Virus record (IMG/VR): IMGVR_UViG_3300030012_003189
Location: 26,964 to 90,963 of that record
Length of the DNA: 64,000 nucleotides
DNA from: a virus
Direction: 5' to 3' (one strand)
Below, piece after piece: positions 1 through 64,000 of the stretch. The notes below the pieces were generated by a model that did not search any database, had not been told where the DNA came from, and was given only the letters and a program-made list of their open reading frames with translations. The first letter of the stretch is position 1. The number at the start of each line of letters is the position of its first letter. A program made the position numbers and the translations under genes.

Positions 1-701
1 TTTGGTATAAAGAAGTTTGGTCCATCATCTACATCTAATCCATTTAGACCACCAGTAGATATTTCCATCATATATTCTTCTATAGTTTCTTTTGGTACAA
101 ATAAACCTTCACTAAGTTTATCAGATACCATTTGGAATATAGTTTTGTTAAACTTACCATACGCCCTATCTTTGAAGAACTTTTCTTTCTGGTCATCCGA
201 ACCCATTGATAATCCTTGTCTAACTTCAGTACCACTTATTGCTCCACCCTGCATCGGTGCTACATAAAGGTATCCTCTATCTTCATATCCTTCGGTTGGC
301 TTACCATCATACTTCTGAAAGTATTTGTGTGATAATCTACTAGCATCTTTTTGCCCTACAACAGTTACAAATGCCGTAGTATCTTTGTTAAATCTTTTTA
401 GAACTTCTTGTGGATTGTATGGATTTTTGACTTGTACGATTTTGGATTTTGGTATTCCAAACATCGTTGTCATTATTTTTACTTTTTCTTTGAAGTTAAA
501 AGGTGAACGACCTTTTTCTGTTTTGTTTGATGTACCTATGTACACATCTTTTTTTCCAAACTTTTTCTGAAGGTGTTGGAATGTTTTGAAGTGTCCTTTG
601 TGCATGGGTTGGAATCTACCAACATAGACCACCACAGTCTTTTTGATTTTAGATTCTTCCATAAGAATCTGTTCTGCTAAGAAATTGCTTAGTTGACTCA
701 T
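1..701 (-). CDS. Nucleotidyltransferase (cytidylyl/NMN-adenylyl type), 3' end cut by window edge
   Basis: This reading frame opens at an ATG at 699-701 and runs off the left edge without a stop, so only about 233 N-terminal residues are visible. Residues 25-35 read VGRFQPMHKGH, the GxFxPxHxGH signature of the HIGH-type nucleotidyltransferase fold, and a later ISGTEVR matches the second (ISSTxxR-like) nucleotide-binding motif. Members transfer a nucleotide to NMN, pantetheine phosphate or sugar/glycerol phosphates with release of pyrophosphate. Related proteins are common in marine T4-like phages. The substrate is not decided by the sequence; NAD salvage and sugar activation are both possible. 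An ATATTTATA element lies 17 bases upstream of the start. Confidence 0.8.
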   Translation of the reverse strand, partial: MSQLSNFLAEQILMEESKIKKTVVVYVGRFQPMHKGHFKTFQHLQKKFGKKDVYIGTSNKTEKGRSPFNFKEKVKIMTTMFGIPKSKIVQVKNPYNPQEVLKRFNKDTTAFVTVVGQKDASRLSHKYFQKYDGKPTEGYEDRGYLYVAPMQGGAISGTEVRQGLSMGSDDQKEKFFKDRAYGKFNKTIFQMVSDKLSEGLFVPKETIEEYMMEISTGGLNGLDVDDGPNFFIP

Positions 702-718
702 AAATACACCCTATCAGT

Positions 719-728
719 ATATAAATAT
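719..728 (-). promoter_or_regulatory. ATATTTATAT element (class I promoter candidate), upstream of the nucleotidyltransferase
   Basis: The coding strand reads ATATTTATAT, with 17 bases between it and the ATG at 701. The same core recurs in eight other places in this window, nearly always just upstream of a minus-strand gene that starts a module. It is read here as a phage promoter element, possibly for the gp55-type late sigma factor. This is inference from position and recurrence. Confidence 0.5.
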
Positions 729-747
729 AAGATTATAAGAAAGGGGA

Positions 748-855
748 TTATTTTTTGTAAACAAACGGGTCTCTCTTTTTAAGCTCTTTTATACGCTTTT
801 TATAGAGTCTTTCCATTTTCCAATCTTTATATTTTTTTTTAATCCAGTTTATCAT
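748..855 (-). CDS. Small basic hypothetical protein, 35 aa
   Basis: This is a 35-residue ORF, ATG at 853-855 and TAA at 748-750. It is strongly basic, with many Lys/Arg (motifs MINWIKKKYKDW, KRIKELKKRDPFVYKK). Its start lies one base after the stop of the larger upstream gene, which fits translational coupling in this tightly packed operon. Small Lys-rich ORFs ending in a DPF(I/V)Y-type motif occur in T4-like phages, but I cannot name a function. It could bind nucleic acid. Confidence is limited by length. Confidence 0.5.
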   Translation of the reverse strand: MINWIKKKYKDWKMERLYKKRIKELKKRDPFVYKK

Positions 856-856
856 A

Positions 857-2230
857 CTATATTAAATAGTTAGAAGCTAATCTTTTTAGATTATTTTGAT
901 TCTCTCTTTTTGATATTTTGTAGTTATAAAATAAATTTAATAAAACTTTATAGTTTTTTTCTAATATTGGTTTTATATTTTTCATCCAAATTAATTTTTC
1001 TTCTTCTGTTTTATTTACAAGCTTAATTACCTCATCAAATACCATATCCATTCTTTTTTGTATATTTGGTTCTAAATCATACGATTCATCTATGAATGGT
1101 TCAAATGTTTCAAATCCCATTCTTTTCAATTCTTTTAAAGTTCCAAAATTACCAAATACAATAAATGGATGATTCTGTCCAAGTGCCTTTACTACCTTTT
1201 CTGATATGTAAAATTCATCTTCTAAAAATGATGTTTCTGATATAAAACTAAACATTGAATCCTCATAAACACTAGCATCTTCATACATTATACCATATAG
1301 AGATTCTAAATCTTCAAAATCATAAAACTTCTTATCATTATTTATTTGTAAATCTAAAATGTATTTTTTAAGTTCTGTAAAATCTAATAATTCATTTTCG
1401 TGTATATTTGGAATTTCCTTTAAATGTTTTTGGTTATCATTTATAGTAAAATCATATGTAACAATATTATTATCTATTAAGTTTAATTGATTTAGCTTTG
1501 CTAAAATATACAAGCGATGTGTTCTTAATCTACGATTTAGACAATTAAAATCATATTTTTTTGGTTCAATCTTATAATCCAAATGAACTTTATGAAACTC
1601 TTTTGCTTTTTTATATTTAGAGTATTCTTCTCCTTTTGTTTTCCAAACCCAATGATTATGATTAAATTTTATTTTTTGAGAGATATTAAATTTTTTACAA
1701 AAAGTATCATACCACTCTTTTTGATTATATCCAGCAAATGAAAATATACATTTTTTAGTTGGTATATTATATTCATGTAATTTTGTATGTAACATTTTTA
1801 AAGGTATTTGTTCTATAATACCTTCCCAACAATAATCTATGTGAATCACAAAGTTTTTATTTTTTTTAAGTGCATCTATAACTCTATATGGAATTAAATC
1901 AATAGTTGTATTTCTATTATCGCCAGGAAAAGATAAATCACTTCCACCAAACATATCTATTTGATAAAATAGTGGTTCATCTTTGTATTTATCTAATACT
2001 ATATTATTATCATCAAAAATATCATAAAAGAATAAATGCTTTGTAGTCCATTTAGTATTTCTTGCAGGATTGTAAACCCAAGTAGCTATACCTTCAATAC
2101 CAATATTTTCTTCATAAGCCATCTCCCACAAAGTTTCACTATCTAAACTTTTACTAAGAGAGGATAATTTTGAAAAATCAAAAGAGTTTATAAATAAATC
2201 ATCAAATACATAAGTAAATACTAAATTCAT
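857..2230 (-). CDS. Putative glycosyltransferase, fucosyltransferase-like C-terminal motif (paralogue A)
   Basis: This is a 457-residue protein with no obvious signal or membrane segment. Its C-terminal third carries SETSFLEDEFYISEKVVKAL, then HPFIVFGNFGTLKELKRMGF and FIDESYD, around residues 325-400. This resembles the donor-binding region of GT10-type fucosyltransferases, where a (T/S)EK motif precedes PIVxG. The same block recurs in the next gene (2227-3627), in 7902-9074 and, weakly, in 31674-32708, so it is a paralogous family in this phage. It overlaps the upstream gene by 4 bases (ATGA). The N-terminal half is unassigned. The sugar and acceptor are unknown. Confidence 0.5.
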   Translation of the reverse strand: MNLVFTYVFDDLFINSFDFSKLSSLSKSLDSETLWEMAYEENIGIEGIATWVYNPARNTKWTTKHLFFYDIFDDNNIVLDKYKDEPLFYQIDMFGGSDLSFPGDNRNTTIDLIPYRVIDALKKNKNFVIHIDYCWEGIIEQIPLKMLHTKLHEYNIPTKKCIFSFAGYNQKEWYDTFCKKFNISQKIKFNHNHWVWKTKGEEYSKYKKAKEFHKVHLDYKIEPKKYDFNCLNRRLRTHRLYILAKLNQLNLIDNNIVTYDFTINDNQKHLKEIPNIHENELLDFTELKKYILDLQINNDKKFYDFEDLESLYGIMYEDASVYEDSMFSFISETSFLEDEFYISEKVVKALGQNHPFIVFGNFGTLKELKRMGFETFEPFIDESYDLEPNIQKRMDMVFDEVIKLVNKTEEEKLIWMKNIKPILEKNYKVLLNLFYNYKISKRENQNNLKRLASNYLI

Positions 2231-3627
2231 AATAGGAAATCCAAATTAGTTCTTGCTTTTTGAAAATACCACATCAAATTTCTGTTGTATTTAACCATAT
2301 CAAAGTTTTTAAGGTGATTGTAATTATGCTCTATGATTTCTTTACAATTGTACATAAACGTTTCTCTTTGTTCAGTTGTTAGTTGTGATAAATTTATTAT
2401 TTCTTTCAAAACCATTTTATATCTTTTTTCAGGATCCTCTTCACAATCGTAAGTTTCATCAACATAACCAGTTTCACCAAATGTTTTAAAACCCATATTG
2501 TGTAACCAAGTTAAAGTTCCACTTGTTGATAGAACTATAAATGGATGTTGATGTAATATTGGTTTTATAACTTTTTCAGAAACATATCCTATTCTCTCCG
2601 TCTCATAAAAGAAGGATTCAGCTACTACTGTAAATAGCGTATCTTTATATGGAATATCAGTTTCCATACCTTCTCCTCTAACATCCCAAAGTCTTTCATA
2701 ATCTATTGTTTTTTTAGGAGCTTTTTCAATTAAATCTTCTAGTATTTTCCAATACCTTTGAAACTTAGGACTATCCTGCTCAAACCATTGTTCCATTTTA
2801 ATCCAATTGTTTTTTATATGATTTACATCTTCGTAACCTTCATGTAGATAAAAGTCATATGATACATTATTATTTTCTATTAAATCTAAATAGTGTAAGT
2901 CACATAAAAGTTGTGTTCTATGAGGTTTTTGTTCTCTAGTCAATAAATTAAATGATTTTTTTCTACCTACATTAAAATTTTGCTTATACAAAGTTTCATT
3001 TGGAAAATTATCGTAATGTAATTTATTATGAAAAAATGGAATGGACCATAAATATGGGATAACATTAACACACTTATCAGTTCCATATTTTTCTTTATAA
3101 TCTAAGGCATATTCTGAAATTCTGTAATTTGCATGTATCAAAAAAGTTTTATCTAATTTTAGCTCCTTTTCTAATAACCAATTATTTAGATTGTTAAAAC
3201 TTTCATAAGGTAAGTATCCTTCAGAACTAGCATTTATAATTAAATATACATTTGGATTGTATTTTAGGTGTTCAATAATTTTATATGGTATTTTGTTAAA
3301 TACACTATCGTTATCAAAAGAATCCGCAGGCCATGAATATATGTTAATCTGATAAAAATATAAAGTATCTTCTCTTTGATTTGGATTTTCTAAAAAATCA
3401 AAAGTAGGTATTATCTCAAAGTTATCTTCAAAATAACCTATGTTACTCTGATAACATTGGGGTTGTGTTTGTTCATTTTGTCTAACAAAATTATCTATAT
3501 AATCAAATTGGTTTTTAAAAAAATCAGTTTTGTTAAAATAACTTGATTTATTAAAATCCATACAATTAATACCTAATTGTTTTCCAAAAAAATAATCTTC
3601 TAAAAATACTATATCTTTAAGCTTCAT
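2227..3627 (-). CDS. Putative glycosyltransferase, fucosyltransferase-like C-terminal motif (paralogue B)
   Basis: This 466-residue protein is a tandem paralogue of its downstream neighbour. Shared landmarks are an internal Asn/Leu-rich segment (FNLLTREQKPHRTQLLCDL here, FNCLNRRLRTHRLYILAKL in paralogue A) and the C-terminal YVSEKVIKPILHQHPFIVLS, then GTLTWLHNMGFKTF and YVDETYD around residues 345-395. The (T/S)EK plus HPFIV pattern is reminiscent of GT10-type nucleotide-sugar binding. The start overlaps the end of the E1-beta-like gene by 11 bases. No signal peptide is visible, so a cytoplasmic transferase acting on soluble or membrane-linked glycans is likely. The assignment is by motif only. 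Confidence 0.5.
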   Translation of the reverse strand: MKLKDIVFLEDYFFGKQLGINCMDFNKSSYFNKTDFFKNQFDYIDNFVRQNEQTQPQCYQSNIGYFEDNFEIIPTFDFLENPNQREDTLYFYQINIYSWPADSFDNDSVFNKIPYKIIEHLKYNPNVYLIINASSEGYLPYESFNNLNNWLLEKELKLDKTFLIHANYRISEYALDYKEKYGTDKCVNVIPYLWSIPFFHNKLHYDNFPNETLYKQNFNVGRKKSFNLLTREQKPHRTQLLCDLHYLDLIENNNVSYDFYLHEGYEDVNHIKNNWIKMEQWFEQDSPKFQRYWKILEDLIEKAPKKTIDYERLWDVRGEGMETDIPYKDTLFTVVAESFFYETERIGYVSEKVIKPILHQHPFIVLSTSGTLTWLHNMGFKTFGETGYVDETYDCEEDPEKRYKMVLKEIINLSQLTTEQRETFMYNCKEIIEHNYNHLKNFDMVKYNRNLMWYFQKARTNLDFLL

Positions 3628-4165
3628 AATATAACTCTGGGTATTCTACTAATATGTGTATTCCACCTTTTGATAATGCATTTTTGTATGCTGGTAAAAT
3701 CTTATCAGGTGAATCTAATTTTACAATTGTTGAGTTTGTTACCATCTGTTCAAATGCATCGGTATAATCTGCTTTATGTTGATGACCAGGGTCTAATGGT
3801 TTATCACTTCCCTTACCAACTCTAACAATTACATTTGGTTTCCACTCACCATCAGACATTGCCTCTAATTTATCTAAGTGATTTATTAATTGATTTGCTG
3901 CGCAGATTAAAAAATCCCATCTTGGATAAAATGAAACTACTCTATGACCTGTCATACTAAGACCTACAGTCATTCCCATTTGTACCTCTTCCATTACTGG
4001 TGTCTCAATCATCCTTTCCTTTGGTAATCCTTCAATTGTTTTACTCATTGGGTTACCATAATAAACTATCTGTTGTCCAATAAAAATAGTAGATGGGTCA
4101 TCCATACAAAGTTTCATTGATTCTGTAAGTGCATCTACATATGGTGTGAATTCTGGTTTACTCAT
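3617..4165 (-). CDS. Thiamine-diphosphate enzyme, E1-beta / transketolase pyrimidine-binding domain
   Basis: This 182-residue protein matches the pyrimidine (PYR) domain of E1-beta subunits and transketolases: TPVMEEVQMGMTVGLSMTGH contains the Glu that activates the cofactor aminopyrimidine, followed by FYPRWDFLICAANQLINHL, VIVRVGKG, a GHQHKADYTDAF segment and VEYPELYYEA at the C terminus. Family E1-beta proteins are usually about 325 residues with a C-terminal transketolase_C domain, which is absent here. Its partner is probably the E1-alpha-like gene at 9059-9706 in the same operon. Together they could make or break a carbon-carbon bond in an unusual sugar. The substrate is unknown. Confidence 0.8.
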   Translation of the reverse strand: MSKPEFTPYVDALTESMKLCMDDPSTIFIGQQIVYYGNPMSKTIEGLPKERMIETPVMEEVQMGMTVGLSMTGHRVVSFYPRWDFLICAANQLINHLDKLEAMSDGEWKPNVIVRVGKGSDKPLDPGHQHKADYTDAFEQMVTNSTIVKLDSPDKILPAYKNALSKGGIHILVEYPELYYEA

Positions 4166-4169
4166 AATA

Positions 4170-5330
4170 TTAATTTTTTATATTTGTATAAAGATGATTC
4201 CAATTTGATTGAATGTGTATTCTATCTCTCCACTTATCAGCTTTTTTAATATACTTTATAAAATCTTTGTGGTTTATATGTTTTGGATTTGATACATCCA
4301 TTCTCATCATATCCTCATCTGTTAAATGTTGCCATTGATTTATATATCCAAAATACATAACTACTTTTTTGGAATCTATATCATCTGTTATTCTATGTTT
4401 AAAAATATCATATACCAACTCCAGTGCGAGTTCCATTTCTTTATAGTTATCATTTTGTACTACAAATGAAATTCTAAAAAAATTTATACTTTTTATTGTT
4501 GATATAAATTTTAGATTTTTTAATAATGTTTCCCAATGACCCCCTAATCTTGTTTTGTTTTCATAAGTATCTTTTGTACCAGCATCTATGGAAACATCTA
4601 CTATATCAACATATGGTTGAATGGCTTTCATTAAGTTCCAATTCTTTTCATTAAAAAGTTTTCCATTTGTAATTAGTTGTACACTTTTTAATTCAGGCCA
4701 TTGAGAAGGTTGAAAATTAAATAAAAATTTTCTAAATGATTTTGAAGCGAATGGGTCTCCACTACCTGTTATTAATATTTTTTTACAATTTGCTGAATAT
4801 GTTTTATTTATAAATTCAACAATACCATCAATTTCTTTTACTTCATCAGATTTTGCCATTATAGTATCTACTCTACAAGATGGACATTTAAAATTACAAC
4901 TCCAATCGAATGTAAAATTAAGTGAGCCAGGAGTATTTTTTACATAACAATCATCATCTATTTTTATATTATCAAAATCGTAGTGAGGAAAATCTGTATC
5001 ATCTCTTTTTACAAAAATTCCTCTATCAGTAATTCCTGTTGAAATTAATGAATTTAAATGTGGACATATTTGCTTATCACAATATGTGTATTTACCATCT
5101 AAAATAGATTGCCTTATCTCTTGCGCAGCTTCACTATTCCAAACATCATAATCATATTTACCATTTTCATCTTTAGGATATACTAACTCTTTTTTTAACC
5201 ATGTACCACAACATAATGTAGCTTTATCTTTAAACATTTCCATATGTTTAAATGGTATCATACACACATGATTTTTCAAAAGCTCTTCTTCTGTGTATAA
5301 GTTTTGAGTATATACCTGTCCTTTAATCAT
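4170..5330 (-). CDS. Radical SAM protein with extra cysteine cluster
   Basis: This 386-residue protein has the radical SAM motif CNFKCPSC (Cx3Cx2C) near residues 146-153, which ligates the [4Fe-4S] cluster that cleaves S-adenosylmethionine. ITGSGDPFASKSF follows in the place of the usual GGEP motif, and VDIVDVSIDAG matches the barrel core. Cysteines before the barrel (LCCGTW, CDKQICPHL) could bind an auxiliary cluster, as in twitch/SPASM-type enzymes, though at the N-terminal side. It overlaps the SGNH gene by 8 bases. Its position suggests modification of a sugar or a virion peptide. The reaction cannot be named. Confidence 0.8.
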   Translation of the reverse strand: MIKGQVYTQNLYTEEELLKNHVCMIPFKHMEMFKDKATLCCGTWLKKELVYPKDENGKYDYDVWNSEAAQEIRQSILDGKYTYCDKQICPHLNSLISTGITDRGIFVKRDDTDFPHYDFDNIKIDDDCYVKNTPGSLNFTFDWSCNFKCPSCRVDTIMAKSDEVKEIDGIVEFINKTYSANCKKILITGSGDPFASKSFRKFLFNFQPSQWPELKSVQLITNGKLFNEKNWNLMKAIQPYVDIVDVSIDAGTKDTYENKTRLGGHWETLLKNLKFISTIKSINFFRISFVVQNDNYKEMELALELVYDIFKHRITDDIDSKKVVMYFGYINQWQHLTDEDMMRMDVSNPKHINHKDFIKYIKKADKWRDRIHIQSNWNHLYTNIKN

Positions 5331-5958
5331 ATTTTGGTTGTTTTAACAAACCCAATTCTTCTATGTTATCTATGATTCGATTTGCTATAATTTTATGTGT
5401 TCTAAAATTAAAATGCCTATCTTTACTATCAACTATATATTCATCTTTAAGTGTCATGTCAAAAAAACTATATTTGCCATCAAACTTCATACTTATATTT
5501 TTGATTTCACTTGGTATTTCTATCATATCTTCTGGCCAATCCCAATGTAAAAATCTAATAGGTATATTTTTTCCATTACAATAATCCAAAATTTCTTTAT
5601 ACATACTGACTTGTGTTTCCATAGATAAATTTCTACCATCAGTCATATTTCTTGTAAAGTTAGTTGTTTGTATTATTACTAAATCTGTAAGAGTATCAAT
5701 AGCTTTTAAAACGTGTGCATGAATACTCCATGTACTACCACCATTGTTTATATCAACCTTTGATTTTCTACCAAAGTAATTACTTACTATAGTTGCAAAT
5801 CTCCTATCTATAATTTTTTGGTAATCCCAAGAACGGACTGAGTTTTCATCAAATCCATGTGTACCTGGTGAGGATGGGTCTACATCACTGTCATCAAAAA
5901 GATGTAAACTTTGACCCCAAGTATAAGAGCACCCACCAAATACAATATTTCTAATCAT
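5323..5958 (-). CDS. SGNH/GDSL-type hydrolase
   Basis: This 211-residue protein begins with IRNIVFGGCSYTWG, a variant of the GDSL block I with the nucleophile Ser in GCSYTWG, and has NNGGSTWSIHAHVL resembling block II (oxyanion Gly). Near the C terminus, DSKDRHFNFRTHKIIANRI supplies the Asp and His expected in block V (DxxH). Family members remove or transfer acyl groups, often O-acetyl groups on polysaccharides. Its setting among sugar epimerases and transferases fits glycan deacetylation or acetylation. A second SGNH protein is at 32689-33510. Confidence 0.7.
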   Translation of the reverse strand: MIRNIVFGGCSYTWGQSLHLFDDSDVDPSSPGTHGFDENSVRSWDYQKIIDRRFATIVSNYFGRKSKVDINNGGSTWSIHAHVLKAIDTLTDLVIIQTTNFTRNMTDGRNLSMETQVSMYKEILDYCNGKNIPIRFLHWDWPEDMIEIPSEIKNISMKFDGKYSFFDMTLKDEYIVDSKDRHFNFRTHKIIANRIIDNIEELGLLKQPKYD

Positions 5959-6950
5959 TATGGTTTAGAATTTGGGTCAAATTGGTCTTTGTTTTCTTTG
6001 TACCATCTTAGTGCATCTTTCAATCCACTATCTAAATCGTAGCTAGGTGTCCATCCTAAATCTCTAAGTTTTTTATTATCTAACAATCTTACAGGTATCA
6101 TAGGAGCTTTATTGTTTACAAACTCAATAGGATTATCGTTACCTTCGATTTCTTTAATTTTATTAAGAACTTCCATAACTGTATATCCTTTACCATAAGA
6201 TACATTGTAAATATCATATGTATCAACTTTTTCAGCAACTGTAATAAACCCAAGTACCATATCATCTACATGAATCACATCTCTTACTTCAGTACCATCA
6301 CCCCAAAGTGGAATTGGATTTAAACCATCAGCAACTTTCCTAATGTTAGCTGGAGTTACATGACATTTTTCGAAATCATACTTATCATTCGGTCCATATG
6401 CATTTGAAGGTCTGATGATTATACACTGCATTGGGTCGTGAATCTGATTTGAAAAGAAATCACAAAGAGTTTCACAATATCTTTTCATCCAACCTACTGC
6501 TTTGTAAACTGGTACAATATCTGGTGTTTGTACTTCCATATCTTCTGTACAAGGAACATCTCCCATATCAGGATATGTTGTATTTGAAGATATGAATATA
6601 AATTTTCTTACCTTATGTTTCCAAGATTGCTCCATAAGATTCACATTCATTTCTATATTTGGTGTAACATGAAGTAATGGATTAAATCTAGTATCTAATG
6701 CATTAGATGTGTTTGCAGCCGCATGGATTACAACATCACAATCTTTAGATACAACTTCACAAAAATCTGCATCTTGTAAATTACCTTTAATGTGTTCTAT
6801 ATTTTCACATCCTTCGAAATCATTTCTTAAATCTCTACTCCAAGATGTTGCTCTTAGGTTTGTGTAACCTAATTCGTATAACATCTTAATTAATCGTGAA
6901 CCTATAAATCCACTTGCGCCTGTAACTAATATTTTATCTGTTTTTTTCAT
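5958..6950 (-). CDS. NAD-dependent sugar epimerase/dehydratase (extended SDR)
   Basis: This 330-residue protein has the N-terminal Rossmann motif VTGASGFIGS, an FISSNTTYP strand, IRPSNAYGP and GDGTEVRDVIHVDDM, all typical of extended short-chain dehydrogenases acting on nucleotide sugars (GDP-fucose synthase and epimerase types). The catalytic Tyr-x3-Lys pair is not in its usual form: the region reads PVYKAVGWMKRYCE, so the Tyr is seven residues before the Lys that aligns best. That may be a spacing variant or a changed active site. It overlaps the next SDR by 4 bases. The product sugar is unknown. Confidence 0.8.
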   Translation of the reverse strand: MKKTDKILVTGASGFIGSRLIKMLYELGYTNLRATSWSRDLRNDFEGCENIEHIKGNLQDADFCEVVSKDCDVVIHAAANTSNALDTRFNPLLHVTPNIEMNVNLMEQSWKHKVRKFIFISSNTTYPDMGDVPCTEDMEVQTPDIVPVYKAVGWMKRYCETLCDFFSNQIHDPMQCIIIRPSNAYGPNDKYDFEKCHVTPANIRKVADGLNPIPLWGDGTEVRDVIHVDDMVLGFITVAEKVDTYDIYNVSYGKGYTVMEVLNKIKEIEGNDNPIEFVNNKAPMIPVRLLDNKKLRDLGWTPSYDLDSGLKDALRWYKENKDQFDPNSKP

Positions 6951-7912
6951 TTTGTAAATTCATTTAAATAATAATCAATTGTTTCTTTTAATCCTTCTCT
7001 TAGAGATACTTGTTGAACTACACCGAAAGATTCTGCTCTTTCTGTACTCATCAATCTTTTAGCATCTCCATTTGGTTTTGTACTATCCCACTCGATACCA
7101 ACTTTTACTCCGTACATTTCTTCGTATATATCTACAAGAGTTTCAGCAAGTTCTCTAATGGTAACACCAGTACCACTACCTAAGTTGATTGGTTGTGTTA
7201 ATTTTTGTTCGTATGCTTTTATGATTCCATCAGCAACATCACCAGCATAAATAAAATCTCTGATTGGTGAACCATCTCCCCAACAAATTAGTGGATGTTC
7301 TTTTTCACCAAATAATCTTTTGATAAGTGATGCGATTACTGTTGATTCTGGTCCGAAGTTATCGTGTCTACCATAAATGTTTGCTGGTCTTACAACTGAT
7401 GCCTTATTCCAATCGAATGATACTGAATACACTTCAGCTTGTAATTCACCTAATCTCTTTGCCCATCCAGCATACTTATCTTTTTCTGATGGGAATGTTT
7501 TCCATACATCATCTTCGTAGAATACCTCAGCGGGTTGATAAACTCCAACTGTGGATGTGTAAACATACCACTCAACATCTTCTAATCGAGCCGCTTCCAT
7601 CATATTGGTATTGAATTGTAACATCGGTACAAAGTAATCAGCAGGTTGTTCCATAGCCCTCTTAGGAGAACCTTTGACACCAGCTATATGAAAGATTATA
7701 TCTTGTCCTTCTACAACTCTTCTACAACTTTTAAACTCTCTTAAATCAGCGTTTATGAACTGATAGTTTTCATCTTTATATTTTTCTATTTGATTGTTTG
7801 GTTGAACAATATCAACCGCAGTTACAAATGCACCCCTATCGATACATTTTTGAACCATATAATTACCAACCAATCCATTGGCACCTGTTATTAAAACTTT
7901 TTTACCATTCAT
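6947..7912 (-). CDS. NAD-dependent epimerase, GDP-L-fucose-synthase-like
   Basis: This 321-residue extended SDR has the cofactor motif ITGANGLVGNYM, YTSTVGVYQP, VRPANIYGR, WGDGSPIRDFIYAGDVADG and a C-terminal WDSTKPNGDAKRLMS. The last motif closely follows the DxSKPDGxPRKL pattern of GDP-fucose synthase (Fcl), which epimerises and reduces GDP-4-keto-6-deoxymannose. The catalytic region reads KYAGWAKRLGE, with Tyr five rather than four residues before Lys, again unusual. It is adjacent to another SDR (5958-6950) with a similar GW(x)KR segment, so the two may act in sequence or as a complex. Confidence 0.8.
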   Translation of the reverse strand: MNGKKVLITGANGLVGNYMVQKCIDRGAFVTAVDIVQPNNQIEKYKDENYQFINADLREFKSCRRVVEGQDIIFHIAGVKGSPKRAMEQPADYFVPMLQFNTNMMEAARLEDVEWYVYTSTVGVYQPAEVFYEDDVWKTFPSEKDKYAGWAKRLGELQAEVYSVSFDWNKASVVRPANIYGRHDNFGPESTVIASLIKRLFGEKEHPLICWGDGSPIRDFIYAGDVADGIIKAYEQKLTQPINLGSGTGVTIRELAETLVDIYEEMYGVKVGIEWDSTKPNGDAKRLMSTERAESFGVVQQVSLREGLKETIDYYLNEFTK

Positions 7913-9074
7913 TTTCTATTTGTTTAAATATTCTATATATACTTTCTTCCTTTAAGGATTTAAAATGATTGTGATTATATATACATATATCTTTTGCTAA
8001 TTTATACATTTCATTAACCTCACTTATATCCTTTTTATTAATACTTAATATTAATTTTAATACTTTATCGTAGCGTTTTTCAAAATCAACCTCATCATCG
8101 TAACTTTCATCCCATATAAAATCAAATGTTTTAAATCCTAATCTTTTTAGTTCTTTTAAATATCCATATGGACCTAATACTATAAAAGGTTGGAATCCTA
8201 CCAATGGTTTAACTACTTTTTCTGATATAAACAATTCTTCTAATTCAAAAGAAGTTTCAGTTACGATATTTATGCACGAATCTAAAAATAACTCTTTTTT
8301 GAAGTTATTATGTGTTCTATCCCATTCAACTAGCTTACCATCTCTTTTTATATGATGAGTATCAATTTCAATTGGTAGTTTTTTTTCTAAATTATCACAA
8401 TAATCTTGACCATATTTTTCAGTAAGTTCTCTAATATCATATCCAACAGTTTTATAAACATTTAGAAATGAAAATAACGAATCATCAAAATTATTTTGAT
8501 TCCAATCTAAAAATAATCTGTATCTATGATACTTTTCCAACGTTCTGTTAAAACATAAAAATTTATTGTTTCTGAAAGTATCTAACTCATCAATTAATAT
8601 GGGTTCATTTGAATATTTTAATTCTTCTTGAAATTTATCATGCCCATAAAAAATTTCATTATAATTTTTAGCAGATTCTTCTAAGAAAAAGTTGAACACA
8701 AAAGCTTTTGAATCCAATCTCATATTAGTATCCATAAAAATAACTTTATTATTTAATTTTTCTTGGATAATATCATAATTATCATCGTAAAACTTTTCAT
8801 TAGTTGGGTCTGCAGTACGCATGTACGCTATTTTAAAATCATCTCTATCTAATAAAGATGTAATTTCTTTTTTTGATAAAATATAATCTAAAAATTCTTC
8901 TGGATGCTCAACTTCGTAAAATAGTATATTCTTATAACCATCTTTCAATTGTAAATTTGATGTTATAGAATAATTATTTTCGATTCTATTTTTTAAAGGG
9001 CCTCCTAAGCAAAAATGCTCCCCATTTATATCACTTGTATTTTTTTCAAAAACAAAATTTAAAATACTACCCAT
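7902..9074 (-). CDS. Putative glycosyltransferase, fucosyltransferase-like C-terminal motif (paralogue C)
   Basis: This 390-residue protein shares with paralogues A and B the segment CFNRTLEKYHRYRLFLDW, then TETSFELEELFISEKVVKPL, QPFIVLGPYGYLKELKRLGF and WDESYD around residues 270-345. The (T/S)EK plus PFIV pattern suggests nucleotide-sugar binding like GT10 fucosyltransferases. The first about 130 residues have no recognisable motif. It lies between the Fcl-like epimerase and the E1-alpha-like gene, overlapping the latter by 16 bases. The acceptor and donor are unknown. An alternative reading is a phage-specific glycan-associated family with no transferase activity. Confidence 0.5.
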   Translation of the reverse strand: MGSILNFVFEKNTSDINGEHFCLGGPLKNRIENNYSITSNLQLKDGYKNILFYEVEHPEEFLDYILSKKEITSLLDRDDFKIAYMRTADPTNEKFYDDNYDIIQEKLNNKVIFMDTNMRLDSKAFVFNFFLEESAKNYNEIFYGHDKFQEELKYSNEPILIDELDTFRNNKFLCFNRTLEKYHRYRLFLDWNQNNFDDSLFSFLNVYKTVGYDIRELTEKYGQDYCDNLEKKLPIEIDTHHIKRDGKLVEWDRTHNNFKKELFLDSCINIVTETSFELEELFISEKVVKPLVGFQPFIVLGPYGYLKELKRLGFKTFDFIWDESYDDEVDFEKRYDKVLKLILSINKKDISEVNEMYKLAKDICIYNHNHFKSLKEESIYRIFKQIENEW

Positions 9075-9706
9075 TTTCCTGTTCCATAATGTGGATATTT
9101 TGAATTATATTTGTAATAGATTACATCTTCTGGTATTTCTCTCTGCTTATTACCCCATGTATCTAATGTAGGTGTGTTAGTACTTACACCATTATCTTCA
9201 ACTATAAAATAAAGTGGTAAATCATAATTTCTAGCATACTTATGAACTTCATAAAAGATACCTGTTTCAAAAGTCATATCCCCTATAAAGCACCAAATTT
9301 TATTTTTACTATTTTGCATCTTCGCTGCTTTAGCAACACCCAATGCTATTGGTAATATACCAGTTACAATTGCTGAAGAGTAGAATTTAGAATCTTTATC
9401 TATTATTGTAATAGATTTTCCATCTAAAATTTTTTCTTTTAGTGTAGATGGGTCTACTCCATGTAATAAAGCATGATAATGAGACCTCCAAGTTGAAAAT
9501 ACCCAATCATCAACTCCTATTTTATTAAATACTTTTATCAATTGCTTCTCATTACCATGAGATAAATGAATAGGTCCTCTGATTTCTCCATTCTCCCAAT
9601 GTTTTATAATATCATCTTCAAAATCAATTAAATCTTGCTCAGACCAATTACCATCAACCCATCTATCTTCGTGATAATCTAAATTAAGAATTTTTTCCAT
9701 TTGCAT
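9059..9706 (-). CDS. Thiamine-diphosphate enzyme, E1-alpha-type cofactor-binding subunit
   Basis: This 215-residue protein matches E1-alpha of 2-oxo acid dehydrogenases or the PP domain of transketolases: RGPIHLSHGNE near the N terminus, STWRSHYHALLHGV, GILPIALGVAKAAK, and the thiamine-diphosphate motif GDMTFETG followed about 30 residues later by EDNGVSTNTP (GDx...N). Normal E1-alpha is about 330-360 residues, so this is a minimal version. The E1-beta-like partner (3617-4165) is 5 kb downstream in the same operon. A second Met lies two codons in (9700). It probably builds an unusual sugar or keto-acid side chain; the substrate is unknown. Confidence 0.8.
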   Translation of the reverse strand: MQMEKILNLDYHEDRWVDGNWSEQDLIDFEDDIIKHWENGEIRGPIHLSHGNEKQLIKVFNKIGVDDWVFSTWRSHYHALLHGVDPSTLKEKILDGKSITIIDKDSKFYSSAIVTGILPIALGVAKAAKMQNSKNKIWCFIGDMTFETGIFYEVHKYARNYDLPLYFIVEDNGVSTNTPTLDTWGNKQREIPEDVIYYKYNSKYPHYGTGKWVVF

Positions 9707-10289
9707 CTCTTTTTGAAATTATCGGATTAGTACAAGGCCACTCTATATTGAACTTCTTACTATTCCATTTTATTGTTTTTTGCTTATCTACATCTACAAA
9801 CTCACCATCATATGCTAATTTGTAAGAGAATATAGAGTTTTTTTCCATTACATAGTGTCCATTAGCAAAACCTGGTGGTATTAGTACCTGCGTTTGTGTG
9901 GATGGTGATAAAATGTAAGTTTCCCAACTACCATATTGTGGATTTTTAGTTGTATTACCATCTCTTACATCCAAAACTACCAAATATATCTTACCATGTA
10001 AACAAGACACCATTTTCCAAGTCTTATCATCCCAATGTAAACCTCTTAGTACACCTTCTTCTGATTTTGAGTACCTATCATGTTTAAATTTGACTCCTTT
10101 TTCTCTTTCCTCTACAGGAATCAACCTATCATAGTAATCTGAATGATATGTGGTGGATATTTCACCTCTATGTTCGTGATAAACCGATGGTTGTATGATT
10201 TTTAGTCCACCAGTCAAAACTTCTGATGAATAAATGTGGAAATCGTTCCAGCTTCTTTCTTTATAATATATACTACGTCCTATTGCCAT
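9684..10289 (-). CDS. RmlC-like dTDP-4-keto-sugar 3,5-epimerase
   Basis: This 201-residue cupin follows the RmlC pattern closely: FKHDRYSKSEEGVLRGLHW with the catalytic His region, LHGKIYLVVLDVRDGN, PPGFANGHYVM and a C-terminal IKWNSKKFNIEWP. RmlC inverts C3 and C5 of dTDP-4-keto-6-deoxyglucose; relatives epimerise one centre only. In this phage a dTDP-glucose 4,6-dehydratase (27065-27946) could provide the substrate. The gene overlaps the E1-alpha-like start by 23 bases and the next SDR end by 17. Whether it is a 3,5- or a single-site epimerase cannot be told from reading alone. Confidence 0.8.
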   Translation of the reverse strand: MAIGRSIYYKERSWNDFHIYSSEVLTGGLKIIQPSVYHEHRGEISTTYHSDYYDRLIPVEEREKGVKFKHDRYSKSEEGVLRGLHWDDKTWKMVSCLHGKIYLVVLDVRDGNTTKNPQYGSWETYILSPSTQTQVLIPPGFANGHYVMEKNSIFSYKLAYDGEFVDVDKQKTIKWNSKKFNIEWPCTNPIISKRDANGKNS

Positions 10290-11253
10290 AACCTAAAGGG
10301 AATCCGTTCCTATATTTTGAACTCAAATCTGAAATTAGTACTGAGTAAGCTTTTATTAACTCAACTATACCATCTTCTAACTCATATATTGGTCTCCATC
10401 CAGTATTTTCTAACTTTTCATTACTAACTGTATAGTTTCTTTTATCTGGGTCTTTATAATAATCAGAATATGTGATTGCAAAATCAGGAACATATGTTTT
10501 TATAAGTTCTACTAATTGCTCTTTTGATAAATTAGCTTCTGATAACCCCACATTGAAGGTTTCTCCACTATATTTACCATATCTTTCTAACATAAACATA
10601 AAAGTGTGTGATACATCTCTAATGTGTATGTAATTTCTTACGAAATCTTTTTCAAAAATGGTGATGTACTTATCAGTCAGTGCTTTATACACAAATTCAT
10701 TTACCAATAAGTCCATCCTCATTCTCATCGATGAACCAAAGACCGTTGCCAGTCTTAAAGATATACCACCAACACTCAAAACTTCCTTTTCAGCGTTTAC
10801 TTTGGTAATCCCATAATGAGATATCGGGTTTAGTGGGCTATCTTCGGTACAAATACCGCTCTCTCCTATTCCATAACCACTATTTGTGTTAGGATAGATA
10901 ATTTTTTTATCCGTATCCTTAATTAGTTCACAAATGTATCTCACATGTTCATAGTTCACCGCAGTTGCGAGCTCTTTATCCCTTTCACAAGCAGGAAATC
11001 CAACGATTGCTGCTAGTGGAATGATAATATCAGCTTCTTCAACGTACTTTTTTAATAATTTTTTATCTCTAACATCACCATATACAAACTCAAAGTTCTT
11101 TTGATGTGAAAAATTCATCGATGATGTTTGATTATACATTAAATTATCATAAATAACAAGCTTTTCAACCATCCCTCTACTGAAAAACGATTGTGTAATT
11201 ACTGAACCTAAGTATCCAGCTCCACCTGTTATTAAGATTTTATCATATTTCAT
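10273..11253 (-). CDS. NAD-dependent sugar epimerase/dehydratase (extended SDR)
   Basis: This 326-residue extended SDR has the Rossmann motif ITGGAGYLGS, a VYGDVRD segment, IYPNTNSGYG and the canonical catalytic YGITK (Tyr-x3-Lys) at about residue 148. The later FVRNYIHIRDVS and FNVGLSEANLSKEQLVELI are family-typical. The substrate is a nucleotide-linked hexose. Unlike the two SDRs at 5958-7912 its active-site spacing is normal. It overlaps the downstream RmlC-like gene, which suggests that the two act in one pathway converting a 4-keto sugar to a final deoxysugar. Confidence 0.85.
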   Translation of the reverse strand: MKYDKILITGGAGYLGSVITQSFFSRGMVEKLVIYDNLMYNQTSSMNFSHQKNFEFVYGDVRDKKLLKKYVEEADIIIPLAAIVGFPACERDKELATAVNYEHVRYICELIKDTDKKIIYPNTNSGYGIGESGICTEDSPLNPISHYGITKVNAEKEVLSVGGISLRLATVFGSSMRMRMDLLVNEFVYKALTDKYITIFEKDFVRNYIHIRDVSHTFMFMLERYGKYSGETFNVGLSEANLSKEQLVELIKTYVPDFAITYSDYYKDPDKRNYTVSNEKLENTGWRPIYELEDGIVELIKAYSVLISDLSSKYRNGFPLGYGNRT

Positions 11254-11623
11254 ATTTTAATTGTTTTAAAATTTCATATTCTTCTGATGTTAGTTTTATA
11301 TTGTTTGGATTCTCTAAAATAAATTCAATATTTCCATTTTCTATCGAATCTCTTAACAAACTTATCGTACTATCTGCTAAGTTAGATAGTCTACAATCTT
11401 TATCAATTACAATTTTAAATACACATTCACTAAGGTGAAACTTAGAAAAGTCCCTCATTGTAGTTTTTTTACAATCTGTAGTATCAATATGTTCTTTTGT
11501 AAATGTATTCTCATCATAATTTACAATCATACTGTTTGCAAATAAAGTTTTTAGTTTTGTTTTATCAAAACCATTCTTAACGTATCCATCAGGACACAAT
11601 ATTTCAAATAAATGTTTTTTCAT
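11243..11623 (-). CDS. Hypothetical protein, 126 aa
   Basis: This is a 126-residue acidic/basic mixed protein with no signal peptide or membrane segment. It contains four Cys (CPDGY, DCKK, SECVF, DCRL) spread along the chain and no recognisable catalytic motif. Its start overlaps the LamG-like gene upstream by 20 bases and its end overlaps the SDR start by 11 bases, so it is clearly part of the glycan operon. I do not recognise the family. Confidence 0.7.
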   Translation of the reverse strand: MKKHLFEILCPDGYVKNGFDKTKLKTLFANSMIVNYDENTFTKEHIDTTDCKKTTMRDFSKFHLSECVFKIVIDKDCRLSNLADSTISLLRDSIENGNIEFILENPNNIKLTSEEYEILKQLKYEI

Positions 11624-12380
11624 CTCCTAAAATATTTACATCTAATGTTCTCCAAGGCTCAACATCATATATTTTTTTAATTAATCCAATGTTTATTTCT
11701 AAATTAAAACAATTTCCACTATTATCGTATGCCTTATACTTTGTTAATTCATTTGTGTTTATCAAAAATATGGAATTTGCTAAAGGTTTTACAAGATTTC
11801 TTTTTACATCTTTATTTCTTTCTAAAAAATCTTCAATTCTTTGAAATGTATAAAGTTTATCAAATAATCCAGCTCTCCACAATGTATATTGGCAAATAGC
11901 TTTGTGTTCATCTGTTAAATCATGTTCATAGTTTGCTATTCCAAAGTTAAATGGGGTATCGCTATAATCATGCAACCCACCAATATAGTCTATTTCTTTG
12001 GAAAATGTTTTATCATCATCTAAACAAGTTAATTTTGCTTTAAATCTTTTTGATATTGAATCATGACTTATAATCATAACATATCTTTTATATAAGTTTT
12101 CTTTACCAACATAAAATGATATATCATTAAAATTAGATTTACCATCAATCACATCCCAAAAATCCCAAGTGAACATATTTCTATTTTTAGCAAATACACC
12201 CATATGTTTACCTGGTCTACAAAAAATACAATGAGTATCTCCTGTATTTATTTCATCCATTTGAAATTCTACATAAAAAGTAAAATCTTTTTGTGTAGAT
12301 TCCCAAACATTTGTATCAGTAAATCTATAACTATTATTATTTGTAATGAACCAAGGTCTTTTGTGTAATATCTTTAACAT
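11604..12380 (-). CDS. Concanavalin A-like (LamG-type) lectin domain protein
   Basis: This 258-residue protein reads as a single beta-rich domain: FTFYVEFQMDEI, HMGVFAKNRNM, YKRYVMIISHDSISKRFKAK, PFNFGIANYE and CQYTLWRAGLFDKLYT. The succession of strands and the closing (x)xLWxxxL(x)D-type segment resemble LamG/Laminin_G_3 folds, which bind carbohydrates. No signal peptide is visible. LamG-type domains are also inserted in two glycosyltransferases of the same operon (13809-15251 and 15882-17327), so a carbohydrate-binding role linked to these enzymes is plausible. The assignment is by pattern and remains moderate. Confidence 0.5.
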   Translation of the reverse strand: MLKILHKRPWFITNNNSYRFTDTNVWESTQKDFTFYVEFQMDEINTGDTHCIFCRPGKHMGVFAKNRNMFTWDFWDVIDGKSNFNDISFYVGKENLYKRYVMIISHDSISKRFKAKLTCLDDDKTFSKEIDYIGGLHDYSDTPFNFGIANYEHDLTDEHKAICQYTLWRAGLFDKLYTFQRIEDFLERNKDVKRNLVKPLANSIFLINTNELTKYKAYDNSGNCFNLEINIGLIKKIYDVEPWRTLDVNILGDEKTFI

Positions 12381-13795
12381 AGTGATTTACATTTATGGTA
12401 AAAATCTTCCAATTCAGGAAAAGTTTCTAAAAAGTTTGTATTTCTTCTCATATCATGAGCATTAAAATATCTATAAAAATTTTGCATTGACATTTTAAGA
12501 TGCTTAGGGTCTACATCAGCGTTCATCCAATCATATATCCTTTTTACTTTTTGTATCTCTATATCTGAGTATCCAATGTAGTTATGGTCAAAAATTGGAA
12601 CTCCTTGAAAGAACATAAGTTTGGATTGTTCTAATACAGTATCTTTCCATTTTTTATCTTGTAGTAATTGTACACTTTGATGCCAAGGATATCTTAGGTA
12701 TGATGAATCTAAAAATACAGCTGATGCCCAATATCTATCTGATGTTCCATACTCTTGTTTTAAATCATAAATACCATCTATAAGTTTTATATAATTTGGA
12801 ACAGAAAGAAGTCCGTATGTTCCCATTACCGTAATATTAACTCTTGGACACTTAGTAAGAATTTTATTTAAATTATCCCAAAATCTATTAAATTCTAAAC
12901 CAGTCCTTATGTACTCAGCTTGTTTACCCCAAGTATCAACTGATGTAAATATGATAAATTCTTTAACTCTATCTTCATCAGAAATTTTATTTATTTTATC
13001 GATAAATCTATCAACCAATTTATCATCAATACCTAAATTAGAATTTATTGCTAATTGTAAGTTTTTATTTGGGTTTGGTTCTTCTATTATATAATCTAAT
13101 ACTTTCCATGTATCTTTTGATAGTAATGGTTCACCACCAGTAATTCTAAATGTATGTAAATCTCTATATAAATCTGGCCACCATTTCCAAAATGCTTCTA
13201 CATATGGATTATGTTCAGTTTGTTTTTGAGGCCACTTATCTTCATCAATATGTCTTTGTTTAGAATTAAAATCATCTGAGGTTGGATAACCTCCAAACTT
13301 TTCAACTTCTTGTTGCCAAGTTGTTGAATATGCAGGTCCACAATAAGAACATTTAAAATTACAAGTGTGAGAGAATGCTACCTCTACATATTTTGGATTA
13401 TAATCAGCTCTCCAGTCTGATGTTGCTATTTCATCCATATGAGGTAAAGACCAACTTTCATTTGATTTAAAAACTCTATCTGAAAATTGATTTGAATTAT
13501 CTTCTACATTCCAACAATAATCGCACTCTTTAGGTCTTTTACCTTCAAGCATTTCTTTCCTTCTTCTTTTCTTAAATGAAGTATTGTGAAGTGCGGATGG
13601 ATTTCTTTGAATCTCCCTTACAGGTATTTTATGTGTTTTAGGATGGTGGCACGAATGTGTATGACCAGTTTGCATTTGTATTGTAACCTGTGTCCATTTT
13701 GCTAAACAAAATCCACATCCAACTTTATCTAATTTGTTTTTTGTGGATACGAAATGTTTATTTTCGTGATGATTCCAATTATTATCTGTTGACAT
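12374..13795 (-). CDS. Twitch-type radical SAM protein
   Basis: This 473-residue protein contains CNFKCSYC (Cx3Cx2C) near residues 145-152, the radical SAM cluster motif, followed by TFRITGGEPLLSKDTW, the GGEP motif that binds the SAM amino group. Before the barrel sit further Cys groups (GCGFCLAKW, SCHHP, CDYCWN), likely ligands of an auxiliary cluster. The architecture is widespread in marine T4-like phages and bacteria and is generally annotated as twitch-domain radical SAM. The substrate is unknown; a peptide or a sugar is possible. It overlaps the LamG-like gene by 7 bases. Confidence 0.8.
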   Translation of the reverse strand: MSTDNNWNHHENKHFVSTKNKLDKVGCGFCLAKWTQVTIQMQTGHTHSCHHPKTHKIPVREIQRNPSALHNTSFKKRRRKEMLEGKRPKECDYCWNVEDNSNQFSDRVFKSNESWSLPHMDEIATSDWRADYNPKYVEVAFSHTCNFKCSYCGPAYSTTWQQEVEKFGGYPTSDDFNSKQRHIDEDKWPQKQTEHNPYVEAFWKWWPDLYRDLHTFRITGGEPLLSKDTWKVLDYIIEEPNPNKNLQLAINSNLGIDDKLVDRFIDKINKISDEDRVKEFIIFTSVDTWGKQAEYIRTGLEFNRFWDNLNKILTKCPRVNITVMGTYGLLSVPNYIKLIDGIYDLKQEYGTSDRYWASAVFLDSSYLRYPWHQSVQLLQDKKWKDTVLEQSKLMFFQGVPIFDHNYIGYSDIEIQKVKRIYDWMNADVDPKHLKMSMQNFYRYFNAHDMRRNTNFLETFPELEDFYHKCKSLC

Positions 13796-13808
13796 ATATT
13801 AATACATA

Positions 13809-15251
13809 TTAAAACTTTACATTTATCATTTTTGCTTTAGGGTTGATTTCCTCTATACTAACCAACTCATATTTTAGCTGCTTGATACCATCAGATTTGT
13901 AATCCCACTTACCTTGCTGCATTTCCAAAACATATCTTCTTTCATTTCTTGCTGTAGTTTCTCCTTTAGCCCACCTATCTTGTCCTTTATTATCTGATAT
14001 CAATCCTTCATCTTTATGGTGTAGACAAAACATTCTCCCCTTTCTTCGATGTGGAATTGGTGGTTGTGATAATTTGATTATTTCTTCTCCAGTAGTTATT
14101 GTTTCCACTTCACCATCATAACTATTACCACTAATATCCTTTGCTTCACCATTTTCAAATTCATAGTGAAGTTTTAAACCATCGGATGGAATATTATTTG
14201 TTAATTGTTTTATTTCATCATCTTTTAAATTTCTATCCCATAACATTACCTTTGCTATATCACCTTTAAAGAATCTACTAGCATCTCTTTCACCAACAGA
14301 AGTTGTGTGTCCTAACGTGAATGGCATAGAACCATACCTTTTTAACTTACCATCAAAACTAAGTGGTGAATGAGTTCCATGTCCATGTCTTGCATCAGAT
14401 TCCGTACCATTTAGATAAAAATGTATTTTATTGTTTTCAGTATCAATTGATAATGTTATCCAACTCCAATAATTTTCATATCGTTTCATCCATTGATATA
14501 GAGCTTCTTTTTTATGATTCCATAATAGTGATGTATATGCTCTACTGTTATTGTAACTCAATCCCCAATCATATCCTGCTCTCCTAATTATAGGATATTC
14601 ACAAAATCTTCTATCCCAATCACCAACTAACCATATTGGAACTTTTTCTTCTTGTTGATTTGCCTTTACCAATACTGAAACTGTATGAGATTTTGATGTG
14701 AGGTGTGCAATACCTCTATCTACTGGGATTGTTACCTTTGAATTAGTACCATTGAATCTTAAAAAGTTTTGTTTACCAATTTCTACTTCTCTCACATTAG
14801 CATATCCTTCTAAATAACATCTCCAAAACAAATCATCATCTTCCATACCCCAATCCCAATAATCATTTGAATATCCGTTGGTTTTTTCAACTTGTTCTTT
14901 GTTAAAAAGTACTGCTCCACCAAAATATTCCTGATATTTTAGTTCATAGTTCATTTGTGATATATGAGTTGCTATATGAATAGGTGTTTTTTCAGGAAAA
15001 GAATAATCAGTTCCTTCTTCTGGTATCATATCGATATCGTGCCAAACGATATAATCACAACCATCTTCGAATGCATGTTTTGCAGCTACATTTTTTGTTG
15101 CTCCTCTATTAAATAACTTATCATCTACTTGATGAGCAAAGTACATACAATAATCTATACCTTTAGACTCCAAATATGCTCCGACTTTTGGCACAAACTC
15201 TTTTAAGTGAGCTTCTCTATTTCTATATGGTACACAAACTCCTAATTTCAT
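13809..15251 (-). CDS. GT7 (beta-1,4-galactosyltransferase-type) glycosyltransferase with inserted LamG domain
   Basis: This 480-residue protein has GT7 motifs in order: VPYRNREAHL (residues 7-16), FNRGATKNVA (about 48), HDIDMIP with the metal-binding DxD (about 71), YFGGAVLF, then NGYSNDYWDWGMEDDDLF (about 125-140). The family's C-terminal end also appears, RMFCLHHKDE (about 407) with the metal-ligand His and DGIKQLKYELV (about 452). Between them (about 165-385) is a LamG-type domain: LRFNGTNSKVTIPV, KIHFYLNG, PFTLGHTT and FKGDIAKVMLWDRNL. The lectin thus interrupts the catalytic domain. A paralogue lies at 15882-17327. It is likely cytoplasmic, transferring a hexose to an N-acetylhexosamine-type acceptor. 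Confidence 0.85.
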   Translation of the reverse strand: MKLGVCVPYRNREAHLKEFVPKVGAYLESKGIDYCMYFAHQVDDKLFNRGATKNVAAKHAFEDGCDYIVWHDIDMIPEEGTDYSFPEKTPIHIATHISQMNYELKYQEYFGGAVLFNKEQVEKTNGYSNDYWDWGMEDDDLFWRCYLEGYANVREVEIGKQNFLRFNGTNSKVTIPVDRGIAHLTSKSHTVSVLVKANQQEEKVPIWLVGDWDRRFCEYPIIRRAGYDWGLSYNNSRAYTSLLWNHKKEALYQWMKRYENYWSWITLSIDTENNKIHFYLNGTESDARHGHGTHSPLSFDGKLKRYGSMPFTLGHTTSVGERDASRFFKGDIAKVMLWDRNLKDDEIKQLTNNIPSDGLKLHYEFENGEAKDISGNSYDGEVETITTGEEIIKLSQPPIPHRRKGRMFCLHHKDEGLISDNKGQDRWAKGETTARNERRYVLEMQQGKWDYKSDGIKQLKYELVSIEEINPKAKMINVKF

Positions 15252-15406
15252 TTAGATTCTCTAATATCTACTAATAATTGCATTACTTCTTCTAACTTAT
15301 ATTTTGATTCTTGCCCTTCACACAAATCTTGACAACATATATCCAAATTTCTGTGAATAAATTGTAACTTTTCATCTATCTCATCCCATTTGTTTTCCAA
15401 TCCCAT
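15248..15406 (-). CDS. Small hypothetical protein, 52 aa
   Basis: This 52-residue ORF, ATG at 15404-15406 and TGA at 15248-15250, fills the gap between the cytidylyltransferase and the GT7 gene. Its stop overlaps the GT7 start as ATGA, and its start is two bases after the upstream stop, which strongly suggests that it is translated. The protein is acidic and helical in appearance (LENKWDEIDEKLQF, KLEEVMQLLVDIRE) with a central ICCQDLC cysteine cluster. It may be a small coiled-coil or metal-binding accessory. No family is recognised. Confidence 0.6.
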   Translation of the reverse strand: MGLENKWDEIDEKLQFIHRNLDICCQDLCEGQESKYKLEEVMQLLVDIRESK

Positions 15407-15408
15407 AC

Positions 15409-15885
15409 TTAATCCATTTCTAATTTTCTATCAAAGTGTTTTGCATCTTTTAATACTTGTGGATTTTGTTTGATTGTTTGCATAGAAATCATATCCTTCA
15501 TCTTAGTTGTTGACCAACCATGTGCTCGAGTTGTATAAACAATCTTTGGTGGTAAGTCATCACCAGTAAATGATTTACCAATGTAATCTTCACCTAAGAT
15601 TCTTATATCAGGTTTAAAAAACTCTATTAAACGTCTTAGCTCTTTTTCTGTTTGATATACATAAACTTCATCTATATATCTTATAGCCATCAATGTACGA
15701 TATCTTTCATGTATAGGAATTACAGGTTTATATTTTGATTTTCTATGTTCGGATGGGTCTCTATGTAAAAACACTATGAACTTATCACAATGTTCTTTTG
15801 CTGCTTCGAATGTGTAAATGTAACCCGGATGAATTAAATCAAAATTACCAGCCGTAAATCCTACTATCTGTTTTTGTTTTTTCAT
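15409..15885 (-). CDS. Glycerol-3-phosphate-cytidylyltransferase-like nucleotidyltransferase
   Basis: This 158-residue protein has GFTAGNFDLIHPGYIYTFE, a HxGH-type motif with the last His replaced by Tyr (HPGY), then PIHERYRTLMAIRYIDEV and WSTTKMKD, the expected STT nucleotide-binding segment. This matches TagD/RfaE-type cytidylyltransferases, which make CDP-glycerol or ADP-heptose-like activated sugars. Replacement of the second His of HxGH is unusual and might alter catalysis. It is translationally linked (4-bp overlap) to the second GT7 gene upstream, so it may supply an activated donor for that cluster. Confidence 0.75.
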   Translation of the reverse strand: MKKQKQIVGFTAGNFDLIHPGYIYTFEAAKEHCDKFIVFLHRDPSEHRKSKYKPVIPIHERYRTLMAIRYIDEVYVYQTEKELRRLIEFFKPDIRILGEDYIGKSFTGDDLPPKIVYTTRAHGWSTTKMKDMISMQTIKQNPQVLKDAKHFDRKLEMD

Positions 15886-17327
15886 AATTCTACTGTTATA
15901 TAGTTAACTTTCTGATTTCCATAATCAGTACCAAATGTTAATTTGTTATCACTTATAGTTTTGAATTTTAATGAATCTATTCCATCCCTTCTCCAATTAG
16001 TTTTACCTTTTAGCACTTTATTATAAAATCTAAGTTGGTTTTTACGAGTTTCTGTATAAATCCATTTGTTTTCATAGAATCCATTATCGTCGTGATGTAA
16101 CAATTCAAATTTAGAGTTTCTTCGCCACGGAATTGTTATCTCTTGATAATCTTCAATATGTGGAGTTGATATTCTATTACAATGGTGTATTTTACCATTT
16201 GAACCATTACCAGTAAGTTCAATTAGTTTGTGATATGTAGATGCTTTAGCATCATATGCACATTCTAAACAATGTGGTGTGGTGTATCCATCAAATCCTT
16301 CGGTTACACCAATACCTAAGTTATTATATATGGATTCTACTTGACCCGGCTCTAATGAATGATTCCAAATTGCTACTTGATTTATTAAACCATTAAAAAA
16401 CCTTCTTCCATTTTGTGAGTTTGGACCAGGCCTACCTAAGTAAAAATACTTTTGATTGTGGTATGGTAGCAATCTACCTTCAAATGTAGCTTCATCAATT
16501 AACTCACCATCTTGATATAGTTTTACAAACTTATTATACTGGTCTACAACTACCATAAGTGTAGTTCTTCTTTCTGTACCGATTGTTGATTTTAAACTTA
16601 TACATTCTTTTTTAGATGTAAATGTTTCAAACTTAAATCGTTTAAATGAATTAAATGTAAATCCAGTATCAAAACCAGGTACTGATAAAATAGAATATTC
16701 ATCTACTTCTAAATTTTCACTTAAATCCATTTTGTATGGTTCGCATTCTAACAACATAGTGTAATTATCCAAACCAAATTTCATCGGTATTTTAACTTCA
16801 CTATCATATCCATTGAATTCTAAACCAGCGGTGTTCCAAGTTTTAATTGGTTGGTGTTTTAAATTTAAATCAAAAAAGTTTTCTTTACATCTGAATAGTA
16901 AATCATCATCTTCATATCCCCATCCCCAATATTCATTTGAGTACCCATTTACTTTGTAGTAATCCATTATAGGAAACAAAGTAACTCCTCCGAAATATGA
17001 ATCGAAGATAATTCTTTTTTCTCCTACCTTAGATACAAAGTTTGTAGCAAGGTGAGTTGGTCTGTTTACATATGAATAATCAACATCCATAGGTAACATA
17101 TCCACATCATGCAGAGCTACATAGGTACATTTTAACTTTTTTGCTCTTTCTACACCAATGTTAAGTAACTTACCTCTATTGAAAGGTTTATCATCAGCTT
17201 GCTCTACCACAATAATCTCATATGGTATCTTCTGCTTTTTAAGATGATTTGATATAGAAGGAATAAATTGGTTAAGATGTTCTCTACGATTTCTGTAAGG
17301 AACAACTATACCAATTTTATTTTTCAT
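15882..17327 (-). CDS. GT7 (beta-1,4-galactosyltransferase-type) glycosyltransferase with inserted LamG domain, second copy
   Basis: This 481-residue protein has the same architecture as 13809-15251: VPYRNRREHL (8-17), FNRGKLLNIG (49), HDVDMLP (73), YFGGVTLF, NGYSNEYWGWGYEDDDLLF (about 127-143), then a LamG-type insertion (about 170-385, with LEFNGYDSEVKIPM, VKLYQDGELI, KYFYLGRPG and FNGLINQVAIWNHSL), and the GT7 tail FELLHHDD (about 407) and DGIDSLKF (about 450) ending in VNYITVEL. The tail follows the vertebrate-type pattern DGLNSLxY...ITVDI. Metal-binding Asp and His residues are kept, so it is likely active. Donor and acceptor are unknown. Confidence 0.85.
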   Translation of the reverse strand: MKNKIGIVVPYRNRREHLNQFIPSISNHLKKQKIPYEIIVVEQADDKPFNRGKLLNIGVERAKKLKCTYVALHDVDMLPMDVDYSYVNRPTHLATNFVSKVGEKRIIFDSYFGGVTLFPIMDYYKVNGYSNEYWGWGYEDDDLLFRCKENFFDLNLKHQPIKTWNTAGLEFNGYDSEVKIPMKFGLDNYTMLLECEPYKMDLSENLEVDEYSILSVPGFDTGFTFNSFKRFKFETFTSKKECISLKSTIGTERRTTLMVVVDQYNKFVKLYQDGELIDEATFEGRLLPYHNQKYFYLGRPGPNSQNGRRFFNGLINQVAIWNHSLEPGQVESIYNNLGIGVTEGFDGYTTPHCLECAYDAKASTYHKLIELTGNGSNGKIHHCNRISTPHIEDYQEITIPWRRNSKFELLHHDDNGFYENKWIYTETRKNQLRFYNKVLKGKTNWRRDGIDSLKFKTISDNKLTFGTDYGNQKVNYITVEL

Positions 17328-17541
17328 TATCTATATACTTGTCTTTCCAAAGTGATAAGTACCATTCCATTCTTGGTCCCCATTCTTCTTTATCGATTTC
17401 TTCAAACCATAAAGTAAGTGCATCTACTGAATTAGCTATCTTTTCTAATGCTTTTACTTTTCTCTCCTCTAATAAAGGGTCAAAACCTCCACCATTAGCT
17501 GAGATACTTGCTTCTTCTACTTTTGCTGCTTTCTTTGCCAT
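17317..17541 (-). CDS. Small hypothetical protein, 74 aa
   Basis: This 74-residue protein starts MAKKAAKVEEA and has a charged, helix-prone body (LEERKVKALEKIANSVDAL) ending in aromatic residues (WFEEIDKEEWGPRMEWYLSL). There is no signal or membrane segment. It overlaps the GT7 start by 11 bases and sits five bases after the GT92-like gene. I do not recognise a function. It may be an accessory subunit of the neighbouring transferases. Confidence 0.65.
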   Translation of the reverse strand: MAKKAAKVEEASISANGGGFDPLLEERKVKALEKIANSVDALTLWFEEIDKEEWGPRMEWYLSLWKDKYIDNEK

Positions 17542-17546
17542 AATTT

Positions 17547-18407
17547 TTAAATTTTTAATATTCCTTTTGTTAGTCTATTCCAATATTGATAATCCCAATG
17601 TTCGTTTTCAATAGGAATTTGTCTTTCCAATCCAAACTTTACATTATCGATATCTATTTTCCAATCATTATCTTTGATTGCGTTATACATCTTTTTGTAT
17701 TCTTCCCAAAAAGTGTAATCTTCTTCTGTTTCTGAAACTTCTTTTAATCTTTCTAAAACAGTTGAATCCCATTTGAAGTGATGAACTTGTACAAATCCTT
17801 CACCTCTACCAGGTGGGTATCTTAAAGAGTGATTAACACCTTCTTCTCCCCACACATCCTTTCCATCAATATGTGCGTAATGCTGTCCGTTTGTTATTTG
17901 AATCTTTCCTTTCATTACACACACTTTATTTGGACAAGCTCCACTAAGTGGATACCTAAAAAAACCACTATATGGAAACGCTTCCCATATATTAGTTTCG
18001 CTATCTACAATGGGAAAACTCCCATCCTCTCCAATCCTATCCAAGAATCCACCTGTGATAAACTCCCATCCTTTTACTTCACATTCATCAATCATTTCTT
18101 CAATTGGCTTTGGATAAATCTGAATCTCATCATCATCTGATACAATCCACCAATCGTTTGGTTTAGTCATCTTTACTTCATTATAAAGTTCAGTTACCTT
18201 TTCCCAATGAAACTTTGGTTCAGTTACTACTTTGTAAGGAGTCAATCCCAAGTTTTCAATTTCCTCTAATATCCCATCGTTCTCATCTTGTCGATAAACT
18301 ACGATAAAGATATTTTTTTCATCCACAAATTGCTGATAGTATTTCAACATATGTGGTAACATAGTGATGTTATGCCCAACTACTGTTACTAAGTTTAAAC
18401 CCTGCAT
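17547..18407 (-). CDS. Glycosyltransferase, GT-A fold (GT92/GT2-like)
   Basis: The start chosen is the ATG at 18405-18407, which gives 286 residues and a 13-base overlap with the upstream methyltransferase. An earlier ATG at 18485 would overlap by 91 bases and add 26 residues before the fold begins. The protein opens with a GT-A type strand (LVTVVGHNITMLPHML), has NDWWIVSDDDEIQIYP with the metal-binding DxD motif, and a VHHFKWDSTVLERL segment like GT92/DUF23 proteins. It is a cytoplasmic transferase of unknown specificity within the glycan operon. Confidence 0.7.
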   Translation of the reverse strand: MQGLNLVTVVGHNITMLPHMLKYYQQFVDEKNIFIVVYRQDENDGILEEIENLGLTPYKVVTEPKFHWEKVTELYNEVKMTKPNDWWIVSDDDEIQIYPKPIEEMIDECEVKGWEFITGGFLDRIGEDGSFPIVDSETNIWEAFPYSGFFRYPLSGACPNKVCVMKGKIQITNGQHYAHIDGKDVWGEEGVNHSLRYPPGRGEGFVQVHHFKWDSTVLERLKEVSETEEDYTFWEEYKKMYNAIKDNDWKIDIDNVKFGLERQIPIENEHWDYQYWNRLTKGILKI

Positions 18408-19174
18408 CTTTGTATCAGTGTCAACCCAGTTGTAGATGGTTTTTCTTTCATCACCCCGTTGTTGAAGAAATTGAAAAGTTCCCATTCGTTACTTTCTTTT
18501 AGTTCTTTTATGAGTTTATTAGGTCCATCAAATGGAGCATGATGGTTTTTTTCTTTTACATCTTCCGTTATGATGAGTTCTTTTTCAAAAGATTCATCTG
18601 TATCGTGGATTGAAATTACACCATAATCCGATAAGATACTTGAGTAAAGAGTAAAATCATTTTTAACATCATCATACGAGTGACCCGCATCTATGTGTAG
18701 GTAATCTATCTTTATATCTTCCTTAACAAAGAAGTTATAAAATGCGTTTTCGGTGGTATCTAAGATAACTCTACAATCAAAGTTTTTCCTAAAGAATGAA
18801 CGTTTATCCGTCCAATCAGTAAACCCTCCTACTCCGTTATCTGCATCAACTACGAATGTAGTACCACAATCACCCCACTCCATCTGTTTTAGACCTGTAA
18901 ATATTTTTTGGTCATGCAAATCTATTCTCGCTTGTGTCATTATACGAGGAATAAATCCACCACCACTTCCTAAACATACACATACCTTTGCTCTCATCAT
19001 TTGTATGGTAGAATATATAATCATACCATCACCTAAATGTAAATCGGTTGCTCCATGTGTCCATCTATATGGAACAGGTGCAATATCAGTAAAAGGTTTA
19101 CCATTAGTATCCCTCTTTTTGACTTGATTGTTTGATATGTATTTTTCTATTAAACCTAAATTAAGTAAAGACAT
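18395..19174 (-). CDS. Class I SAM-dependent methyltransferase
   Basis: This 259-residue protein has a glycine-rich SAM motif CLGSGGGFIPRIM (motif I, about residue 67), a DADNG segment and the Methyltransf_24 hallmark IDYLHIDAGHSYDDVKNDF followed by GVISIHDT (about 150-190). Family members O-methylate sugars, among other substrates. It leads the glycan stretch downstream of an ATATTTATAT element 22 bases before the start. It probably methylates a sugar made in this cluster. The substrate is unknown. Confidence 0.75.
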   Translation of the reverse strand: MSLLNLGLIEKYISNNQVKKRDTNGKPFTDIAPVPYRWTHGATDLHLGDGMIIYSTIQMMRAKVCVCLGSGGGFIPRIMTQARIDLHDQKIFTGLKQMEWGDCGTTFVVDADNGVGGFTDWTDKRSFFRKNFDCRVILDTTENAFYNFFVKEDIKIDYLHIDAGHSYDDVKNDFTLYSSILSDYGVISIHDTDESFEKELIITEDVKEKNHHAPFDGPNKLIKELKESNEWELFNFFNNGVMKEKPSTTGLTLIQRCRV

Positions 19175-19196
19175 TTGGTTTAGATTATGGTGTTGT

Positions 19197-19206
19197 ATAT
19201 AAATAT
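19197..19206 (-). promoter_or_regulatory. ATATTTATAT element (class I promoter candidate), upstream of the methyltransferase
   Basis: The coding strand reads TATATATTTATATAC around this core, with 22 bases to the ATG at 19174. It lies in the 57-base gap after the GT-B gene, so the glycan genes below 19.2 kb can be transcribed separately from those above. Confidence 0.5.
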
Positions 19207-19231
19207 ATAAAAATATAGAAAACGATAAAAA

Positions 19232-20218
19232 TTAGAATAGTTTTTTTACCTTATCTCGCCATGCCCATTTGTTGTGGTACTTCATCATCCATTCAGATAA
19301 TCTTATCCAATTATCTAATTGCTCTTCATAAGAATCTCTACATATGATTTCTACCATAGAATCAAACTCTTCTTTTGATGATGCTCTATATTTGTAATCT
19401 ACATCTCCCCAATCGGAATGTAGTATTGGAAGTTTTCCGTAATCAACGGCTTGGAAGATTGAATATCCAAATGGTTCATTTGTATGACAGGAATGTGAAA
19501 TACTCCAATCCTTTTTCATAAATGAATCTAAAATCTGAATATCCCATTGGTAAAATTTAATATCACTAAAATTATATTGGTTAGTTTCTACTATGTTTTT
19601 CCAATCATATTTACTACTTAAAACAAATCCTCTATGATTATCCATATAGTGAATATTTTTACGAGATTCAATACGAGAAGTAAATCCAATTTTAGAATCT
19701 GTTAATCTTTGTAGTAAAAAATCTTTTTTAAATTCATAAAAGTTTGGAATTGTTATAGTATTATTAGGATAATCTGTAAATAATTGTGAATCTGTTAGTC
19801 CAATCCAAATTCTTTGTTTACAATACTTCATTAAATCATCAATTGCTTCGGTATCTATATTAGTTTGGAATTGTTTTGTAGAATCACCATACTTTAACAT
19901 ATCGGGTAAATATGCATGTACAAATATATTAGTCCATTTATCTTTATACTTCCAAAGATGTTCTCTTTTGTGATAATTCGCATGTAAAAAATGGATTTCT
20001 TCACAATCTTCTAAAAGTTGTTCTGATTTTTTAGGATTATCGTAATGAAAATGATAATTTGTTAAAGATGTTTCAAATCCAACAGGTTTTCTACCATCTA
20101 CAAATATAAAATAATCATCTGATAGTTCAGGTAGTACTAAGTTAATAAAATGATTTGTCCATAAATCAGCTCCACCTTGTATGATATTTCCAAAACCAGT
20201 TGTTACTAATAGTTTCAT
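19232..20218 (-). CDS. GT-B glycosyltransferase (GT4-like)
   Basis: This 328-residue protein has a GT-B layout: N-terminal LLVTTGFGNIIQGGADLW (a loop typical of GT4), a middle IGFTSRIESRKN strand opening the second domain, and EPFGYSIFQAVDYGKLPIL near residue 262, matching the EPFGxxxxEAxxxGxPxV donor-binding motif. It transfers a sugar from a nucleotide donor with retention of configuration in most relatives. It is followed 11 bases upstream by the tail-fibre gene 20230-22170, so it may act on virion or host glycans. Confidence 0.7.
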   Translation of the reverse strand: MKLLVTTGFGNIIQGGADLWTNHFINLVLPELSDDYFIFVDGRKPVGFETSLTNYHFHYDNPKKSEQLLEDCEEIHFLHANYHKREHLWKYKDKWTNIFVHAYLPDMLKYGDSTKQFQTNIDTEAIDDLMKYCKQRIWIGLTDSQLFTDYPNNTITIPNFYEFKKDFLLQRLTDSKIGFTSRIESRKNIHYMDNHRGFVLSSKYDWKNIVETNQYNFSDIKFYQWDIQILDSFMKKDWSISHSCHTNEPFGYSIFQAVDYGKLPILHSDWGDVDYKYRASSKEEFDSMVEIICRDSYEEQLDNWIRLSEWMMKYHNKWAWRDKVKKLF

Positions 20219-20229
20219 AAAGTATTATT

Positions 20230-22170
20230 TTATGGTTCAGGTGGTCCGCCAGGATCCCCACCATCATCCCCACTACCAATTAAATTAATTCTGAGTTCAT
20301 CAGTTCCAGATGAATTTGGGAAAGTGAATGTTAAAATTACTAATCTTGTTGAACCATGCTGTGCTTCAGTTTTTGAATTAAAGAAAAATTGAGTTTGTGC
20401 ATTTGATGTAGGAGTACTGGTGGTTGTACTTAAACCAGTTAATGTTTGTGAACCTGCACCATTACCAGATGAATCAAAATTTGTACTTAAAGCTCCATAA
20501 GTCGTTGAGTTGGCACTTACTGAATATGTTGTAGCATAATTCGTTTGAACTGCTATTGGGAAATATGTAGGTGAGTAATGATATGGATTATTAGCTATTT
20601 GTGTAATGTTTCTACTTACCAATACTAAAGAGCCAAATGAACCAGACCATGCACCACTTAAATTTGTAAAGATTCCAGAATCAACTGGTCTAGGTTGTTG
20701 TGAAATATTGAATTGTAAATGTTCACTTGTACCAGCAGTAGTAGAACCTATATCAAATGTACCAAATTTCTTAGCTCCAGTATTCCCAGCCGCAAATATA
20801 CTGAAATTTTCGTTACCAGTGCCAGTTTTTGGATTGTTGTTAAGATTACTAAAGTTTGAACCTTCGTAGAATGTAAATTGACTACCTGTTATAGATGCGT
20901 TCCAAGCTAAGTTTGATGTTAAATCAATTGTATTATCACCTGATGATAAACTACCACTATGAGTAAATACCATTTCATCACCACTACCTGGAGATGGATT
21001 GGATGTGAATGTAACTTGACCTGATTGTTCTAAACCTACAGTATCATTTGCACCAGCATCAGTTGTAACTGATACTACTGCTAATCGTTTTGAAACACTA
21101 CTATTTGAAGCCGTAGGGAATGCATATATAACATCATCGCCTGATAAACCACTTATTGAAAAACTAGCTCCACTACCATCTGAATTAGTTGATATCTCAA
21201 ATTCTAAATCAACCATACCAGGATTATCATCTGAATCTGCTTGTACAACAGCTGCTGACCAACCAACACTTTCTGCATTCACATCTATTGAAATTGATTT
21301 TCTAACACTTGTACCTGATTGATTAGATGTCCATTGTAACGGGTCTGTTCCAACACCTTCTCCACTAAGTGATACTGTTTCATTTGGTTGTTGAGTAAAT
21401 GTTTTTGTACCAGTTACAGTACCACCAACATTTCCATATTGTCCTCCACTACCATCTAAATTAGTAGAAGGTACACCCAAAGTAAAATTAACTGTTTGAG
21501 ATGTTGCAACTCCAACTGTACCGAATGATGTTGGTGTAAAGAAAACTTGCCCCGCACTTGGTGAAGCATTTGATGTTTGTGAAAATGTTGTTGTGTTTGA
21601 TATTGCTCCTATACCTGTATTACTATCATTTCCTGGTGTAATTGTTACAACACCTGTATTTGGATTAATATTTGCTATCCCACCAGTCCAATCATCATAT
21701 TCTAATTGATATGCACCTTGCGTAGAAGTAACTGTACCACTAATTGTTGAACCTGCATTAGTATATGTTACCCCAGTTGCACTTTCAGCTGGACAAGTAA
21801 ATGAAACATTAGCAGTTCTTGTAGTGTTAGTTAAAACTGCGCTAAATGGTGAACTCACATAACTAACAGTTAATGAAGGTACAGGAGATGAACCTCCCGT
21901 TGCAACAGGATTAGATGTAATACTTCCGTTTTGTGTGTTTACAGAAAATCCAGTAATACCAAAATCTTCGAATGTGGCGGTTGCACTTGAACCAACTGAA
22001 TCTCCATATAATTCACCCAAACTAAGTCCCGCTACTGAATCATCGTAATTGGGAGCACTTAACTCAAAAGAAGTTGCTATGTCTTGAAATGAAAGTTTAG
22101 CAGTAGCTGAGTTAGACAACTCCTCATTTATCATTGACATTGATATCGGACCTGATGCTGGTAATGCCAT
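20230..22170 (-). CDS. Tail-fibre-type virion protein with Ig-like/BACON-like repeats
   Basis: This 646-residue Ser/Thr/Gly-rich protein starts ALPASGPISMSMINEEL, a phage tail-fibre N-terminal attachment motif. The body repeats beta-sandwich units with phrases such as TFTQTSNASPS, TFTQQPNE, GLEQSGQVTFTSNPSPGSGD and DNTIDLTSNLAWNASIT, reminiscent of BACON/Ig-like domains that may bind sugars. It ends in GDDGGDPGGPPEP. The gene abuts the 1351-residue fibre by one base, so the two are likely coexpressed and may assemble in the same fibre. It acts outside the cell on the virion. Confidence 0.7.
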   Translation of the reverse strand: MALPASGPISMSMINEELSNSATAKLSFQDIATSFELSAPNYDDSVAGLSLGELYGDSVGSSATATFEDFGITGFSVNTQNGSITSNPVATGGSSPVPSLTVSYVSSPFSAVLTNTTRTANVSFTCPAESATGVTYTNAGSTISGTVTSTQGAYQLEYDDWTGGIANINPNTGVVTITPGNDSNTGIGAISNTTTFSQTSNASPSAGQVFFTPTSFGTVGVATSQTVNFTLGVPSTNLDGSGGQYGNVGGTVTGTKTFTQQPNETVSLSGEGVGTDPLQWTSNQSGTSVRKSISIDVNAESVGWSAAVVQADSDDNPGMVDLEFEISTNSDGSGASFSISGLSGDDVIYAFPTASNSSVSKRLAVVSVTTDAGANDTVGLEQSGQVTFTSNPSPGSGDEMVFTHSGSLSSGDNTIDLTSNLAWNASITGSQFTFYEGSNFSNLNNNPKTGTGNENFSIFAAGNTGAKKFGTFDIGSTTAGTSEHLQFNISQQPRPVDSGIFTNLSGAWSGSFGSLVLVSRNITQIANNPYHYSPTYFPIAVQTNYATTYSVSANSTTYGALSTNFDSSGNGAGSQTLTGLSTTTSTPTSNAQTQFFFNSKTEAQHGSTRLVILTFTFPNSSGTDELRINLIGSGDDGGDPGGPPEP

Positions 22171-25100
22171 TATTTATCCTTTAATTTATTTTCTAAGTTT
22201 TCAATCTTATCTGATAATTCTTTGATTGCTTCTAAAAGTAAAGGTGTTAACTTTTCGTATTTAACTCCAAGAAATTTATTGTGTACATTTTCTTTGACAA
22301 CCTCTGGTAATACTTTTTGTATTTCTTGCGCAATCACCCCAATATCTCTGTTTGTTCCATATGGGTGAACTTTTGGAGTATATCCATCTTTCCAATTAAA
22401 TAATATACCTCTAAGATTTTTTACTTTTTCTAAAGAGTCAGGTATAGTAGTAATATTTTCTTTTAATCTTTCATCAGATGAAGCAAATGCTGTAATATTA
22501 CCCGATGCTTCGATTGAACCTGATACAGATAATGCGTTAGCTGCTGATTGGTCTGCTGGTAATTTTACAACTTTTAAAGCTGATGGGTTTGCATCGGATA
22601 CAACCTGAAATCCTCCTCTACTTATTTCAGTAAATGGTTGGATAGTGGTACTTGTTGGTACACTTACTGAAATTGCTCCAATATCAGGTGTTCTAAATGT
22701 AGATGAAAGTGTAACACCCTGCGCAGTTGCTGACATAAAAGATGAACCATCTTTAATAAAAGTTTCAAATGAATAATTTTCACCATCTTCTAAATCTACT
22801 CCCAAACTAAATGCGTGACTACCTGATGTACCTAATGTATGAATAGCTTGACCACCACCTACATATGAAGTACTTAATGTCCTTTCAGTTGAAGATACGA
22901 CTGTACCATCACTCTTTTTTATTCTTATACCAATCTTACAACTGTTTGACCCGAATCCAACTACACCATTAAAAGATTCCATAACACTGCTTACAAATGG
23001 ATTAGATGCAGTTTGTGGGTCTAATGTACCAGTAAAAGTTGCGGTAACACCATCAAAATCAGCTGATACATTTCCCGCATCAGGAAATCTTAAACCACTA
23101 CCACCTGTAGTTATAGTTTCAGTCATCGTTGTTGGTGATTGTGTAATTGATAATGAGTGTGCAAAGAAATCAGTAAAACTTTCTAAATCACTATCATTTT
23201 GTGAAGTAAATGATGAACCCAACATTGTAGGTGCACCTGATAGTACAATTGGAGATAAACTATTTTGTGAACTTAAAGTTACAACATCTACAGATGAAGA
23301 AACAAATTTTATCTTTGGTGTACCTGAACCATCTAAAATAAGAGCTGAATCACTACCAAGTAATTGGTCACCTTGAATTGTAAATCCACCAATACTACCA
23401 CCACTTGCACTTATATCCCCCTTAATATCTGCATCATTTGCAATCATCCTACCCGCTGGTGATACGGAGAATACATTATCTTTGGATGTAATACTTACAT
23501 GTTCAAATGAAGCAGATTGTGCTTCAACTACAGAACCACTAACAGAAAAGTTAGATGCACTTATTTCTAAACCACCAGCACTATCTCTTTGTTGGAATTT
23601 AATAAATTGGTTATCACTACCTACTCTAAAGTAAAATTTCTTTTGATTGGGTTCGGCTACCCATGCATTATTTACTACACTATTTACAGCGCCACTACCA
23701 GATGTGGTTAATAAGAATCCACCAACATCATCACCATCAAAAGTCCAATCACCAGATTGACCAGAATCTAATTGAACTGCCTTTGTAGCACCAGCATTTA
23801 CAAATCCTATTAATTTATTATCATCTAATGTAAATCCACCAATGTTACCTGTACTTGCTGTTATATCACCTTTTATTTGTAATTGCTCACCTGTCCATTC
23901 TAAAGAATTATCACCAGTACCAGATAAGAAAAACTGACCACTTGATGACATATAAGTTTTCCATGTATCAGACTCGTAAAATCCTAAATTATCTGCTCCC
24001 AAAAATAATCCATCCCCACTTGGTGTTGGGTTTTTTGTTAACTTACCAGTAGAAGGGTCTACTGTACCACTAACTGATGCTGATAGTGCTGCATTACCTG
24101 CGAATGCCGAACCACTAAGTACAGAATTATCTCCAGCTATTGTAGCGAATGCCGAACCACTTAATACTGCATTTTGATTTCCAGTAATAGCTATGGATGC
24201 TGATAATGAACCACTCAATACTGCATTTTCACTTCCAGTAATAGCTATTAATGTAGCAGCTGATGCTGATTCAGCTGCATTAGATGCTGATTGTGCTCCA
24301 GCAGCTAATGAACCAGAAATATCTGCTCCTAAAGATGCAGTAGCAGATTGTAGTGATGCTGTAGCTTGAGCTAAGGATGATGTAGCTACTGCTAACTCTT
24401 GTGAGAAGTTTGTTGGGTCTCCTAATCCAGCAATTGTTGATGATTGAATATTTGTACTAGCTATCTGTACCACCCCACCCTCAACATTTAAAATATCACC
24501 AGCATCTGCTATACCACTATTCTTAACATTAATTGATGCTTCTAATCCTAACGCTTGATTACCTTTTGTAAATGGTACACTTTGTTCTACCTTTATTGGA
24601 ATGAAGTTATTATTTATATCATAAAACTCTACCCTAAAATCAAATTGTTCTGTTGGGTTCTTTCTTGGGATATCTACAATCGCTGTATATTCATCAGGTG
24701 AATAAGAAGATTCTTCAGCATTCTTTAATGATAACCTACTAAATAAAAATCTACCTGTAGTTGAATCAGTATTTGCTTCTACTCTAATTTGGCATTTACC
24801 AGTTGTTTTTGCAAAAAAGTTCTTTTGTATTCTTTGGATATTACCCAATCCAGTTGGGTCTCTATCGATAGAACCACTAAGTAAATCTATAGATTGAGAA
24901 GTTACTAATGCGTTTGTTGTATTGTTTGATGATGTTACAATCAAAAATCTAAGTGTATCTGTGCTTATTGATTCTCCTGAACCAGAATATCTTGCTGTAA
25001 ATCCAAATGAATATTCAGAACCACTTACTATTTCAAACTCACCAATAGCACCATTCGATTCTATAGAATGATTTCCTTTTACTTCTAATGAGTTGATTAA

Positions 25101-26225
25101 TTTATCATTATGTATTTCTACACCCGATGATGTTGTGTAATAAACATCACCTGCTTCGGATACTATATTTTCTCTTCTTAATTTACCATAATTAATTACA
25201 GTTCTATTTTCTACAGAAAAATCTCTTAATAATTCAGTAGCATCTAATTTATTTTCTTGTACAACTTGAAAATCTCCTAAATCGTTTCTTGACTTCCTAA
25301 ATATTTTTATTCTAGCTACATCTCCAGTAAATGTTTTTAAATTTTCTAATCTTATTTCAGCATATGATGCAGTAACATTTGAACCAGTCACAACTGCATC
25401 TTCTACAGATTCAAATTGTAATGAATAAGATACTGGTTGGAATTCATGCACTATATTGTTTATAAGAAAGGGTTTTCTAACTAACATCTCATCTGCATTA
25501 ATTACTTCTAATACTGAAGATGAATATCCCAATGAAGGAATTTGAAGAGTTGTATTCTCCTCCATTGATTGAGTGAACTTATTTCCTTCTTCTAATTTTA
25601 TTCTGTATTGTGATGGAGCTGTCCAAGTAGAAAAATCAGAACCTGAATCTGGTACTTCGGGTATACCACTAACTGAACCTGATTTGTTCAATGTCATTTC
25701 TGTTTTTACTAATAGTGGTTTTTCTATTTCAGTAACAGAAAATGATGGTCTTTTAAAAAATCTTACTTGTGTTTTATTTGGAATCTTTGGATTGATTTTG
25801 AATTGTTGAGTCCATCTAACATTTTGTATCCCTCTAAATTCTTCAGGTACTTTCCTTTCCCTACCTCTATCATCTATATATGTTTCTAATTCAGCAAGTA
25901 TTCGCAATGTACCAACTCCTATCGGAGTATCATCATAAACATGAATTGACATTACTATAGAGTTACCTTCTCTAAATGTTCTATCTCCTTGCTTTCCAGG
26001 TTCAATATATAATGGGTTTCCATTTACATCTAAAGCTTCAAATCTAACTTTTGAACCTTTAACAAAAAAAGAACTACCTTCAAATAAAAAAGCATTCTTA
26101 CCACCAGTTAGTGTTCTTTCTAACTCAGTAACATTAAAATAAGGGGAATCTGATGAACTATCATCAATGAAAACCTTAGCTTTTCCTAAATTTAGTAAAG
26201 GTGAATATTTTTTTAATACTGCCAT
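22170..26225 (-). CDS. Long tail fibre with C-terminal S74 intramolecular chaperone
   Basis: This 1351-residue protein has a beta-rich N-terminal half, a central Ala/Ser repeat region (about 610-715) prone to helix, and beta-strand units such as GDNSVLSGS and DNKLIGFV. The end (about 1253-1351) is a Peptidase_S74 domain: ASSDERLKENITTIPDS, with the Ser and Lys of the self-cleavage dyad, GVIAQEIQKVLPEVV and a coiled-coil tail. This trimerises the fibre and then releases itself. The start is only 2 bases from an ATATTTATAT element. It is likely the main receptor-binding fibre. Confidence 0.85.
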   Translation of the reverse strand: MAVLKKYSPLLNLGKAKVFIDDSSSDSPYFNVTELERTLTGGKNAFLFEGSSFFVKGSKVRFEALDVNGNPLYIEPGKQGDRTFREGNSIVMSIHVYDDTPIGVGTLRILAELETYIDDRGRERKVPEEFRGIQNVRWTQQFKINPKIPNKTQVRFFKRPSFSVTEIEKPLLVKTEMTLNKSGSVSGIPEVPDSGSDFSTWTAPSQYRIKLEEGNKFTQSMEENTTLQIPSLGYSSSVLEVINADEMLVRKPFLINNIVHEFQPVSYSLQFESVEDAVVTGSNVTASYAEIRLENLKTFTGDVARIKIFRKSRNDLGDFQVVQENKLDATELLRDFSVENRTVINYGKLRRENIVSEAGDVYYTTSSGVEIHNDKLINSLEVKGNHSIESNGAIGEFEIVSGSEYSFGFTARYSGSGESISTDTLRFLIVTSSNNTTNALVTSQSIDLLSGSIDRDPTGLGNIQRIQKNFFAKTTGKCQIRVEANTDSTTGRFLFSRLSLKNAEESSYSPDEYTAIVDIPRKNPTEQFDFRVEFYDINNNFIPIKVEQSVPFTKGNQALGLEASINVKNSGIADAGDILNVEGGVVQIASTNIQSSTIAGLGDPTNFSQELAVATSSLAQATASLQSATASLGADISGSLAAGAQSASNAAESASAATLIAITGSENAVLSGSLSASIAITGNQNAVLSGSAFATIAGDNSVLSGSAFAGNAALSASVSGTVDPSTGKLTKNPTPSGDGLFLGADNLGFYESDTWKTYMSSSGQFFLSGTGDNSLEWTGEQLQIKGDITASTGNIGGFTLDDNKLIGFVNAGATKAVQLDSGQSGDWTFDGDDVGGFLLTTSGSGAVNSVVNNAWVAEPNQKKFYFRVGSDNQFIKFQQRDSAGGLEISASNFSVSGSVVEAQSASFEHVSITSKDNVFSVSPAGRMIANDADIKGDISASGGSIGGFTIQGDQLLGSDSALILDGSGTPKIKFVSSSVDVVTLSSQNSLSPIVLSGAPTMLGSSFTSQNDSDLESFTDFFAHSLSITQSPTTMTETITTGGSGLRFPDAGNVSADFDGVTATFTGTLDPQTASNPFVSSVMESFNGVVGFGSNSCKIGIRIKKSDGTVVSSTERTLSTSYVGGGQAIHTLGTSGSHAFSLGVDLEDGENYSFETFIKDGSSFMSATAQGVTLSSTFRTPDIGAISVSVPTSTTIQPFTEISRGGFQVVSDANPSALKVVKLPADQSAANALSVSGSIEASGNITAFASSDERLKENITTIPDSLEKVKNLRGILFNWKDGYTPKVHPYGTNRDIGVIAQEIQKVLPEVVKENVHNKFLGVKYEKLTPLLLEAIKELSDKIENLENKLKDK
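24090..24260 (-). repeat. Imperfect tandem repeat in the tail fibre coding region
   Basis: About three copies of a 51-57-base unit encode AITGSENAVLSGSLSAS, AITGNQNAVLSGSAFAT and IAGDNSVLSGSAFAGN. The conserved core is NAVLSGS. Such repeats lengthen fibre shafts and can vary in number between related phages by slippage. They are inside a gene and unrelated to CRISPR. Confidence 0.7.
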
Positions 26226-26227
26226 AC

Positions 26228-26237
26228 ATATAAATAT
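26228..26237 (-). promoter_or_regulatory. ATATTTATAT element (class I promoter candidate), 2 bases before the tail-fibre start
   Basis: The coding strand reads CATATTTATATGTATGGC, leaving only two bases between the core and the ATG at 26225. At the other sites the gap is 16-27 bases. If this element sets the transcription start at the same distance, the fibre mRNA would be leaderless or nearly so. Confidence 0.45.
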
Positions 26238-26252
26238 GTAAAAGTAGAATTG

Positions 26253-27068
26253 TTAAACAACTGCTCTACCTTTCATATTTTCCCAATCCCTATTTGTTCT
26301 CACAACATCATTGGTTTCTTCTACGGCATTTAAAACATTCGATTCAGTATCTAAATTCATAGCTAAGTATATTAGAGCCGATAAGTCTTTAGGTAAACAA
26401 TGTCCTCCAAATCCAAAATCACCATCTGGTCCTGGTACATTCCAATGTGATTTACCTAATCTATCATCTAATGTTGCATATTCAACAACTTTATCGTAAT
26501 CAATATTTAACTTTTCACACACTTGATATATTTCATTAGCAAAAGAAACTTTAGTTGCCAAAAATGAATTGGTCAAATATTTTACCATTTCAGCGTGGGT
26601 AGAATCTGTTTTAATTATATGAGCTTTTGGAAATACTTTTGAGTATATTCTTCTTAATTTTGTAGTTGATGGTCTTGGTCCTCCTAAGATAATTCTATTT
26701 TGATTATTAAAATCTTCTACTGCATTAGCTTCAGTTAAAAACTCTGGATTGAAAACTATATCAATATCGTAATTTGAATTCCATCGTGCAGTAGTACCTG
26801 GTGATACTGTCGATTTTACAACGATAGTTTTACATTTTTTTAATTTACATATTTTATCAATTGTCCATTCAACTAATTCAGTACTACAACTACCATCACT
26901 ATTCATTGGTGTTGGTAAACAAACGAAAACAATATTTTGTGACATAGCTTCTGTTTCGCCTGATGTTCTTTTGCTTTCATCTAAATCATAAGTGTAAACA
27001 TCGAAGTAATTTTTAAATTTTTGATAAATTGCATTACCAACAAATCCTTGTCCTATAATTCCTATCAT
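26253..27068 (-). CDS. Short UDP-glucose/GDP-mannose dehydrogenase-type protein
   Basis: This 271-residue protein has N-terminal IGIIGQGFVGNAI (NAD-binding), FVCLPTPM, VKSTVSPGTT, FNPEFLTEANAVEDF, TNSFLATKVSFANE and FGFGGHCLPKDLSALI with the catalytic Cys (about residue 223). These are the hallmarks of UDP-glucose 6-dehydrogenase, which oxidises a nucleotide-sugar C6 alcohol to a carboxylate. Family members are usually 390-450 residues; the C-terminal nucleotide-sugar-binding domain is absent here. The remaining piece may have a different substrate. It overlaps RmlB by 4 bases. Confidence 0.75.
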   Translation of the reverse strand: MIGIIGQGFVGNAIYQKFKNYFDVYTYDLDESKRTSGETEAMSQNIVFVCLPTPMNSDGSCSTELVEWTIDKICKLKKCKTIVVKSTVSPGTTARWNSNYDIDIVFNPEFLTEANAVEDFNNQNRIILGGPRPSTTKLRRIYSKVFPKAHIIKTDSTHAEMVKYLTNSFLATKVSFANEIYQVCEKLNIDYDKVVEYATLDDRLGKSHWNVPGPDGDFGFGGHCLPKDLSALIYLAMNLDTESNVLNAVEETNDVVRTNRDWENMKGRAVV

Positions 27069-27946
27069 AATTGTTCTTTTAAATATTCAAATAACGTTTT
27101 TGTTATTTTTGGTTTTTCAAAATCTGTATCTAATGTATATCTTCTATCATGCCCTTTTCTATCTTCTACAAATTCATACTTTGGTGCTTTACCTAAAAGA
27201 AATGCTATGTGAGCTACTATATCTATATTTTGTAAAGTATCACCACTACCAATATTATAAGTACCTTCTTTATATAACATTAATTTTAAGATTTCTTTAA
27301 CATTATCTTCGACCCAAATCCATTCTCTAATTTGTTTACCATCACCATATACAGGTATTGGTTTATCCTCTTTTATTGAACGCATGATTGTGGGAATAAA
27401 CTTTTCACTATGTTGGTTAATACCAAAGTTGTTACAAGTACGAGTTATAACATAAGGTAATCCAAACGTATGTCCACAACTATAAACTAACATATCAGCC
27501 GATGCTTTTGTTGCTGAGTAGTAAGATGATGGATATAAAAAGTTTTGTTCAAACGATGCATCAATATCTAATAAATCTAAATCACCATAAACTTCATCGG
27601 TACTGATTTGTACAAACTTTTGTAACTTTGGATTTTTTCTAGCTAATTCTAAAAGATTATATGTTCCTTCTATATTTGTTTTTACAAAAGGTTTACCATC
27701 TTTGATTGAGTTATCAACATGAGATTCAGCTGCAAAGTTTACTAAAAAATCATACTCACCTAAATCTTCTGCGGTTACATCACATATATCTTTTTTTAGA
27801 ATTGGTATCTTTGGAATACTATCTACATTGGAAGCGTATGTTAGTTTATCTACTACCAAAACATCTAATCCTTTACTAACACATAAATTAGCAAAAGAAG
27901 AACCTATAAAACCAGCTCCACCAGTAATGATTACTCTTATACTCAT
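27065..27946 (-). CDS. rmlB: dTDP-glucose 4,6-dehydratase
   Basis: This 293-residue extended SDR has the RmlB motifs ITGGAGFIGSS, NFAAESHVDNSI, STDEVYGDL, the catalytic YSATK within SSYYSATKASADML (about residue 140), TRTCNNFG and the C-terminal RKGHDRRYTLD. RmlB converts dTDP-glucose to dTDP-4-keto-6-deoxyglucose, the branch point for many deoxysugars. The normal length is about 340-350, so it is on the short side. An RmlC-like epimerase is encoded at 9684-10289. No glucose-1-phosphate thymidylyltransferase (RmlA) is visible here, so the activated sugar probably comes from the host or from outside the window. Confidence 0.85.
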   Translation of the reverse strand: MSIRVIITGGAGFIGSSFANLCVSKGLDVLVVDKLTYASNVDSIPKIPILKKDICDVTAEDLGEYDFLVNFAAESHVDNSIKDGKPFVKTNIEGTYNLLELARKNPKLQKFVQISTDEVYGDLDLLDIDASFEQNFLYPSSYYSATKASADMLVYSCGHTFGLPYVITRTCNNFGINQHSEKFIPTIMRSIKEDKPIPVYGDGKQIREWIWVEDNVKEILKLMLYKEGTYNIGSGDTLQNIDIVAHIAFLLGKAPKYEFVEDRKGHDRRYTLDTDFEKPKITKTLFEYLKEQL

Positions 27947-28578
27947 ATTAAATTTGTCTTTGGGTTTTTAAATGAATCAGCATGATATTTAAAAATAGCT
28001 GAATACACTCCATCATTATTCCATTTCCTACCATTTCTATAAAATTGCTGGTGTTTTAGTTCTAATCTATCACATAAAGAATAAATGAAATCTGGTGAAA
28101 CATAATTTATATTTTCTAATAAAAATAAATACCCACCAACATTTAAATACTTATCTAAATCTCTAAAAAACTTTTTATGAAAACTATAATCTTCATCAAC
28201 TAATATTCTTGGATTATGATTAGTATGTTTTGGTTTATGTGGAAAATGTGGTGGATTTGAACAAATAAAATCAACCTTTGGTCCATCATAATTATCAAAA
28301 GCATCACTTACATAAAACTTAGCATCTAAGTTATTTTGCTTATTTGTTTCTTCTATACACTCTCTATTTGGTTCATAAATATCTATTAGATGAATATCTT
28401 TTATTCCATATTTCATAGCTATATGAAACCCCATAAAGCCAGGTCCACTACACATTTCCATTATGGAATTTACCTTTGGGAAATCATAATTTTGGTAATC
28501 ACGCACCCAATTTATTCCACCACCATTTAATCCCCTTTTCCAATATACATTGTTAAAATTTAACATTACTGAATCCAT
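27943..28578 (-). CDS. SAM-dependent methyltransferase with NPPH motif
   Basis: This 211-residue protein has the SAM-binding motif MEMCSGPGFMGFHIA, the acidic IHLIDIYEPN and then FICSNPPHFPH, an NPP(F/Y/H) active-site motif found in HemK/PrmC and N6-adenine methyltransferases. It may modify a glutamine in a protein or an amino group of a base; a sugar amino group is also possible. It overlaps the start of RmlB and the end of the nuclease fusion gene. The substrate is not decided. Confidence 0.7.
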   Translation of the reverse strand: MDSVMLNFNNVYWKRGLNGGGINWVRDYQNYDFPKVNSIMEMCSGPGFMGFHIAMKYGIKDIHLIDIYEPNRECIEETNKQNNLDAKFYVSDAFDNYDGPKVDFICSNPPHFPHKPKHTNHNPRILVDEDYSFHKKFFRDLDKYLNVGGYLFLLENINYVSPDFIYSLCDRLELKHQQFYRNGRKWNNDGVYSAIFKYHADSFKNPKTNLI

Positions 28579-31500
28579 TCACTTTTTTTATTTCTACTAA
28601 ACTATCAACAACGTCTCTCATTGAATCAATATGTGATATAATCATAACAAAATCAAATTGAGTTTTTAAATATGCGAATAACATATAAAGAGATGTTAAG
28701 TTTTCATTATCTAATGTACCAAATCCTTCATCAATTACTAAGAAGTTAGGTCTTGGAAGGTTACAGACATTGATTAGAGCAATTCTAATTGCTAAACCTG
28801 ATATGAACCTCTCCATACCACTACACATCTCTAATCCCCATTTCTGGTCATCGTAAACAATAAATGCGTTAACATTCTTACCATCCATCTCCAACTGCAT
28901 TCCAAAGTCAACAATCTGTCCTAAGATGTTATTTACTTCACCTTCAATCATAGGTAATGCTTTTTGTATCAACTCATATGATACACCATCTCTACCCAAT
29001 GAGTTAAGATAATACTCAAATAGATTATGAGTTTCTTCTAAATCTTTTACTTCTTTAATTCTATCTTCGATTGTTTCTTTTTGATTTTGTAAAGCAGATA
29101 TTGTACCATTCATTCTTAGAATATCGGTATTATTATTTCTGATTATTTGCTTTATTTTTGTTAAATCAGAACGAACATCTACAATCTCATCTCTAACTTC
29201 TTTATTTTTCTTAATCTGTTTTTCATTCTTATAATATTCTTCGATAAGTTGTTCCTGTTGAGTGATTTGTGTAGAATTCTTAAATTCTTCGGTCTCAATT
29301 GTTGATAACTTGTTAATAAGTTGAGATATCTCTCTATCAATCTTATCTTCTTTTTCTTTAGCTTCATTGAAATTTTTCCATTCTTCCTCTAAAGTTTTTA
29401 AAGAATCTATTTTAATTTCCAATTCAGATAATTTAGATTTTAGCTCTTTATTTTCTGATTCTTTTTCATCTAATTCTTTATCTACCTTTTCTTTTTGCTC
29501 TAAGATTGTTTGTGAGTTTTCCATACAGATATCACATTGTTCATTGTATTTGTGTGAATCTAAATGTTGTTTTCTTTCATATAGAGAATCTAACTTTATT
29601 TCTACTTTATCTAATTCTGACTTTATTTTATTAGAATCAAATTTTGCTTCGCTTAGAGAATCCATTCCCTCTTCTAATACTTCTTCATCAAATTTATCTA
29701 AAATCTCCTCTAACGTTATCTGAAGTTCTTCTCGTTGGGTGATTCTGTTTTGAATCGAATCCTTATCTGTATCTACCTTATCTTTTTTCTTTTGTAGGAT
29801 TTTTAATCTTTTTTCTAATTCCTCAATCGATACACCACTATCGGCATTTAACTTTACAATCTTTTCATTTAATCTTACAATTTGATTTTGTAAATCCTCT
29901 TCTTTACCTTTAGCAGTTTCTTGTTCTTTCTCCATTTCCCCATACTCCTCAATAGAAGTTTTAAGGTCGTTTTCGATATCGGCCAGTCGGGTCGTAAAAT
30001 CATCACTCTTGAATTTTCTGATAAGTGAAGCGTTATCCCTATTCTCATCACTTGCTAATCCATATAGTTTATCAAAGATATCTACTCCCATAAATTGAGC
30101 TAATATCTCCTTTCTTTCGGATTGTGATTTATCTATGAATAGTGCGTTATCACCTTGTAGTGATAAAGTAGTAAGTACGAAATCCTCATACTTACCTAAG
30201 TATTGTATAATTGATTTGTTTGTATCCTTTCGTTGTTCACCATTAAGTGAAGTGATATGTCCATTCTCATCACTCCAAAAATCCACATCTACTTTTAGAT
30301 TTCTTCCGTGATTAATTAACTTAGCTCTTCTCTCAATGTAGTAATCCACTTCATCTATTTGGAAGTGTAGTTTACATCTAAAGTGTGTTTTACGATTATT
30401 AAGTATGTTCTTAGCCATAAATGTTCTACTTGTCTTATCGTAGATACAAAAGGATAAGGAATCAAATAGTGCTGATTTACCACTAGCATTAGGAGCAAAG
30501 ATACCAACGATACCTTTTGTTTTAGTAAAATCAACTTTGTTACCCTCACCATAGGAGAACATATTAGTAAACTCAAATGATTGTGGTATCCATTGTATGT
30601 TAGGAGTTACATCATCATCTGTAAGTTTTGTATTGATATCTCTGTTGATTTGCTGAATCTTATCTATCGTATCATCATCTGCCAAATATTGTCTTTCCAA
30701 ATATCCTTTGATAAGTTCGTTTTGTAATTCAACATCCCTAACATTACCGATGGTTAAGTTCGTATCGAAATCACCAATTTTTTGTTTAGTCAAAGTATCC
30801 ATTCGAGTTACAGTAAACTCTTGTACTTTGTATTTCTTTTTGATTTCAGTTAAAGCCCTTTTGATTTGGGATGGGTCAGTATTTGATATCCTAACTCTCA
30901 ATCGAGGTTTTTTGGGCATATCAGTTACATCAGGAACAACTCCATTATCTACATCTAATGTGTAGAATCCATAATCATTAGGAATGTTAAATTCTTCGAA
31001 TGTACGAGTAGGTACATCCCACAACAAGTATCCATGCTTATCCAGCGATTCACCATGATTTTGTTGAATCATAGAACCAGCATAGGCGATATGGTCTCCT
31101 CCAATAGTTTGTCTTTTGTGTATATCTCCCAATAGAGCCATATCAAATCCATCGAACATTTCTTCAGTAAATGAGTTAGAAGATACGATGTATCCAACAT
31201 CAGTTTTTGAATCATTTACCGGTCCGTGAAAAACACATATTTTATGTGCTCCATCAACGGTATCTGCTTTAGGCCAATTTTCCTTGTTATCCAATATAGA
31301 ATACACAACAAAAGTAAGATTGTGGATATTATAGACACCAGTATCACGAAGATAATGAATTCGAGGATTTGAGAGATTTTCGATAATAGGTGTGAGTACA
31401 TCTAGTCTGTAGTTATTATTTAAGTTACAATCGTGGTTACCTGTGATTAACACAGTCTCTCTCAGTTTAGCACATTCGGTTAGAAACCAACTAATCTCCT

Positions 31501-31693
31501 GCACTAATTCGGGTGACATCTCAGTTTTAGCATGAGCAATATCACCAGCAATATAGATGATAGAATCTTCTATATTATCTTGTTTAACTTGTTTTAAGAA
31601 TTTATTGAATACTTCTCTGTATTCTTTGTGTCTCTTCAGATTTCTAATATGTAAATCTGCTAAGTGATAAATTTTATTTATGGTATAACTCAT
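28553..31693 (-). CDS. Mre11/Rad50-type recombination nuclease, fused gp47-gp46
   Basis: This 1046-residue protein joins two T4 proteins. The N terminus is the metallophosphoesterase nuclease (gp47/Mre11): DLHIR (12), AGDIAHAK (49), TGNHD (84) and LGDIHKRQ (about 193). The C-terminal part is an SMC-type ATPase (gp46/Rad50): Walker A APNASGKSAL (about 400), a long coiled coil with a CDIC zinc-hook-like motif (about 719), the signature CSGMERFISGLAIRIAL (about 960) and Walker B VIDEGFGTLD (about 987). It resects DNA ends for recombination-dependent replication. In T4 these are separate genes. Confidence 0.9.
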   Translation of the reverse strand: MSYTINKIYHLADLHIRNLKRHKEYREVFNKFLKQVKQDNIEDSIIYIAGDIAHAKTEMSPELVQEISWFLTECAKLRETVLITGNHDCNLNNNYRLDVLTPIIENLSNPRIHYLRDTGVYNIHNLTFVVYSILDNKENWPKADTVDGAHKICVFHGPVNDSKTDVGYIVSSNSFTEEMFDGFDMALLGDIHKRQTIGGDHIAYAGSMIQQNHGESLDKHGYLLWDVPTRTFEEFNIPNDYGFYTLDVDNGVVPDVTDMPKKPRLRVRISNTDPSQIKRALTEIKKKYKVQEFTVTRMDTLTKQKIGDFDTNLTIGNVRDVELQNELIKGYLERQYLADDDTIDKIQQINRDINTKLTDDDVTPNIQWIPQSFEFTNMFSYGEGNKVDFTKTKGIVGIFAPNASGKSALFDSLSFCIYDKTSRTFMAKNILNNRKTHFRCKLHFQIDEVDYYIERRAKLINHGRNLKVDVDFWSDENGHITSLNGEQRKDTNKSIIQYLGKYEDFVLTTLSLQGDNALFIDKSQSERKEILAQFMGVDIFDKLYGLASDENRDNASLIRKFKSDDFTTRLADIENDLKTSIEEYGEMEKEQETAKGKEEDLQNQIVRLNEKIVKLNADSGVSIEELEKRLKILQKKKDKVDTDKDSIQNRITQREELQITLEEILDKFDEEVLEEGMDSLSEAKFDSNKIKSELDKVEIKLDSLYERKQHLDSHKYNEQCDICMENSQTILEQKEKVDKELDEKESENKELKSKLSELEIKIDSLKTLEEEWKNFNEAKEKEDKIDREISQLINKLSTIETEEFKNSTQITQQEQLIEEYYKNEKQIKKNKEVRDEIVDVRSDLTKIKQIIRNNNTDILRMNGTISALQNQKETIEDRIKEVKDLEETHNLFEYYLNSLGRDGVSYELIQKALPMIEGEVNNILGQIVDFGMQLEMDGKNVNAFIVYDDQKWGLEMCSGMERFISGLAIRIALINVCNLPRPNFLVIDEGFGTLDNENLTSLYMLFAYLKTQFDFVMIISHIDSMRDVVDSLVEIKKVNGFSNVKF

Positions 31694-32708
31694 AAAATAT
31701 ATTTTCTAATTTATTTTTGTGGTGTTCCAAAAAGTCTAATAGCTTTTGGTAATTTCTTTCATATACATCTTTGTACTGTAAACTAAATTCTTTACACTCT
31801 TCTAAAGAAAGTTCACATATTCGTTTACAAATTTCCAGTTGTTGTGTTTTATGGTCTAATCCAAAATAGTTTGGAAATTCAAATCCAAATGATTCTAAAT
31901 AATCATAAGCTTCTTTTTGTATCACATTTATAGATGGTCTTTTAAACATAAAAGATTTAAGTGTTTTTTCGGTACAACTTACTAACCAATGACAGTTATC
32001 ATATTGTGTTGTTCTAGTTTCAATATCCAAAGAAAAAATCGATTGAAAATCTTCATTTGGTAAAGTGTATGATTTAAAATCATTATCTATCTCATGGTTT
32101 TTGGCTTTATTGTGTAATTCTACTTCTGATTCAAATAATTTTTGTTCAATTGAATTTTTTTCAAATTCACCATATTGTTCTTGAAATGCGTTTATACTAT
32201 ATACAAATGATTTATAATCTCTTAAACCTTTACAAAATATATTTCTTTCTTCATTTGGTCTACCAAGCTTAGATATTAGATTATACTTAGGTTCTTTTTT
32301 ATCAAGATTATATTTTTTTAAGTACAATTCAGTAATATCTCCAAAAGAACCAATTGATGTATATGTGTTTTTTAGTAATTTGTATGGAGATTCTTTTGAA
32401 AAAAAGTTAAATATTATATGGATATTATCTTTTAATGTAGAAAGTAAAGGATAGTCTGCGTTAAATTCATCCCAATAAAGTTCAGTCATATGTACAATAA
32501 CCTTATCATATTTTTTGTATAATTTTGTATTTACTAAAGTCTTTACACATTCTAATACTTTAGAATCACATATAACATATGCTATATCATCTCTATCATA
32601 TTTTTTTAGTAAAGAAGCTATAGTATTATACCTTTTATCTAAAGGTCTTTTTAAAAATTGTAAAGTTATTGTGTTAAATTTTTTATCCTTATATTCGAAT
32701 ATCATCAA
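31674..32708 (-). CDS. Hypothetical protein, divergent member of the glycosyltransferase-like family (paralogue D)
   Basis: This 344-residue protein has a CTEKTLKSFMFKRPSINVI segment near residue 247 followed by DYLESFGFEFPNYF, which parallels the SEKVxKxL...PFIV...L..LGF.TF block of the genes at 857, 2227 and 7902, but with weaker conservation. The N-terminal half is unassigned. It sits between the SGNH hydrolase and the gp47-gp46 fusion, overlapping both by about 20 bases. A glycan role is inferred only from this similarity. It could also be an unrelated phage protein. Confidence 0.4.
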   Translation of the reverse strand: MMIFEYKDKKFNTITLQFLKRPLDKRYNTIASLLKKYDRDDIAYVICDSKVLECVKTLVNTKLYKKYDKVIVHMTELYWDEFNADYPLLSTLKDNIHIIFNFFSKESPYKLLKNTYTSIGSFGDITELYLKKYNLDKKEPKYNLISKLGRPNEERNIFCKGLRDYKSFVYSINAFQEQYGEFEKNSIEQKLFESEVELHNKAKNHEIDNDFKSYTLPNEDFQSIFSLDIETRTTQYDNCHWLVSCTEKTLKSFMFKRPSINVIQKEAYDYLESFGFEFPNYFGLDHKTQQLEICKRICELSLEECKEFSLQYKDVYERNYQKLLDFLEHHKNKLENIFYELYHK

Positions 32709-33510
32709 TAAATTCTTTTAACTTTTCAGCTATTATTTTATATCCTTTATAATTTGGATGTAATCCATTTTTATATTCCCTTTCATTAAAAGCAACATCA
32801 CCCTCCCATATTTTCTCAGTACTATTTTTAAGTTCATCAAACATTGTTGATTCTGGCTTATAATAATATTTTTTATTTAGTACATCATATGGTACTATTT
32901 TATTTTCATAATCAGTTTTGGGTTTTTGAGCTTCAAATGCATTACACATTATATATTTTATATTTTTATCTTCTAAAAGAAATTGACAATAAATTTTAAA
33001 ACACATTGTATAATAATCTAAAATTACATCACTAAACATTTCTGTTATAAATTTCTTTTTGAAATCTCTCCATACTGGATGCCCATCATCAGTAAATAAT
33101 CCGTGCATTTCATTATCTAAAAGCATATCTTCACTTTTAAACAACCATCTACCAGTATCATCTTTATTTTGTTGTGGTAAGCAAAATAACCTATCTCTAT
33201 ATTTAGATGACCACATCATAACAACCAACGTATCCTCTGTACACTTATTCAACACATTTACCAATTGAAGCATTATTGTTTCATTAGAACAACCAGGCAC
33301 TGCTTTAATGTCATAATCACACCCATACATTTCAGCTAATTGAGCTACCCAAGAGCCAGGTGTACACCTATCATAATATGGTTTGGAAACATTATCATCT
33401 GTTTGTTCTTTTGCATTTAAAAGTAATTTCTTTTCTTCTTTCGATAGTAAAGAACTACCTTCTCCAAAAGTCCAACTATCACCAATACCTATAATTTTTT
33501 TAAACTTCAT
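32689..33510 (-). CDS. SGNH/GDSL-type hydrolase
   Basis: This 273-residue protein begins with IIGIGDSWTFGEGSSL (block I, nucleophile Ser in GDSWTFG), has VPGCSNETIMLQLV (block II), MMWSSKYRDR (block III position) and a C-terminal NGLHPNYKGYKIIAEKL, with His in block V. The order matches an SGNH esterase or acyltransferase. It overlaps the primase start by 4 bases, so it is carried in the replication operon. A role in editing O-acyl groups on glycans is likely, by analogy with the copy at 5323-5958. Its substrate is unknown. Confidence 0.75.
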   Translation of the reverse strand: MKFKKIIGIGDSWTFGEGSSLLSKEEKKLLLNAKEQTDDNVSKPYYDRCTPGSWVAQLAEMYGCDYDIKAVPGCSNETIMLQLVNVLNKCTEDTLVVMMWSSKYRDRLFCLPQQNKDDTGRWLFKSEDMLLDNEMHGLFTDDGHPVWRDFKKKFITEMFSDVILDYYTMCFKIYCQFLLEDKNIKYIMCNAFEAQKPKTDYENKIVPYDVLNKKYYYKPESTMFDELKNSTEKIWEGDVAFNEREYKNGLHPNYKGYKIIAEKLKEFIDDIRI

Positions 33511-34448
33511 ATACCCATTAGTTTTTGAGATATAACATCCTCAAATCCACTTTTCTTTGTTTTCTTTAGCATTTTGTTGACTTCTGAAAATCCCATATCA
33601 CCGGCATCTTTTTCTGTAGGTAAGATGTTTGTAACTGTAATTCCGTTATTCATAAAATAGTTTACATAGTAAAGAGCTTGGTCTTGTGCATCTTTATCTA
33701 ATAATATTTTTATTTCTTTTACACCTTTTTTATAGATATTATCCATTAAAGTTTTTGGAATAAATTTACCCAAAAGAGGGATAGCATTTCGTTTGATACT
33801 CATCGCATCAAAAACTCCTTCACAAAGTGTAATAGGTTTTTGCCAATTGATTTGATTTTCAAAGATTGTAACATTCTTCGATACCGGCGGATTTTTATAT
33901 TTAAACTTTTCCTCAGAGAATACAGACCGTGCGATGAAGTAATTGAGTCTATTATCTCTATCATAACTCGGAATAATAATACGATTGGTGTAAATACCAC
34001 CATCACAATACCCAATATTATAACGAATAATATCTTCCTTAGTAATACCTCTATCTTTTGCATATTGTACCACCTTTCTATATAATGGATTTAAACCTTT
34101 CGGTTCTACCAATAGAGATTTAAATTCTGATGGTAACCTTAGTTCTACCTTTTCTTCATCGGTAGGTGTTGCTGAAACGATATAATCATCACCATATATT
34201 TCATAAACTTTTTTGATTTTTTTAGAATCAACTTGTAATCTTTTTAGTAGAGTTTGTATTTTTCTACCTTTAGCATCACATACCCAACAATGCCATTGTT
34301 GTGTTTCTAAGTTTACTTGTAACTTCTTTTTATGATGGTGACAAAATGGACAGTGATGTGCTTGTTCATTACCTCTTAGAGATGTACCAACACCCAAAAT
34401 TTCATCCAAAATGTTAATTATAACCGATTTATCTCGTTGTGAGAGCAT
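33507..34448 (-). CDS. DnaG-type DNA primase (T4 gp61-like)
   Basis: This 313-residue protein has an N-terminal zinc finger, HCPFC (about 33) and WHCWVC (about 54), then a TOPRIM catalytic region: TLCEGVFDAMS with the metal-binding Glu (about 208) and LLDKDAQDQ with the DxD (about 249). This layout matches DnaG primases and the short T4 gp61 class, which make RNA primers for lagging-strand synthesis with the gp41 helicase. The helicase is not in the window. The upstream gap holds a class II promoter-like sequence with a 15-base identity to another site. Confidence 0.85.
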   Translation of the reverse strand: MLSQRDKSVIINILDEILGVGTSLRGNEQAHHCPFCHHHKKKLQVNLETQQWHCWVCDAKGRKIQTLLKRLQVDSKKIKKVYEIYGDDYIVSATPTDEEKVELRLPSEFKSLLVEPKGLNPLYRKVVQYAKDRGITKEDIIRYNIGYCDGGIYTNRIIIPSYDRDNRLNYFIARSVFSEEKFKYKNPPVSKNVTIFENQINWQKPITLCEGVFDAMSIKRNAIPLLGKFIPKTLMDNIYKKGVKEIKILLDKDAQDQALYYVNYFMNNGITVTNILPTEKDAGDMGFSEVNKMLKKTKKSGFEDVISQKLMGI

Positions 34449-34469
34449 AAGATATACAATTTACAATGT

Positions 34470-34484
34470 AAATATACGAAAAAT
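34470..34484 (-). promoter_or_regulatory. Class II promoter candidate, upstream of primase
   Basis: The coding strand reads ATTTTTCGTATATTT, then ACATTG, 21 bases upstream of the ATG at 34448. The same 15 bases occur upstream of the lysis gene at 58304-58318 (there followed by G). The TATATTTA/G part fits the TAnnTTTG pattern known for Bacteroidota sigma factors. It is read as a promoter by inference. Confidence 0.45.
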
Positions 34485-34487
34485 TTT

Positions 34488-34898
34488 TCAATTTTCCAAA
34501 TCTTTTCTAAAGAATTTTCCTAAAATATTATCATTAAAGCAATGAGATTCATATAAAACATTATGTTTTATCTGTTCTTCTAACTCATAATAAGTCATTG
34601 CTTTCTTTGTTTTACAGAATCGTAAGATGAATTTTTCGATATCATCACCATCCCACTTCTTTACTTCAGCGTGTGATGATTGATAATCTTTCCAATTTGA
34701 TTCTTTTACTACCTTTCTTTTTCTCTTTGTACCTTTTAGTGGTGGTAGTGTTCGGTGTGCGTACAAAGATTTTCTTCCGATATAAAATTCACCTGATATT
34801 TTCTTTCGGATTTTGTATATAAATCCTATTGAATCTTCAGGCATATCGGAAATTTCGGTAATCAGTTTACCTTCATATTTCCATGTGGGCATAGTCAA
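34488..34898 (-). CDS. GIY-YIG-type endonuclease-like protein
   Basis: This 136-residue protein has SIGFIYKIRKKISGEFYIGRKS, a GIY-YIG-like pair of strands (IYKI...YIGR), followed by KESNWKDYQSS and TYYELEEQI. This arrangement matches a widespread phage family with the GIY-YIG nuclease fold, in which Tyr, Arg and Glu act at a metal site. It may cut DNA in replication, recombination or homing, but there is no sign of an intron beside it. It lies 39 bases before the primase gene. Confidence 0.65.
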   Translation of the reverse strand: MTMPTWKYEGKLITEISDMPEDSIGFIYKIRKKISGEFYIGRKSLYAHRTLPPLKGTKRKRKVVKESNWKDYQSSHAEVKKWDGDDIEKFILRFCKTKKAMTYYELEEQIKHNVLYESHCFNDNILGKFFRKDLEN

Positions 34899-34903
34899 AA
34901 AGT

Positions 34904-35083
34904 TTAGTAATCAACTGAATCAGAGTATTTTTTTAAGTTCAGTTTGCCGCCTCTTGCTTTTTCTAAGTTTGGTTTTGTAGATATATCTTTTCCACCATCC
35001 AATGAGATGGGAGTTTTATCTTTTGAGTCTTTTCCTAATTTTGAAAACTCAGAAGCTTTAAATAAATCAAGTATTGAAGCCAT
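34904..35083 (-). CDS. Small basic protein, 59 aa
   Basis: This 59-residue ORF, ATG at 35081-35083 and TAA at 34904-34906, is followed by the GIY-YIG gene after five bases. A ribosome binding site-like AAGAGGAAA and an ATATTTATAT element (17 bases upstream) precede it, so it is likely a real gene. The sequence is Lys/Ser-rich (LFKASEFSKLGKDSKD, NLEKARGGKLNLKKY) with no known motif. Its function is unknown. Confidence 0.6.
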   Translation of the reverse strand: MASILDLFKASEFSKLGKDSKDKTPISLDGGKDISTKPNLEKARGGKLNLKKYSDSVDY

Positions 35084-35100
35084 AATATTTTTCCTCTTTT

Positions 35101-35110
35101 ATATAAATAT
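35101..35110 (-). promoter_or_regulatory. ATATTTATAT element (class I promoter candidate), upstream of the 59-aa gene
   Basis: The core lies 17 bases before the ATG at 35083, in the gap after the structural gene 35122-36396. It would drive the GIY-YIG gene and possibly the genes below it. Confidence 0.5.
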
Positions 35111-35121
35111 AAGTTTTTTAA

Positions 35122-36396
35122 TTAAACATCAATTCTAACTATAAAGTTAACTGGATAGTCAGGTAAGTTTTTAATTGGTTTTGGTAATTTAGCCACAGCC
35201 ATCATTTCGTTATCATTATTATATAAACCAATTGTGGTTATATATGGTGCTAAATAAGAACCAGTCAAATCAGTTGAACCAGATTCCCAATAATCATCCC
35301 AACTACCACTAACATATTCGTTAGTTACTGATGATGTAACTGAACCACTATAAAATGGTTTTCTATCTATACTGTATATATCTCTAATTTTTACAGTTTT
35401 AGCTGGTTCACCTCTTACAACTGGTGTTGTTGTAAAATTTTGAGAACCACTTTCAAATACCGTTACTGCTGTTGGGTTCTGAGAATAATTAAATTCACAA
35501 TCTCCAACTTCTAAGAAAAACTCATGCTCATAAATTGTATGAGTTCCTTTAAATGTTAAATCATATCCATTTAGTAGTGAAGTACAATTAGCATCGTTTA
35601 AAACAAATAAGCCTTCACCATAAAAAACATTTCCAACTATATAAGCACTCCAATTTGTAATTAGACCAAATGGATTATCATCATCAGCAAATCTAATAAT
35701 ACCACACTCAAAATCCATTGTAAGTATTGATACAGCGTTCATAGCAGTTACTCTCGTATCTGCTCCACCAATTGGAACTATTGTTAAAACATTTAACGAA
35801 CCACTTTCAAAGTTTGTTAAATCAGTTGTTCCGTGATATTCATTTCCATCGAAATCAGCAAAGTGTATTTCACCTGTTTCATTATTTAATAAAAGAATCT
35901 TAGCACATCTCGTACTTTCAACCAAATTTCCATATCCATCATCAACAATCTTTAATCTTTTTGATTCTACTTTAGGTGTGTGTATGAATAATTCTACCGA
36001 ACCTGGTTTTATTTCTTCACCATATTGTGATTGTGATACTGCTAATAACTCTATGTGATTAGTTAATACTCTTTGATTACCATAAGCAAATTGTGGATGT
36101 TGTTTCCCTGCGCCTGTTAATGGTGATAATTTATTTGATGGATGATAATATTTTGCTTTTGTTGATTGATATAATTGCCTTTGATAAAATTCATTAGTTT
36201 TTGCATCATTAATTGGGTCAAAGAATGTATCTAAATCATAAGCACCACCCGGTATAGTATTCAGTACTATAACTTCATCTTTTACTGATGCTGAATGAGC
36301 AGTGTAAATCTCATAACTACCCGAACCATGTGTATAGGTTTTATGAGTCCTAATAGGTCTAATGTTTACGTTTTCTGCTGGAATTTCTTTTAACAT
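35122..36396 (-). CDS. Virion/baseplate structural protein (C-terminal paralogue of 36485-37738)
   Basis: This 424-residue protein is rich in Gly/Ser and beta-type sequence, with no catalytic motif. Its C-terminal part has CEFNYSQNPTAVTVFESGS and YITTIGLYNNDNEMMAVAK, which match FNFSNNPTFVSGS and YITTIGLFNNANEMLAVAK in the neighbour 36485-37738, so the two share a domain of about 90 residues. It is preceded by an ATATTTATAT element, 16 bases upstream, and a GGAG ribosome binding site. The location in the tail module suggests a tail or baseplate protein; the exact part is unknown. Confidence 0.65.
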   Translation of the reverse strand: MLKEIPAENVNIRPIRTHKTYTHGSGSYEIYTAHSASVKDEVIVLNTIPGGAYDLDTFFDPINDAKTNEFYQRQLYQSTKAKYYHPSNKLSPLTGAGKQHPQFAYGNQRVLTNHIELLAVSQSQYGEEIKPGSVELFIHTPKVESKRLKIVDDGYGNLVESTRCAKILLLNNETGEIHFADFDGNEYHGTTDLTNFESGSLNVLTIVPIGGADTRVTAMNAVSILTMDFECGIIRFADDDNPFGLITNWSAYIVGNVFYGEGLFVLNDANCTSLLNGYDLTFKGTHTIYEHEFFLEVGDCEFNYSQNPTAVTVFESGSQNFTTTPVVRGEPAKTVKIRDIYSIDRKPFYSGSVTSSVTNEYVSGSWDDYWESGSTDLTGSYLAPYITTIGLYNNDNEMMAVAKLPKPIKNLPDYPVNFIVRIDV

Positions 36397-36412
36397 ATGA
36401 TATTACTCCTTT

Positions 36413-36422
36413 ATATAAATAT
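36413..36422 (-). promoter_or_regulatory. ATATTTATAT element (class I promoter candidate), upstream of structural gene 35122-36396
   Basis: The coding strand reads GATATTTATATAAAGGAGTAA, combining the core with a strong ribosome binding site (AAAGGAG). There are 16 bases between the core and the ATG at 36396. It lies directly after the terminator at 36424-36455. Confidence 0.5.
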
Positions 36423-36423
36423 C

Positions 36424-36455
36424 ACAAAAAGAAAAACCTCACTTTTGATGAGGTT
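36424..36455 (-). terminator. Rho-independent terminator after 36485-37738
   Basis: On the minus strand AACCTCA and TGAGGTT form a 7-bp stem around a 7-base loop, followed by a T-rich run (TTTCTTTTT). It ends the transcript of the structural gene 36485-37738 and abuts the promoter-like element of the next gene. This supports separate transcription units. Confidence 0.75.
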
Positions 36456-36484
36456 CTTACTTTGTTTGAAATGCGTGCCTACGG

Positions 36485-37738
36485 TTAAAAGTCTAATTTA
36501 ACTTTTACTAATATTTCTTTATCAAACGATTTTGCAATCGGTTGAGATGTTTTAGCTACTGCTAACATTTCGTTTGCATTATTGAATAATCCAATTGTTG
36601 TAATATAAACTCTTGGGTCTCTCTTAAACGATGATACTGCAAATGCGTTATCTGAACCACTTACGAATGTTGGGTTGTTAGAGAAGTTAAACTCTCTGTT
36701 GTTTGCTCTAACAAAATAATGTGATGTAGATACATTCTCAGTTCTTCTTGCTTCGAAATCTGCTCCGTTCTTAATTGCTGCGTACAACCAGTGATGTGCT
36801 TTCTTATCAGCATCTACTCCAGTAAACAATGAACTAGTCGTTGAGTAATTCAATGCCGCTGAACCTGTATGTGCTGAGAAACCTATTTCAGCTTCTAATG
36901 CGCCAGGATTAAGTAGTATGATTCCTTGGTCAGGATAAAATACACCATAACCTTGTCCTACTGAGAATGAATTACCATCTGTAGAACCTGATGTATATTT
37001 ACTATCTATAGTTGCTTCTGCTGAAGAACCTAAGTTAAGTGAACCACTTACAACATCAAATACTCTACCAGATTTACCAACTGTATCTGAGAACTTCTTA
37101 CCACTATCATCGATAAGTGTAATGTGTCCTCTTGAACCACTTACTTTAAGTGACCAGTTACCAGCATCTAATTGTTCTTTATATCTTGCTCTTGCTACAT
37201 TAATCACAAAGAAATCTTCGGTATTATGGCCCGTACCAGAAGCGGATGCGAATGTAAAGTGAGAATCTTCTTGTCCAAGTAGTAAAGAACGATACTGCAT
37301 ATATGTTGCTTTTGTAGGGAACTTAGCGTTATCGTTAGTTGAGAGGGCAACTGAACCACTACCACTAATATGTCCGTATGCTACTGCGTATTGTACTTCA
37401 CCATTTGATGCGGTATTGAAGATATTATAAAAATAATCACCTGATGATGATTGTGCTTGTGAACCAGTGTGATGTTCTGCTAATGAACCAGTATCACCTG
37501 TCCAAAGTCCTGTAGTTACTACTTCTACTTTACCAGTTATTTGGTCAAATTCATTGAACCTTTTGTAAATTCCTGATGCTACTGCTGCTCCATCTGCGTT
37601 TAGCTGGTCATTACCACTTAGGTATTCATTAATAATACCTGCTAACTCCTCAGAAGAAACTTGACCATCAGCGTTCTGTAGGTATTGTGCTAACTCATTG
37701 GTTAACGCTGCTCCCTGTTGTCCTGCTATTTCTGCCAT
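36485..37738 (-). CDS. Virion/tail structural protein
   Basis: This 417-residue protein has repeated Gly/Ser stretches (GSGSVALST, TGSAALNYSTTSS) and beta-strand character. The C-terminal YITTIGLFNNANEMLAVAKTSQPI is shared with 35122-36396. The N-terminal segment, NELAQYLQNADGQVSSEELAGIIN, is helix-prone and may be an attachment part. It lies in the tail module between a 208-residue structural protein and a terminator. No enzyme motif is visible. The T4 equivalent is not clear. Confidence 0.65.
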   Translation of the reverse strand: MAEIAGQQGAALTNELAQYLQNADGQVSSEELAGIINEYLSGNDQLNADGAAVASGIYKRFNEFDQITGKVEVVTTGLWTGDTGSLAEHHTGSQAQSSSGDYFYNIFNTASNGEVQYAVAYGHISGSGSVALSTNDNAKFPTKATYMQYRSLLLGQEDSHFTFASASGTGHNTEDFFVINVARARYKEQLDAGNWSLKVSGSRGHITLIDDSGKKFSDTVGKSGRVFDVVSGSLNLGSSAEATIDSKYTSGSTDGNSFSVGQGYGVFYPDQGIILLNPGALEAEIGFSAHTGSAALNYSTTSSLFTGVDADKKAHHWLYAAIKNGADFEARRTENVSTSHYFVRANNREFNFSNNPTFVSGSDNAFAVSSFKRDPRVYITTIGLFNNANEMLAVAKTSQPIAKSFDKEILVKVKLDF

Positions 37739-37756
37739 AATTTTTTACCCTCTTTA

Positions 37757-38383
37757 TTATTCTTTAACAAATGTAATCGTTACAGGGATAGTTTGTGAAC
37801 CACCCGTTTCGTTACCATATACCGTAATAGTTGTTTTTATAGTTTCAGTAATGTTCGGATTAGGAATAAACGAAAACTTTAATCCTGATTCTACTGATGC
37901 AGTTGTTGTTACTTCATCTCCTAAGAATACAGGTACCGAACCTGCTGATACTGCCAATCCACTACCTACAACTGTACCAGCATTTTTGTTTGCTAATACT
38001 ACTGTATATCCAGCTGCGCTATTACCCGCAGGTGATGTAGTTGGACTTAGTGATACTTCACCACTATTTTGATTTACAGATATAGAAGGAATACCAAATT
38101 CTACTTTTGGAATCTTAGTTGTTCCTTTTGGTAATGTTACCAATTTATATCTTAATGTTTGTGTTTCATCTGGTGATGCCTCTAAGATTGGAATCGCTTT
38201 AATAGCTGCATCATAAAATGCAGAACCCTTTGGATGAGCTGGTTCGTATAAACCATAATCAATTTCATCATCCCCTAATGCGAATCTCGTAATATTAAGA
38301 CCTTCACCTGTTGCTAGCTTCTCTCTACCTTTTTTGGTAAGGATAGCATCTACTGTGATTTCTGTGTTATCTAAATATGCCAT
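37757..38383 (-). CDS. Conserved virion protein, 208 aa
   Basis: This 208-residue protein opens with AYLDNTEITVDAILTKKGRE and ITRFALGDDEIDYGLYEP, a pattern common in T4-like phage structural proteins (LTxxGRxxL...FALGDDEIDY). The rest is beta-rich and ends in TVYGNETGGSQTIPVTITF, like an Ig-type domain. It probably decorates the tail or baseplate. It is preceded 27 bases upstream by an ATATTTATAT element. Confidence 0.7.
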   Translation of the reverse strand: MAYLDNTEITVDAILTKKGREKLATGEGLNITRFALGDDEIDYGLYEPAHPKGSAFYDAAIKAIPILEASPDETQTLRYKLVTLPKGTTKIPKVEFGIPSISVNQNSGEVSLSPTTSPAGNSAAGYTVVLANKNAGTVVGSGLAVSAGSVPVFLGDEVTTTASVESGLKFSFIPNPNITETIKTTITVYGNETGGSQTIPVTITFVKE

Positions 38384-38410
38384 AATGTTTATTCCCTATA
38401 TGTTTACAAT

Positions 38411-38420
38411 ATATAAATAT
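38411..38420 (-). promoter_or_regulatory. ATATTTATAT element (class I promoter candidate), upstream of 37757-38383
   Basis: The coding strand reads TTATATTTATATATTG with 27 bases to the ATG at 38383. It occupies the 60-base gap after the giant structural gene and could start a separate transcript for the tail proteins below. Confidence 0.5.
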
Positions 38421-38443
38421 AACTTTTCTAAAAAATAGATAAA

Positions 38444-41400
38444 TTATTCTATCTCTAATATTGGTTCACCACTTCCTCTACCACTATCTGATACTTTTAG
38501 AGTATTAGGATTAGTAGTAAATACCTCAACTGGTGGTGTTCCATCTAAGGTTGTAGCTTGTGTTTGTTTACAACCTTTAAAATATAAATTTTCCATACCA
38601 GTTGTTAAATCTGAGGTAAATTTATTATGTGTTGGTAAGTAACCATTCAATGCTGTTACTTGTACTATAGTTCCATCTGGGTCAACATTACCAACTGAAT
38701 TTGCTAATGAACCTGATGGTGAGGTAAACGATACTATTGTTTTTGTTCTTACCGCTGATTCTGATACAATTGTACCTAATGAACTATCTAATGGATTTAA
38801 TTGTACTTTTTGTTTAAATTTCTTTTCTTTTTTAACAACCCAAACTCTAAGTTTTTCTTTTTTGTAATTATTAAAACTATCTCTTGTAGTTCTAACAATA
38901 AACCCATTTGTTGCTGGTCCTAATCCAAATCCATTTTTTGCTAATCCATCTGGGTCAAATCCAATAATTTCACTATTCAACACATCAACTTCAAGTTGTT
39001 TTGATTGAGATGCAGCTGCATCTGAAATTAAAGTATCTAAACCTATTTTACTACCAGAAATTTCTGTTATCGTAGTATCTGTTAGTGTAGCTTCGTAGTT
39101 ATTAAAGTTTACATTTAGTTCCTCTATCTGCGTTTCACTTATCGATGTTTCATAAGATGGAAGCGTTTCTTCAAAATTAATAGTATCAGATAAATCTAAA
39201 TTAGCATCTTTTTGTTCAACAGATGATGTTACCGAAATTATAGAACCTCTGGAGATATCCTCAACACCTTCTTTAGATTCCATTAATTCAGCAACTGGTT
39301 CTCTTCTTCTTTCTTTGTTTCTTTCTAATAAGTGTGGTTCTATTAATAAACCATCCATTACCTTAACCCTAGCAGGTATCATTTGTTTGATTGTTTCAAA
39401 CAATGATTTATCTATATATTTTATTATATTAATGTATTCATATATGTTTAAAGTATATCTACCAAAAATATATTTTCTTAATTCTAATAAATCAGGATAA
39501 TCATCTTTATATTGGTCACCAGCGTGTCCTATATAATCATCGATACTAAAATCAGGTAATGATTTTATGATATCCATATTTAATTCTTTTGATGGTGATA
39601 AGAATATACCTAACTGATTTGAATCCAATGGTGCTCTATCAAATGCTTTCTTAGTTGCTCTTTGTTTATATGATAGGTTTTGTACTAAATCAGCAGATTC
39701 AAATCTAAACTTATCAGCTGGTCCGAATCCCATTGAAGGAACTTTTGCTGTTACTTGTCTATCATATACTTCATACTGATATGGATATGTTGGATTATCA
39801 CTAAATCCACTTGCAGTAGCTGCAGATGCATATCTAATCAATCCATTAGAACCTGTATCTGGTGCTACGTTTGGTATCGATGGGTTTGAATCTAAATTTT
39901 TAGGTTTTTCAAAATCTAATCTTAACATCAAATCCTCAGTAGATGAAGAAATATGATTACCATTAATTTTTTCAGGAAATAAGGAATGGTCTACTATTAC
40001 TGATGATGATAATGATGAACTCCAAATTCTAAATTCATCTAATGAACCTGTAAATCCATCCCCAACAGATAATTGTGAACCACTAAAGAATTCGTTTATT
40101 GAAGATGTAAAATCAGTAGAAGAACTAAACTGCATTCTAATTCTACTTTGGAAATCTTGCATAGCAACTAACTCAATAGATTCCGATGTACCATTTTCTG
40201 ATGATGAATGATGATTAACATTGATTACGAATTGTGTAAATTCATCATTAAATAAAGAACCTGATGTTGTTACTACTTCACCAAAAGATGATGAAAAGTT
40301 TAATCTACCGATACTTCCAAATTGATGTTCTAATTTAACGTTCCAATATGGTTCATTAGTAATTAAAGATTGGGTATGTTGATTGGATGTTTTGAATCTA
40401 ACCTCAACTGCATGTGATGATGATACACCATTTTCTAATTTCCAATCAACTAATACTTTTGAATCATCAGTATCATTTGATAGTTGTACTGCTGATGTTC
40501 TATCATCAAATGTAAATGTAGATGTTTGTGTTGAATCTTGTCTTGGTCCACCAAACTCCATAATAGTAAGAAGTGATGATGGAATTCCATATGTAGAAAG
40601 AACGGCACTTAAACCTCTTCTTGTACCTTTATGTTTTAGTAAGTATGGTAAGTTATTTAATATTCTTCTCCAAATAGTATTTTCATATTCTTTACCACTT
40701 TTTACAAGTTTAGATGTTTGTTTAGAATCTCTATATCCTAAAACATATTCCCATAGTCTTTTTGTTGATTGAGAAGAATGTGGTATCCAGCTATAGTTTT
40801 TCAGTATATGTTTTAACATATCATCACTAATACCGATTCTTTGTTTTTCTTCTACTTTAATATTTTTCTTTAATGCTGTTATATAAGTCCAAAGGATATC
40901 AAAGTGATGTCCTATCATATCTAAGAACATTATATAATCAGTTTGTTCCTCATCATTCTTAATATACTGAGGGATATTGTTTGATAGATAATCTACATTA
41001 TCTTTATCGTATGCTGATGAAGATACCAATAAAGTGTTATACCATGCTATCGAATCACCACTACCAGTTGATTGAAGTGATACCCCATCTGATTCTTTTG
41101 GGAATGCTAATGATGATGTCGAATCTGTTAAGAAATGTTCAAATCCATCAAAGTTAGCCTTAACATCATTTATTTTCTTTTGTAATGATTGTTTTTCTCT
41201 AAGTAAAGATAACGAACCAGTAGATGAACCACTACCACTTTCTATTGTAGCTATACCATTTTTGTAAGTTTCTAATAATGATAATTTGTAAAAATAGTTT
41301 CTTGCTCTTTCTTCTGCTGAACCAAAGTGTACAAAATTATCAAATCTATATTCTTCTCTAACAGTTCCATCTACAGAATATCCATATTCGGTTTCTATAA

Positions 41401-44400
41401 AATCAAAAGATGATGAAACATATTCTATATTTAGTTTTTGTGTATTGATGCCTGATGAAGATACAAATGTATCTATTAGCTTTGCCGATGATTCAGAACC
41501 ACTACCTACTAATTCATCTATAAGTTCAAATCCAGTATCAGCTGGAGAACCACAATCGTTTACACCAAAGTTTGGTCCTTTAAGTGGTACACAATATTCT
41601 TCTGAATCATCTACAATAGAAATCTCATCAATTATTGGTTGTGTAATAATTTTAGAAATCCAAAGTTCTTGATTAGGTTGTATCTCTTTACCTAATGGTT
41701 CATACATTTTAAGAACTAACGAGTTAAATCCACCATCTGTATATTCTGGTAAAAATTTATCCCTTAGTTCATCATACTTAAAGTTTCTAAACGTTACATC
41801 ATCTGTTTCCCAATTTGAAATTAGTTTATTTTTACCATCACCGAAATGTGCTAAGTGCGTAAGATACTTTGAAGTTTCATCATCAAATAAATTTAAATCC
41901 ATTTCAAATGCATCACAAAGCTGGTCAACTACATCTTCTCTTGGTAAATCTATATCTGATTTTACAAATGTTATTTGTATTGATTCTAATTTACCAACTA
42001 CTTCTTTTGATGTAGATGTATTATGTGGTTGTAATAATATGTTGAATTTTAACTCAGTATCATCTTCTTTTATTTTTGTACCTAATAGTTTTATTATTCT
42101 TTGTACATTGAAATCTACAGATTGTGTTGGTGAAAATTGACCATAAGGTTTTGATTTATCACCTACATATATTTTTACAAAATTTGTATTTACTGATTGG
42201 TATGCTACAGTGAAATCTACATCATATCCTTTAAAATCAGCCCCCTTTAATATCTCAGGATAATTAATATTAACAATATCGGGTGTCTTTACTTCAACTT
42301 CATTTACAACATTAATTATAAATTTTGCAGCTTCCCCATCTCCATATCCATCATTGTAAGGGCAAACATAACCAACATATTGTCCAACTCCTGAAGTAAA
42401 CATTGAATTACTAATTGTAAATACACCAGATTCATCCGTACTTGATTTATTTGTTTTGTTTAATTTAAAAGTTACCTTATCAGTATTTTTAGAATCATAT
42501 CCTAAATTTAATTTTTGTGGAGCTGCTATATTATATCTAAAGCTGGTTGGACTTATCGTTACTGATGGTACTAATATTGGTACTACTTTTTCAAAGTTTA
42601 TTAAAAGAGTTGTTGGTTCAGTTACATCTAAAGTTAATTCTTCGGCATTTACTCTTTCAAATCCCTTAGCATCTTCATCTACAATTCTTCCTTTTAGTAT
42701 TTCGAAATATGAAATTTTTACATTTGATGGGTCTTTTGATTTAATTACAATATCAAATGCACTTCCTGCTTTTCCTTTAAACGTATGACTGTTAATTCTT
42801 CTTACATCATTACCATTAACAACGGCAGAATAAAATTGAGTTAGTTGTGTTCCATCTAAATTATCACCAGCCTTAGTCAATACTAATAGTTCAGGTACTT
42901 TCTTTGGTGGTGGTCCATCATCCTTTGTAGTATCATCATCACTAACATCATCATCAACTACTACTATCTCTTTTGTTAAATTAAATGTAGCTATTTGGAA
43001 TAATCCTTCAATATCTAAAGTGGGTACTACCTTACCATTTTTATAAAATATGAAATCATATACAAATTTTTGTGTTCTAATTTCTTCCTTAACAGTTTTA
43101 TATCTCTTTCTTTGATTTTGAGCTTGCTGATTTTGTCTCAGCATGTTAGTCATACCAGTGTTAGCTTCTGAACCTTGTCCTAACAAACCAAAAGTTTGAG
43201 TAAATCTTCTATCTTCTAAAGGTTTTAAACCACCTGTCATAAAGCTTGGGTCAATAAAATCATCAAAAGTATCATCTAAAACTTGCTTTTCAACAATAGT
43301 TACTTTTTCATCAATTCTCCCTACAATTCTATATGATTCATCTGAAGTATATCCAGTTCTTCTTACTGTTATTGATTTACCATTATTTAATATTTCTTTA
43401 TGTGAAAAAGTTAGTACGCTTGGTGTAAGTTTTGCATATCCTTGAGTTTGTCCATTTACTAATACTTCACAATTACCAGGATTTGTTACAACCCTTACAG
43501 TTACAACTTTGTTACCAACAGGTTTTACTATTGGTATAACTTGTATTGTTTGTTGGCCTTGGTCAAATTTAGTAACACCACTTGTAATTCTGTTTCCACT
43601 TGGAGTTCTTAACTCTTCACCAGCCAATGCTAAATCTCTATCTCTAATAGAAAAAGAATTATCTACACCATTTTGCATAGATTGTGCAATCTGATTTTCT
43701 ATTACACCTCTACTATTTATCTGTTCAGCTGCACTTAATCCTTGATTATATATTTGTTCTTTTGCTATTCTATCAGAAACCGTCCCTAAAATCTCACCCA
43801 TTGGTCTGATATTACTATAATCTAATTGATTTTGTCTTGCAATACTCTCTGTAATAGCAGTACCAATTGCAGCTTGTGTTGTTGGTTTTGATTTTACAGT
43901 GTTTCCTTTATTATTGTTTTGGATAGGTGGTATTGTAACCATTACATCTTCAAATCCCTTATCACCAAATGTTGCAAGTCGAGGATTTGTTCCACCTCCC
44001 ATACCCATTGACATACCCATTGGTTGGAGAGAAGCAGCTGCTGGTGAACTACTTTGTGGAGTAGAAGTTTTTATTTGATTCGTTGTTTTTGGTGTAACAG
44101 TTTTTACATATGCAGATGGTGTTTGCTGTCCTGTATTTTTAGGTTTTGTTACACTTGGTTTGTTTACAACAGGCGCTTGTTTTTGTTGTTTGACCTTTAT
44201 AACAGTTTTCTTTGGTTTAGTATTAGATGTTACATTCGCTGGAATCTTTATTGAAAAAGAACTAGCTTTTGGAGTATAATTAGTAGTTTGTTTTTTAACA
44301 GTAGTTAAAGTATCACGCACAAGTGCTGATGTACTTTTTTTACCAACACTATTAAATCCTTTGTTTATTGAACTATTCATCAAAGCAAGTGGAGATGATG

Positions 44401-44488
44401 TCCCAACGGAACTCTTCTTTGAGCTTGTTCCATAAGACATAGCGAAAGGTGATTTATTAAACTTACTACTTCCAAATTTATTAATCAT
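38444..44488 (-). CDS. Giant baseplate/tail protein with PEGA-like and LamG-like domains (2014 aa)
   Basis: This is the largest gene here. Residues 1-330 are Ser/Thr/Lys/Gln-rich and low complexity. At about 336-370 there is a PEGA-like unit (NPGNCEVLVNGQTQGYAKL). A segment around 645-1000 has Ig-like phrases (VSVTISPTSF style). Near 1230-1310, WIPHSSQSTKRLW and NNLPYLLKHKGTRRGLSAVL resemble tail-protein (gpI-like) elements. At about 1320-1505, STFTFDDRTSAVQLS and FTGSLDEFRIWSSSL form a LamG-like domain. It follows the 657-residue gene in the gp6 operon, so it is probably a baseplate component. The T4 counterpart is unclear. Confidence 0.7.
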   Translation of the reverse strand: MINKFGSSKFNKSPFAMSYGTSSKKSSVGTSSPLALMNSSINKGFNSVGKKSTSALVRDTLTTVKKQTTNYTPKASSFSIKIPANVTSNTKPKKTVIKVKQQKQAPVVNKPSVTKPKNTGQQTPSAYVKTVTPKTTNQIKTSTPQSSSPAAASLQPMGMSMGMGGGTNPRLATFGDKGFEDVMVTIPPIQNNNKGNTVKSKPTTQAAIGTAITESIARQNQLDYSNIRPMGEILGTVSDRIAKEQIYNQGLSAAEQINSRGVIENQIAQSMQNGVDNSFSIRDRDLALAGEELRTPSGNRITSGVTKFDQGQQTIQVIPIVKPVGNKVVTVRVVTNPGNCEVLVNGQTQGYAKLTPSVLTFSHKEILNNGKSITVRRTGYTSDESYRIVGRIDEKVTIVEKQVLDDTFDDFIDPSFMTGGLKPLEDRRFTQTFGLLGQGSEANTGMTNMLRQNQQAQNQRKRYKTVKEEIRTQKFVYDFIFYKNGKVVPTLDIEGLFQIATFNLTKEIVVVDDDVSDDDTTKDDGPPPKKVPELLVLTKAGDNLDGTQLTQFYSAVVNGNDVRRINSHTFKGKAGSAFDIVIKSKDPSNVKISYFEILKGRIVDEDAKGFERVNAEELTLDVTEPTTLLINFEKVVPILVPSVTISPTSFRYNIAAPQKLNLGYDSKNTDKVTFKLNKTNKSSTDESGVFTISNSMFTSGVGQYVGYVCPYNDGYGDGEAAKFIINVVNEVEVKTPDIVNINYPEILKGADFKGYDVDFTVAYQSVNTNFVKIYVGDKSKPYGQFSPTQSVDFNVQRIIKLLGTKIKEDDTELKFNILLQPHNTSTSKEVVGKLESIQITFVKSDIDLPREDVVDQLCDAFEMDLNLFDDETSKYLTHLAHFGDGKNKLISNWETDDVTFRNFKYDELRDKFLPEYTDGGFNSLVLKMYEPLGKEIQPNQELWISKIITQPIIDEISIVDDSEEYCVPLKGPNFGVNDCGSPADTGFELIDELVGSGSESSAKLIDTFVSSSGINTQKLNIEYVSSSFDFIETEYGYSVDGTVREEYRFDNFVHFGSAEERARNYFYKLSLLETYKNGIATIESGSGSSTGSLSLLREKQSLQKKINDVKANFDGFEHFLTDSTSSLAFPKESDGVSLQSTGSGDSIAWYNTLLVSSSAYDKDNVDYLSNNIPQYIKNDEEQTDYIMFLDMIGHHFDILWTYITALKKNIKVEEKQRIGISDDMLKHILKNYSWIPHSSQSTKRLWEYVLGYRDSKQTSKLVKSGKEYENTIWRRILNNLPYLLKHKGTRRGLSAVLSTYGIPSSLLTIMEFGGPRQDSTQTSTFTFDDRTSAVQLSNDTDDSKVLVDWKLENGVSSSHAVEVRFKTSNQHTQSLITNEPYWNVKLEHQFGSIGRLNFSSSFGEVVTTSGSLFNDEFTQFVINVNHHSSSENGTSESIELVAMQDFQSRIRMQFSSSTDFTSSINEFFSGSQLSVGDGFTGSLDEFRIWSSSLSSSVIVDHSLFPEKINGNHISSSTEDLMLRLDFEKPKNLDSNPSIPNVAPDTGSNGLIRYASAATASGFSDNPTYPYQYEVYDRQVTAKVPSMGFGPADKFRFESADLVQNLSYKQRATKKAFDRAPLDSNQLGIFLSPSKELNMDIIKSLPDFSIDDYIGHAGDQYKDDYPDLLELRKYIFGRYTLNIYEYINIIKYIDKSLFETIKQMIPARVKVMDGLLIEPHLLERNKERRREPVAELMESKEGVEDISRGSIISVTSSVEQKDANLDLSDTINFEETLPSYETSISETQIEELNVNFNNYEATLTDTTITEISGSKIGLDTLISDAAASQSKQLEVDVLNSEIIGFDPDGLAKNGFGLGPATNGFIVRTTRDSFNNYKKEKLRVWVVKKEKKFKQKVQLNPLDSSLGTIVSESAVRTKTIVSFTSPSGSLANSVGNVDPDGTIVQVTALNGYLPTHNKFTSDLTTGMENLYFKGCKQTQATTLDGTPPVEVFTTNPNTLKVSDSGRGSGEPILEIE

Positions 44489-46461
44489 TAGTATCCACTC
44501 CCTCCTTTCCTATAACCACCAAACGTTCCCATTCCACCTCTATTGAATCCACCACTACCTCCAGTTACCATAGATGGACTAAATCCACCCCCTCTACCGC
44601 TAGTAGCTGCTCTTGGTTGTACTGCCATTGGTTGTATAAATGGTACACTTCCCACAATATTATTATTTCTATTATTAAATGATATAACTGGATTTGCTAA
44701 ATTTTTTAATATAGGGTTATTAAATGGTGGTATTATTGGTTTTGGTGGTGAAAATGGTTTAACATTGACCACTGGTTCTGCTTTTGGTGGTTTTGGTGGT
44801 GGTTTCACCGTTGTAGGTGGTTTAAGATTAGCAAAGGCGTTCTGAAACAATGGTGTAAAAGTTATTGGTTTAAAAGGTATAAATGGTATTTTTGAATTTG
44901 CCGTAGCAGAATTAGGTACACCAATTGGACCAATCGGAGGAAATTTAATCTTTGGTAATCCCTCAAAACTCTTTTTTATATTAGCTGTTATTTCATCCTG
45001 CATCTTTTCCATATCAAACTTAATCTTATCACCAACACCACTTAAATCGAATTGATTTATTGCATCTACTTGTTCTTTAGTAAGAGTAATATCTGGTTCT
45101 GGCTTTGGAGTAACAAAATTAGGAACTGGTGTATCAATTTTACAAAGTTCTTTTTTTGTAATTATTGTTTCCTTTGGATGTGATTTACCTTTTACACTTC
45201 CTTCTAAAGCACATATTTTAACTCGTTTTCCACTTGGTAAAGCAAAAAAGTTTGAATCACCACTCATATCAGTATAAGTTATTGCAGCTACACTCCTTCC
45301 CTTATAGTGTACATCATAAAAATAATATTTTTTAGTTTCAGCTTGTATTTTGATTGGTTTAACATCTGCTGGTTTTTCTTTTGGTCTTGATGTTACAGTT
45401 GCTTTTACAACTTTAGCAGGTTTAACTACTTTGACTACCTTTGTTATTTTAGTATCAATTTTTTTGGATGTACCAAATTTTTGTAATATTGTACTAATCT
45501 TATCTCTACTTTCTAATGTTTTAAGTTTTGGTGTATTTACAACTTGTAAATTTCTTTGTGGTAAATGGAATCTAATACTATCACATATTATTTCCATAGA
45601 TTTACTTTGTAAAGTTGCAATGTCCAATCTTTGAGAATTTGGTTTTCTGTTTCTTCCTCTAAATTTTCTTCTTTTTCTATCTGTAAAGCTTGATGTCAAA
45701 TCTTGCTTTAACGCTTTACCATAATCAGCTTTTCCAAAAATGTATCCTCTGTTACTAATAAAATACCCTATAGCTTGTTTAGCTTTCACAGTTACATCAT
45801 TTATAAATCCATCAAAATCATTAATTTTAAATTCTTTTTTAAGATTATCAATCCAATCCTGTCCATATAATGCTCTTACTTTTTTGATAACATTATTTGC
45901 ATCTATTGAATCTATAAACCCATCTAATCTGTTTAAAACATCATCTTTAAATTCTCCGTTTTCTAAAAGTATTCTGTATCTATCTTTTAAATCTTTTTCT
46001 AATAGTTGATTTTCTACTTTAAGTGGTAAAACTCTTATTTCTGTTCTTGATGGTGATATTTCATGTATCCATACTTTATTTTGAAAATGCTCACTACCAA
46101 CTCTTTTATTTAACAATGTAATTTGAGTTCTAAATAAACCATTCTTATATCCAGCTTCATTGATTAGTTTTTCTACATCAACAAAATATTCAGGTGATTG
46201 ATTAGAAGCAGCTCCCCTAGCAATCATAAGATAGTTTCTAATATTATCTATCTCAGAAATATTAATGTATCTTACTAATTTACCGTCATCTCCTTGTGGT
46301 AATTGATTATCACCATTATCATAAAGAATAAACTCAATAGTATCGGTTACACCTCTACCAAAGAAAGAAGGCATTTTTCCTCTTTCAAAAATATTTCTAT
46401 CTTTGAAATCAATCCTTTTTGCTTCTTTTTGCAATATTTCTTTAAAGTTCTTAATTGCCAT
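44488..46461 (-). CDS. Baseplate-associated structural protein with Pro-rich and Gly-rich tail
   Basis: This 657-residue protein has an ordered N-terminal region (about 1-300) containing KVWIHEISPSRTEIRVLP, a phrase seen in phage baseplate and fibre proteins. It then becomes basic (RKRRKFRGRNRK, about 260), Pro-rich (KPPPKPPKAEPV, about 560) and finally Gly-rich (SGRGGGFSPS, GGSGGFNRGG). The gene abuts its neighbours by one base on each side. A structural role in the baseplate is inferred from context. No enzyme motif is visible. Confidence 0.65.
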   Translation of the reverse strand: MAIKNFKEILQKEAKRIDFKDRNIFERGKMPSFFGRGVTDTIEFILYDNGDNQLPQGDDGKLVRYINISEIDNIRNYLMIARGAASNQSPEYFVDVEKLINEAGYKNGLFRTQITLLNKRVGSEHFQNKVWIHEISPSRTEIRVLPLKVENQLLEKDLKDRYRILLENGEFKDDVLNRLDGFIDSIDANNVIKKVRALYGQDWIDNLKKEFKINDFDGFINDVTVKAKQAIGYFISNRGYIFGKADYGKALKQDLTSSFTDRKRRKFRGRNRKPNSQRLDIATLQSKSMEIICDSIRFHLPQRNLQVVNTPKLKTLESRDKISTILQKFGTSKKIDTKITKVVKVVKPAKVVKATVTSRPKEKPADVKPIKIQAETKKYYFYDVHYKGRSVAAITYTDMSGDSNFFALPSGKRVKICALEGSVKGKSHPKETIITKKELCKIDTPVPNFVTPKPEPDITLTKEQVDAINQFDLSGVGDKIKFDMEKMQDEITANIKKSFEGLPKIKFPPIGPIGVPNSATANSKIPFIPFKPITFTPLFQNAFANLKPPTTVKPPPKPPKAEPVVNVKPFSPPKPIIPPFNNPILKNLANPVISFNNRNNNIVGSVPFIQPMAVQPRAATSGRGGGFSPSMVTGGSGGFNRGGMGTFGGYRKGGSGY

Positions 46462-47831
46462 TAGTTGTTCCTAAGTTTTGCTAATTGATAATATCTATCC
46501 CCACCAAAGTTATTATATACATAACGACAGAATGGTACAATTAATTTATGTGATAATCCCCCAATCCAAATTCTTTTTTTATTCAAATTTTCTAATCCCA
46601 TCTGATTTGCCATCCATTCTGTCCAAGGTTTAAGTAAGAAATAAATTACAGGTGTCCATTGTGGATTTTTTCTCATAAACTCAACTACTGGTCTTGCCCA
46701 CATTTGATAACCAATAATTAATTTTGGGTCTTTTTCAAATGTCATATCACCCCATTCTTCATCAGCTTTGTATATTTCATATGGTAGATATCCTTGTCTG
46801 TATAATTCTACACAAATTATTTTCTTACCTTTGTGATTCCTATTAGTGGCTGGAAAAGCTATAGTTTCTCCAGCACCTTTAATAGTTAATGTACCTCCAT
46901 AGTCTTTATCTTTATCACCATTATTCGTTGCTGCACGTTTTGATACGAGTTTTATAGTTTTTGTTTCACCAGATTGTAATGTTACTGGACTCGGTGTTCG
47001 CATCCAAGATGCTGTGTTTGTAAATTGGAAGCTTATTGGTTCAGTAGTACTATTTAGTAAAATTAAGTCTGGTCCATTTCTCCAACCAACAGTACGTCCA
47101 TCATTATTTCTTTTGAGACTATAAAAATATATATCATCTTTGTCATCCTCAGCTACAGGACTTATTCTAGCTGTCCACTTACCACCAGCAGATTCACCAC
47201 CTGATTGTAATTGAGCTTGTACACCAGCCACTTGCGATTCTAATGAACTTACTTGTTGTACTAATGCTTCTTTTTGTGCAGTTAAACCTTCTACCTGCGC
47301 TTCCAACGAAACCCTCTCTATTGCTTCTGCTACTGATTTTTGAATAGCTTGTTGTAAATCAATAGATGTTTGTTTAAATTTATCTGCAGCTGCTTCTGCT
47401 GAGTTTTCAGCTACAGTAACTCTTAATAGCGATGCATCTAATTCAGCTCTTAACCCACTTATTTGAGATTGTAATTCTGATATCTTTGATTGTGCAGCTG
47501 ATAATTGTGCTCTTAAATCAGCTATTGTGTTATTAGCAGCATCTAATGCTCTTTGAAGTGCATCATAATCTTCTTGTAAGACTACATCAGGTAAATCTTT
47601 TGGTTTATTAGGAATTAATTCATCTACTTCTGTATCTACTGCTAATAGTAGTTGTTCTTCATCATACTTTGGTCTACGAAGTTTACCGCTAATTTCACCA
47701 TCCATAGAACCATTAGATTCCTTCATTTGTTCAGCATAATAATTATGCCTTCCATATGGGTCTATGGATTTTATAGCTTTTGAACCACTCAGAGTTAGTT
47801 CATCAATTCTTACATCTTTTTCTAATGCCAT
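46461..47831 (-). CDS. Coiled-coil virion protein with conserved C-terminal domain
   Basis: This 456-residue protein has a long coiled coil at about 90-210 (LQRALDAANNTIADLRAQLS, ISELQSQISGLRAEL), then a beta region (about 220-330) with an Ig-like DLILLNSTTEPISFQF. The C-terminal about 120 residues, IICVELYRQGYLPYEIYKAD and GYQMWARPVVEFMRKNP, resemble a conserved domain of unknown function in bacterial and phage proteins, with a Cys and Trp-rich pattern. It likely spans part of the baseplate. The T4 equivalent is unclear. Confidence 0.65.
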   Translation of the reverse strand: MALEKDVRIDELTLSGSKAIKSIDPYGRHNYYAEQMKESNGSMDGEISGKLRRPKYDEEQLLLAVDTEVDELIPNKPKDLPDVVLQEDYDALQRALDAANNTIADLRAQLSAAQSKISELQSQISGLRAELDASLLRVTVAENSAEAAADKFKQTSIDLQQAIQKSVAEAIERVSLEAQVEGLTAQKEALVQQVSSLESQVAGVQAQLQSGGESAGGKWTARISPVAEDDKDDIYFYSLKRNNDGRTVGWRNGPDLILLNSTTEPISFQFTNTASWMRTPSPVTLQSGETKTIKLVSKRAATNNGDKDKDYGGTLTIKGAGETIAFPATNRNHKGKKIICVELYRQGYLPYEIYKADEEWGDMTFEKDPKLIIGYQMWARPVVEFMRKNPQWTPVIYFLLKPWTEWMANQMGLENLNKKRIWIGGLSHKLIVPFCRYVYNNFGGDRYYQLAKLRNN

Positions 47832-48889
47832 TATTCTGTTACTTCAAATATATAATCATCATCAAAGTATTCCGAAGAACCACTTATCTCTACTTTTAAT
47901 TCTACCTTATAACTTCTATTTACTTCAAAGTTTGTTAAATCTAAACTGATTCTACTTTTGTTTCCATAAGTACTTAGCTTAGAATATTCACCGAAAGGAA
48001 TAATTATATCATCGCTTTCGTTATCTTTAATTTGGTAGAAAGATGATGTTGGAAGTAAGCTGCCTGTGGAGTATCCAAATGTGTTTTGAAAAGTTTTTTG
48101 TGGATACAACTCTCTTGCGAATACCTCTATATCATATCTCCCACCAGCTTTGTATGATTTCTTTAATCTTTTTAATGATATTTTGTATTCTTCTGGTAGT
48201 GCTTGTAATGAACCAGTTTCATATCTACTATCATCCCAACCGATTCTAACCTTTGGTTGATATATTGTATGTGTTTCTTTACCGAAGAATTTTAATTGTC
48301 CATAATCAATATCATTATCTTCTTTTGATGATTCATGTTTAATAATAAATCCTTCATTTGAATATCCCTCATCTAACCAAAATGAAAATGATGAAGATAC
48401 ATCAACAATTAAATCAGATGATTCATAATCATAAGAACGAGTAGCTTGAGATGCAGTGTACCACATACCACCCTTTCCATCAAACGAACCAGTTGCACTA
48501 CCACTATTTGGTACGTTGGTTGGTAACCAATTAGAACCACTATCTCTGTAATTCCAAGTACAACCACTTGTTGATATATCATCAAATCTAGTACCATTAC
48601 CCATTTCCCAACTTTGAGAAATAGGATTAATTTCTAATGAATATGATAAGGGTATTTCTGTTGGTTCTGTTTCTCTAAGTACCATTTCAGCTACACTCAT
48701 TGTTACACTACCATCAGAAAGTTTAGAAGAAAGTGAATCTGTATCGAACTTTATTAAACTTCTAGCCGTATCTTTAAGTGAACCATAATAAACTTTAGAC
48801 ACTTCTAATATTTCATCCAACCCAGTGTTTTGAGTTGGTTGTTGTAGAAATATACTAGCGTCTTTAGATGCGGTTAAAAAATAATACAT
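47831..48889 (-). CDS. Structural protein with DNRLRE-like beta domain
   Basis: This 352-residue protein begins YYFLTASKDASIFLQQPTQN and continues with IKFDTDSLSSKLSDG, a pattern like DNRLRE/carbohydrate-binding domains, in which a beta-sandwich carries extended loops. Aromatic phrases (WEMGNGTRFDD, WLDEGYSNEGFII) support a beta-rich fold. It is part of the gp6-gp25 operon, so a baseplate wedge or short tail-fibre role is possible. Its start and end abut neighbours by one base. Confidence 0.65.
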   Translation of the reverse strand: MYYFLTASKDASIFLQQPTQNTGLDEILEVSKVYYGSLKDTARSLIKFDTDSLSSKLSDGSVTMSVAEMVLRETEPTEIPLSYSLEINPISQSWEMGNGTRFDDISTSGCTWNYRDSGSNWLPTNVPNSGSATGSFDGKGGMWYTASQATRSYDYESSDLIVDVSSSFSFWLDEGYSNEGFIIKHESSKEDNDIDYGQLKFFGKETHTIYQPKVRIGWDDSRYETGSLQALPEEYKISLKRLKKSYKAGGRYDIEVFARELYPQKTFQNTFGYSTGSLLPTSSFYQIKDNESDDIIIPFGEYSKLSTYGNKSRISLDLTNFEVNRSYKVELKVEISGSSEYFDDDYIFEVTE

Positions 48890-50940
48890 TATACTACTCT
48901 CCCTCTTATATCCTTATCAGGAAATTTAAATTCAAATATTGATGGGTCTAATGAAGGATAAATTTGTTTATTCTTCGTTGCACCAACAACATCATATGAA
49001 TTTGGTGAATAACCTGAAGTACCTCCACATAAGTTTTTAAACTCTGTTTTAACTACGGATTGTACTCCTTCAATATTTCCTATTAACATTTCAACTTCAC
49101 CAATATTGATTGGCATATTGAATGTCCATTTATCTATTTCAAAATAATCTTTAAGAGCCGTAATACAATTTGTTAATACTTCTCTTTTATTATAATCTCT
49201 ATAAACTCTAATTTCAAAATCTAAACCTATATTAATAATAAATCCATCTAAAAGATTTACACCATCGGTCAACATTCTAAATTCATTCATATATGTTTTT
49301 AGATTTTCTTTGACTGCTCTATTAAGAGATGTTAGTTTTTTATTAGAATCATATCCTAACACATATAAGTTTACTGCAAATGGATTATTCTTTTCTTTTA
49401 CATTTGATTTTTTATTTGATAAAAATTTTGAAACTTGTGTTTTTATTTGTTCATCAGTATTCTTACCATCAGCTTGTAAATCTTGTACCAACTTAGAAAA
49501 TTCGTTTAGTGCGGTTGGTGAAGCTAGTATAGAAGCTGGTGAGTTATCATCCAATTGACCATCAGCTGCACAAAATGCTTTTGTGATATTACCAAACTTA
49601 GGTGGCATTGATAATGCTCTTACTTGATAATCCTTAGATGTTACTGCTCTGTTTTGTGAACCGAAGTTAGCTATAGCATTCTCTCTAATCTCTTCTAATG
49701 TTTCTGCTCCCCTACCACCAGTTGCTGGTTGTTCATTATCTACTGCTAATGAGTTCTTAACAGTCGAATAAAGATTTCTCTCTGATTGACCAAATGCTGA
49801 TAAATCTTCATCAAATTCAACTTTGGTAATTCTTTGTATTGTATTTTGTGCTACATTTGATTCTACACCACCACCAACTAAATATTTTACAGTCATTGTA
49901 GTATTCTTTGGTGATTGTCCATATGATTTAGTTAGTAAAAAGTTTGATGGGTCAAATGATGCTCCTAACTTATCTATAGAATTGTTTAACCCTAACCCAA
50001 CATTTTTAAATGTAGGGATTAGTAGTTCATCATTTTTACCACCATCACCACTACCAAACTGAATAGTAGTTGTACCATCTGGATTTGTTACTACTTTAAA
50101 TCTTCTTGGTGTTTTAATTAATTTAAGAATTGATGCTACTGAATCTCTAAACTGAAATAAATCTTTATCTTGTGCTTCAGTATTTGAATATTCTACATAA
50201 ACCATCTCTTGCCCTAAGTATGGAACTTTGTAGTATCTGTTATTATTAGCATCTCTAACATCGAATATGTCAATTATATTTGTATCAGGTATATCAATTT
50301 TTGCATATTCTTCTTGTGTATTACTAAATGTAATTTCTATTTGTTTTTCTGTAGCTGATATTACATCAACGAATTTTTTTACTAAATAAAATTTGGGATT
50401 ATTAGTATCTATATCTCTTTCATATACAGTGATTTCTCTATCTTCTGCATCTGCGAAATCTAATAGTTCTGTCGTTCTAAATTGTACACCATCAGCATCT
50501 AACTCCATACCTTCTTTTACTCTTAGGTAATAATCAGTATCAGGTTCAAATGCTAAATCACCTGATGAAATAGGATTTGTTAATCTTCTTGATGGTATCA
50601 ATTGAAATACACTTAATTTTGTTGTAGCTGGGGTTGTAACTTTGGCTCTATACCCCATCATTTTAGATAGTTCAAATATATTTTCTCTATCTTCGGAGGT
50701 AGTAAGTAATGATTCTTTTAATGTATCATCTATATAATATCCCAATACATCACCGACATAAGATGCCATTTCAATAAACATCATACCTGGTGATGATTCG
50801 TTAAAATCATTAAATGTTGTTGGAAAATAAGTTTTAGCGAATTCAATTAAGTTGGTTCTAAAATCAACAAAATCTTTGTTAAGGTATTTAATATCTCTAC
50901 CTTTATCCTTAAAACTTTTTATTTGATTATTTAATGCCAT
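48889..50940 (-). CDS. Baseplate wedge protein, T4 gp6-like
   Basis: This 683-residue protein starts with the gp6/baseplate-J pattern: KYLNKDFVDFRTNLIEFAK, then NESSPGMMFIEMASYVGDVL and a YYIDDTLKESLLTTS segment near residues 60-90. Gp6 dimers link the wedges of the T4 baseplate, and this N-terminal block is the family's most conserved part. The C terminus ends in FEFKFPDKDIRGRVV. It lies one base after gp25, as in T4 order (gp25, gp6). It acts in virion assembly. Confidence 0.85.
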   Translation of the reverse strand: MALNNQIKSFKDKGRDIKYLNKDFVDFRTNLIEFAKTYFPTTFNDFNESSPGMMFIEMASYVGDVLGYYIDDTLKESLLTTSEDRENIFELSKMMGYRAKVTTPATTKLSVFQLIPSRRLTNPISSGDLAFEPDTDYYLRVKEGMELDADGVQFRTTELLDFADAEDREITVYERDIDTNNPKFYLVKKFVDVISATEKQIEITFSNTQEEYAKIDIPDTNIIDIFDVRDANNNRYYKVPYLGQEMVYVEYSNTEAQDKDLFQFRDSVASILKLIKTPRRFKVVTNPDGTTTIQFGSGDGGKNDELLIPTFKNVGLGLNNSIDKLGASFDPSNFLLTKSYGQSPKNTTMTVKYLVGGGVESNVAQNTIQRITKVEFDEDLSAFGQSERNLYSTVKNSLAVDNEQPATGGRGAETLEEIRENAIANFGSQNRAVTSKDYQVRALSMPPKFGNITKAFCAADGQLDDNSPASILASPTALNEFSKLVQDLQADGKNTDEQIKTQVSKFLSNKKSNVKEKNNPFAVNLYVLGYDSNKKLTSLNRAVKENLKTYMNEFRMLTDGVNLLDGFIINIGLDFEIRVYRDYNKREVLTNCITALKDYFEIDKWTFNMPINIGEVEMLIGNIEGVQSVVKTEFKNLCGGTSGYSPNSYDVVGATKNKQIYPSLDPSIFEFKFPDKDIRGRVV

Positions 50941-50941
50941 A

Positions 50942-51373
50942 TTATTCCTCTACCAAAAATGTTAATGTATCTAATGTTTGGTCTCCTTCTTGTTTAAACT
51001 TCAAAGATACTTTAGCTTGATTGTTATCTGTCATTTCTTTACTTATATCAATATCAATATCTTCTACTGTAATGTAAGGTAACCACTTAGCTACTGCATT
51101 ATTTATTGTAGTTTCTAAATCCTCTTCAAATTTCTCTGTTGCAGGATTGAACAACAAATCATGTAACCCACTTCCAAAATCAGGTTGTAATAACCTTTCA
51201 CCCCTTTTGGTAAGTAATAAATTTTTTAAGTTGGAACGAACTTGGTCAAATGTTCTAAAAGATTGTCTAAAGTATCCATCATTACCTCTTTGTATTGGTA
51301 AAGTAATACCGACTGCAAAGTTATTAAACTCTTCAGTATCAATTACAATCTTTTTATTTAACTCATAAGCCAT
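50942..51373 (-). CDS. Baseplate wedge protein, T4 gp25-like
   Basis: This 143-residue protein has the gp25/lysozyme-like baseplate signature: FRTFDQVRSNLKNLLLTKRG followed by ERLLQPDFGSGLHDLLF and a C-terminal VKLKFKQEG-type strand region. In T4, gp25 forms the baseplate wedge core with gp6 and gp53 and is thought to start sheath assembly. It is followed one base later by gp6 as in many contractile-tail phages. The match is clear from residues 40-80. Confidence 0.9.
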   Translation of the reverse strand: MAYELNKKIVIDTEEFNNFAVGITLPIQRGNDGYFRQSFRTFDQVRSNLKNLLLTKRGERLLQPDFGSGLHDLLFNPATEKFEEDLETTINNAVAKWLPYITVEDIDIDISKEMTDNNQAKVSLKFKQEGDQTLDTLTFLVEE

Positions 51374-51374
51374 C

Positions 51375-51932
51375 TTATGCTCCTACTCCTCTTTTTCTAG
51401 TCATCGCTTTTACAAGCTCTGAATTATCTCTGTTAAGAATCTTATCTAAACCAGGCACACCAGTCTGTACTCCTAAACCTTGTGGTTGTGGTGCTGATTG
51501 TTGTCCCATTGGTTGTAATCCCATCTTCTGAGCCATCTCTTCTCTGAAAGATTGGATTCCACTTTGTCCTACGGGTGTTCCTCCACCAGCAGCTGCAACA
51601 TTGTGTGTTCCAAATGTAACTGTTTTATCCATCGTATCAGTAACACCACTCTGTAGAGTTTCGTTTAGTACTTGGTTTAACATAGGGTTCTTAGTATATG
51701 TTTGATTCTCAACAACTGGTTGAGATTCTTTTCTATCTTCATCTAATACTGCATTAGCTAATGAAAACGGGTCTACTTCTTCTGTTTTGTTGGAAGTAAT
51801 AGTTTTCATTCTTGCCTTTACTGCTTCATCTAAAATCTTAGGAAAAGTTTTCTTTAGAAAAACTTCTTGTCTTTTAGATACCTCAGCTTCTACTAACGCT
51901 TTGATTACTTTTACTAATTTTTTCGAATCCAT
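51375..51932 (-). CDS. Hypothetical structural/chaperone protein, 185 aa
   Basis: This 185-residue protein has a helical N terminus (VKVIKALVEAEVSKRQEVFL and FPKILDEAVKARM), then a low-complexity middle (GTHNVAAAGGGTPVGQSGI) and a Gln/Pro-rich part (QPMGQQSAPQPQG). It precedes gp25, so it probably belongs to the baseplate module, perhaps as a scaffold or chaperone. No T4 protein can be named. It has an ATATTTATAT element 17 bases upstream. Confidence 0.6.
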   Translation of the reverse strand: MDSKKLVKVIKALVEAEVSKRQEVFLKKTFPKILDEAVKARMKTITSNKTEEVDPFSLANAVLDEDRKESQPVVENQTYTKNPMLNQVLNETLQSGVTDTMDKTVTFGTHNVAAAGGGTPVGQSGIQSFREEMAQKMGLQPMGQQSAPQPQGLGVQTGVPGLDKILNRDNSELVKAMTRKRGVGA

Positions 51933-51949
51933 AATTGTTTTCTGTTTTA

Positions 51950-51959
51950 ATATAAATAT
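51950..51959 (-). promoter_or_regulatory. ATATTTATAT element (class I promoter candidate), upstream of the gp25/gp6 operon
   Basis: The coding strand reads GTATATTTATATTAAAAC with 17 bases to the ATG at 51932. It occupies the 48-base gap after the 263-residue gene and would drive the baseplate operon (185-aa protein, gp25, gp6 and those below). Confidence 0.55.
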
Positions 51960-51980
51960 ACACTAATAATATTTTAGTCT

Positions 51981-52772
51981 TTAGAATGGTATATTCCAAC
52001 ACCTTTGTCCATTTTTTTCTGGGTTTTGTGCTACATAATAGTTATCACCTGATTCTATTACATCACCAGTAAAGTATGGTTCATTAGACCTAAACTTTTT
52101 TGTATTTTTAAATGGTGGTTTTTCATTACCTAAAAATTGCCAATCTGAAATTGGTAGTTGGTCATCATCATTATCTCTACTACCTATTCTACCACCAGGT
52201 ATTACATACATACTCCAATTAATTATACCAGGACCTGGTATTGGTGATGGTGCTGATGGGTACATTGATGTAGTATAAATCATACCTTTAAGTGTTAGTA
52301 AGTGTATCTGTGCCGATAGTACAAAAATATCTATAAAAAAGTTTGGTGAAAGAACCGCTGGTAATTCTATTGGAACAGGCCAAGTGCCAGGATTAATACA
52401 TATATTATTCGTTACTACAATATTTTGTATTGCACCAGGTGCTGGGATTGGTGGAATAGGAAACGGATTCATAGTTGCACCAGCCCAATATGCCTTTACT
52501 GCATTACCTAATTCTTTTATAATCGGTGATGTTGGTGGGGGAATAGGTCCTTTTTGTATTGCAAAACATTTCATCAAAGCTACAATCACTAACGATTCCA
52601 TAACAGAAGTATTTCCTTTTTGTATTGAACACAAATTAATACCTTGAATACCCCTCCTCATACACATATCATATTCAACAGTAAGTTTTTTAGCAAAGAC
52701 TTGTAATGATGCAACCCCAATAGGATTACTCATATACCCCTTCATATTGGCTTTGAATATACCCCAACTCAT
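51981..52772 (-). CDS. Conserved T4-like virion protein, 263 aa
   Basis: This 263-residue protein begins SWGIFKANMKGYMSNP and continues with AKKLTVEYDMCMRRGIQG, a pattern I associate with a conserved small structural protein near the spike gene in T4-like phages. The middle is Pro-rich (PIPPPTSPI, NPFPIPPIPAPG), and the C terminus has a beta-type region (DNYYVAQNPEKNG). It sits one base after the gp5-like gene. It is likely a tail or baseplate component. Its exact role is not known. Confidence 0.6.
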   Translation of the reverse strand: MSWGIFKANMKGYMSNPIGVASLQVFAKKLTVEYDMCMRRGIQGINLCSIQKGNTSVMESLVIVALMKCFAIQKGPIPPPTSPIIKELGNAVKAYWAGATMNPFPIPPIPAPGAIQNIVVTNNICINPGTWPVPIELPAVLSPNFFIDIFVLSAQIHLLTLKGMIYTTSMYPSAPSPIPGPGIINWSMYVIPGGRIGSRDNDDDQLPISDWQFLGNEKPPFKNTKKFRSNEPYFTGDVIESGDNYYVAQNPEKNGQRCWNIPF

Positions 52773-52773
52773 T

Positions 52774-54012
52774 TTAATCTACAAAGTTTTTCGTACTTAG
52801 TATTGTGGATAGTTTACTCGCTATGGCTGCAAACTTAGGTGCATTTACAGGTGGGCCTGATGGACCTGCGGGTGTTGGATGAGTCATAGATTGTAACTCT
52901 GTACAAAGTTCATTTAGTAACTCAACTAAAGTATCACCTAATACTAATGGCTCTTCAGAACCCCCATTACCTAAATGTATTTCACCTGTTTCAGTTTCTA
53001 TAGTGTAGTCACTACCATTTGTAATGTATAACACATTATCATCTGTATTAACAGTCATACCACCTTTGTTATCTATAGATAATGTTGAATCCGAAATAAA
53101 ACCATAATTACCCTTTGAATAAAAAATCATTTCAGAATCTTTTGCAGAAAGTATGATTCTACCACTATTGATTAATATTTGGTCTCCAGTCAATTCCGAT
53201 GGATACTCTTCAAAAGAGTTTGGTTTTTGTTCAAAGTTTGATGAACCACCATCATCTATAACACCTGGCTGAAAATCTAATTTGTAATCAGCTGATGATA
53301 GTACGATAGTAGAACCATCTCTGTTTACATCTTCTTCTGTTATTAGTCCAGTTTCAATATCGTTTTGAGATATATCATTTTCTCTATTTCTTAATATAAT
53401 TGTTGGTGATAAGGTGTTTTCAGTATTATTGTATCCACTAAATCTTAAAGATTGTCCAAATCTACTTTGAATCAAAGAATCACCTTCGTAGTATCTTAGT
53501 GGATGAATAAAATTACCTTGCTGTTCAAACACATCACCATATCCAGTTTTTTCATCTTCTGATGTATCTTTATTAGCAATACCAGTATTAGATGTTGATT
53601 GGTAGTTTGCTGAGGTGTTACCTGATTTAGTTTTTTTCGGTTTAAATAATCTATCTAAGATATCATCAGTAGTATCAACATTTGGACTTAGGTTTTCACC
53701 ACCTCTCCTATAAAAGTACCCACTTGCTGTTTCTATTATATCTACCTTTTCATTTTTGATTGGTAAGGTGTTAAAATTTTTATCCATAGGAGATGCAAAT
53801 AAATCTCCTTTTGTGCCTGAAAAGAACTTTTTGTTCATCGGTAGGAATTGTATCCAACCAGTTCTACCATTTGGAATTTTACCATCCTTTACTAATTCGT
53901 TATCATCATCTAAGATAACGTTAACTACTACACCTTTAAACGATTCTGTTTCGTTATCGGTAATAGCATCCATCAATCTTCTTGAAAAAAACGAACCTCT
54001 ACTTCTTTCCAT
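52774..54012 (-). CDS. Baseplate hub/spike protein (T4 gp5-like)
   Basis: This 412-residue protein has an OB-fold-like N-terminal part (GVVVNVILDDDNE, RTGWIQFLP), a variable middle, and a C-terminal beta-helix-like region: GDQILINSGRIILSAKDSEM, GNYGFISDSTLSIDNKG. It ends SMTHPTPAGPSGPPVNAP, which recalls the spike-tip ends of VgrG/gpV proteins. The stepwise short strands are typical of a needle-like trimer. No lysozyme domain like that of T4 gp5 is visible. It is followed by the 263-residue gene. Confidence 0.7.
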   Translation of the reverse strand: MERSRGSFFSRRLMDAITDNETESFKGVVVNVILDDDNELVKDGKIPNGRTGWIQFLPMNKKFFSGTKGDLFASPMDKNFNTLPIKNEKVDIIETASGYFYRRGGENLSPNVDTTDDILDRLFKPKKTKSGNTSANYQSTSNTGIANKDTSEDEKTGYGDVFEQQGNFIHPLRYYEGDSLIQSRFGQSLRFSGYNNTENTLSPTIILRNRENDISQNDIETGLITEEDVNRDGSTIVLSSADYKLDFQPGVIDDGGSSNFEQKPNSFEEYPSELTGDQILINSGRIILSAKDSEMIFYSKGNYGFISDSTLSIDNKGGMTVNTDDNVLYITNGSDYTIETETGEIHLGNGGSEEPLVLGDTLVELLNELCTELQSMTHPTPAGPSGPPVNAPKFAAIASKLSTILSTKNFVD

Positions 54013-54418
54013 TATTTACCTTTTCTTTTAATTCCTCAACCTCGTTTGTTAATTCATCAACCTTAGCTTCTTGCTCATCGGCAACTTCACCAACTACATC
54101 TTCTAATTGATTCAGTAATTGCTCCTTTTCTTTATCAGTAAGGAATCCATCTTCACCCAATGTTTTATCCTTAGAAGCTATCATTCGTTGTGCGATAGCT
54201 GCCATCTTTATTAGTGATTCATCGTTTCTAACTGATGTATCTACTAAATCTTTTATGATTGGACCTATTACCGCCATATCACCAGAATGCCTAATCACCT
54301 TCTTCATTTCAGCAATCAATTCTGATATTCTTGTCTTTTTATTTTGCTGGTTATCGTAGATATCTTTAAACAATCCACTTAAATCTTTACCAGGAAATAA
54401 TTGAAAATCTGTACTCAT
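53999..54418 (-). CDS. Hypothetical helical T4-like protein, 139 aa
   Basis: This 139-residue protein is highly helical and charged: LFKDIYDNQQNKKTRISELI, KKVIRHSGDMAVIGPIIKDL, VRNDESLIKMAAIAQRMIAS, and a coiled-coil end (EAKVDELTNEVEELKEKVNN). It overlaps the spike gene start by 14 bases. The size is near T4 UvsY, but I see no diagnostic motif, so I do not assign it. It may be a tail chaperone. Confidence 0.6.
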   Translation of the reverse strand: MSTDFQLFPGKDLSGLFKDIYDNQQNKKTRISELIAEMKKVIRHSGDMAVIGPIIKDLVDTSVRNDESLIKMAAIAQRMIASKDKTLGEDGFLTDKEKEQLLNQLEDVVGEVADEQEAKVDELTNEVEELKEKVNNGKK

Positions 54419-54439
54419 AATTTTTATACATTATCTGAC

Positions 54440-54448
54440 TATAAATAT
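54440..54448 (-). promoter_or_regulatory. ATATTTATA element (class I promoter candidate), upstream of the 139-aa gene
   Basis: The coding strand reads AATATTTATAGTCAG, 9 of 10 bases of the recurring core, with 21 bases to the ATG at 54418. It lies directly after the terminator at 54452-54484. Confidence 0.5.
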
Positions 54449-54451
54449 TGA

Positions 54452-54484
54452 AAATAAAAAAACCTCCCATTTCTGAGAGGTTTT
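54452..54484 (-). terminator. Rho-independent terminator after the holin-like gene
   Basis: On the minus strand, AAAACCTCTCA, a GAAA tetraloop, then TGGGAGGTTTTTTT form a strong stem with one G-T wobble and a T-run. It ends the transcript of the 78-residue membrane protein and precedes the tail operon. Confidence 0.8.
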
Positions 54485-54513
54485 AGTATCTTAACCGGTT
54501 ATGGTTTTAATTC

Positions 54514-54750
54514 TTAAGCTTTCTTTTTAAGAATGTGGTATAAAACTCCAGCACCTACTAATCCAAGTAGACCTTCGTTACTCAATCCACCTAATATACC
54601 CATAATGTTGTCCACTACAGATACCTCAGGCCAGAAAGGAATATTAGCACCTTTGAATAGTACTTCTAATACTACTCCCAAAGCGATAACACTTATACCG
54701 ATTTCTGTTAGATGATTAGCCCAAGAGCCAATCTTTTTAAGAAATTCCAT
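54514..54750 (-). CDS. Holin-like small membrane protein, 78 aa
   Basis: This 78-residue protein has two hydrophobic segments, ISVIALGVVLEVLF (residues about 18-31) and MGILGGLSNEGLLGLVGAG (about 49-68), and a charged Lys-rich C terminus (LYHILKKKA). This is a class II holin-like layout, and such proteins are common in marine T4-like phages. Its own ribosome binding site AGAGGAG and flanking terminators suggest a separate small transcript. It could form the membrane lesion that releases the lysozyme encoded at 57697-58272. The function is inferred. Confidence 0.55.
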   Translation of the reverse strand: MEFLKKIGSWANHLTEIGISVIALGVVLEVLFKGANIPFWPEVSVVDNIMGILGGLSNEGLLGLVGAGVLYHILKKKA

Positions 54751-54894
54751 ATATTACTCCTCTGTTTAAAATTAATGAAAATAACTTTTCCATATTACAA
54801 AACATCGGACTGTCCAAGAAATAACTATAGTATATATTAAATAAAAAGTATGTTTTTAATTTTCACACCGATTGTGTGAACTATATCGAGTGTC
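54751..54894 (-). other. Intergenic leader with palindromic hairpin before the holin-like gene
   Basis: This 144-base stretch has no ORF of note. It contains a perfect inverted repeat on the plus strand, TTCACAC/GTGTGAA (54862-54880), with a 5-base loop, and an AT-rich stretch (TTTAATATATACTATAG on the coding strand) that may be a promoter for the holin-like gene. The hairpin could be an operator or a second stem of the transcription end. Nothing else is visible. Confidence 0.4.
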
Positions 54895-54928
54895 AAACAA
54901 AAAACCCAACCTTACGGGGTTGGGTTTT
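54895..54928 (-). terminator. Strong rho-independent terminator
   Basis: On the minus strand AAAACCCAACC pairs with GGTTGGGTTTT as an 11-bp stem around a short loop (CCGTAA), then a T-rich run (TTTTTTGTTTG). It ends any transcript reading out of the carbamoyltransferase gene and is also the 3' end of the proposed small RNA. The length and GC core make it the strongest terminator in the window. Confidence 0.85.
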
Positions 54929-55015
54929 ATCCAATCACTTTGAATTACGACTGGTTGTTTAGAGCTACTAAGTTTGTCAATCTCCACACATCTGTCTACA
55001 ATTGTTGAGCTCTAC
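54895..55015 (-). ncRNA. Candidate structured small RNA, about 120 nt
   Basis: Between an ATATTTATAT element (55019-55028) and the strong terminator lies a region without a usable ORF that can fold into stems: TAGAGCT (55014-55008) pairs with AGCTCTA (54966-54960), CCAGTC (54954-54949) pairs with GATTGG (54936-54931), and then the terminator stem. If the element sets the start a few bases downstream, as at coding genes, the RNA begins just at the first stem. It could be a phage regulatory RNA. An alternative is simply the 3' untranslated end of the upstream gene. Confidence 0.45.
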
Positions 55016-55018
55016 AAT

Positions 55019-55028
55019 ATATAAATAT
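55019..55028 (-). promoter_or_regulatory. ATATTTATAT element (class I promoter candidate), upstream of the candidate small RNA
   Basis: The coding strand reads AATATTTATATATTG, touching the stop codon of the carbamoyltransferase gene. No coding region follows for 270 bases, unlike the other copies of this element, so the likely product is the structured RNA. An imperfect palindrome around GAGCTC (55002-55017) lies directly downstream and might be an operator. Confidence 0.45.
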
Positions 55029-56740
55029 TAGATTATTTTCTTAGAAATAAAAATATTATCAATCACTAAGAAATCCATATCACAATTCATAAATGTATCA
55101 ATTGCTTCTTGTGCATCTCTAACCATAGTTTGGTCTTTGAGATTGAATGATGTGTTTAGTAGTATTGGATACTTTGTAATCTTCTGATATTCTTTTAGAA
55201 GTTTATACATCTTAGGATTAAAATCTTCTCTAAGTGTTTGTACTCTTGCTGAACCATCGGTGTGTGTGATAGCTGGTAATTTAGTTTGGTGATTTTGTTT
55301 TACCTTTACTATTTGATTCATATAAGGTATCTCTACATTTGGAGTAAAGAATCTTTTCATATCTTCGTAACAAACTATAGGAGCAAATGGTCTAAAACCT
55401 TCTCTTTTCTTTACAACCATATTTACTCTCTTTTTCATTTGTGGGTCTCTTGGGTCTGCTAAGATAGAACGATTACCTAATGCTCTTGCACCGAACTCTA
55501 ATTGACCTCTAACCCAACCAATAATATTTCCTTCTGATATAAGTTTAGCTACTTTTGGTAACAACTCCTCATCAGATAATGCTTCGTAGAATATCTTATC
55601 TTCGTTATCTTTTACAATCTTTACTATATCTAATAGTTTTTCAGATGGGCCTAAGAATGGTGTTTTATTTTCCTTTCTATCATTTGTGATATGATTCCAA
55701 TAGTTTAGAGCTGCTCCAATAGCAGAACCAGCATCAGATGGAGCTGGTGGTATCCAAATGTTTTTAAATGGTGTTCTATCTTGAATCTTACCATTAGCAG
55801 TTCCATTGTATGCACACCCACCACTTAAACATAAGTTTTTAGATTTTGTTTTTTTATACAGCTTATTTAGTAATCTAAAGAAATGCTTTTCATATGTGTA
55901 TTGTAAAGCTGCTGATATATTTTTATGAATATCATTTATTGGTTCTTCGGATAATCTATTTGGTATTCCAAATAGTTTAGATAGTTTTGTATTGAACATA
56001 ATTTTATCGGAATAATGATAAGAGAAGTATTCCATATTTAGTTCAAATCCATCCTCCGTTTCTTTTATTAGTTCATCAAACTTTTTATGATGAAATAGAT
56101 GAGTACCATATGGAGCTAATCCCATAACTTTATACTCACCTTCATTTGGTTTGAATCCTAAGAAAGCAGTAATTGTAGAATAAAGTAATCCTAATGAGTG
56201 TGGATACACTACTTCACTATGTCTTTTTATTATATTATCTTTACCAGTCGCTAATACAGTAGTATCCCATTCACCAACACCATCTACTGATAGTATAGCT
56301 GATTCATCAAAATCTGAGGTAAAGTATGAATATGCTAAATGAGATAAGTGATGATTACCAATGAAAACTTTTGCATTAGGAAATATGTAATCAAAGTGTT
56401 CTAACGGGTTTGTTTTCTTTGGAAACTTAAATGGGTTCTTCCAAAAGTATTTCCAATAAGATTTCCAATCTCTATCGTTTTTAAGATTTGGATTTTCATA
56501 ATAACATACGGCTGATATTTGTTTACCTACAATTTTGTTATTTTTTAAAATCCAATTAATTGAATTTATTGGAAAACTACTATCGTGTTTTATACCAGTA
56601 AATCTTTCTTCTTCTACTGCGTTTAAAACTTTACCATTTTGTATTAGTGCAACTGCTGAATCATGAAATCCAAAAGAGATTCCAATGATATAATCATCAT
56701 AAATGTTCTTCTTCATTCCAAAACTGATTTGGATTGTCAT
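55028..56740 (-). CDS. Carbamoyltransferase (NodU/TobZ family)
   Basis: This 570-residue protein begins a NodU-type fold at IIGISFGFHDSAVALI with GKVLNAVEEERFTG, has IGNHHLSHLAYSYF (the metal-binding His pair), SVDGVGEWDTT, CLSGGCAYNG (about 307) and the C-terminal RGQLEFGARALGNRSI (about 420) with FRPFAPIV. Members use carbamoyl phosphate and ATP to carbamoylate a hydroxyl, commonly on sugars. The start at 56740 overlaps the sigma gene by 44 bases; a second Met at 56716 would reduce this to 20. In this phage it could carbamoylate a glycan, or a hydroxylated base. Confidence 0.85.
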   Translation of the reverse strand: MTIQISFGMKKNIYDDYIIGISFGFHDSAVALIQNGKVLNAVEEERFTGIKHDSSFPINSINWILKNNKIVGKQISAVCYYENPNLKNDRDWKSYWKYFWKNPFKFPKKTNPLEHFDYIFPNAKVFIGNHHLSHLAYSYFTSDFDESAILSVDGVGEWDTTVLATGKDNIIKRHSEVVYPHSLGLLYSTITAFLGFKPNEGEYKVMGLAPYGTHLFHHKKFDELIKETEDGFELNMEYFSYHYSDKIMFNTKLSKLFGIPNRLSEEPINDIHKNISAALQYTYEKHFFRLLNKLYKKTKSKNLCLSGGCAYNGTANGKIQDRTPFKNIWIPPAPSDAGSAIGAALNYWNHITNDRKENKTPFLGPSEKLLDIVKIVKDNEDKIFYEALSDEELLPKVAKLISEGNIIGWVRGQLEFGARALGNRSILADPRDPQMKKRVNMVVKKREGFRPFAPIVCYEDMKRFFTPNVEIPYMNQIVKVKQNHQTKLPAITHTDGSARVQTLREDFNPKMYKLLKEYQKITKYPILLNTSFNLKDQTMVRDAQEAIDTFMNCDMDFLVIDNIFISKKII

Positions 56741-57428
56741 CTATCACTTCACCTTCTAAAAACGAATTTAACATTTTCTTTTGATGTTGCTTCATTACAT
56801 TTACAACTTTTGTGATGTAGTGAGTTTTACAATCTGTCATTTCTCTAATAAGTAGATATAAATGTTTTTTATTAAAGTTTTCTATATAATCTGCTCTTCT
56901 AAATAATTCTAAAACCGCATCTGCTATTTGAATATCTCTTTTCTTTGTAAATACAACTGTAAGATTTTTATCCCAATATTCTAACATTATTTTTCTAAAC
57001 TCAGAATATTCTTCATTTTGTTGAGCTTCATAATAATCGTTTTGTGGATTCCAAGTTTGTGGCATTTCAGATATTAATGCGTTTTTTTGCCATCTTTTAT
57101 AATTACCATTATTATTTAGAATCAAATAGTTTTTTGCTATAATTGTAAAATAAGAAAATGCTTTACCTTTACCTTCTTTGTACATATGTATTTTTTCTAC
57201 CATAGCAGATACTACTTCTTTTTTGATATCTGATTTTGGTACATCAAAGTAAGTAAACTTAAATGTATTTAAAACATTTTCAGCTAATTTTGCGAAAGGA
57301 TATTTTATACCTTCATTGTATATTTTATTCCTCTCTTTAGGGTCTTTACATTTGTTGTATGCTATAATAGCATCTTGAGCAGGCGTACCAAAATACATTT
57401 TGGATTTTTTTCTTCTCGGTCTGGGCAT
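56697..57428 (-). CDS. Late-transcription sigma factor, T4 gp55-like
   Basis: This 243-residue protein has a basic N terminus, then a sigma-like helical region: NEGIKYPFAKLAENVLNTFK, VVSAMVEKIHMYKEGKGKAF and FSYFTIIAKNYLILNN, a segment strongly reminiscent of gp55 of T4-like phages (AFAYFTxI..YxxxRxI type). Gp55 directs host RNA polymerase to late promoters with gp33 and the sliding clamp. It is placed directly above the carbamoyltransferase, holin-like and tail genes. The promoter it uses may be the recurring ATATTTATA element. Confidence 0.75.
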   Translation of the reverse strand: MPRPRRKKSKMYFGTPAQDAIIAYNKCKDPKERNKIYNEGIKYPFAKLAENVLNTFKFTYFDVPKSDIKKEVVSAMVEKIHMYKEGKGKAFSYFTIIAKNYLILNNNGNYKRWQKNALISEMPQTWNPQNDYYEAQQNEEYSEFRKIMLEYWDKNLTVVFTKKRDIQIADAVLELFRRADYIENFNKKHLYLLIREMTDCKTHYITKVVNVMKQHQKKMLNSFLEGEVIDDNPNQFWNEEEHL

Positions 57429-57431
57429 ATT

Positions 57432-57695
57432 CTATTTAAATTGTTCGTTTAACTCTTTTACTATACCTTTGAGTTCTGTAAATACAGTACCCACTTCATC
57501 ATCTGATTCAAATGAACCTCTGATATCTGCTGCTTGCATTCTTTCATTAGCATCAGTAATAGTTTGTACAACACCATTAATCGTACCAACTAAATCATCC
57601 TCTAATTGTTCGTTTTGTTTAAGTAGGTTTCTAACCCCTATCAGCAGTCCAATGTTGATAACTGCTGATACTCCTAAAATTATTTCTATAACCAT
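57432..57695 (-). CDS. Small membrane-anchored protein, 87 aa
   Basis: This 87-residue protein has an N-terminal hydrophobic helix (VIEIILGVSAVINIGLLIGV) acting as a membrane anchor, followed by a charged soluble part (LKQNEQLEDDLVGTINGV, FTELKGIVKELNEQFK). Its position between the lysozyme and gp55 genes suggests a role in lysis, such as an anti-holin or spanin-like piece, but no motif shows this. It is otherwise unassigned. Confidence 0.6.
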   Translation of the reverse strand: MVIEIILGVSAVINIGLLIGVRNLLKQNEQLEDDLVGTINGVVQTITDANERMQAADIRGSFESDDEVGTVFTELKGIVKELNEQFK

Positions 57696-57696
57696 T

Positions 57697-58272
57697 CTAA
57701 TTTAATTTAATATCGTATCCACTAAATTGTTTCATATACGATGTTATCTTTGTTCCATAGGCATCTTTAAAAACTCTACCACTTTTAAAATACCTTTTTA
57801 CTGAACCCTGTCCTCCAAGATGAGCAGCTGCTAATATACCACTTTCTGAGATATACATACCATTGATTATTTTTCCATCAAATGTATCAATGTAAGTTTG
57901 TAGTTTCTCTTTGTTGTGTAGTAATAAAGCCATCATTGCTTCTTCTTGTAGTTGTGGGTTGTTAAGGAATTCTTTACGGGTCACTTTGAATCCTAATCCT
58001 TTAAGTGTTGATTTACCAAATTGGTACTTCCCCATATATCCCCAAGTGTTTGTAATATCATATCTATTACCACTTTCTCTGAATCCAATATCATTTAAGA
58101 ATCTATTAAGTTCATCTTCGTGATATTTTTTGATTCTAAGTTCCTCAGCTTCTTTTCTGAGTTTGTCATCTTCCATTAATTGTTCGTAATTAATATCTGA
58201 TGTTGTTGCGGAATCTATCATTCCAAACGATAGTATCGTAATACACATCGTAAATATTATTGTTTTTCTCAT
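57697..58272 (-). CDS. Secreted lysozyme / lytic transglycosylase (endolysin)
   Basis: This 191-residue protein has an N-terminal signal sequence (KTIIFTMCITILSFGMI, residues 3-19) and a catalytic domain with GFRESGNRYDI (about 62-72) followed by WGYMGKYQFG and GILAAAHLGGQGSV. The catalytic Glu in ESGN and the YQF motif fit lysozyme-like transglycosylases, which cut peptidoglycan glycan strands. A Sec-exported endolysin without a need for a holin pore is possible. It is preceded by a class II promoter-like sequence and an AAAGGAG ribosome binding site. Confidence 0.75.
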   Translation of the reverse strand: MRKTIIFTMCITILSFGMIDSATTSDINYEQLMEDDKLRKEAEELRIKKYHEDELNRFLNDIGFRESGNRYDITNTWGYMGKYQFGKSTLKGLGFKVTRKEFLNNPQLQEEAMMALLLHNKEKLQTYIDTFDGKIINGMYISESGILAAAHLGGQGSVKRYFKSGRVFKDAYGTKITSYMKQFSGYDIKLN

Positions 58273-58303
58273 ACGGTATTTCTCCTTTTGATTAAACTAT
58301 AAC

Positions 58304-58318
58304 AAATATACGAAAAAT
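58304..58318 (-). promoter_or_regulatory. Class II promoter candidate, upstream of the lysis gene
   Basis: The coding strand reads ATTTTTCGTATATTTG, 31 bases before the ATG at 58272. Fifteen bases are identical to those upstream of the primase gene (34470-34484). TATATTTG matches the TAnnTTTG pattern. It may be an early or host-type promoter. Confidence 0.45.
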
Positions 58319-58351
58319 ATTTCATATATCCTAATAAAATCGTAATTTTTT

Positions 58352-58606
58352 TTATGCTTGTCCTATTGGACCAAAATACATGTCCAATAATTCCTCATCA
58401 GTAGTTTGAACCCTTCTTTTTAATTTATCTGCTTCGTTGATGAGCTTTGCGAATTCTTTAGCTGTTTCCAAAAACAGCTTTTGATTTTGGAATAACCTTT
58501 CCTTAACCTCGTCTTTAGTAAGGATTTCTTTCTCAACTAATAACTCAATTATAGATTGATTAAGTAGGTTAACTTGTAGTAAGTTATCTTTTATTTCTTT
58601 AAACAT
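58352..58606 (-). CDS. Hypothetical protein, 84 aa
   Basis: This 84-residue protein is helical and charged (EIKDNLLQVNLLNQSIIELL, EKEILTKDEVKERLF, LFLETAKEFAKLINEADKLK). There is no signal or membrane segment. It overlaps the start of the gene downstream of its own start by 8 bases, so it is cotranslated with 58599-58832. Function is unknown; a small regulatory or structural role is possible. Confidence 0.65.
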   Translation of the reverse strand: MFKEIKDNLLQVNLLNQSIIELLVEKEILTKDEVKERLFQNQKLFLETAKEFAKLINEADKLKRRVQTTDEELLDMYFGPIGQA

Positions 58607-58832
58607 CTTTTATATCCTTTAGTAAAGTTTTTATATCATCTTTACTATCTTCTAAATCACCAAATGCCTTTTGTATGGATTTTGGTGAGTAACCTAACGA
58701 ATGAGCTAATCTAATCATTATAGCTTTATACTCATTTATATTCATATCATCGGGTACATCAAACTTTATTTCGTTTGCTTCCCTTACATTTTGCTTCCAT
58801 CCGTTACTATACTTAAATATTAATTTTGCCAT
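58599..58832 (-). CDS. Hypothetical protein, 77 aa
   Basis: This 77-residue protein starts AKLIFKYSNGWKQNVREAN and continues with DVPDDMNINEYKAIMIRLAH and GYSPKSIQKAFGDLED, a compact alpha/beta-like pattern without a known motif. A ribosome binding site-like AAGGAA precedes it, 14 bases after the deformylase gene. It may be a small host-interaction protein. I do not recognise the family. Confidence 0.65.
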   Translation of the reverse strand: MAKLIFKYSNGWKQNVREANEIKFDVPDDMNINEYKAIMIRLAHSLGYSPKSIQKAFGDLEDSKDDIKTLLKDIKDV

Positions 58833-58846
58833 CGTTTCGTTCCTTT

Positions 58847-59467
58847 TTATACAATTTCATACCCTCTCTCTAATAATGGTACTGCTTTTTTGTACTTCAT
58901 AAACTCAGTATCACCATCAGGAGATTTAACCATCACTTTATCATTTCTACCAAATTTCTTTTCAGATACTCTTTGGATATTATATGCTCTTACAGAATCA
59001 GTAATTAATATCCCATCTAAATGGTCTATCTCATGCTGAGCAACAACACACTCTAACAATCCTTCATCAGCAAAGTAATTGTGCCCTTCTGAACCTATCT
59101 TATCCTTTTCATCAGGTCCAAACTCAACTGTACCTAAGTTATCTGTTTCAACAGTAATAGAAATACTTCTAACTGTGTTCTTTGGTTTTCTCATTGTTTT
59201 GGGAAGAGATAAACAACTCTCAATATACTGAACTGCTTCTTCACTTCTTTTAACAATTTTTGGATTTACCAACACCATAGGTTGTTTGATGTTAATCACA
59301 CACATTCTTTTATCCACACCGATTTGGTTTGCTGATAATCCAAATCCTTTTTCTTTTTCTAATGCGGTAAACAATGCTGCTGATATAACATCTTCTTCAG
59401 ATTTATTTTTAGGTAAATCTGTTACTACCTTTTGTAATTTTATTTTATCTGTAACTATGTTTCTCAT
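58847..59467 (-). CDS. def: Peptide deformylase
   Basis: This 206-residue protein has the three deformylase motifs in order: GLSANQIG (about 46), a variant of GxGxAAxQ; ESCLSLP (about 84), a variant of EGCLS with the metal-binding Cys; and QHEIDHLDGI (about 146), the HExDH metal site. The enzyme removes the formyl group from the N-terminal Met of new proteins. Phage copies are known in marine myoviruses, where they may speed maturation of phage or photosystem proteins. It overlaps the next gene by 4 bases. Confidence 0.9.
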   Translation of the reverse strand: MRNIVTDKIKLQKVVTDLPKNKSEEDVISAALFTALEKEKGFGLSANQIGVDKRMCVINIKQPMVLVNPKIVKRSEEAVQYIESCLSLPKTMRKPKNTVRSISITVETDNLGTVEFGPDEKDKIGSEGHNYFADEGLLECVVAQHEIDHLDGILITDSVRAYNIQRVSEKKFGRNDKVMVKSPDGDTEFMKYKKAVPLLERGYEIV

Positions 59468-59700
59468 TCAAATAAGTTTAATTGTGATTTATCTTTAACT
59501 AATTTTCTTTCTGATATATCAGAACCAAATGGTCTTTCATAAATAGTTTCACCACCATCAGGTGATTCATAGATTGTGCCATCCCATTTATTATATTGGT
59601 TAATCTTATCTATTCTATCCCAATATATTTCTCTAACTTTCGCACCTAACTCTGCATCGTTAGGATGTTTTTCTACTAAGGGTTTAATATTTACATTCAT
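59464..59700 (-). CDS. Hypothetical protein, 78 aa
   Basis: This 78-residue protein has IKPLVEKHPNDAELGAKVRE and DKINQYNKWDGTIYESPDGG with charged residues throughout. It is linked by 4-base overlaps to the genes on both sides. No motif or membrane segment is visible. Function is unknown. Confidence 0.65.
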   Translation of the reverse strand: MNVNIKPLVEKHPNDAELGAKVREIYWDRIDKINQYNKWDGTIYESPDGGETIYERPFGSDISERKLVKDKSQLNLFE

Positions 59701-60251
59701 AATTTCTTAATTAAAGTTTTTGTATTTAGTCTATTTTGATGTGGATTCTTCCACAACTCCGAGTTATTAAATTCGTTTAATTTTTTTATTTCCGAATTTT
59801 GTATAGATAAAGGATGTTTCTTTTTAAATTCATCTAAAACAGAATTGTTTATTAAAATATATCCACCTGTTATAGTATAATCCCAAGCATAACTAAACAA
59901 ATCAAATCTTATGTTTTTATCAGTAGCAACTGAACCAATATCTATATCACAATAAGCTATGTTTGTTTTTGGAGGTTCTTCTTTATATACATCAAATGAA
60001 AATATTCTTGGATGATTTAATGGATTGAATATATCATATCCATAAACCCTTTCACTTCCGTATAGTTCACATAACTTTTCAATACAAACACCAACACCAC
60101 AACCAAACTGAAGTATATCTCCTTTGTTTGGTATATCTAATGTCGGTAGTAGTTCTGATGCTATTTTGTATGAATGATAATTGTATCCATATTCACTCCA
60201 TATGGTATTACCACCATCAAACCATTCTTTCCATTGTTTCTTATAACTCAC
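59697..60251 (-). CDS. Putative class I methyltransferase
   Basis: This 184-residue protein has GDILQFGCGVGVCIEKLCEL (a SAM-binding Gly-rich loop), VYGYDIFNPL and a DIDIGSVATDKN strand, which fit a short Rossmann methyltransferase. The usual C-terminal extension is short. Its neighbours make activated sugars, so a sugar or small-molecule methylation is plausible. The substrate is unknown and the assignment is moderate. It overlaps the nucleotidyltransferase by one base. Confidence 0.5.
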   Translation of the reverse strand: MSYKKQWKEWFDGGNTIWSEYGYNYHSYKIASELLPTLDIPNKGDILQFGCGVGVCIEKLCELYGSERVYGYDIFNPLNHPRIFSFDVYKEEPPKTNIAYCDIDIGSVATDKNIRFDLFSYAWDYTITGGYILINNSVLDEFKKKHPLSIQNSEIKKLNEFNNSELWKNPHQNRLNTKTLIKKL

Positions 60252-60733
60252 TATACTGCCATATTATTATATTTTTCTAACAACCAGGATGAGGATTGTA
60301 CTTTATCACCTAATCCCCAAACTAACTCTATACCCCATCCTTTACAAACATCTTCTTCTACAGATGGTACTTGACCAGCAACTCTATCACCACCATTACC
60401 AAATGCTATTATTCCTTCTTTCCATTCTCCACCTCTTTCTCTCATCCATTTGTGTCTTGATGCATCGATAAAATCACATGCTGAATCATCATTGTGTATC
60501 TTTGGATTCATAATATAAACCCAATCTACTCCTTTTATATTCTCCATTATGAAAGCTCTTTCTCTTTCTTTCATAAATGATTTACCTTTTTTTCTCCTTA
60601 ACCAACTATCGTTGTTAAGTCCTATCCAAACCTCATCTGCAAGTTCTCTTGCGTTTTGGATACATTGTATATGACCTTTGTGTACGGGGTCAAACCCACC
60701 GCTTATTAATATTACTTTATATTTTTTACTCAT
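60251..60733 (-). CDS. HldE/TagD-like nucleotidyltransferase
   Basis: This 160-residue protein has SGGFDPVHKGHIQCI, an intact HxGH motif, and a C-terminal DKVQSSSWLLEKY with an SS(S/T) segment for nucleotide binding. This is the layout of cytidylyl- or adenylyltransferases acting on glycerol phosphate or heptose phosphate (TagD, HldE C-terminal domain). It likely activates a sugar phosphate for the transferases in this window. It differs from the copy at 15409-15885, which has HPGY in place of HxGH. Confidence 0.75.
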   Translation of the reverse strand: MSKKYKVILISGGFDPVHKGHIQCIQNARELADEVWIGLNNDSWLRRKKGKSFMKERERAFIMENIKGVDWVYIMNPKIHNDDSACDFIDASRHKWMRERGGEWKEGIIAFGNGGDRVAGQVPSVEEDVCKGWGIELVWGLGDKVQSSSWLLEKYNNMAV

Positions 60734-61113
60734 TTGTTTTCAGTTTTCCACTCCTCATCGAATGCTCCTATAGGTTTTCTATGCTCATCCGATGGGTCGT
60801 ATTTATGTGTTACATAATATGCTAAAATTGTTCCTGGCTCTAATGCCTTATAACCATGATACACACCAGGTGGTATCTTTAAGACTTGTGGATTTTTATC
60901 TGAAAGGTATTTAAATTCACAACCATCTTCTTCGGTTGCCCATCCTACCTTTAAACTACCTTTGAGGCAAATCCAATAGTCAGTTTGTTTTTCGTGTTTG
61001 TGCCACGCAACTATATGTTTAGTTGAATTTATATACGATATATTTACTTGTCCTTTTTCTAAAGGAAATACATCTAATAATCTTTGTGCTCTATCATCTT
61101 CGTGATAATTCAT
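60730..61113 (-). CDS. RmlC-like cupin, sugar epimerase-like
   Basis: This 127-residue cupin has VAWHKHEKQTDYWICLKG and IPPGVYHGYKAL, a metal/substrate-binding double motif similar to sugar 3,5-epimerase-related and WxcM-type cupins. It is too short for a full RmlC (about 180-200). It may epimerise or isomerise a nucleotide-linked sugar, or bind one without catalysis. It overlaps the nucleotidyltransferase by 4 bases and lies two bases after the thymidylate synthase gene. Confidence 0.7.
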   Translation of the reverse strand: MNYHEDDRAQRLLDVFPLEKGQVNISYINSTKHIVAWHKHEKQTDYWICLKGSLKVGWATEEDGCEFKYLSDKNPQVLKIPPGVYHGYKALEPGTILAYYVTHKYDPSDEHRKPIGAFDEEWKTENK

Positions 61114-61115
61114 AA

Positions 61116-62000
61116 CTAATTGTTTAATGGTGCTTTAATTGTTGGATGTGATTCATAATCTAAAATCTCATAATCAAACTCACCCTCTAATATATGAATA
61201 TTAGATAATTTAATTTTTGGTAATTTTTTGGGTTCTCTTTTTATTTGTTCATGTGCTTGTTCCAAATGATTTTTATATAAATGTACATCACCCAATGAAC
61301 CAATCAGTTCACCTGGTTCATATCCTGTCTCTTCACATAATAGTAATAGGAGTAATCCATATGATGCTATATTGAATGGTAATCCTAAGAATACATCTAC
61401 ACTTCTTTGATTCCACATTAGTGATAACTTACCATCTGCTACATAACATTGAAATGAATAGTGGCAAGGTGGTAGAGTCATCTTTTCTAAATCCTCCACA
61501 TTCCAAGCTGATACTAAATGCCTTCTACTATTCGGATTAGTTTTTAAGTTTTCTATTAGTTCTTTTATTTGGTCAATATATTGCTTACTACCCCACTTCC
61601 TCCATTGCGTTCCATAGATTGGACCTAGCAATCCATAGTGCCAATAATCTTTATCGTTCTGAACTTTATCAATAAACTCTTCCTTTGATAATGGTTCATC
61701 TAAATCCCAATCAACTACTCTTTGATATTTTTTATAAGCATCACCATCCCAAATGTGGCAGTTATTATCTAACAAATATTTGATATGTGAATCTCCTTTA
61801 AGAAACCATTTTAATTCTGTAACCATTGCTTTCACTGCCATTTTCTTTGTTGTAAGGAGTGGAAATCCATCAGCCATATTGTGTCTGAATGTATCACCAA
61901 AATAAGATAGTGTGCCTGTATTGGTTCTATCTCCTTTTTCTGTTCCATACATTATAAGTTTTCTAAGAAACCCTTGATATTGTTTATCTACTATGTTCAT
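61116..62000 (-). CDS. thyA: Thymidylate synthase
   Basis: This 294-residue protein matches ThyA throughout: GDRTNTGTLSYFG near the N terminus, PLLTTKKM, WHYGLLGPIYGTQWRKWG, RRHLVSAWNVED, the catalytic Cys in LPPCHYSFQCYV (about residue 178), WNQRSVDVFLGLPFNIASYG and GDVHLYKNHLEQ. It converts dUMP to dTMP with methylenetetrahydrofolate, supplying dTTP for phage DNA and possibly for dTDP-sugars. It resembles host ThyA in length, with no intron or frameshift visible. Confidence 0.95.
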   Translation of the reverse strand: MNIVDKQYQGFLRKLIMYGTEKGDRTNTGTLSYFGDTFRHNMADGFPLLTTKKMAVKAMVTELKWFLKGDSHIKYLLDNNCHIWDGDAYKKYQRVVDWDLDEPLSKEEFIDKVQNDKDYWHYGLLGPIYGTQWRKWGSKQYIDQIKELIENLKTNPNSRRHLVSAWNVEDLEKMTLPPCHYSFQCYVADGKLSLMWNQRSVDVFLGLPFNIASYGLLLLLLCEETGYEPGELIGSLGDVHLYKNHLEQAHEQIKREPKKLPKIKLSNIHILEGEFDYEILDYESHPTIKAPLNN

Positions 62001-62440
62001 AAAATTGATTTTCTATTTAGATTAATGTACTTATTTTTATTATAGAGTATTGTATTAACACCATCATTTAAATCAGTTTTATATACTTCACTAACTGATT
62101 TATCAAACTCACAACCTGAATCAAATCCGAATCTAATTACCATATACTCATTTGAAAAGTTTGGTACTACCGATGGAAATGGGTCTTGATAAAATATTTT
62201 TACTTCTTTATTTGAATTTTGTTTTATATACTCTATATATTCTTTTTTAGGAAATTGTTCAGCATGTGGTTCATTTTCACTTCTACAAACTAAAACAACT
62301 TTTTTATAAGTTTCTTTATTTATTACACTTACTAATTCTTTTATACTTGATTCTGTACAAGAACTATTAATAGAATATTTTGTTAATCCATTGTTAACTT
62401 TAGCAAGTGTGTATATAAATAAATTATCTAATAATCCCAT
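61997..62440 (-). CDS. Hypothetical protein, 147 aa
   Basis: This 147-residue protein has a basic and hydrophobic start (GLLDNLFIYTLAKV) and VVLVCRSENEPHAEQFPKKE with a run of Asn. There is no signal or clear catalytic motif. It overlaps thymidylate synthase by 4 bases and the GT25-like gene by 13. Function is unknown; its neighbours suggest a sugar or nucleotide role. Confidence 0.6.
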   Translation of the reverse strand: MGLLDNLFIYTLAKVNNGLTKYSINSSCTESSIKELVSVINKETYKKVVLVCRSENEPHAEQFPKKEYIEYIKQNSNKEVKIFYQDPFPSVVPNFSNEYMVIRFGFDSGCEFDKSVSEVYKTDLNDGVNTILYNKNKYINLNRKSIL

Positions 62441-63105
62441 TGATTTTCTTTACTATATCTTTGAATAAAACTTTTGCCATTATAAGCAGATGCTGGATGT
62501 GGTAGTAAATCATATATATCAACCCTATCCATACTAATGTACATATCTGCTGGTTCTATTCCTTTATCAATATTATCTATTAACTTTTTTGCACCAGATG
62601 GATTTAAAAGATAACAATGAGCTCCATATAAACAATCAGTATAGTTTCTTTTTTGTTTTCTATGAAAGATACCATCTTCTTTATCTAACCAACCAATAGC
62701 AGGATTTTCTTTTTTATCTTTTATCATATGATTTTTCCAACTTGGAAGTCCTAAATTTAACAAATCACCATCAAAATTCAATAATGTTTCTATATCTACA
62801 TTTTTTGTAAAAAAAGAATCATTCTCTAATATAAGAAATTTTTTTGAATTATCCAAACATTTTTGCCATAAATTTAAATGAGAAAAAAAAGTTGCTATCT
62901 CAGAATCTATCATTCCTACACCAAATTTATCTATTTTAAGATTTAAATTAGAATCAATATATTTTTGCCATACGGAATATCTATCTGTACCATTAAATAA
63001 ATTTCCATCAATGTTTAGTTTATCTTTAAGATTACTAATACATCTTTTGGCTAAATCCATACTGTATTTCGATTTCGGTAAAGTTATAATATGTGCTTCA
63101 ATCAT
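62428..63105 (-). CDS. Glycosyltransferase family 25-like
   Basis: This 225-residue protein follows the GT25 (LPS-type) pattern: AHIITLPKSKYSMDLAKRCI, GMIDSEIATFFSHLNLWQKC, then LILENDSFF in place of the usual LILEDD, YGAHCYLLNPSGAKKLI and EPADMYISM. GT25 enzymes transfer galactose or glucose in LPS and similar glycans. The D-to-N change in the EDD motif may weaken metal binding. It overlaps the next GT2-like gene by 8 bases. Confidence 0.75.
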   Translation of the reverse strand: MIEAHIITLPKSKYSMDLAKRCISNLKDKLNIDGNLFNGTDRYSVWQKYIDSNLNLKIDKFGVGMIDSEIATFFSHLNLWQKCLDNSKKFLILENDSFFTKNVDIETLLNFDGDLLNLGLPSWKNHMIKDKKENPAIGWLDKEDGIFHRKQKRNYTDCLYGAHCYLLNPSGAKKLIDNIDKGIEPADMYISMDRVDIYDLLPHPASAYNGKSFIQRYSKENQWDY

Positions 63106-63982
63106 GCATTAAACTTATATATTTATCAATATCTTCTGTATATTCTACTGTCTTTGGGTTTTTATATGATAATTTGTTTTCAGAAAACCCACCTTTTAAA
63201 TGGGTTATGAACTTCCAATTCTTATAGTAATATGTTCTTAGTTTATTATTTGTTTCAAAGTTTGGATTATCATAATATGGACCTAAATGTAAAAATGGTA
63301 TATCGTTCTGTAAACATTTAATTGTAGCTCCATGATTTGAATCAGCATATTTCCAATCTACAGTGTAGTCATCAAAGAATTCTTTCCTACATAAAAAGAA
63401 ATAACAATCTGCAAACCCCAACTTTTTTGTTTTTATATAACCACCATCGGAATATCCAACTTCAATATCATCTAATATATTATCGATTGTTTCTTTTTGT
63501 CCTAAATAACCAGATAGACTTAACTTTTTATAATCAACTGAGATATATCCATATGCATTTAGTTCTAACTCATAAATTAAATTTGGAATTGCATTTTGGT
63601 GATAATGTATATCATTGTGTTGTAATATTATATAATCACCTTTAGCTTTTTCTATACCTAAATTATAAGCCATCGATACCCACATAGATAAGTTTTTGAA
63701 ATTATCAATTTTGTACTTATCAAAATTCTTTTTAGATTTTAATTTACTCTCAGAAAGATATTGCCATCCTTTTATTATTTTGAGATTTGGCATTTTAATC
63801 TTTGGAAAATTATTAGTATTATCAACTAATATAATTTCTTTTTCAAAATTTAAAGTGTTGTTAATATTTTTAATACATTGTATTGTAGTGTAAATATAAT
63901 AACCTATATCTTGGTTTGGCCAATTATGTAAATTTACATCATTGTTATCTTTCACTGCAAATGGAACAATAATACTAACCAT
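63098..63982 (-). CDS. Glycosyltransferase, GT2-like
   Basis: This 294-residue protein begins VSIIVPFAVKDNNDVNLHNW, a GT-A start, and has LGIEKAKGDYIILQHNDIHY, where the HND segment replaces the DxD motif found in typical GT2 enzymes. FADCYFFLCRKEFF and the acceptor-side YYYKNWKFITHL follow. It is likely an inverting transferase on a cell-surface or phage glycan. The weak DxD means that it may be inactive or use a different metal contact. A start at 63982 is the first Met after a non-coding edge. Confidence 0.65.
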   Translation of the reverse strand: MVSIIVPFAVKDNNDVNLHNWPNQDIGYYIYTTIQCIKNINNTLNFEKEIILVDNTNNFPKIKMPNLKIIKGWQYLSESKLKSKKNFDKYKIDNFKNLSMWVSMAYNLGIEKAKGDYIILQHNDIHYHQNAIPNLIYELELNAYGYISVDYKKLSLSGYLGQKETIDNILDDIEVGYSDGGYIKTKKLGFADCYFFLCRKEFFDDYTVDWKYADSNHGATIKCLQNDIPFLHLGPYYDNPNFETNNKLRTYYYKNWKFITHLKGGFSENKLSYKNPKTVEYTEDIDKYISLMHD

Positions 63983-64000
63983 GCTTTATATTAAAATTTA

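Follow-up and report, generated by a model that had tools for sequence, protein, structure and literature searches.

A LamG domain inserted into the catalytic domain of two GT7 galactosyltransferase-like proteins from an uncultivated virus

Judged by sequence homology, two neighbouring viral genes, A and B, encode members of the GT7 glycosyltransferase family with a variant architecture, wherein the catalytic domain is interrupted by about 248 amino acids. The interruption is a LamG domain which, on the same evidence, is inserted between the helix that follows the EDDD motif and the strand that carries the metal-ligand histidine. This GT7-LamG architecture is without precedent in the sources searched, and no account of a phage GT7 enzyme with a lectin insert was found among open-licence PMC papers. 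The two minus-strand open reading frames (ORFs) of the original prediction, with 480 and 481 codons for amino acids, are present where it placed them in the 64,000-nucleotide stretch of viral DNA that was analysed (the window). They are listed here with the parts of their products.

13809-15251, minus strand: gene A, GT7-LamG galactosyltransferase-like protein (ORF, 480 amino acids; Pfam 7N, 7C and LamG)
14793-15251, minus strand: A residues 1-153, GT7 N-terminal part (hhalign to uninterrupted GT7s; PDB match to B4GALT1)
14049-14792, minus strand: A residues 154-401, inserted LamG/ConA-like domain with linkers (Pfam LamG; Foldseek; missing from uninterrupted GT7s)
13809-14048, minus strand: A residues 402-480, GT7 C-terminal part (hhalign to the cellular GT7 C terminus; collinear on B4GALT1)
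15882-17327, minus strand: gene B, GT7-LamG paralogue of A (ORF, 481 amino acids; Pfam)
16860-17327, minus strand: B residues 1-156, GT7 N-terminal part (Pfam; PDB profile match)
16125-16859, minus strand: B residues 157-401, inserted LamG at the same site as in A (hhalign of the A and B LamGs; Foldseek matches to pentraxins and 4dqa)
15882-16124, minus strand: B residues 402-481, GT7 C-terminal part (hhalign to the cellular GT7 C terminus)

Counting only Pfam matches above curated cut-offs, protein A contains Glyco_transf_7N (residues 2-80, E 1.7e-15), Glyco_transf_7C (92-152, 1.7e-18) and Laminin_G_3 (167-348, 3.6e-11), and protein B contains Glyco_transf_7N (2-86, 6.5e-23), Glyco_transf_7C (108-152, 2.7e-15) and LamG (225-330, 5.1e-10). 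Among the members of the family alignments, Pfam finds GT7 domains in 71/71 for A and 67/67 for B, and LamG in 70/71 and 59/67, respectively. There is no Pfam match to a PA14 domain in either protein; the insert is LamG. The N-terminal part of A carries the motifs VPYRNR, FNRG, HDIDM, YFGG and YWDWGMEDDD, and its C-terminal part carries RRKGRMFCLHH, which includes the metal-ligand histidine, followed by NERRY and DGIKQLKY. The proposed order of GT7 motifs, then LamG, then a GT7 C-terminal segment is upheld by both Pfam and the profile alignments.

The contiguous catalytic domain that is the usual form of a GT7 enzyme, though not a strict criterion for one, is absent from A and B. When the A-family and B-family profiles are placed on the solved B4GALT1 structure, there are two collinear stretches. 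Profile positions 3-154 fall on chain residues 51-202, and positions 430-471 of A or 430-473 of B fall on residues 219-269, the second stretch being weak when taken singly. Both proteins have the C-terminal segment with the metal histidine, NxxR(F/Y) and DG(L/I), and hhalign matches their C-terminal parts to the C terminus of cellular GT7s (A, probability 97.7, E 1.7e-12; B, probability 98.3, E 2.6e-14). A comparison of whole chains by hhalign (A1 against A4) returns the N-terminal part only, because a local alignment cannot bridge a gap of 248 amino acids, and the C-terminal part was therefore aligned separately. Foldseek likewise matches the N-terminal part and the LamG as separate hits.

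Uninterrupted GT7s exist in bacteria and viruses, and they are collinear with A and B minus the insert. The bacterial search yielded GT7s without LamG (L113-L141, L143-L157), and HMMs made from the viral N-terminal and C-terminal segments match uninterrupted GT7s back to back, as in L115 (N-terminal segment at 14-158, C-terminal segment at 165-234). On L113, the N-terminal part of A ends at residue 155 and the C-terminal parts of A and B begin at residue 156 (hhalign). Among 402 distinct GT7 sequences, the gap between the N-terminal and C-terminal segments is bimodal, with 200-270 amino acids in all but two of the 315 that carry LamG and -5 to +33 in the 85 that are uninterrupted; the sequences were sampled by similarity, such that the bimodality is meaningful and the proportions are not. 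The adjacent residues at the junction, the collinear uninterrupted relatives and the bimodal gap bear out the claim of an insertion and not an appendix. One could instead suppose that the lectin is appended, that GT7 ends before the LamG, and that the last 80 residues, in which there is no Pfam domain, belong to something else. These residues, spanning the LHH...DGI segment, nevertheless align collinearly with the GT7 C terminus of B4GALT1 and with the C-terminal ends of bacterial GT7s that lack the insert, which rules out a foreign tail and makes this explanation extremely improbable.

AlphaFold2 models built on the family alignments have pLDDT values of 93.3 (A) and 92.9 (B) and pTM values of 0.86 and 0.87. 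Their best Foldseek matches are B4GALT1 and B4GALT7 (~150 columns, 34-38% identity), and the LamG separately matches 4dqa (a putative carbohydrate-binding protein), pentraxins and PAPP-A over ~240-260 columns. From homology and the overall confidence of the models, the parts on either side of the insert are expected to come together as a single GT-A domain. No protein in BFVD matches the full GT7-LamG chain (best TMq 0.39).

The inserts of both proteins have a Laminin_G_3 Pfam match and a ConA-like fold, and the A and B profiles also match sialidase lectin domains and pentraxins in the PDB. The expectation of a ConA-like middle region is therefore confirmed by Pfam, PDB profile matches and Foldseek, although the insert spans residues ~154-401 instead of the ~165-385 first given. 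Conservation is lower in the LamG than in the catalytic part (0.64 versus 0.85 in A; 0.46 versus 0.68 in B), a pattern compatible both with variation in ligand and with a structural role under loose constraint. There are near-invariant aromatic and polar stretches in the LamG of A. A D.SGN.N segment is located C-terminally in these LamGs, and they may be circularly permuted relative to the common LamG_3 repeats.

The positions needed for catalysis were compared in B4GALT1 numbering across sets of A (n=139), B (n=133) and a third GT7-LamG paralogue, C (n=37). The equivalents of the DxD motif, W314, E317, D318 and H347 are retained in 99-100% of A and B sequences. The exceptions are M344, which varies in uninterrupted GT7s too, and D319, which is present in 84% of B. 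Paralogue C occurs in some cassettes (L012:1669-3141, L044:1850-3328, L046:1386-2873 and others), and most of its 37 sequences have lost W314, E317 and D319; decay therefore occurs within the family. This causes us to consider whether A and B are themselves no longer transferases, and serve as lectins on a dead glycosyltransferase scaffold. Such decay is very unlikely to extend to A and B, given the near-complete retention of their catalytic and metal-ligand positions, save M344 and D319 of B. These sequence features indicate that A and B are very probably active enzymes. In GT7 enzymes, a tyrosine at the position of Y289 goes with UDP-galactose, and the equivalent residue is a tyrosine in 98-99% of A and B; on this basis we lean slightly towards UDP-galactose as the donor.

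The segment that follows M344 in GT7 enzymes is a mobile acceptor loop. About 10 residues separate the end of the insert from the metal histidine, and therefore the LamG would be located at the hinge of this loop. We consider it probable that A and B are active UDP-galactose-type GT7 transferases that act as a pair, with the LamG recognizing the acceptor. In this model, both would be metal-dependent, inverting enzymes of the beta-1,4-galactosyltransferase type. The LamG at the hinge would bind the growing glycan or a glycoprotein acceptor, and binding there would couple acceptor capture to closure of the loop. Perhaps A and B add successive sugars to one glycan or form a complex on it, with other steps encoded by neighbouring genes of the cassette. 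The product might decorate the virion, as there is a tail-fibre-like gene upstream, or else the host surface.

Regarding the inserted LamG by itself, the case for an acceptor lectin is evenly balanced in our view. Its main rival is a structural role, wherein the LamG is an assembly module for pairing A with B, or for binding to a different cassette-encoded protein, within an otherwise ordinary GT7 enzyme. LamG domains are also known to bind proteins, the adjacency of A and B is near-obligate, three LamG-bearing products are encoded in one cassette, and no glycan site has been identified in the inserted domain. A pure scaffold, however, gives no reason for insertion next to the active site when the domain could have been appended. 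The near-invariant stretches of the A LamG likewise speak against it, as does the presence of sialidase lectin domains, pentraxins and a putative carbohydrate-binding protein among its closest solved relatives. We therefore judge the structural role to be credible but rather unlikely. More doubtful is the proposal that the two enzymes assemble into an obligate heteromeric polymerase, alternating two sugars, with inserted and free LamGs clamping the chain and the inserted one residing in the moving acceptor gate. If true, this would be a lectin-clamped, processive GT7 system of a kind not known from cells.

Of 203 A genes, 199 have a B gene immediately upstream (the loci partly overlap between scans). 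The conserved cassette has the order methyltransferase, GT2, B, (cytidylyltransferase), A, twitch radical SAM, LamG, SDR, RmlC and E1-like. The description of A and B as tandem genes holds in that they are neighbours and touch in most relatives, but in this virus a cytidylyltransferase-like gene lies between them. The annotated neighbours are as follows.

18395-19174, minus strand: Methyltransf_24-type methyltransferase (Pfam; 62/80 loci)
17547-18485, minus strand: GT2-like glycosyltransferase (weak Pfam match to Glyco_tranf_2_4, below the curated cut-off; 76/80 loci)
15409-15885, minus strand: cytidylyltransferase-like gene between B and A (Pfam CTP_transf_like, 3.9e-15; 20/80 relatives)
12374-13795, minus strand: twitch-domain radical SAM protein, N_Twi_rSAM (NCBIfam NF033640, E 2.9e-104; 80/80 loci), which perhaps modifies a sugar
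11604-12380, minus strand: free-standing LamG protein (family profile against the A and B LamGs; conserved position after the radical SAM gene)

The free LamG gene has no Pfam match. However, a profile of its family, which includes positional equivalents, aligns with the LamGs of A and B over nearly the whole length (probability 99.5/99.7), versus probabilities below 1 for control profiles from four other cassette families. The family HMM also matches 124 GT7-LamG proteins (best E 1.9e-31). The A and B LamGs are homologous to each other (hhalign E 3.9e-39), and in the LamG tree the inserted copies of A, B and C fall on one side of a branch that separates them from the free copies, with support of 100/99. 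The GT7 tree has firm clades for A and for C; a clade of all inserted sequences is absent from the best free tree and is not rejected (p-AU 0.38). The simplest reading is that the LamG was inserted once and the enzyme then duplicated to give A, B and the third paralogue, with the free LamG as kin of the domain that gave rise to the insert. Because both trees are unrooted, the direction of this history is left unfixed.

There are no matches to full-length A, full-length B or the N-terminal part of A in 50,697 phage records. The N-terminal part of B matches only distant glycosyltransferases in these records, nearly all from mycobacteriophages. We rejected these as GT7 candidates, since they are remotely related GT-A proteins that lack the set of GT7 motifs (one inspected). 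In IMG/VR, by contrast, there are at least 171 viral relatives of A, and two wider scans each gave more than 500 GT7 relatives. The idea that GT7 enzymes are rare in phages is accordingly true of catalogued phages, where no GT7-LamG was found, but not of uncultivated viral contigs. Several GT7-LamG genes can occur on one contig (A, B and C types on L290; B and C types on L242), a local expansion of the family.

A lone A-type GT7-LamG gene (L108:2941-4428) is located on a 66 kb contig, JAIFMU010000009.1, with bacterial genes for an ABC exporter, a urea transporter and an SNF2 helicase, and is adjoined by GT2 enzymes and the ABC exporter. A distribution restricted to phages is thereby ruled out, and this locus suggests transfer between phages and bacteria. 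Four other loci from MAGs (L107, L110-L112) share the viral cassette and could be contigs of phages that were binned in MAGs.

The window has a GC content of 30% and is part of a 102,940-base virus record. It includes a gene for a baseplate wedge protein and, upstream of the GT7-LamG cassette, the tail-fibre-like gene, which ends in an S74 endosialidase chaperone; a terminase gene is found elsewhere in the record. These genes lead us to infer a Caudoviricetes-type phage with a contractile tail. Also present are a UDP-glucose dehydrogenase-like gene (26253-27068, minus strand, 271 amino acids), which has the N-terminal and central domains without a match to the C-terminal domain, and, near the structural genes, a Nol-like carbamoyltransferase gene (55028-56740, minus strand; phrog_1601, E 6e-116).

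When a glycosyltransferase has an accessory lectin domain, this is usually appended. In hundreds of environmental viral sequences, the predicted lectin instead interrupts the catalytic domain next to the acceptor site. The uninterrupted GT7 relatives are natural controls, and therefore the effect of the inserted lectin on acceptor choice or processivity is testable. The conservation of the cassette suggests that uncultivated aquatic phages make a glycan that is widespread and as yet undescribed, and the GT7-LamG enzymes could serve as tools for beta-galactosylation.

Among known systems, the GT7s of giant viruses (Mimivirus LCMiAC01 A0A481YZG5, Megaviridae A0A5J6VLB6 and AaV A0A076FM45) share a GT7 catalytic match of ~155-165 columns, but this match is confined to the GT7 N-terminal part. 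The lectin domain is C-terminal in MGAT4 and appended in GALNTs, and the catalytic families of both are unrelated to GT7. GALNT and MGAT4 are lectin-domain transferases in which the lectin domain directs acceptor choice (PMC11254600), the role proposed here for the LamG. Like A and B, B4GALNT3/4 are GT7-type enzymes with an accessory domain from a glycan-binding family, and the PA14 domain of B4GALNT3 is reported to be required for activity and is predicted to be close to the donor site (PMC11254600). They differ in having a PA14 fold instead of LamG, in being human enzymes and in lacking paired genes. Animal B4GALT1 and B4GALT7 (CAZy GT7) share with A and B 34-38% identity over ~150 structurally aligned residues, as well as motif order, the DxD and WGWGxEDDD motifs and the C-terminal metal histidine. 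In contrast, the EDDD helix and the metal-histidine strand of the animal enzymes are not separated by an insert; at this point A and B carry a LamG of ~248 amino acids.

Follow-up and report, generated by a model that had tools for sequence, protein, structure and literature searches.

A conserved hairpin between a putative late-type promoter and a terminator: a candidate small RNA gene in marine, probably flavobacterial, phages

Few phage-encoded small RNAs are known to us, and most of these are from enterobacterial and cyanobacterial phages; to our knowledge, the small RNA biology of the hosts of Bacteroidota phages is poorly known. Phage RNA elements of the nut/boxB or put kind act in cis on the genes downstream of them. 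Two systems of T4-like phages also bear comparison with the locus considered here. CfrI is an antisense RNA of cyanophage S-PM2 (Millard et al. 2010, as described in PMC12197685), and PeSLs are promoter-terminator cassettes of T4-type phages (Arbiol 2010; Comeau 2014; cited in PMC4503421).

The present locus lies in a window of 64,000 nucleotides, the whole stretch of DNA that was analysed, which is part of a 102,940-bp virus record whose - strand carries nearly all of the genes. The source is a marine bacterial virus, probably with a flavobacterial host, an assignment made indirectly through its relation to a Flavobacterium phage, and the phage group to which it belongs is one of large, myovirus-like phages that probably infect marine flavobacteria. 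The features of the locus, in window coordinates, are:

55019-55028 (read 55028-55019), - strand: putative late-type promoter element ATATTTATAT, an orphan copy, from a motif census and alignment with relatives
54899-55014, - strand: predicted transcript of about 116 nt, with a predicted start 6 nt past the promoter element and a predicted end in the T tract
54960-55014, - strand: lineage-specific 5' domain with a 7-bp closing stem (TAGAGCT/AGCTCTA), which comes from the 3' end of an ORF of ~116-125 aa
54931-54954, - strand: conserved hairpin, the family core, with a 6-bp stem (CCAGTC/GATTGG) and the 12-nt loop GTAATTCAAAGT, from covariation and covariance-model matches
54937-54948, - strand: hairpin loop, with G, A and AAA invariant (columns 9, 11 and 16-18 of A4) and a variable centre
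54899-54928, - strand: intrinsic terminator with an 11-bp stem (54928-54901), a 6-nt loop and a T tract
55028-56740, - strand: upstream neighbour, an accessory carbamoyltransferase gene, not present next to the element in L120 and L127
54514-54750, - strand: downstream neighbour, an accessory gene of 78 aa with its own conserved leader
53999-54418: w53999 gene, downstream of the unit
56697-57428: gene for a protein of 243 aa, upstream of the unit

Relatives of the unit were collected from several directions. The 78-aa neighbour led to 80 loci and pattern scans added 108 stretches, partly overlapping. To keep the hairpin itself out of the selection, a set of 80 loci was also drawn with the 243-aa upstream protein as the query. 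This protein is ~70% or more identical across near members of the phage group. Judged by eye it presumably resembles a gp55-type late sigma factor, a name that is a reading of the sequence only because the protein had no match among Pfam, PHROGs or PDB sequence profiles. Of 24 records, 22 have a match at E <= 1 to a covariance model of 28 positions built for the hairpin, and one strong match per record is the norm. Among the 80 protein-chosen loci the hairpin is present in 49, always on the gene strand and downstream of the 243-aa gene; the weakest of the 49, in L300 and in L302, were judged acceptable by eye. Genomes of up to 213 kb normally carry the hairpin once, and a search for second copies in the same genomes gave only weak matches inside other sequence.

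The hairpin was first proposed in a sequence-only reading of this DNA, and it is present on the - strand at 54931-54954, where that reading had placed it. Its conservation as a structure is seen in 28 distinct hairpins from loci chosen by the 243-aa neighbouring protein, in which 96.4% of the pair cells are paired, a count that leans somewhat towards structure because the hairpins in these loci were located with a model trained on the pattern-selected set A1. When the stem is slid, at most 47% of the cells are paired. Double-sided (compensatory) changes occur in five of the six stem pairs and amount to 22 cells, compared with 5.8 in shuffles, and the covariation score was attained by none of 500 shuffles. 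Covariation was also examined in set A1 and with RNAalifold, and was counted as support. The sequence-only reading had looked to covariation of its stem pairs among relatives; this is found for the central hairpin, but the 7-bp long-range stem that it had also described is not a family feature. G-U pairs are common in the hairpin stem (13 U-G at one position), which indicates an RNA rather than a DNA palindrome. In L302 the stem is almost wholly different (ACGTCC/GGACGA) around an identical loop. Loop length is constant throughout the set of 28. G9, A11, A16-A18 and the closing C-G never change, in contrast to columns 12-15, which take several forms (AUUY, UAAY, GAAU, GACU). Fixed loop flanks around a drifting centre are better explained by protein recognition or by a loop of defined fold than by an antisense seed, and it is more likely that the hairpin would be recognised by a protein than that it would serve as such a seed. 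The best reading of this pattern is that the hairpin is the functional part of the candidate RNA.

The unit occupies a fixed place in a gene order that is otherwise subject to change. The order is the 243-aa gene, an optional carbamoyltransferase gene, an optional ORF of ~124 aa, the hairpin with its terminator, an optional 78-aa gene and w53999. In L120, L127, L300 and L302 the unit has the 243-aa gene and w53999 as its immediate neighbours, and in a related genus (L109, L139) another gene precedes it. It has been cleanly lost in at least two lineages (L030/L032/L035 and L048/L052/L053) and is therefore dispensable rather than essential. Two isolated relatives that were checked, Flavobacterium phage immuto and Microcystis phage Mel-JY01, have no hairpin, and a DNA-level search of isolated phages gave no match. 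A permissive search with the hairpin plus terminator returned matches only at E of about 1 or more, which were taken as chance, and the 20-base core occurs in 2 of 85k bacterial species genomes, both of them unrelated MAGs, which is consistent with chance.

Several neighbours have features of their own. The carbamoyltransferase encoded at 55028-56740 is Nol-like, and a peptide deformylase gene lies at 58847-59467; both are phage-encoded accessory genes with a role in metabolism or modification. The leader of the 78-aa gene (54751-54900, - strand) is strongly conserved and has TATATACTATAGTTATT followed by a small palindrome whose letters differ among relatives with the palindromy kept (GGACAGTCC, GACATGTCC, GGATATCC). 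An inverted repeat, GACACC..GGTGTG, is found in this leader immediately past the terminator of the candidate small RNA.

The coding strand of the 102,940-bp record has 17 copies of the motif ATATTTATA. Fifteen of these are 12-45 nt before an ORF start and one is within an ORF, so that the copy at 55028 is the sole intergenic one with no ORF nearby, the next start being at +278. Other copies in the window are at 728, 19206, 26237, 35110, 36422, 38420, 51959 and 54448, all on the - strand. The related form ATATTTAT has a strong strand bias in the record, with 20 occurrences on the coding strand compared with 3 on the other. The same motif precedes genes in relatives, including the isolated phage immuto, and because ATATTTATA precedes ORFs here, in the relatives and in immuto, the ATATTTATAT element is taken to be the late-type promoter of the phage group. 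We take ATATTTATA to be the reverse complement of the T4-type TATAAATA core; the label "late" comes from this likeness and from the position of the motif ahead of structural genes. A promoter-like element at 55019-55028 with no gene after it had been noted from the sequence, and both its orphan status and a motif better than chance are confirmed.

The element can also be followed across the relatives of the unit. The ATATTTAT of the window aligns with ATACTTAT of relatives that carry an overlapping ORF. A promoter-like octamer lies at most 130 nt upstream in 69 of 75 units (mean 4.3 and maximum 10 for random positions), and the strict form [AC]TATTTAT does so in 22 of 75 (3.2 at random positions), with both counts inflated by shared descent and by the coding role of ATACTTAT. 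This weaker form, which in many relatives is protein-coding as well, makes up 44 of the 75 promoter matches. The order of promoter, hairpin and terminator nevertheless reappears where the upstream DNA of relatives is unrelated, and a close promoter precedes the hairpin after unrelated sequence in L300, L302, L142, L122, L113, L061 and L080. Units that combine unrelated upstream DNA with a close strict promoter are the stronger evidence.

The intrinsic terminator is likewise where it had been placed in the sequence-only reading, with an 11-bp stem followed by T's, and a terminator scan of 801 nt gave 3 matches where 0.1 were expected by shuffling. RNAfold of 54895-55020 recovers exactly the three stems named in that reading at -31.8 kcal/mol (z = -2.5), with 4 of 200 shuffles as good. 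The unit has no meaningful ORF, as had been stated, since the sole GTG ORF (43 aa) runs through the terminator. ARAGORN found no tRNA or tmRNA gene in the window, and no Rfam 15 family exceeded its gathering threshold for the window or for seven related loci. The best sub-threshold match was RF02278, a Betaproteobacteria toxic sRNA that resembles the unit in having a hairpin plus terminator and a similar length. Identity with this family was rejected and the match treated as chance, as its 19.9 bits are far under the gathering score of 50.

The 5' part of the unit differs between lineages. The 7-bp long-range stem exists as first described, TAGAGCT (55014-55008) being perfectly complementary to AGCTCTA (54966-54960), but it proved to be restricted to particular lineages and to have a partly coding origin. 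The DNA that matches the 5' stem is, in relatives such as L002, the 3' end of the ORF of ~116-125 aa. This ORF is dead in the lineage of the window, where its front has been replaced by the end of the carbamoyltransferase gene and there are in-frame stops, while promoter, hairpin and terminator persist; the promoter is an exact consensus match. L113 is a second case of ORF loss; its 5' stem, which was also folded, retains its pairing through a compensatory change of C-G to U-A (TAGAGTA/TACTCTA). Elsewhere the 5' part has a different hairpin (L302, L300) or none (L061, L142). In L002, L034, L050 and L106 the ORF upstream of the hairpin has a signal-peptide-like start and a coiled-coil-like C-terminus, and the one member that was searched had no Pfam or PHROGs match. 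Its last ~30 codons overlap the proposed RNA gene and the promoter, and the ORF and the RNA may constrain each other.

The unit, for which a promoter motif, structure, covariation, synteny and a single copy per genome are all observed, is probably a discrete late phage non-coding RNA gene with the hairpin as its recognition element. The small RNA proposed in the sequence-only reading thus gains support from covariation of the central hairpin and from the recurring promoter-hairpin-terminator order, from which we infer a separate transcript. Late RNA polymerase would start at the ATATTTATAT element and produce an RNA, about 65-116 nt long according to the lineage and about 116 nt in the window, that ends at the strong terminator. 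The RNA would fold into a variable 5' part, the conserved hairpin and the terminator stem, and with an RNA-binding protein of phage or host as its partner it could act in trans at a late stage of infection. Downstream genes have their own promoters past the terminator, with a late promoter at 54448 for w53999 and a promoter directly after the terminator in L300, L302, L127 and L142, and the unit therefore stands alone. A more specific proposal, which must be regarded as speculative, is that the RNA is a late-phase riboregulator new to Bacteroidota phages whose hairpin, as a decoy or scaffold, captures or recruits one particular RNA-binding protein of phage or host and so controls the late programme.

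Alternatively, there could be no separate RNA, and the hairpin and terminator could be the 3' end of the upstream late operon, where they would stabilise or process the upstream mRNA and end it. An operon end needs a terminator, and many neighbours have plain terminators at the same place with no hairpin. Moreover, in L109 and L139 the hairpin and terminator come directly after a gene and have no promoter motif ahead of them, and in L127 there is no clear one. It is nonetheless unlikely that the unit is only an operon end, since a putative late promoter is found in the stretch from the upstream stop to the hairpin, or overlapping the gene end, in the window, L302, L300, L142, L122, L113, L061 and L080. 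A general device for ending mRNAs should also recur after other genes, whereas there is normally one copy per genome, and mere stabilisation has no need of loop flanks that are fixed in sequence. That the RNA is made and acts as an antisense sRNA, with its 12-nt loop pairing with a phage or host mRNA, is doubtful on the evidence of the phage sequences. Codons 4-8 of w53999 are complementary to the class A loop UAAUUCAAAG, over up to 11-12 nt in some relatives, but these codons, FELF (TTTGAATTATTT), do not differ between phages with class A loops, phages with class B loops (UAUAAUAAAG) and phages that lack the hairpin. As the w53999 codons (TTTGAATTA) are unchanged across loop classes and hairpin-less phages, there is no co-variation of loop and target. 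Translation-start regions in six genomes have no clear excess of loop complementarity over random positions, and the loop centre is the least conserved part. No target of the RNA emerged.

The remaining alternatives assign the unit a role in DNA or in cis. Accessory genes, including the carbamoyltransferase gene, the ~124-aa ORF and the 78-aa gene, have been gained and lost on both sides of it, and gene shuffling in T4-like phages is attributed to PeSLs (as cited in PMC4503421), so the unit could be a mobile promoter-terminator cassette of this type that is kept for recombination or gene shuffling instead of as RNA. This is very unlikely given that there is one copy per genome with no further copies at shuffling points, that the promoter appears to be late-type and not early, and that compensatory changes, G-U pairs and fixed loop flanks point to selection on RNA and not on DNA homology. 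A hairpin just ahead of a terminator and upstream of structural genes also recalls nut/put-like arrangements, as would be expected of a cis-acting leader (an attenuator or antiterminator site) that controls downstream transcription. There is little prospect that the unit works in this way, because the downstream genes start from their own promoters after the terminator, and because another gene, provided with a leader of its own, and a second terminator intervene in the window.

If the unit is a discrete RNA gene, it represents a structurally supported family in marine, probably flavobacterial, phages and a concrete RNA with a predicted start, end and core loop, and it suggests that late promoters in these phages can drive RNA genes besides protein genes. 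The literature describes phage sRNAs in other groups, and nothing was found there on this promoter-hairpin-terminator element. The nut/boxB and put elements resemble it in being small phage RNA hairpins with fixed loop residues near terminators, and differ in that the genes downstream of the present unit are served by promoters of their own past the terminator; no antiterminator was identified. CfrI, as it is described, shares with the unit the character of an intergenic non-coding RNA of a T4-like marine lytic phage that is conserved in related phages. It is, however, antisense, about 225 nt long and psbA-linked, whereas the present unit is in the sense orientation between genes, about 65-116 nt long and built around a covarying hairpin; no sequence relation between the two was seen, and it is by description that they are set apart. 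PeSLs, as cited, are similar in being short intergenic promoters with a stem-loop where accessory genes are swapped, but they have early promoters and a high density in shuffling regions, while the present unit has a putative late-type promoter, one copy, a conserved loop and a covarying stem. The unit, which has no Rfam match, would be a new RNA family of a kind that is already known, the phage-encoded sRNA.
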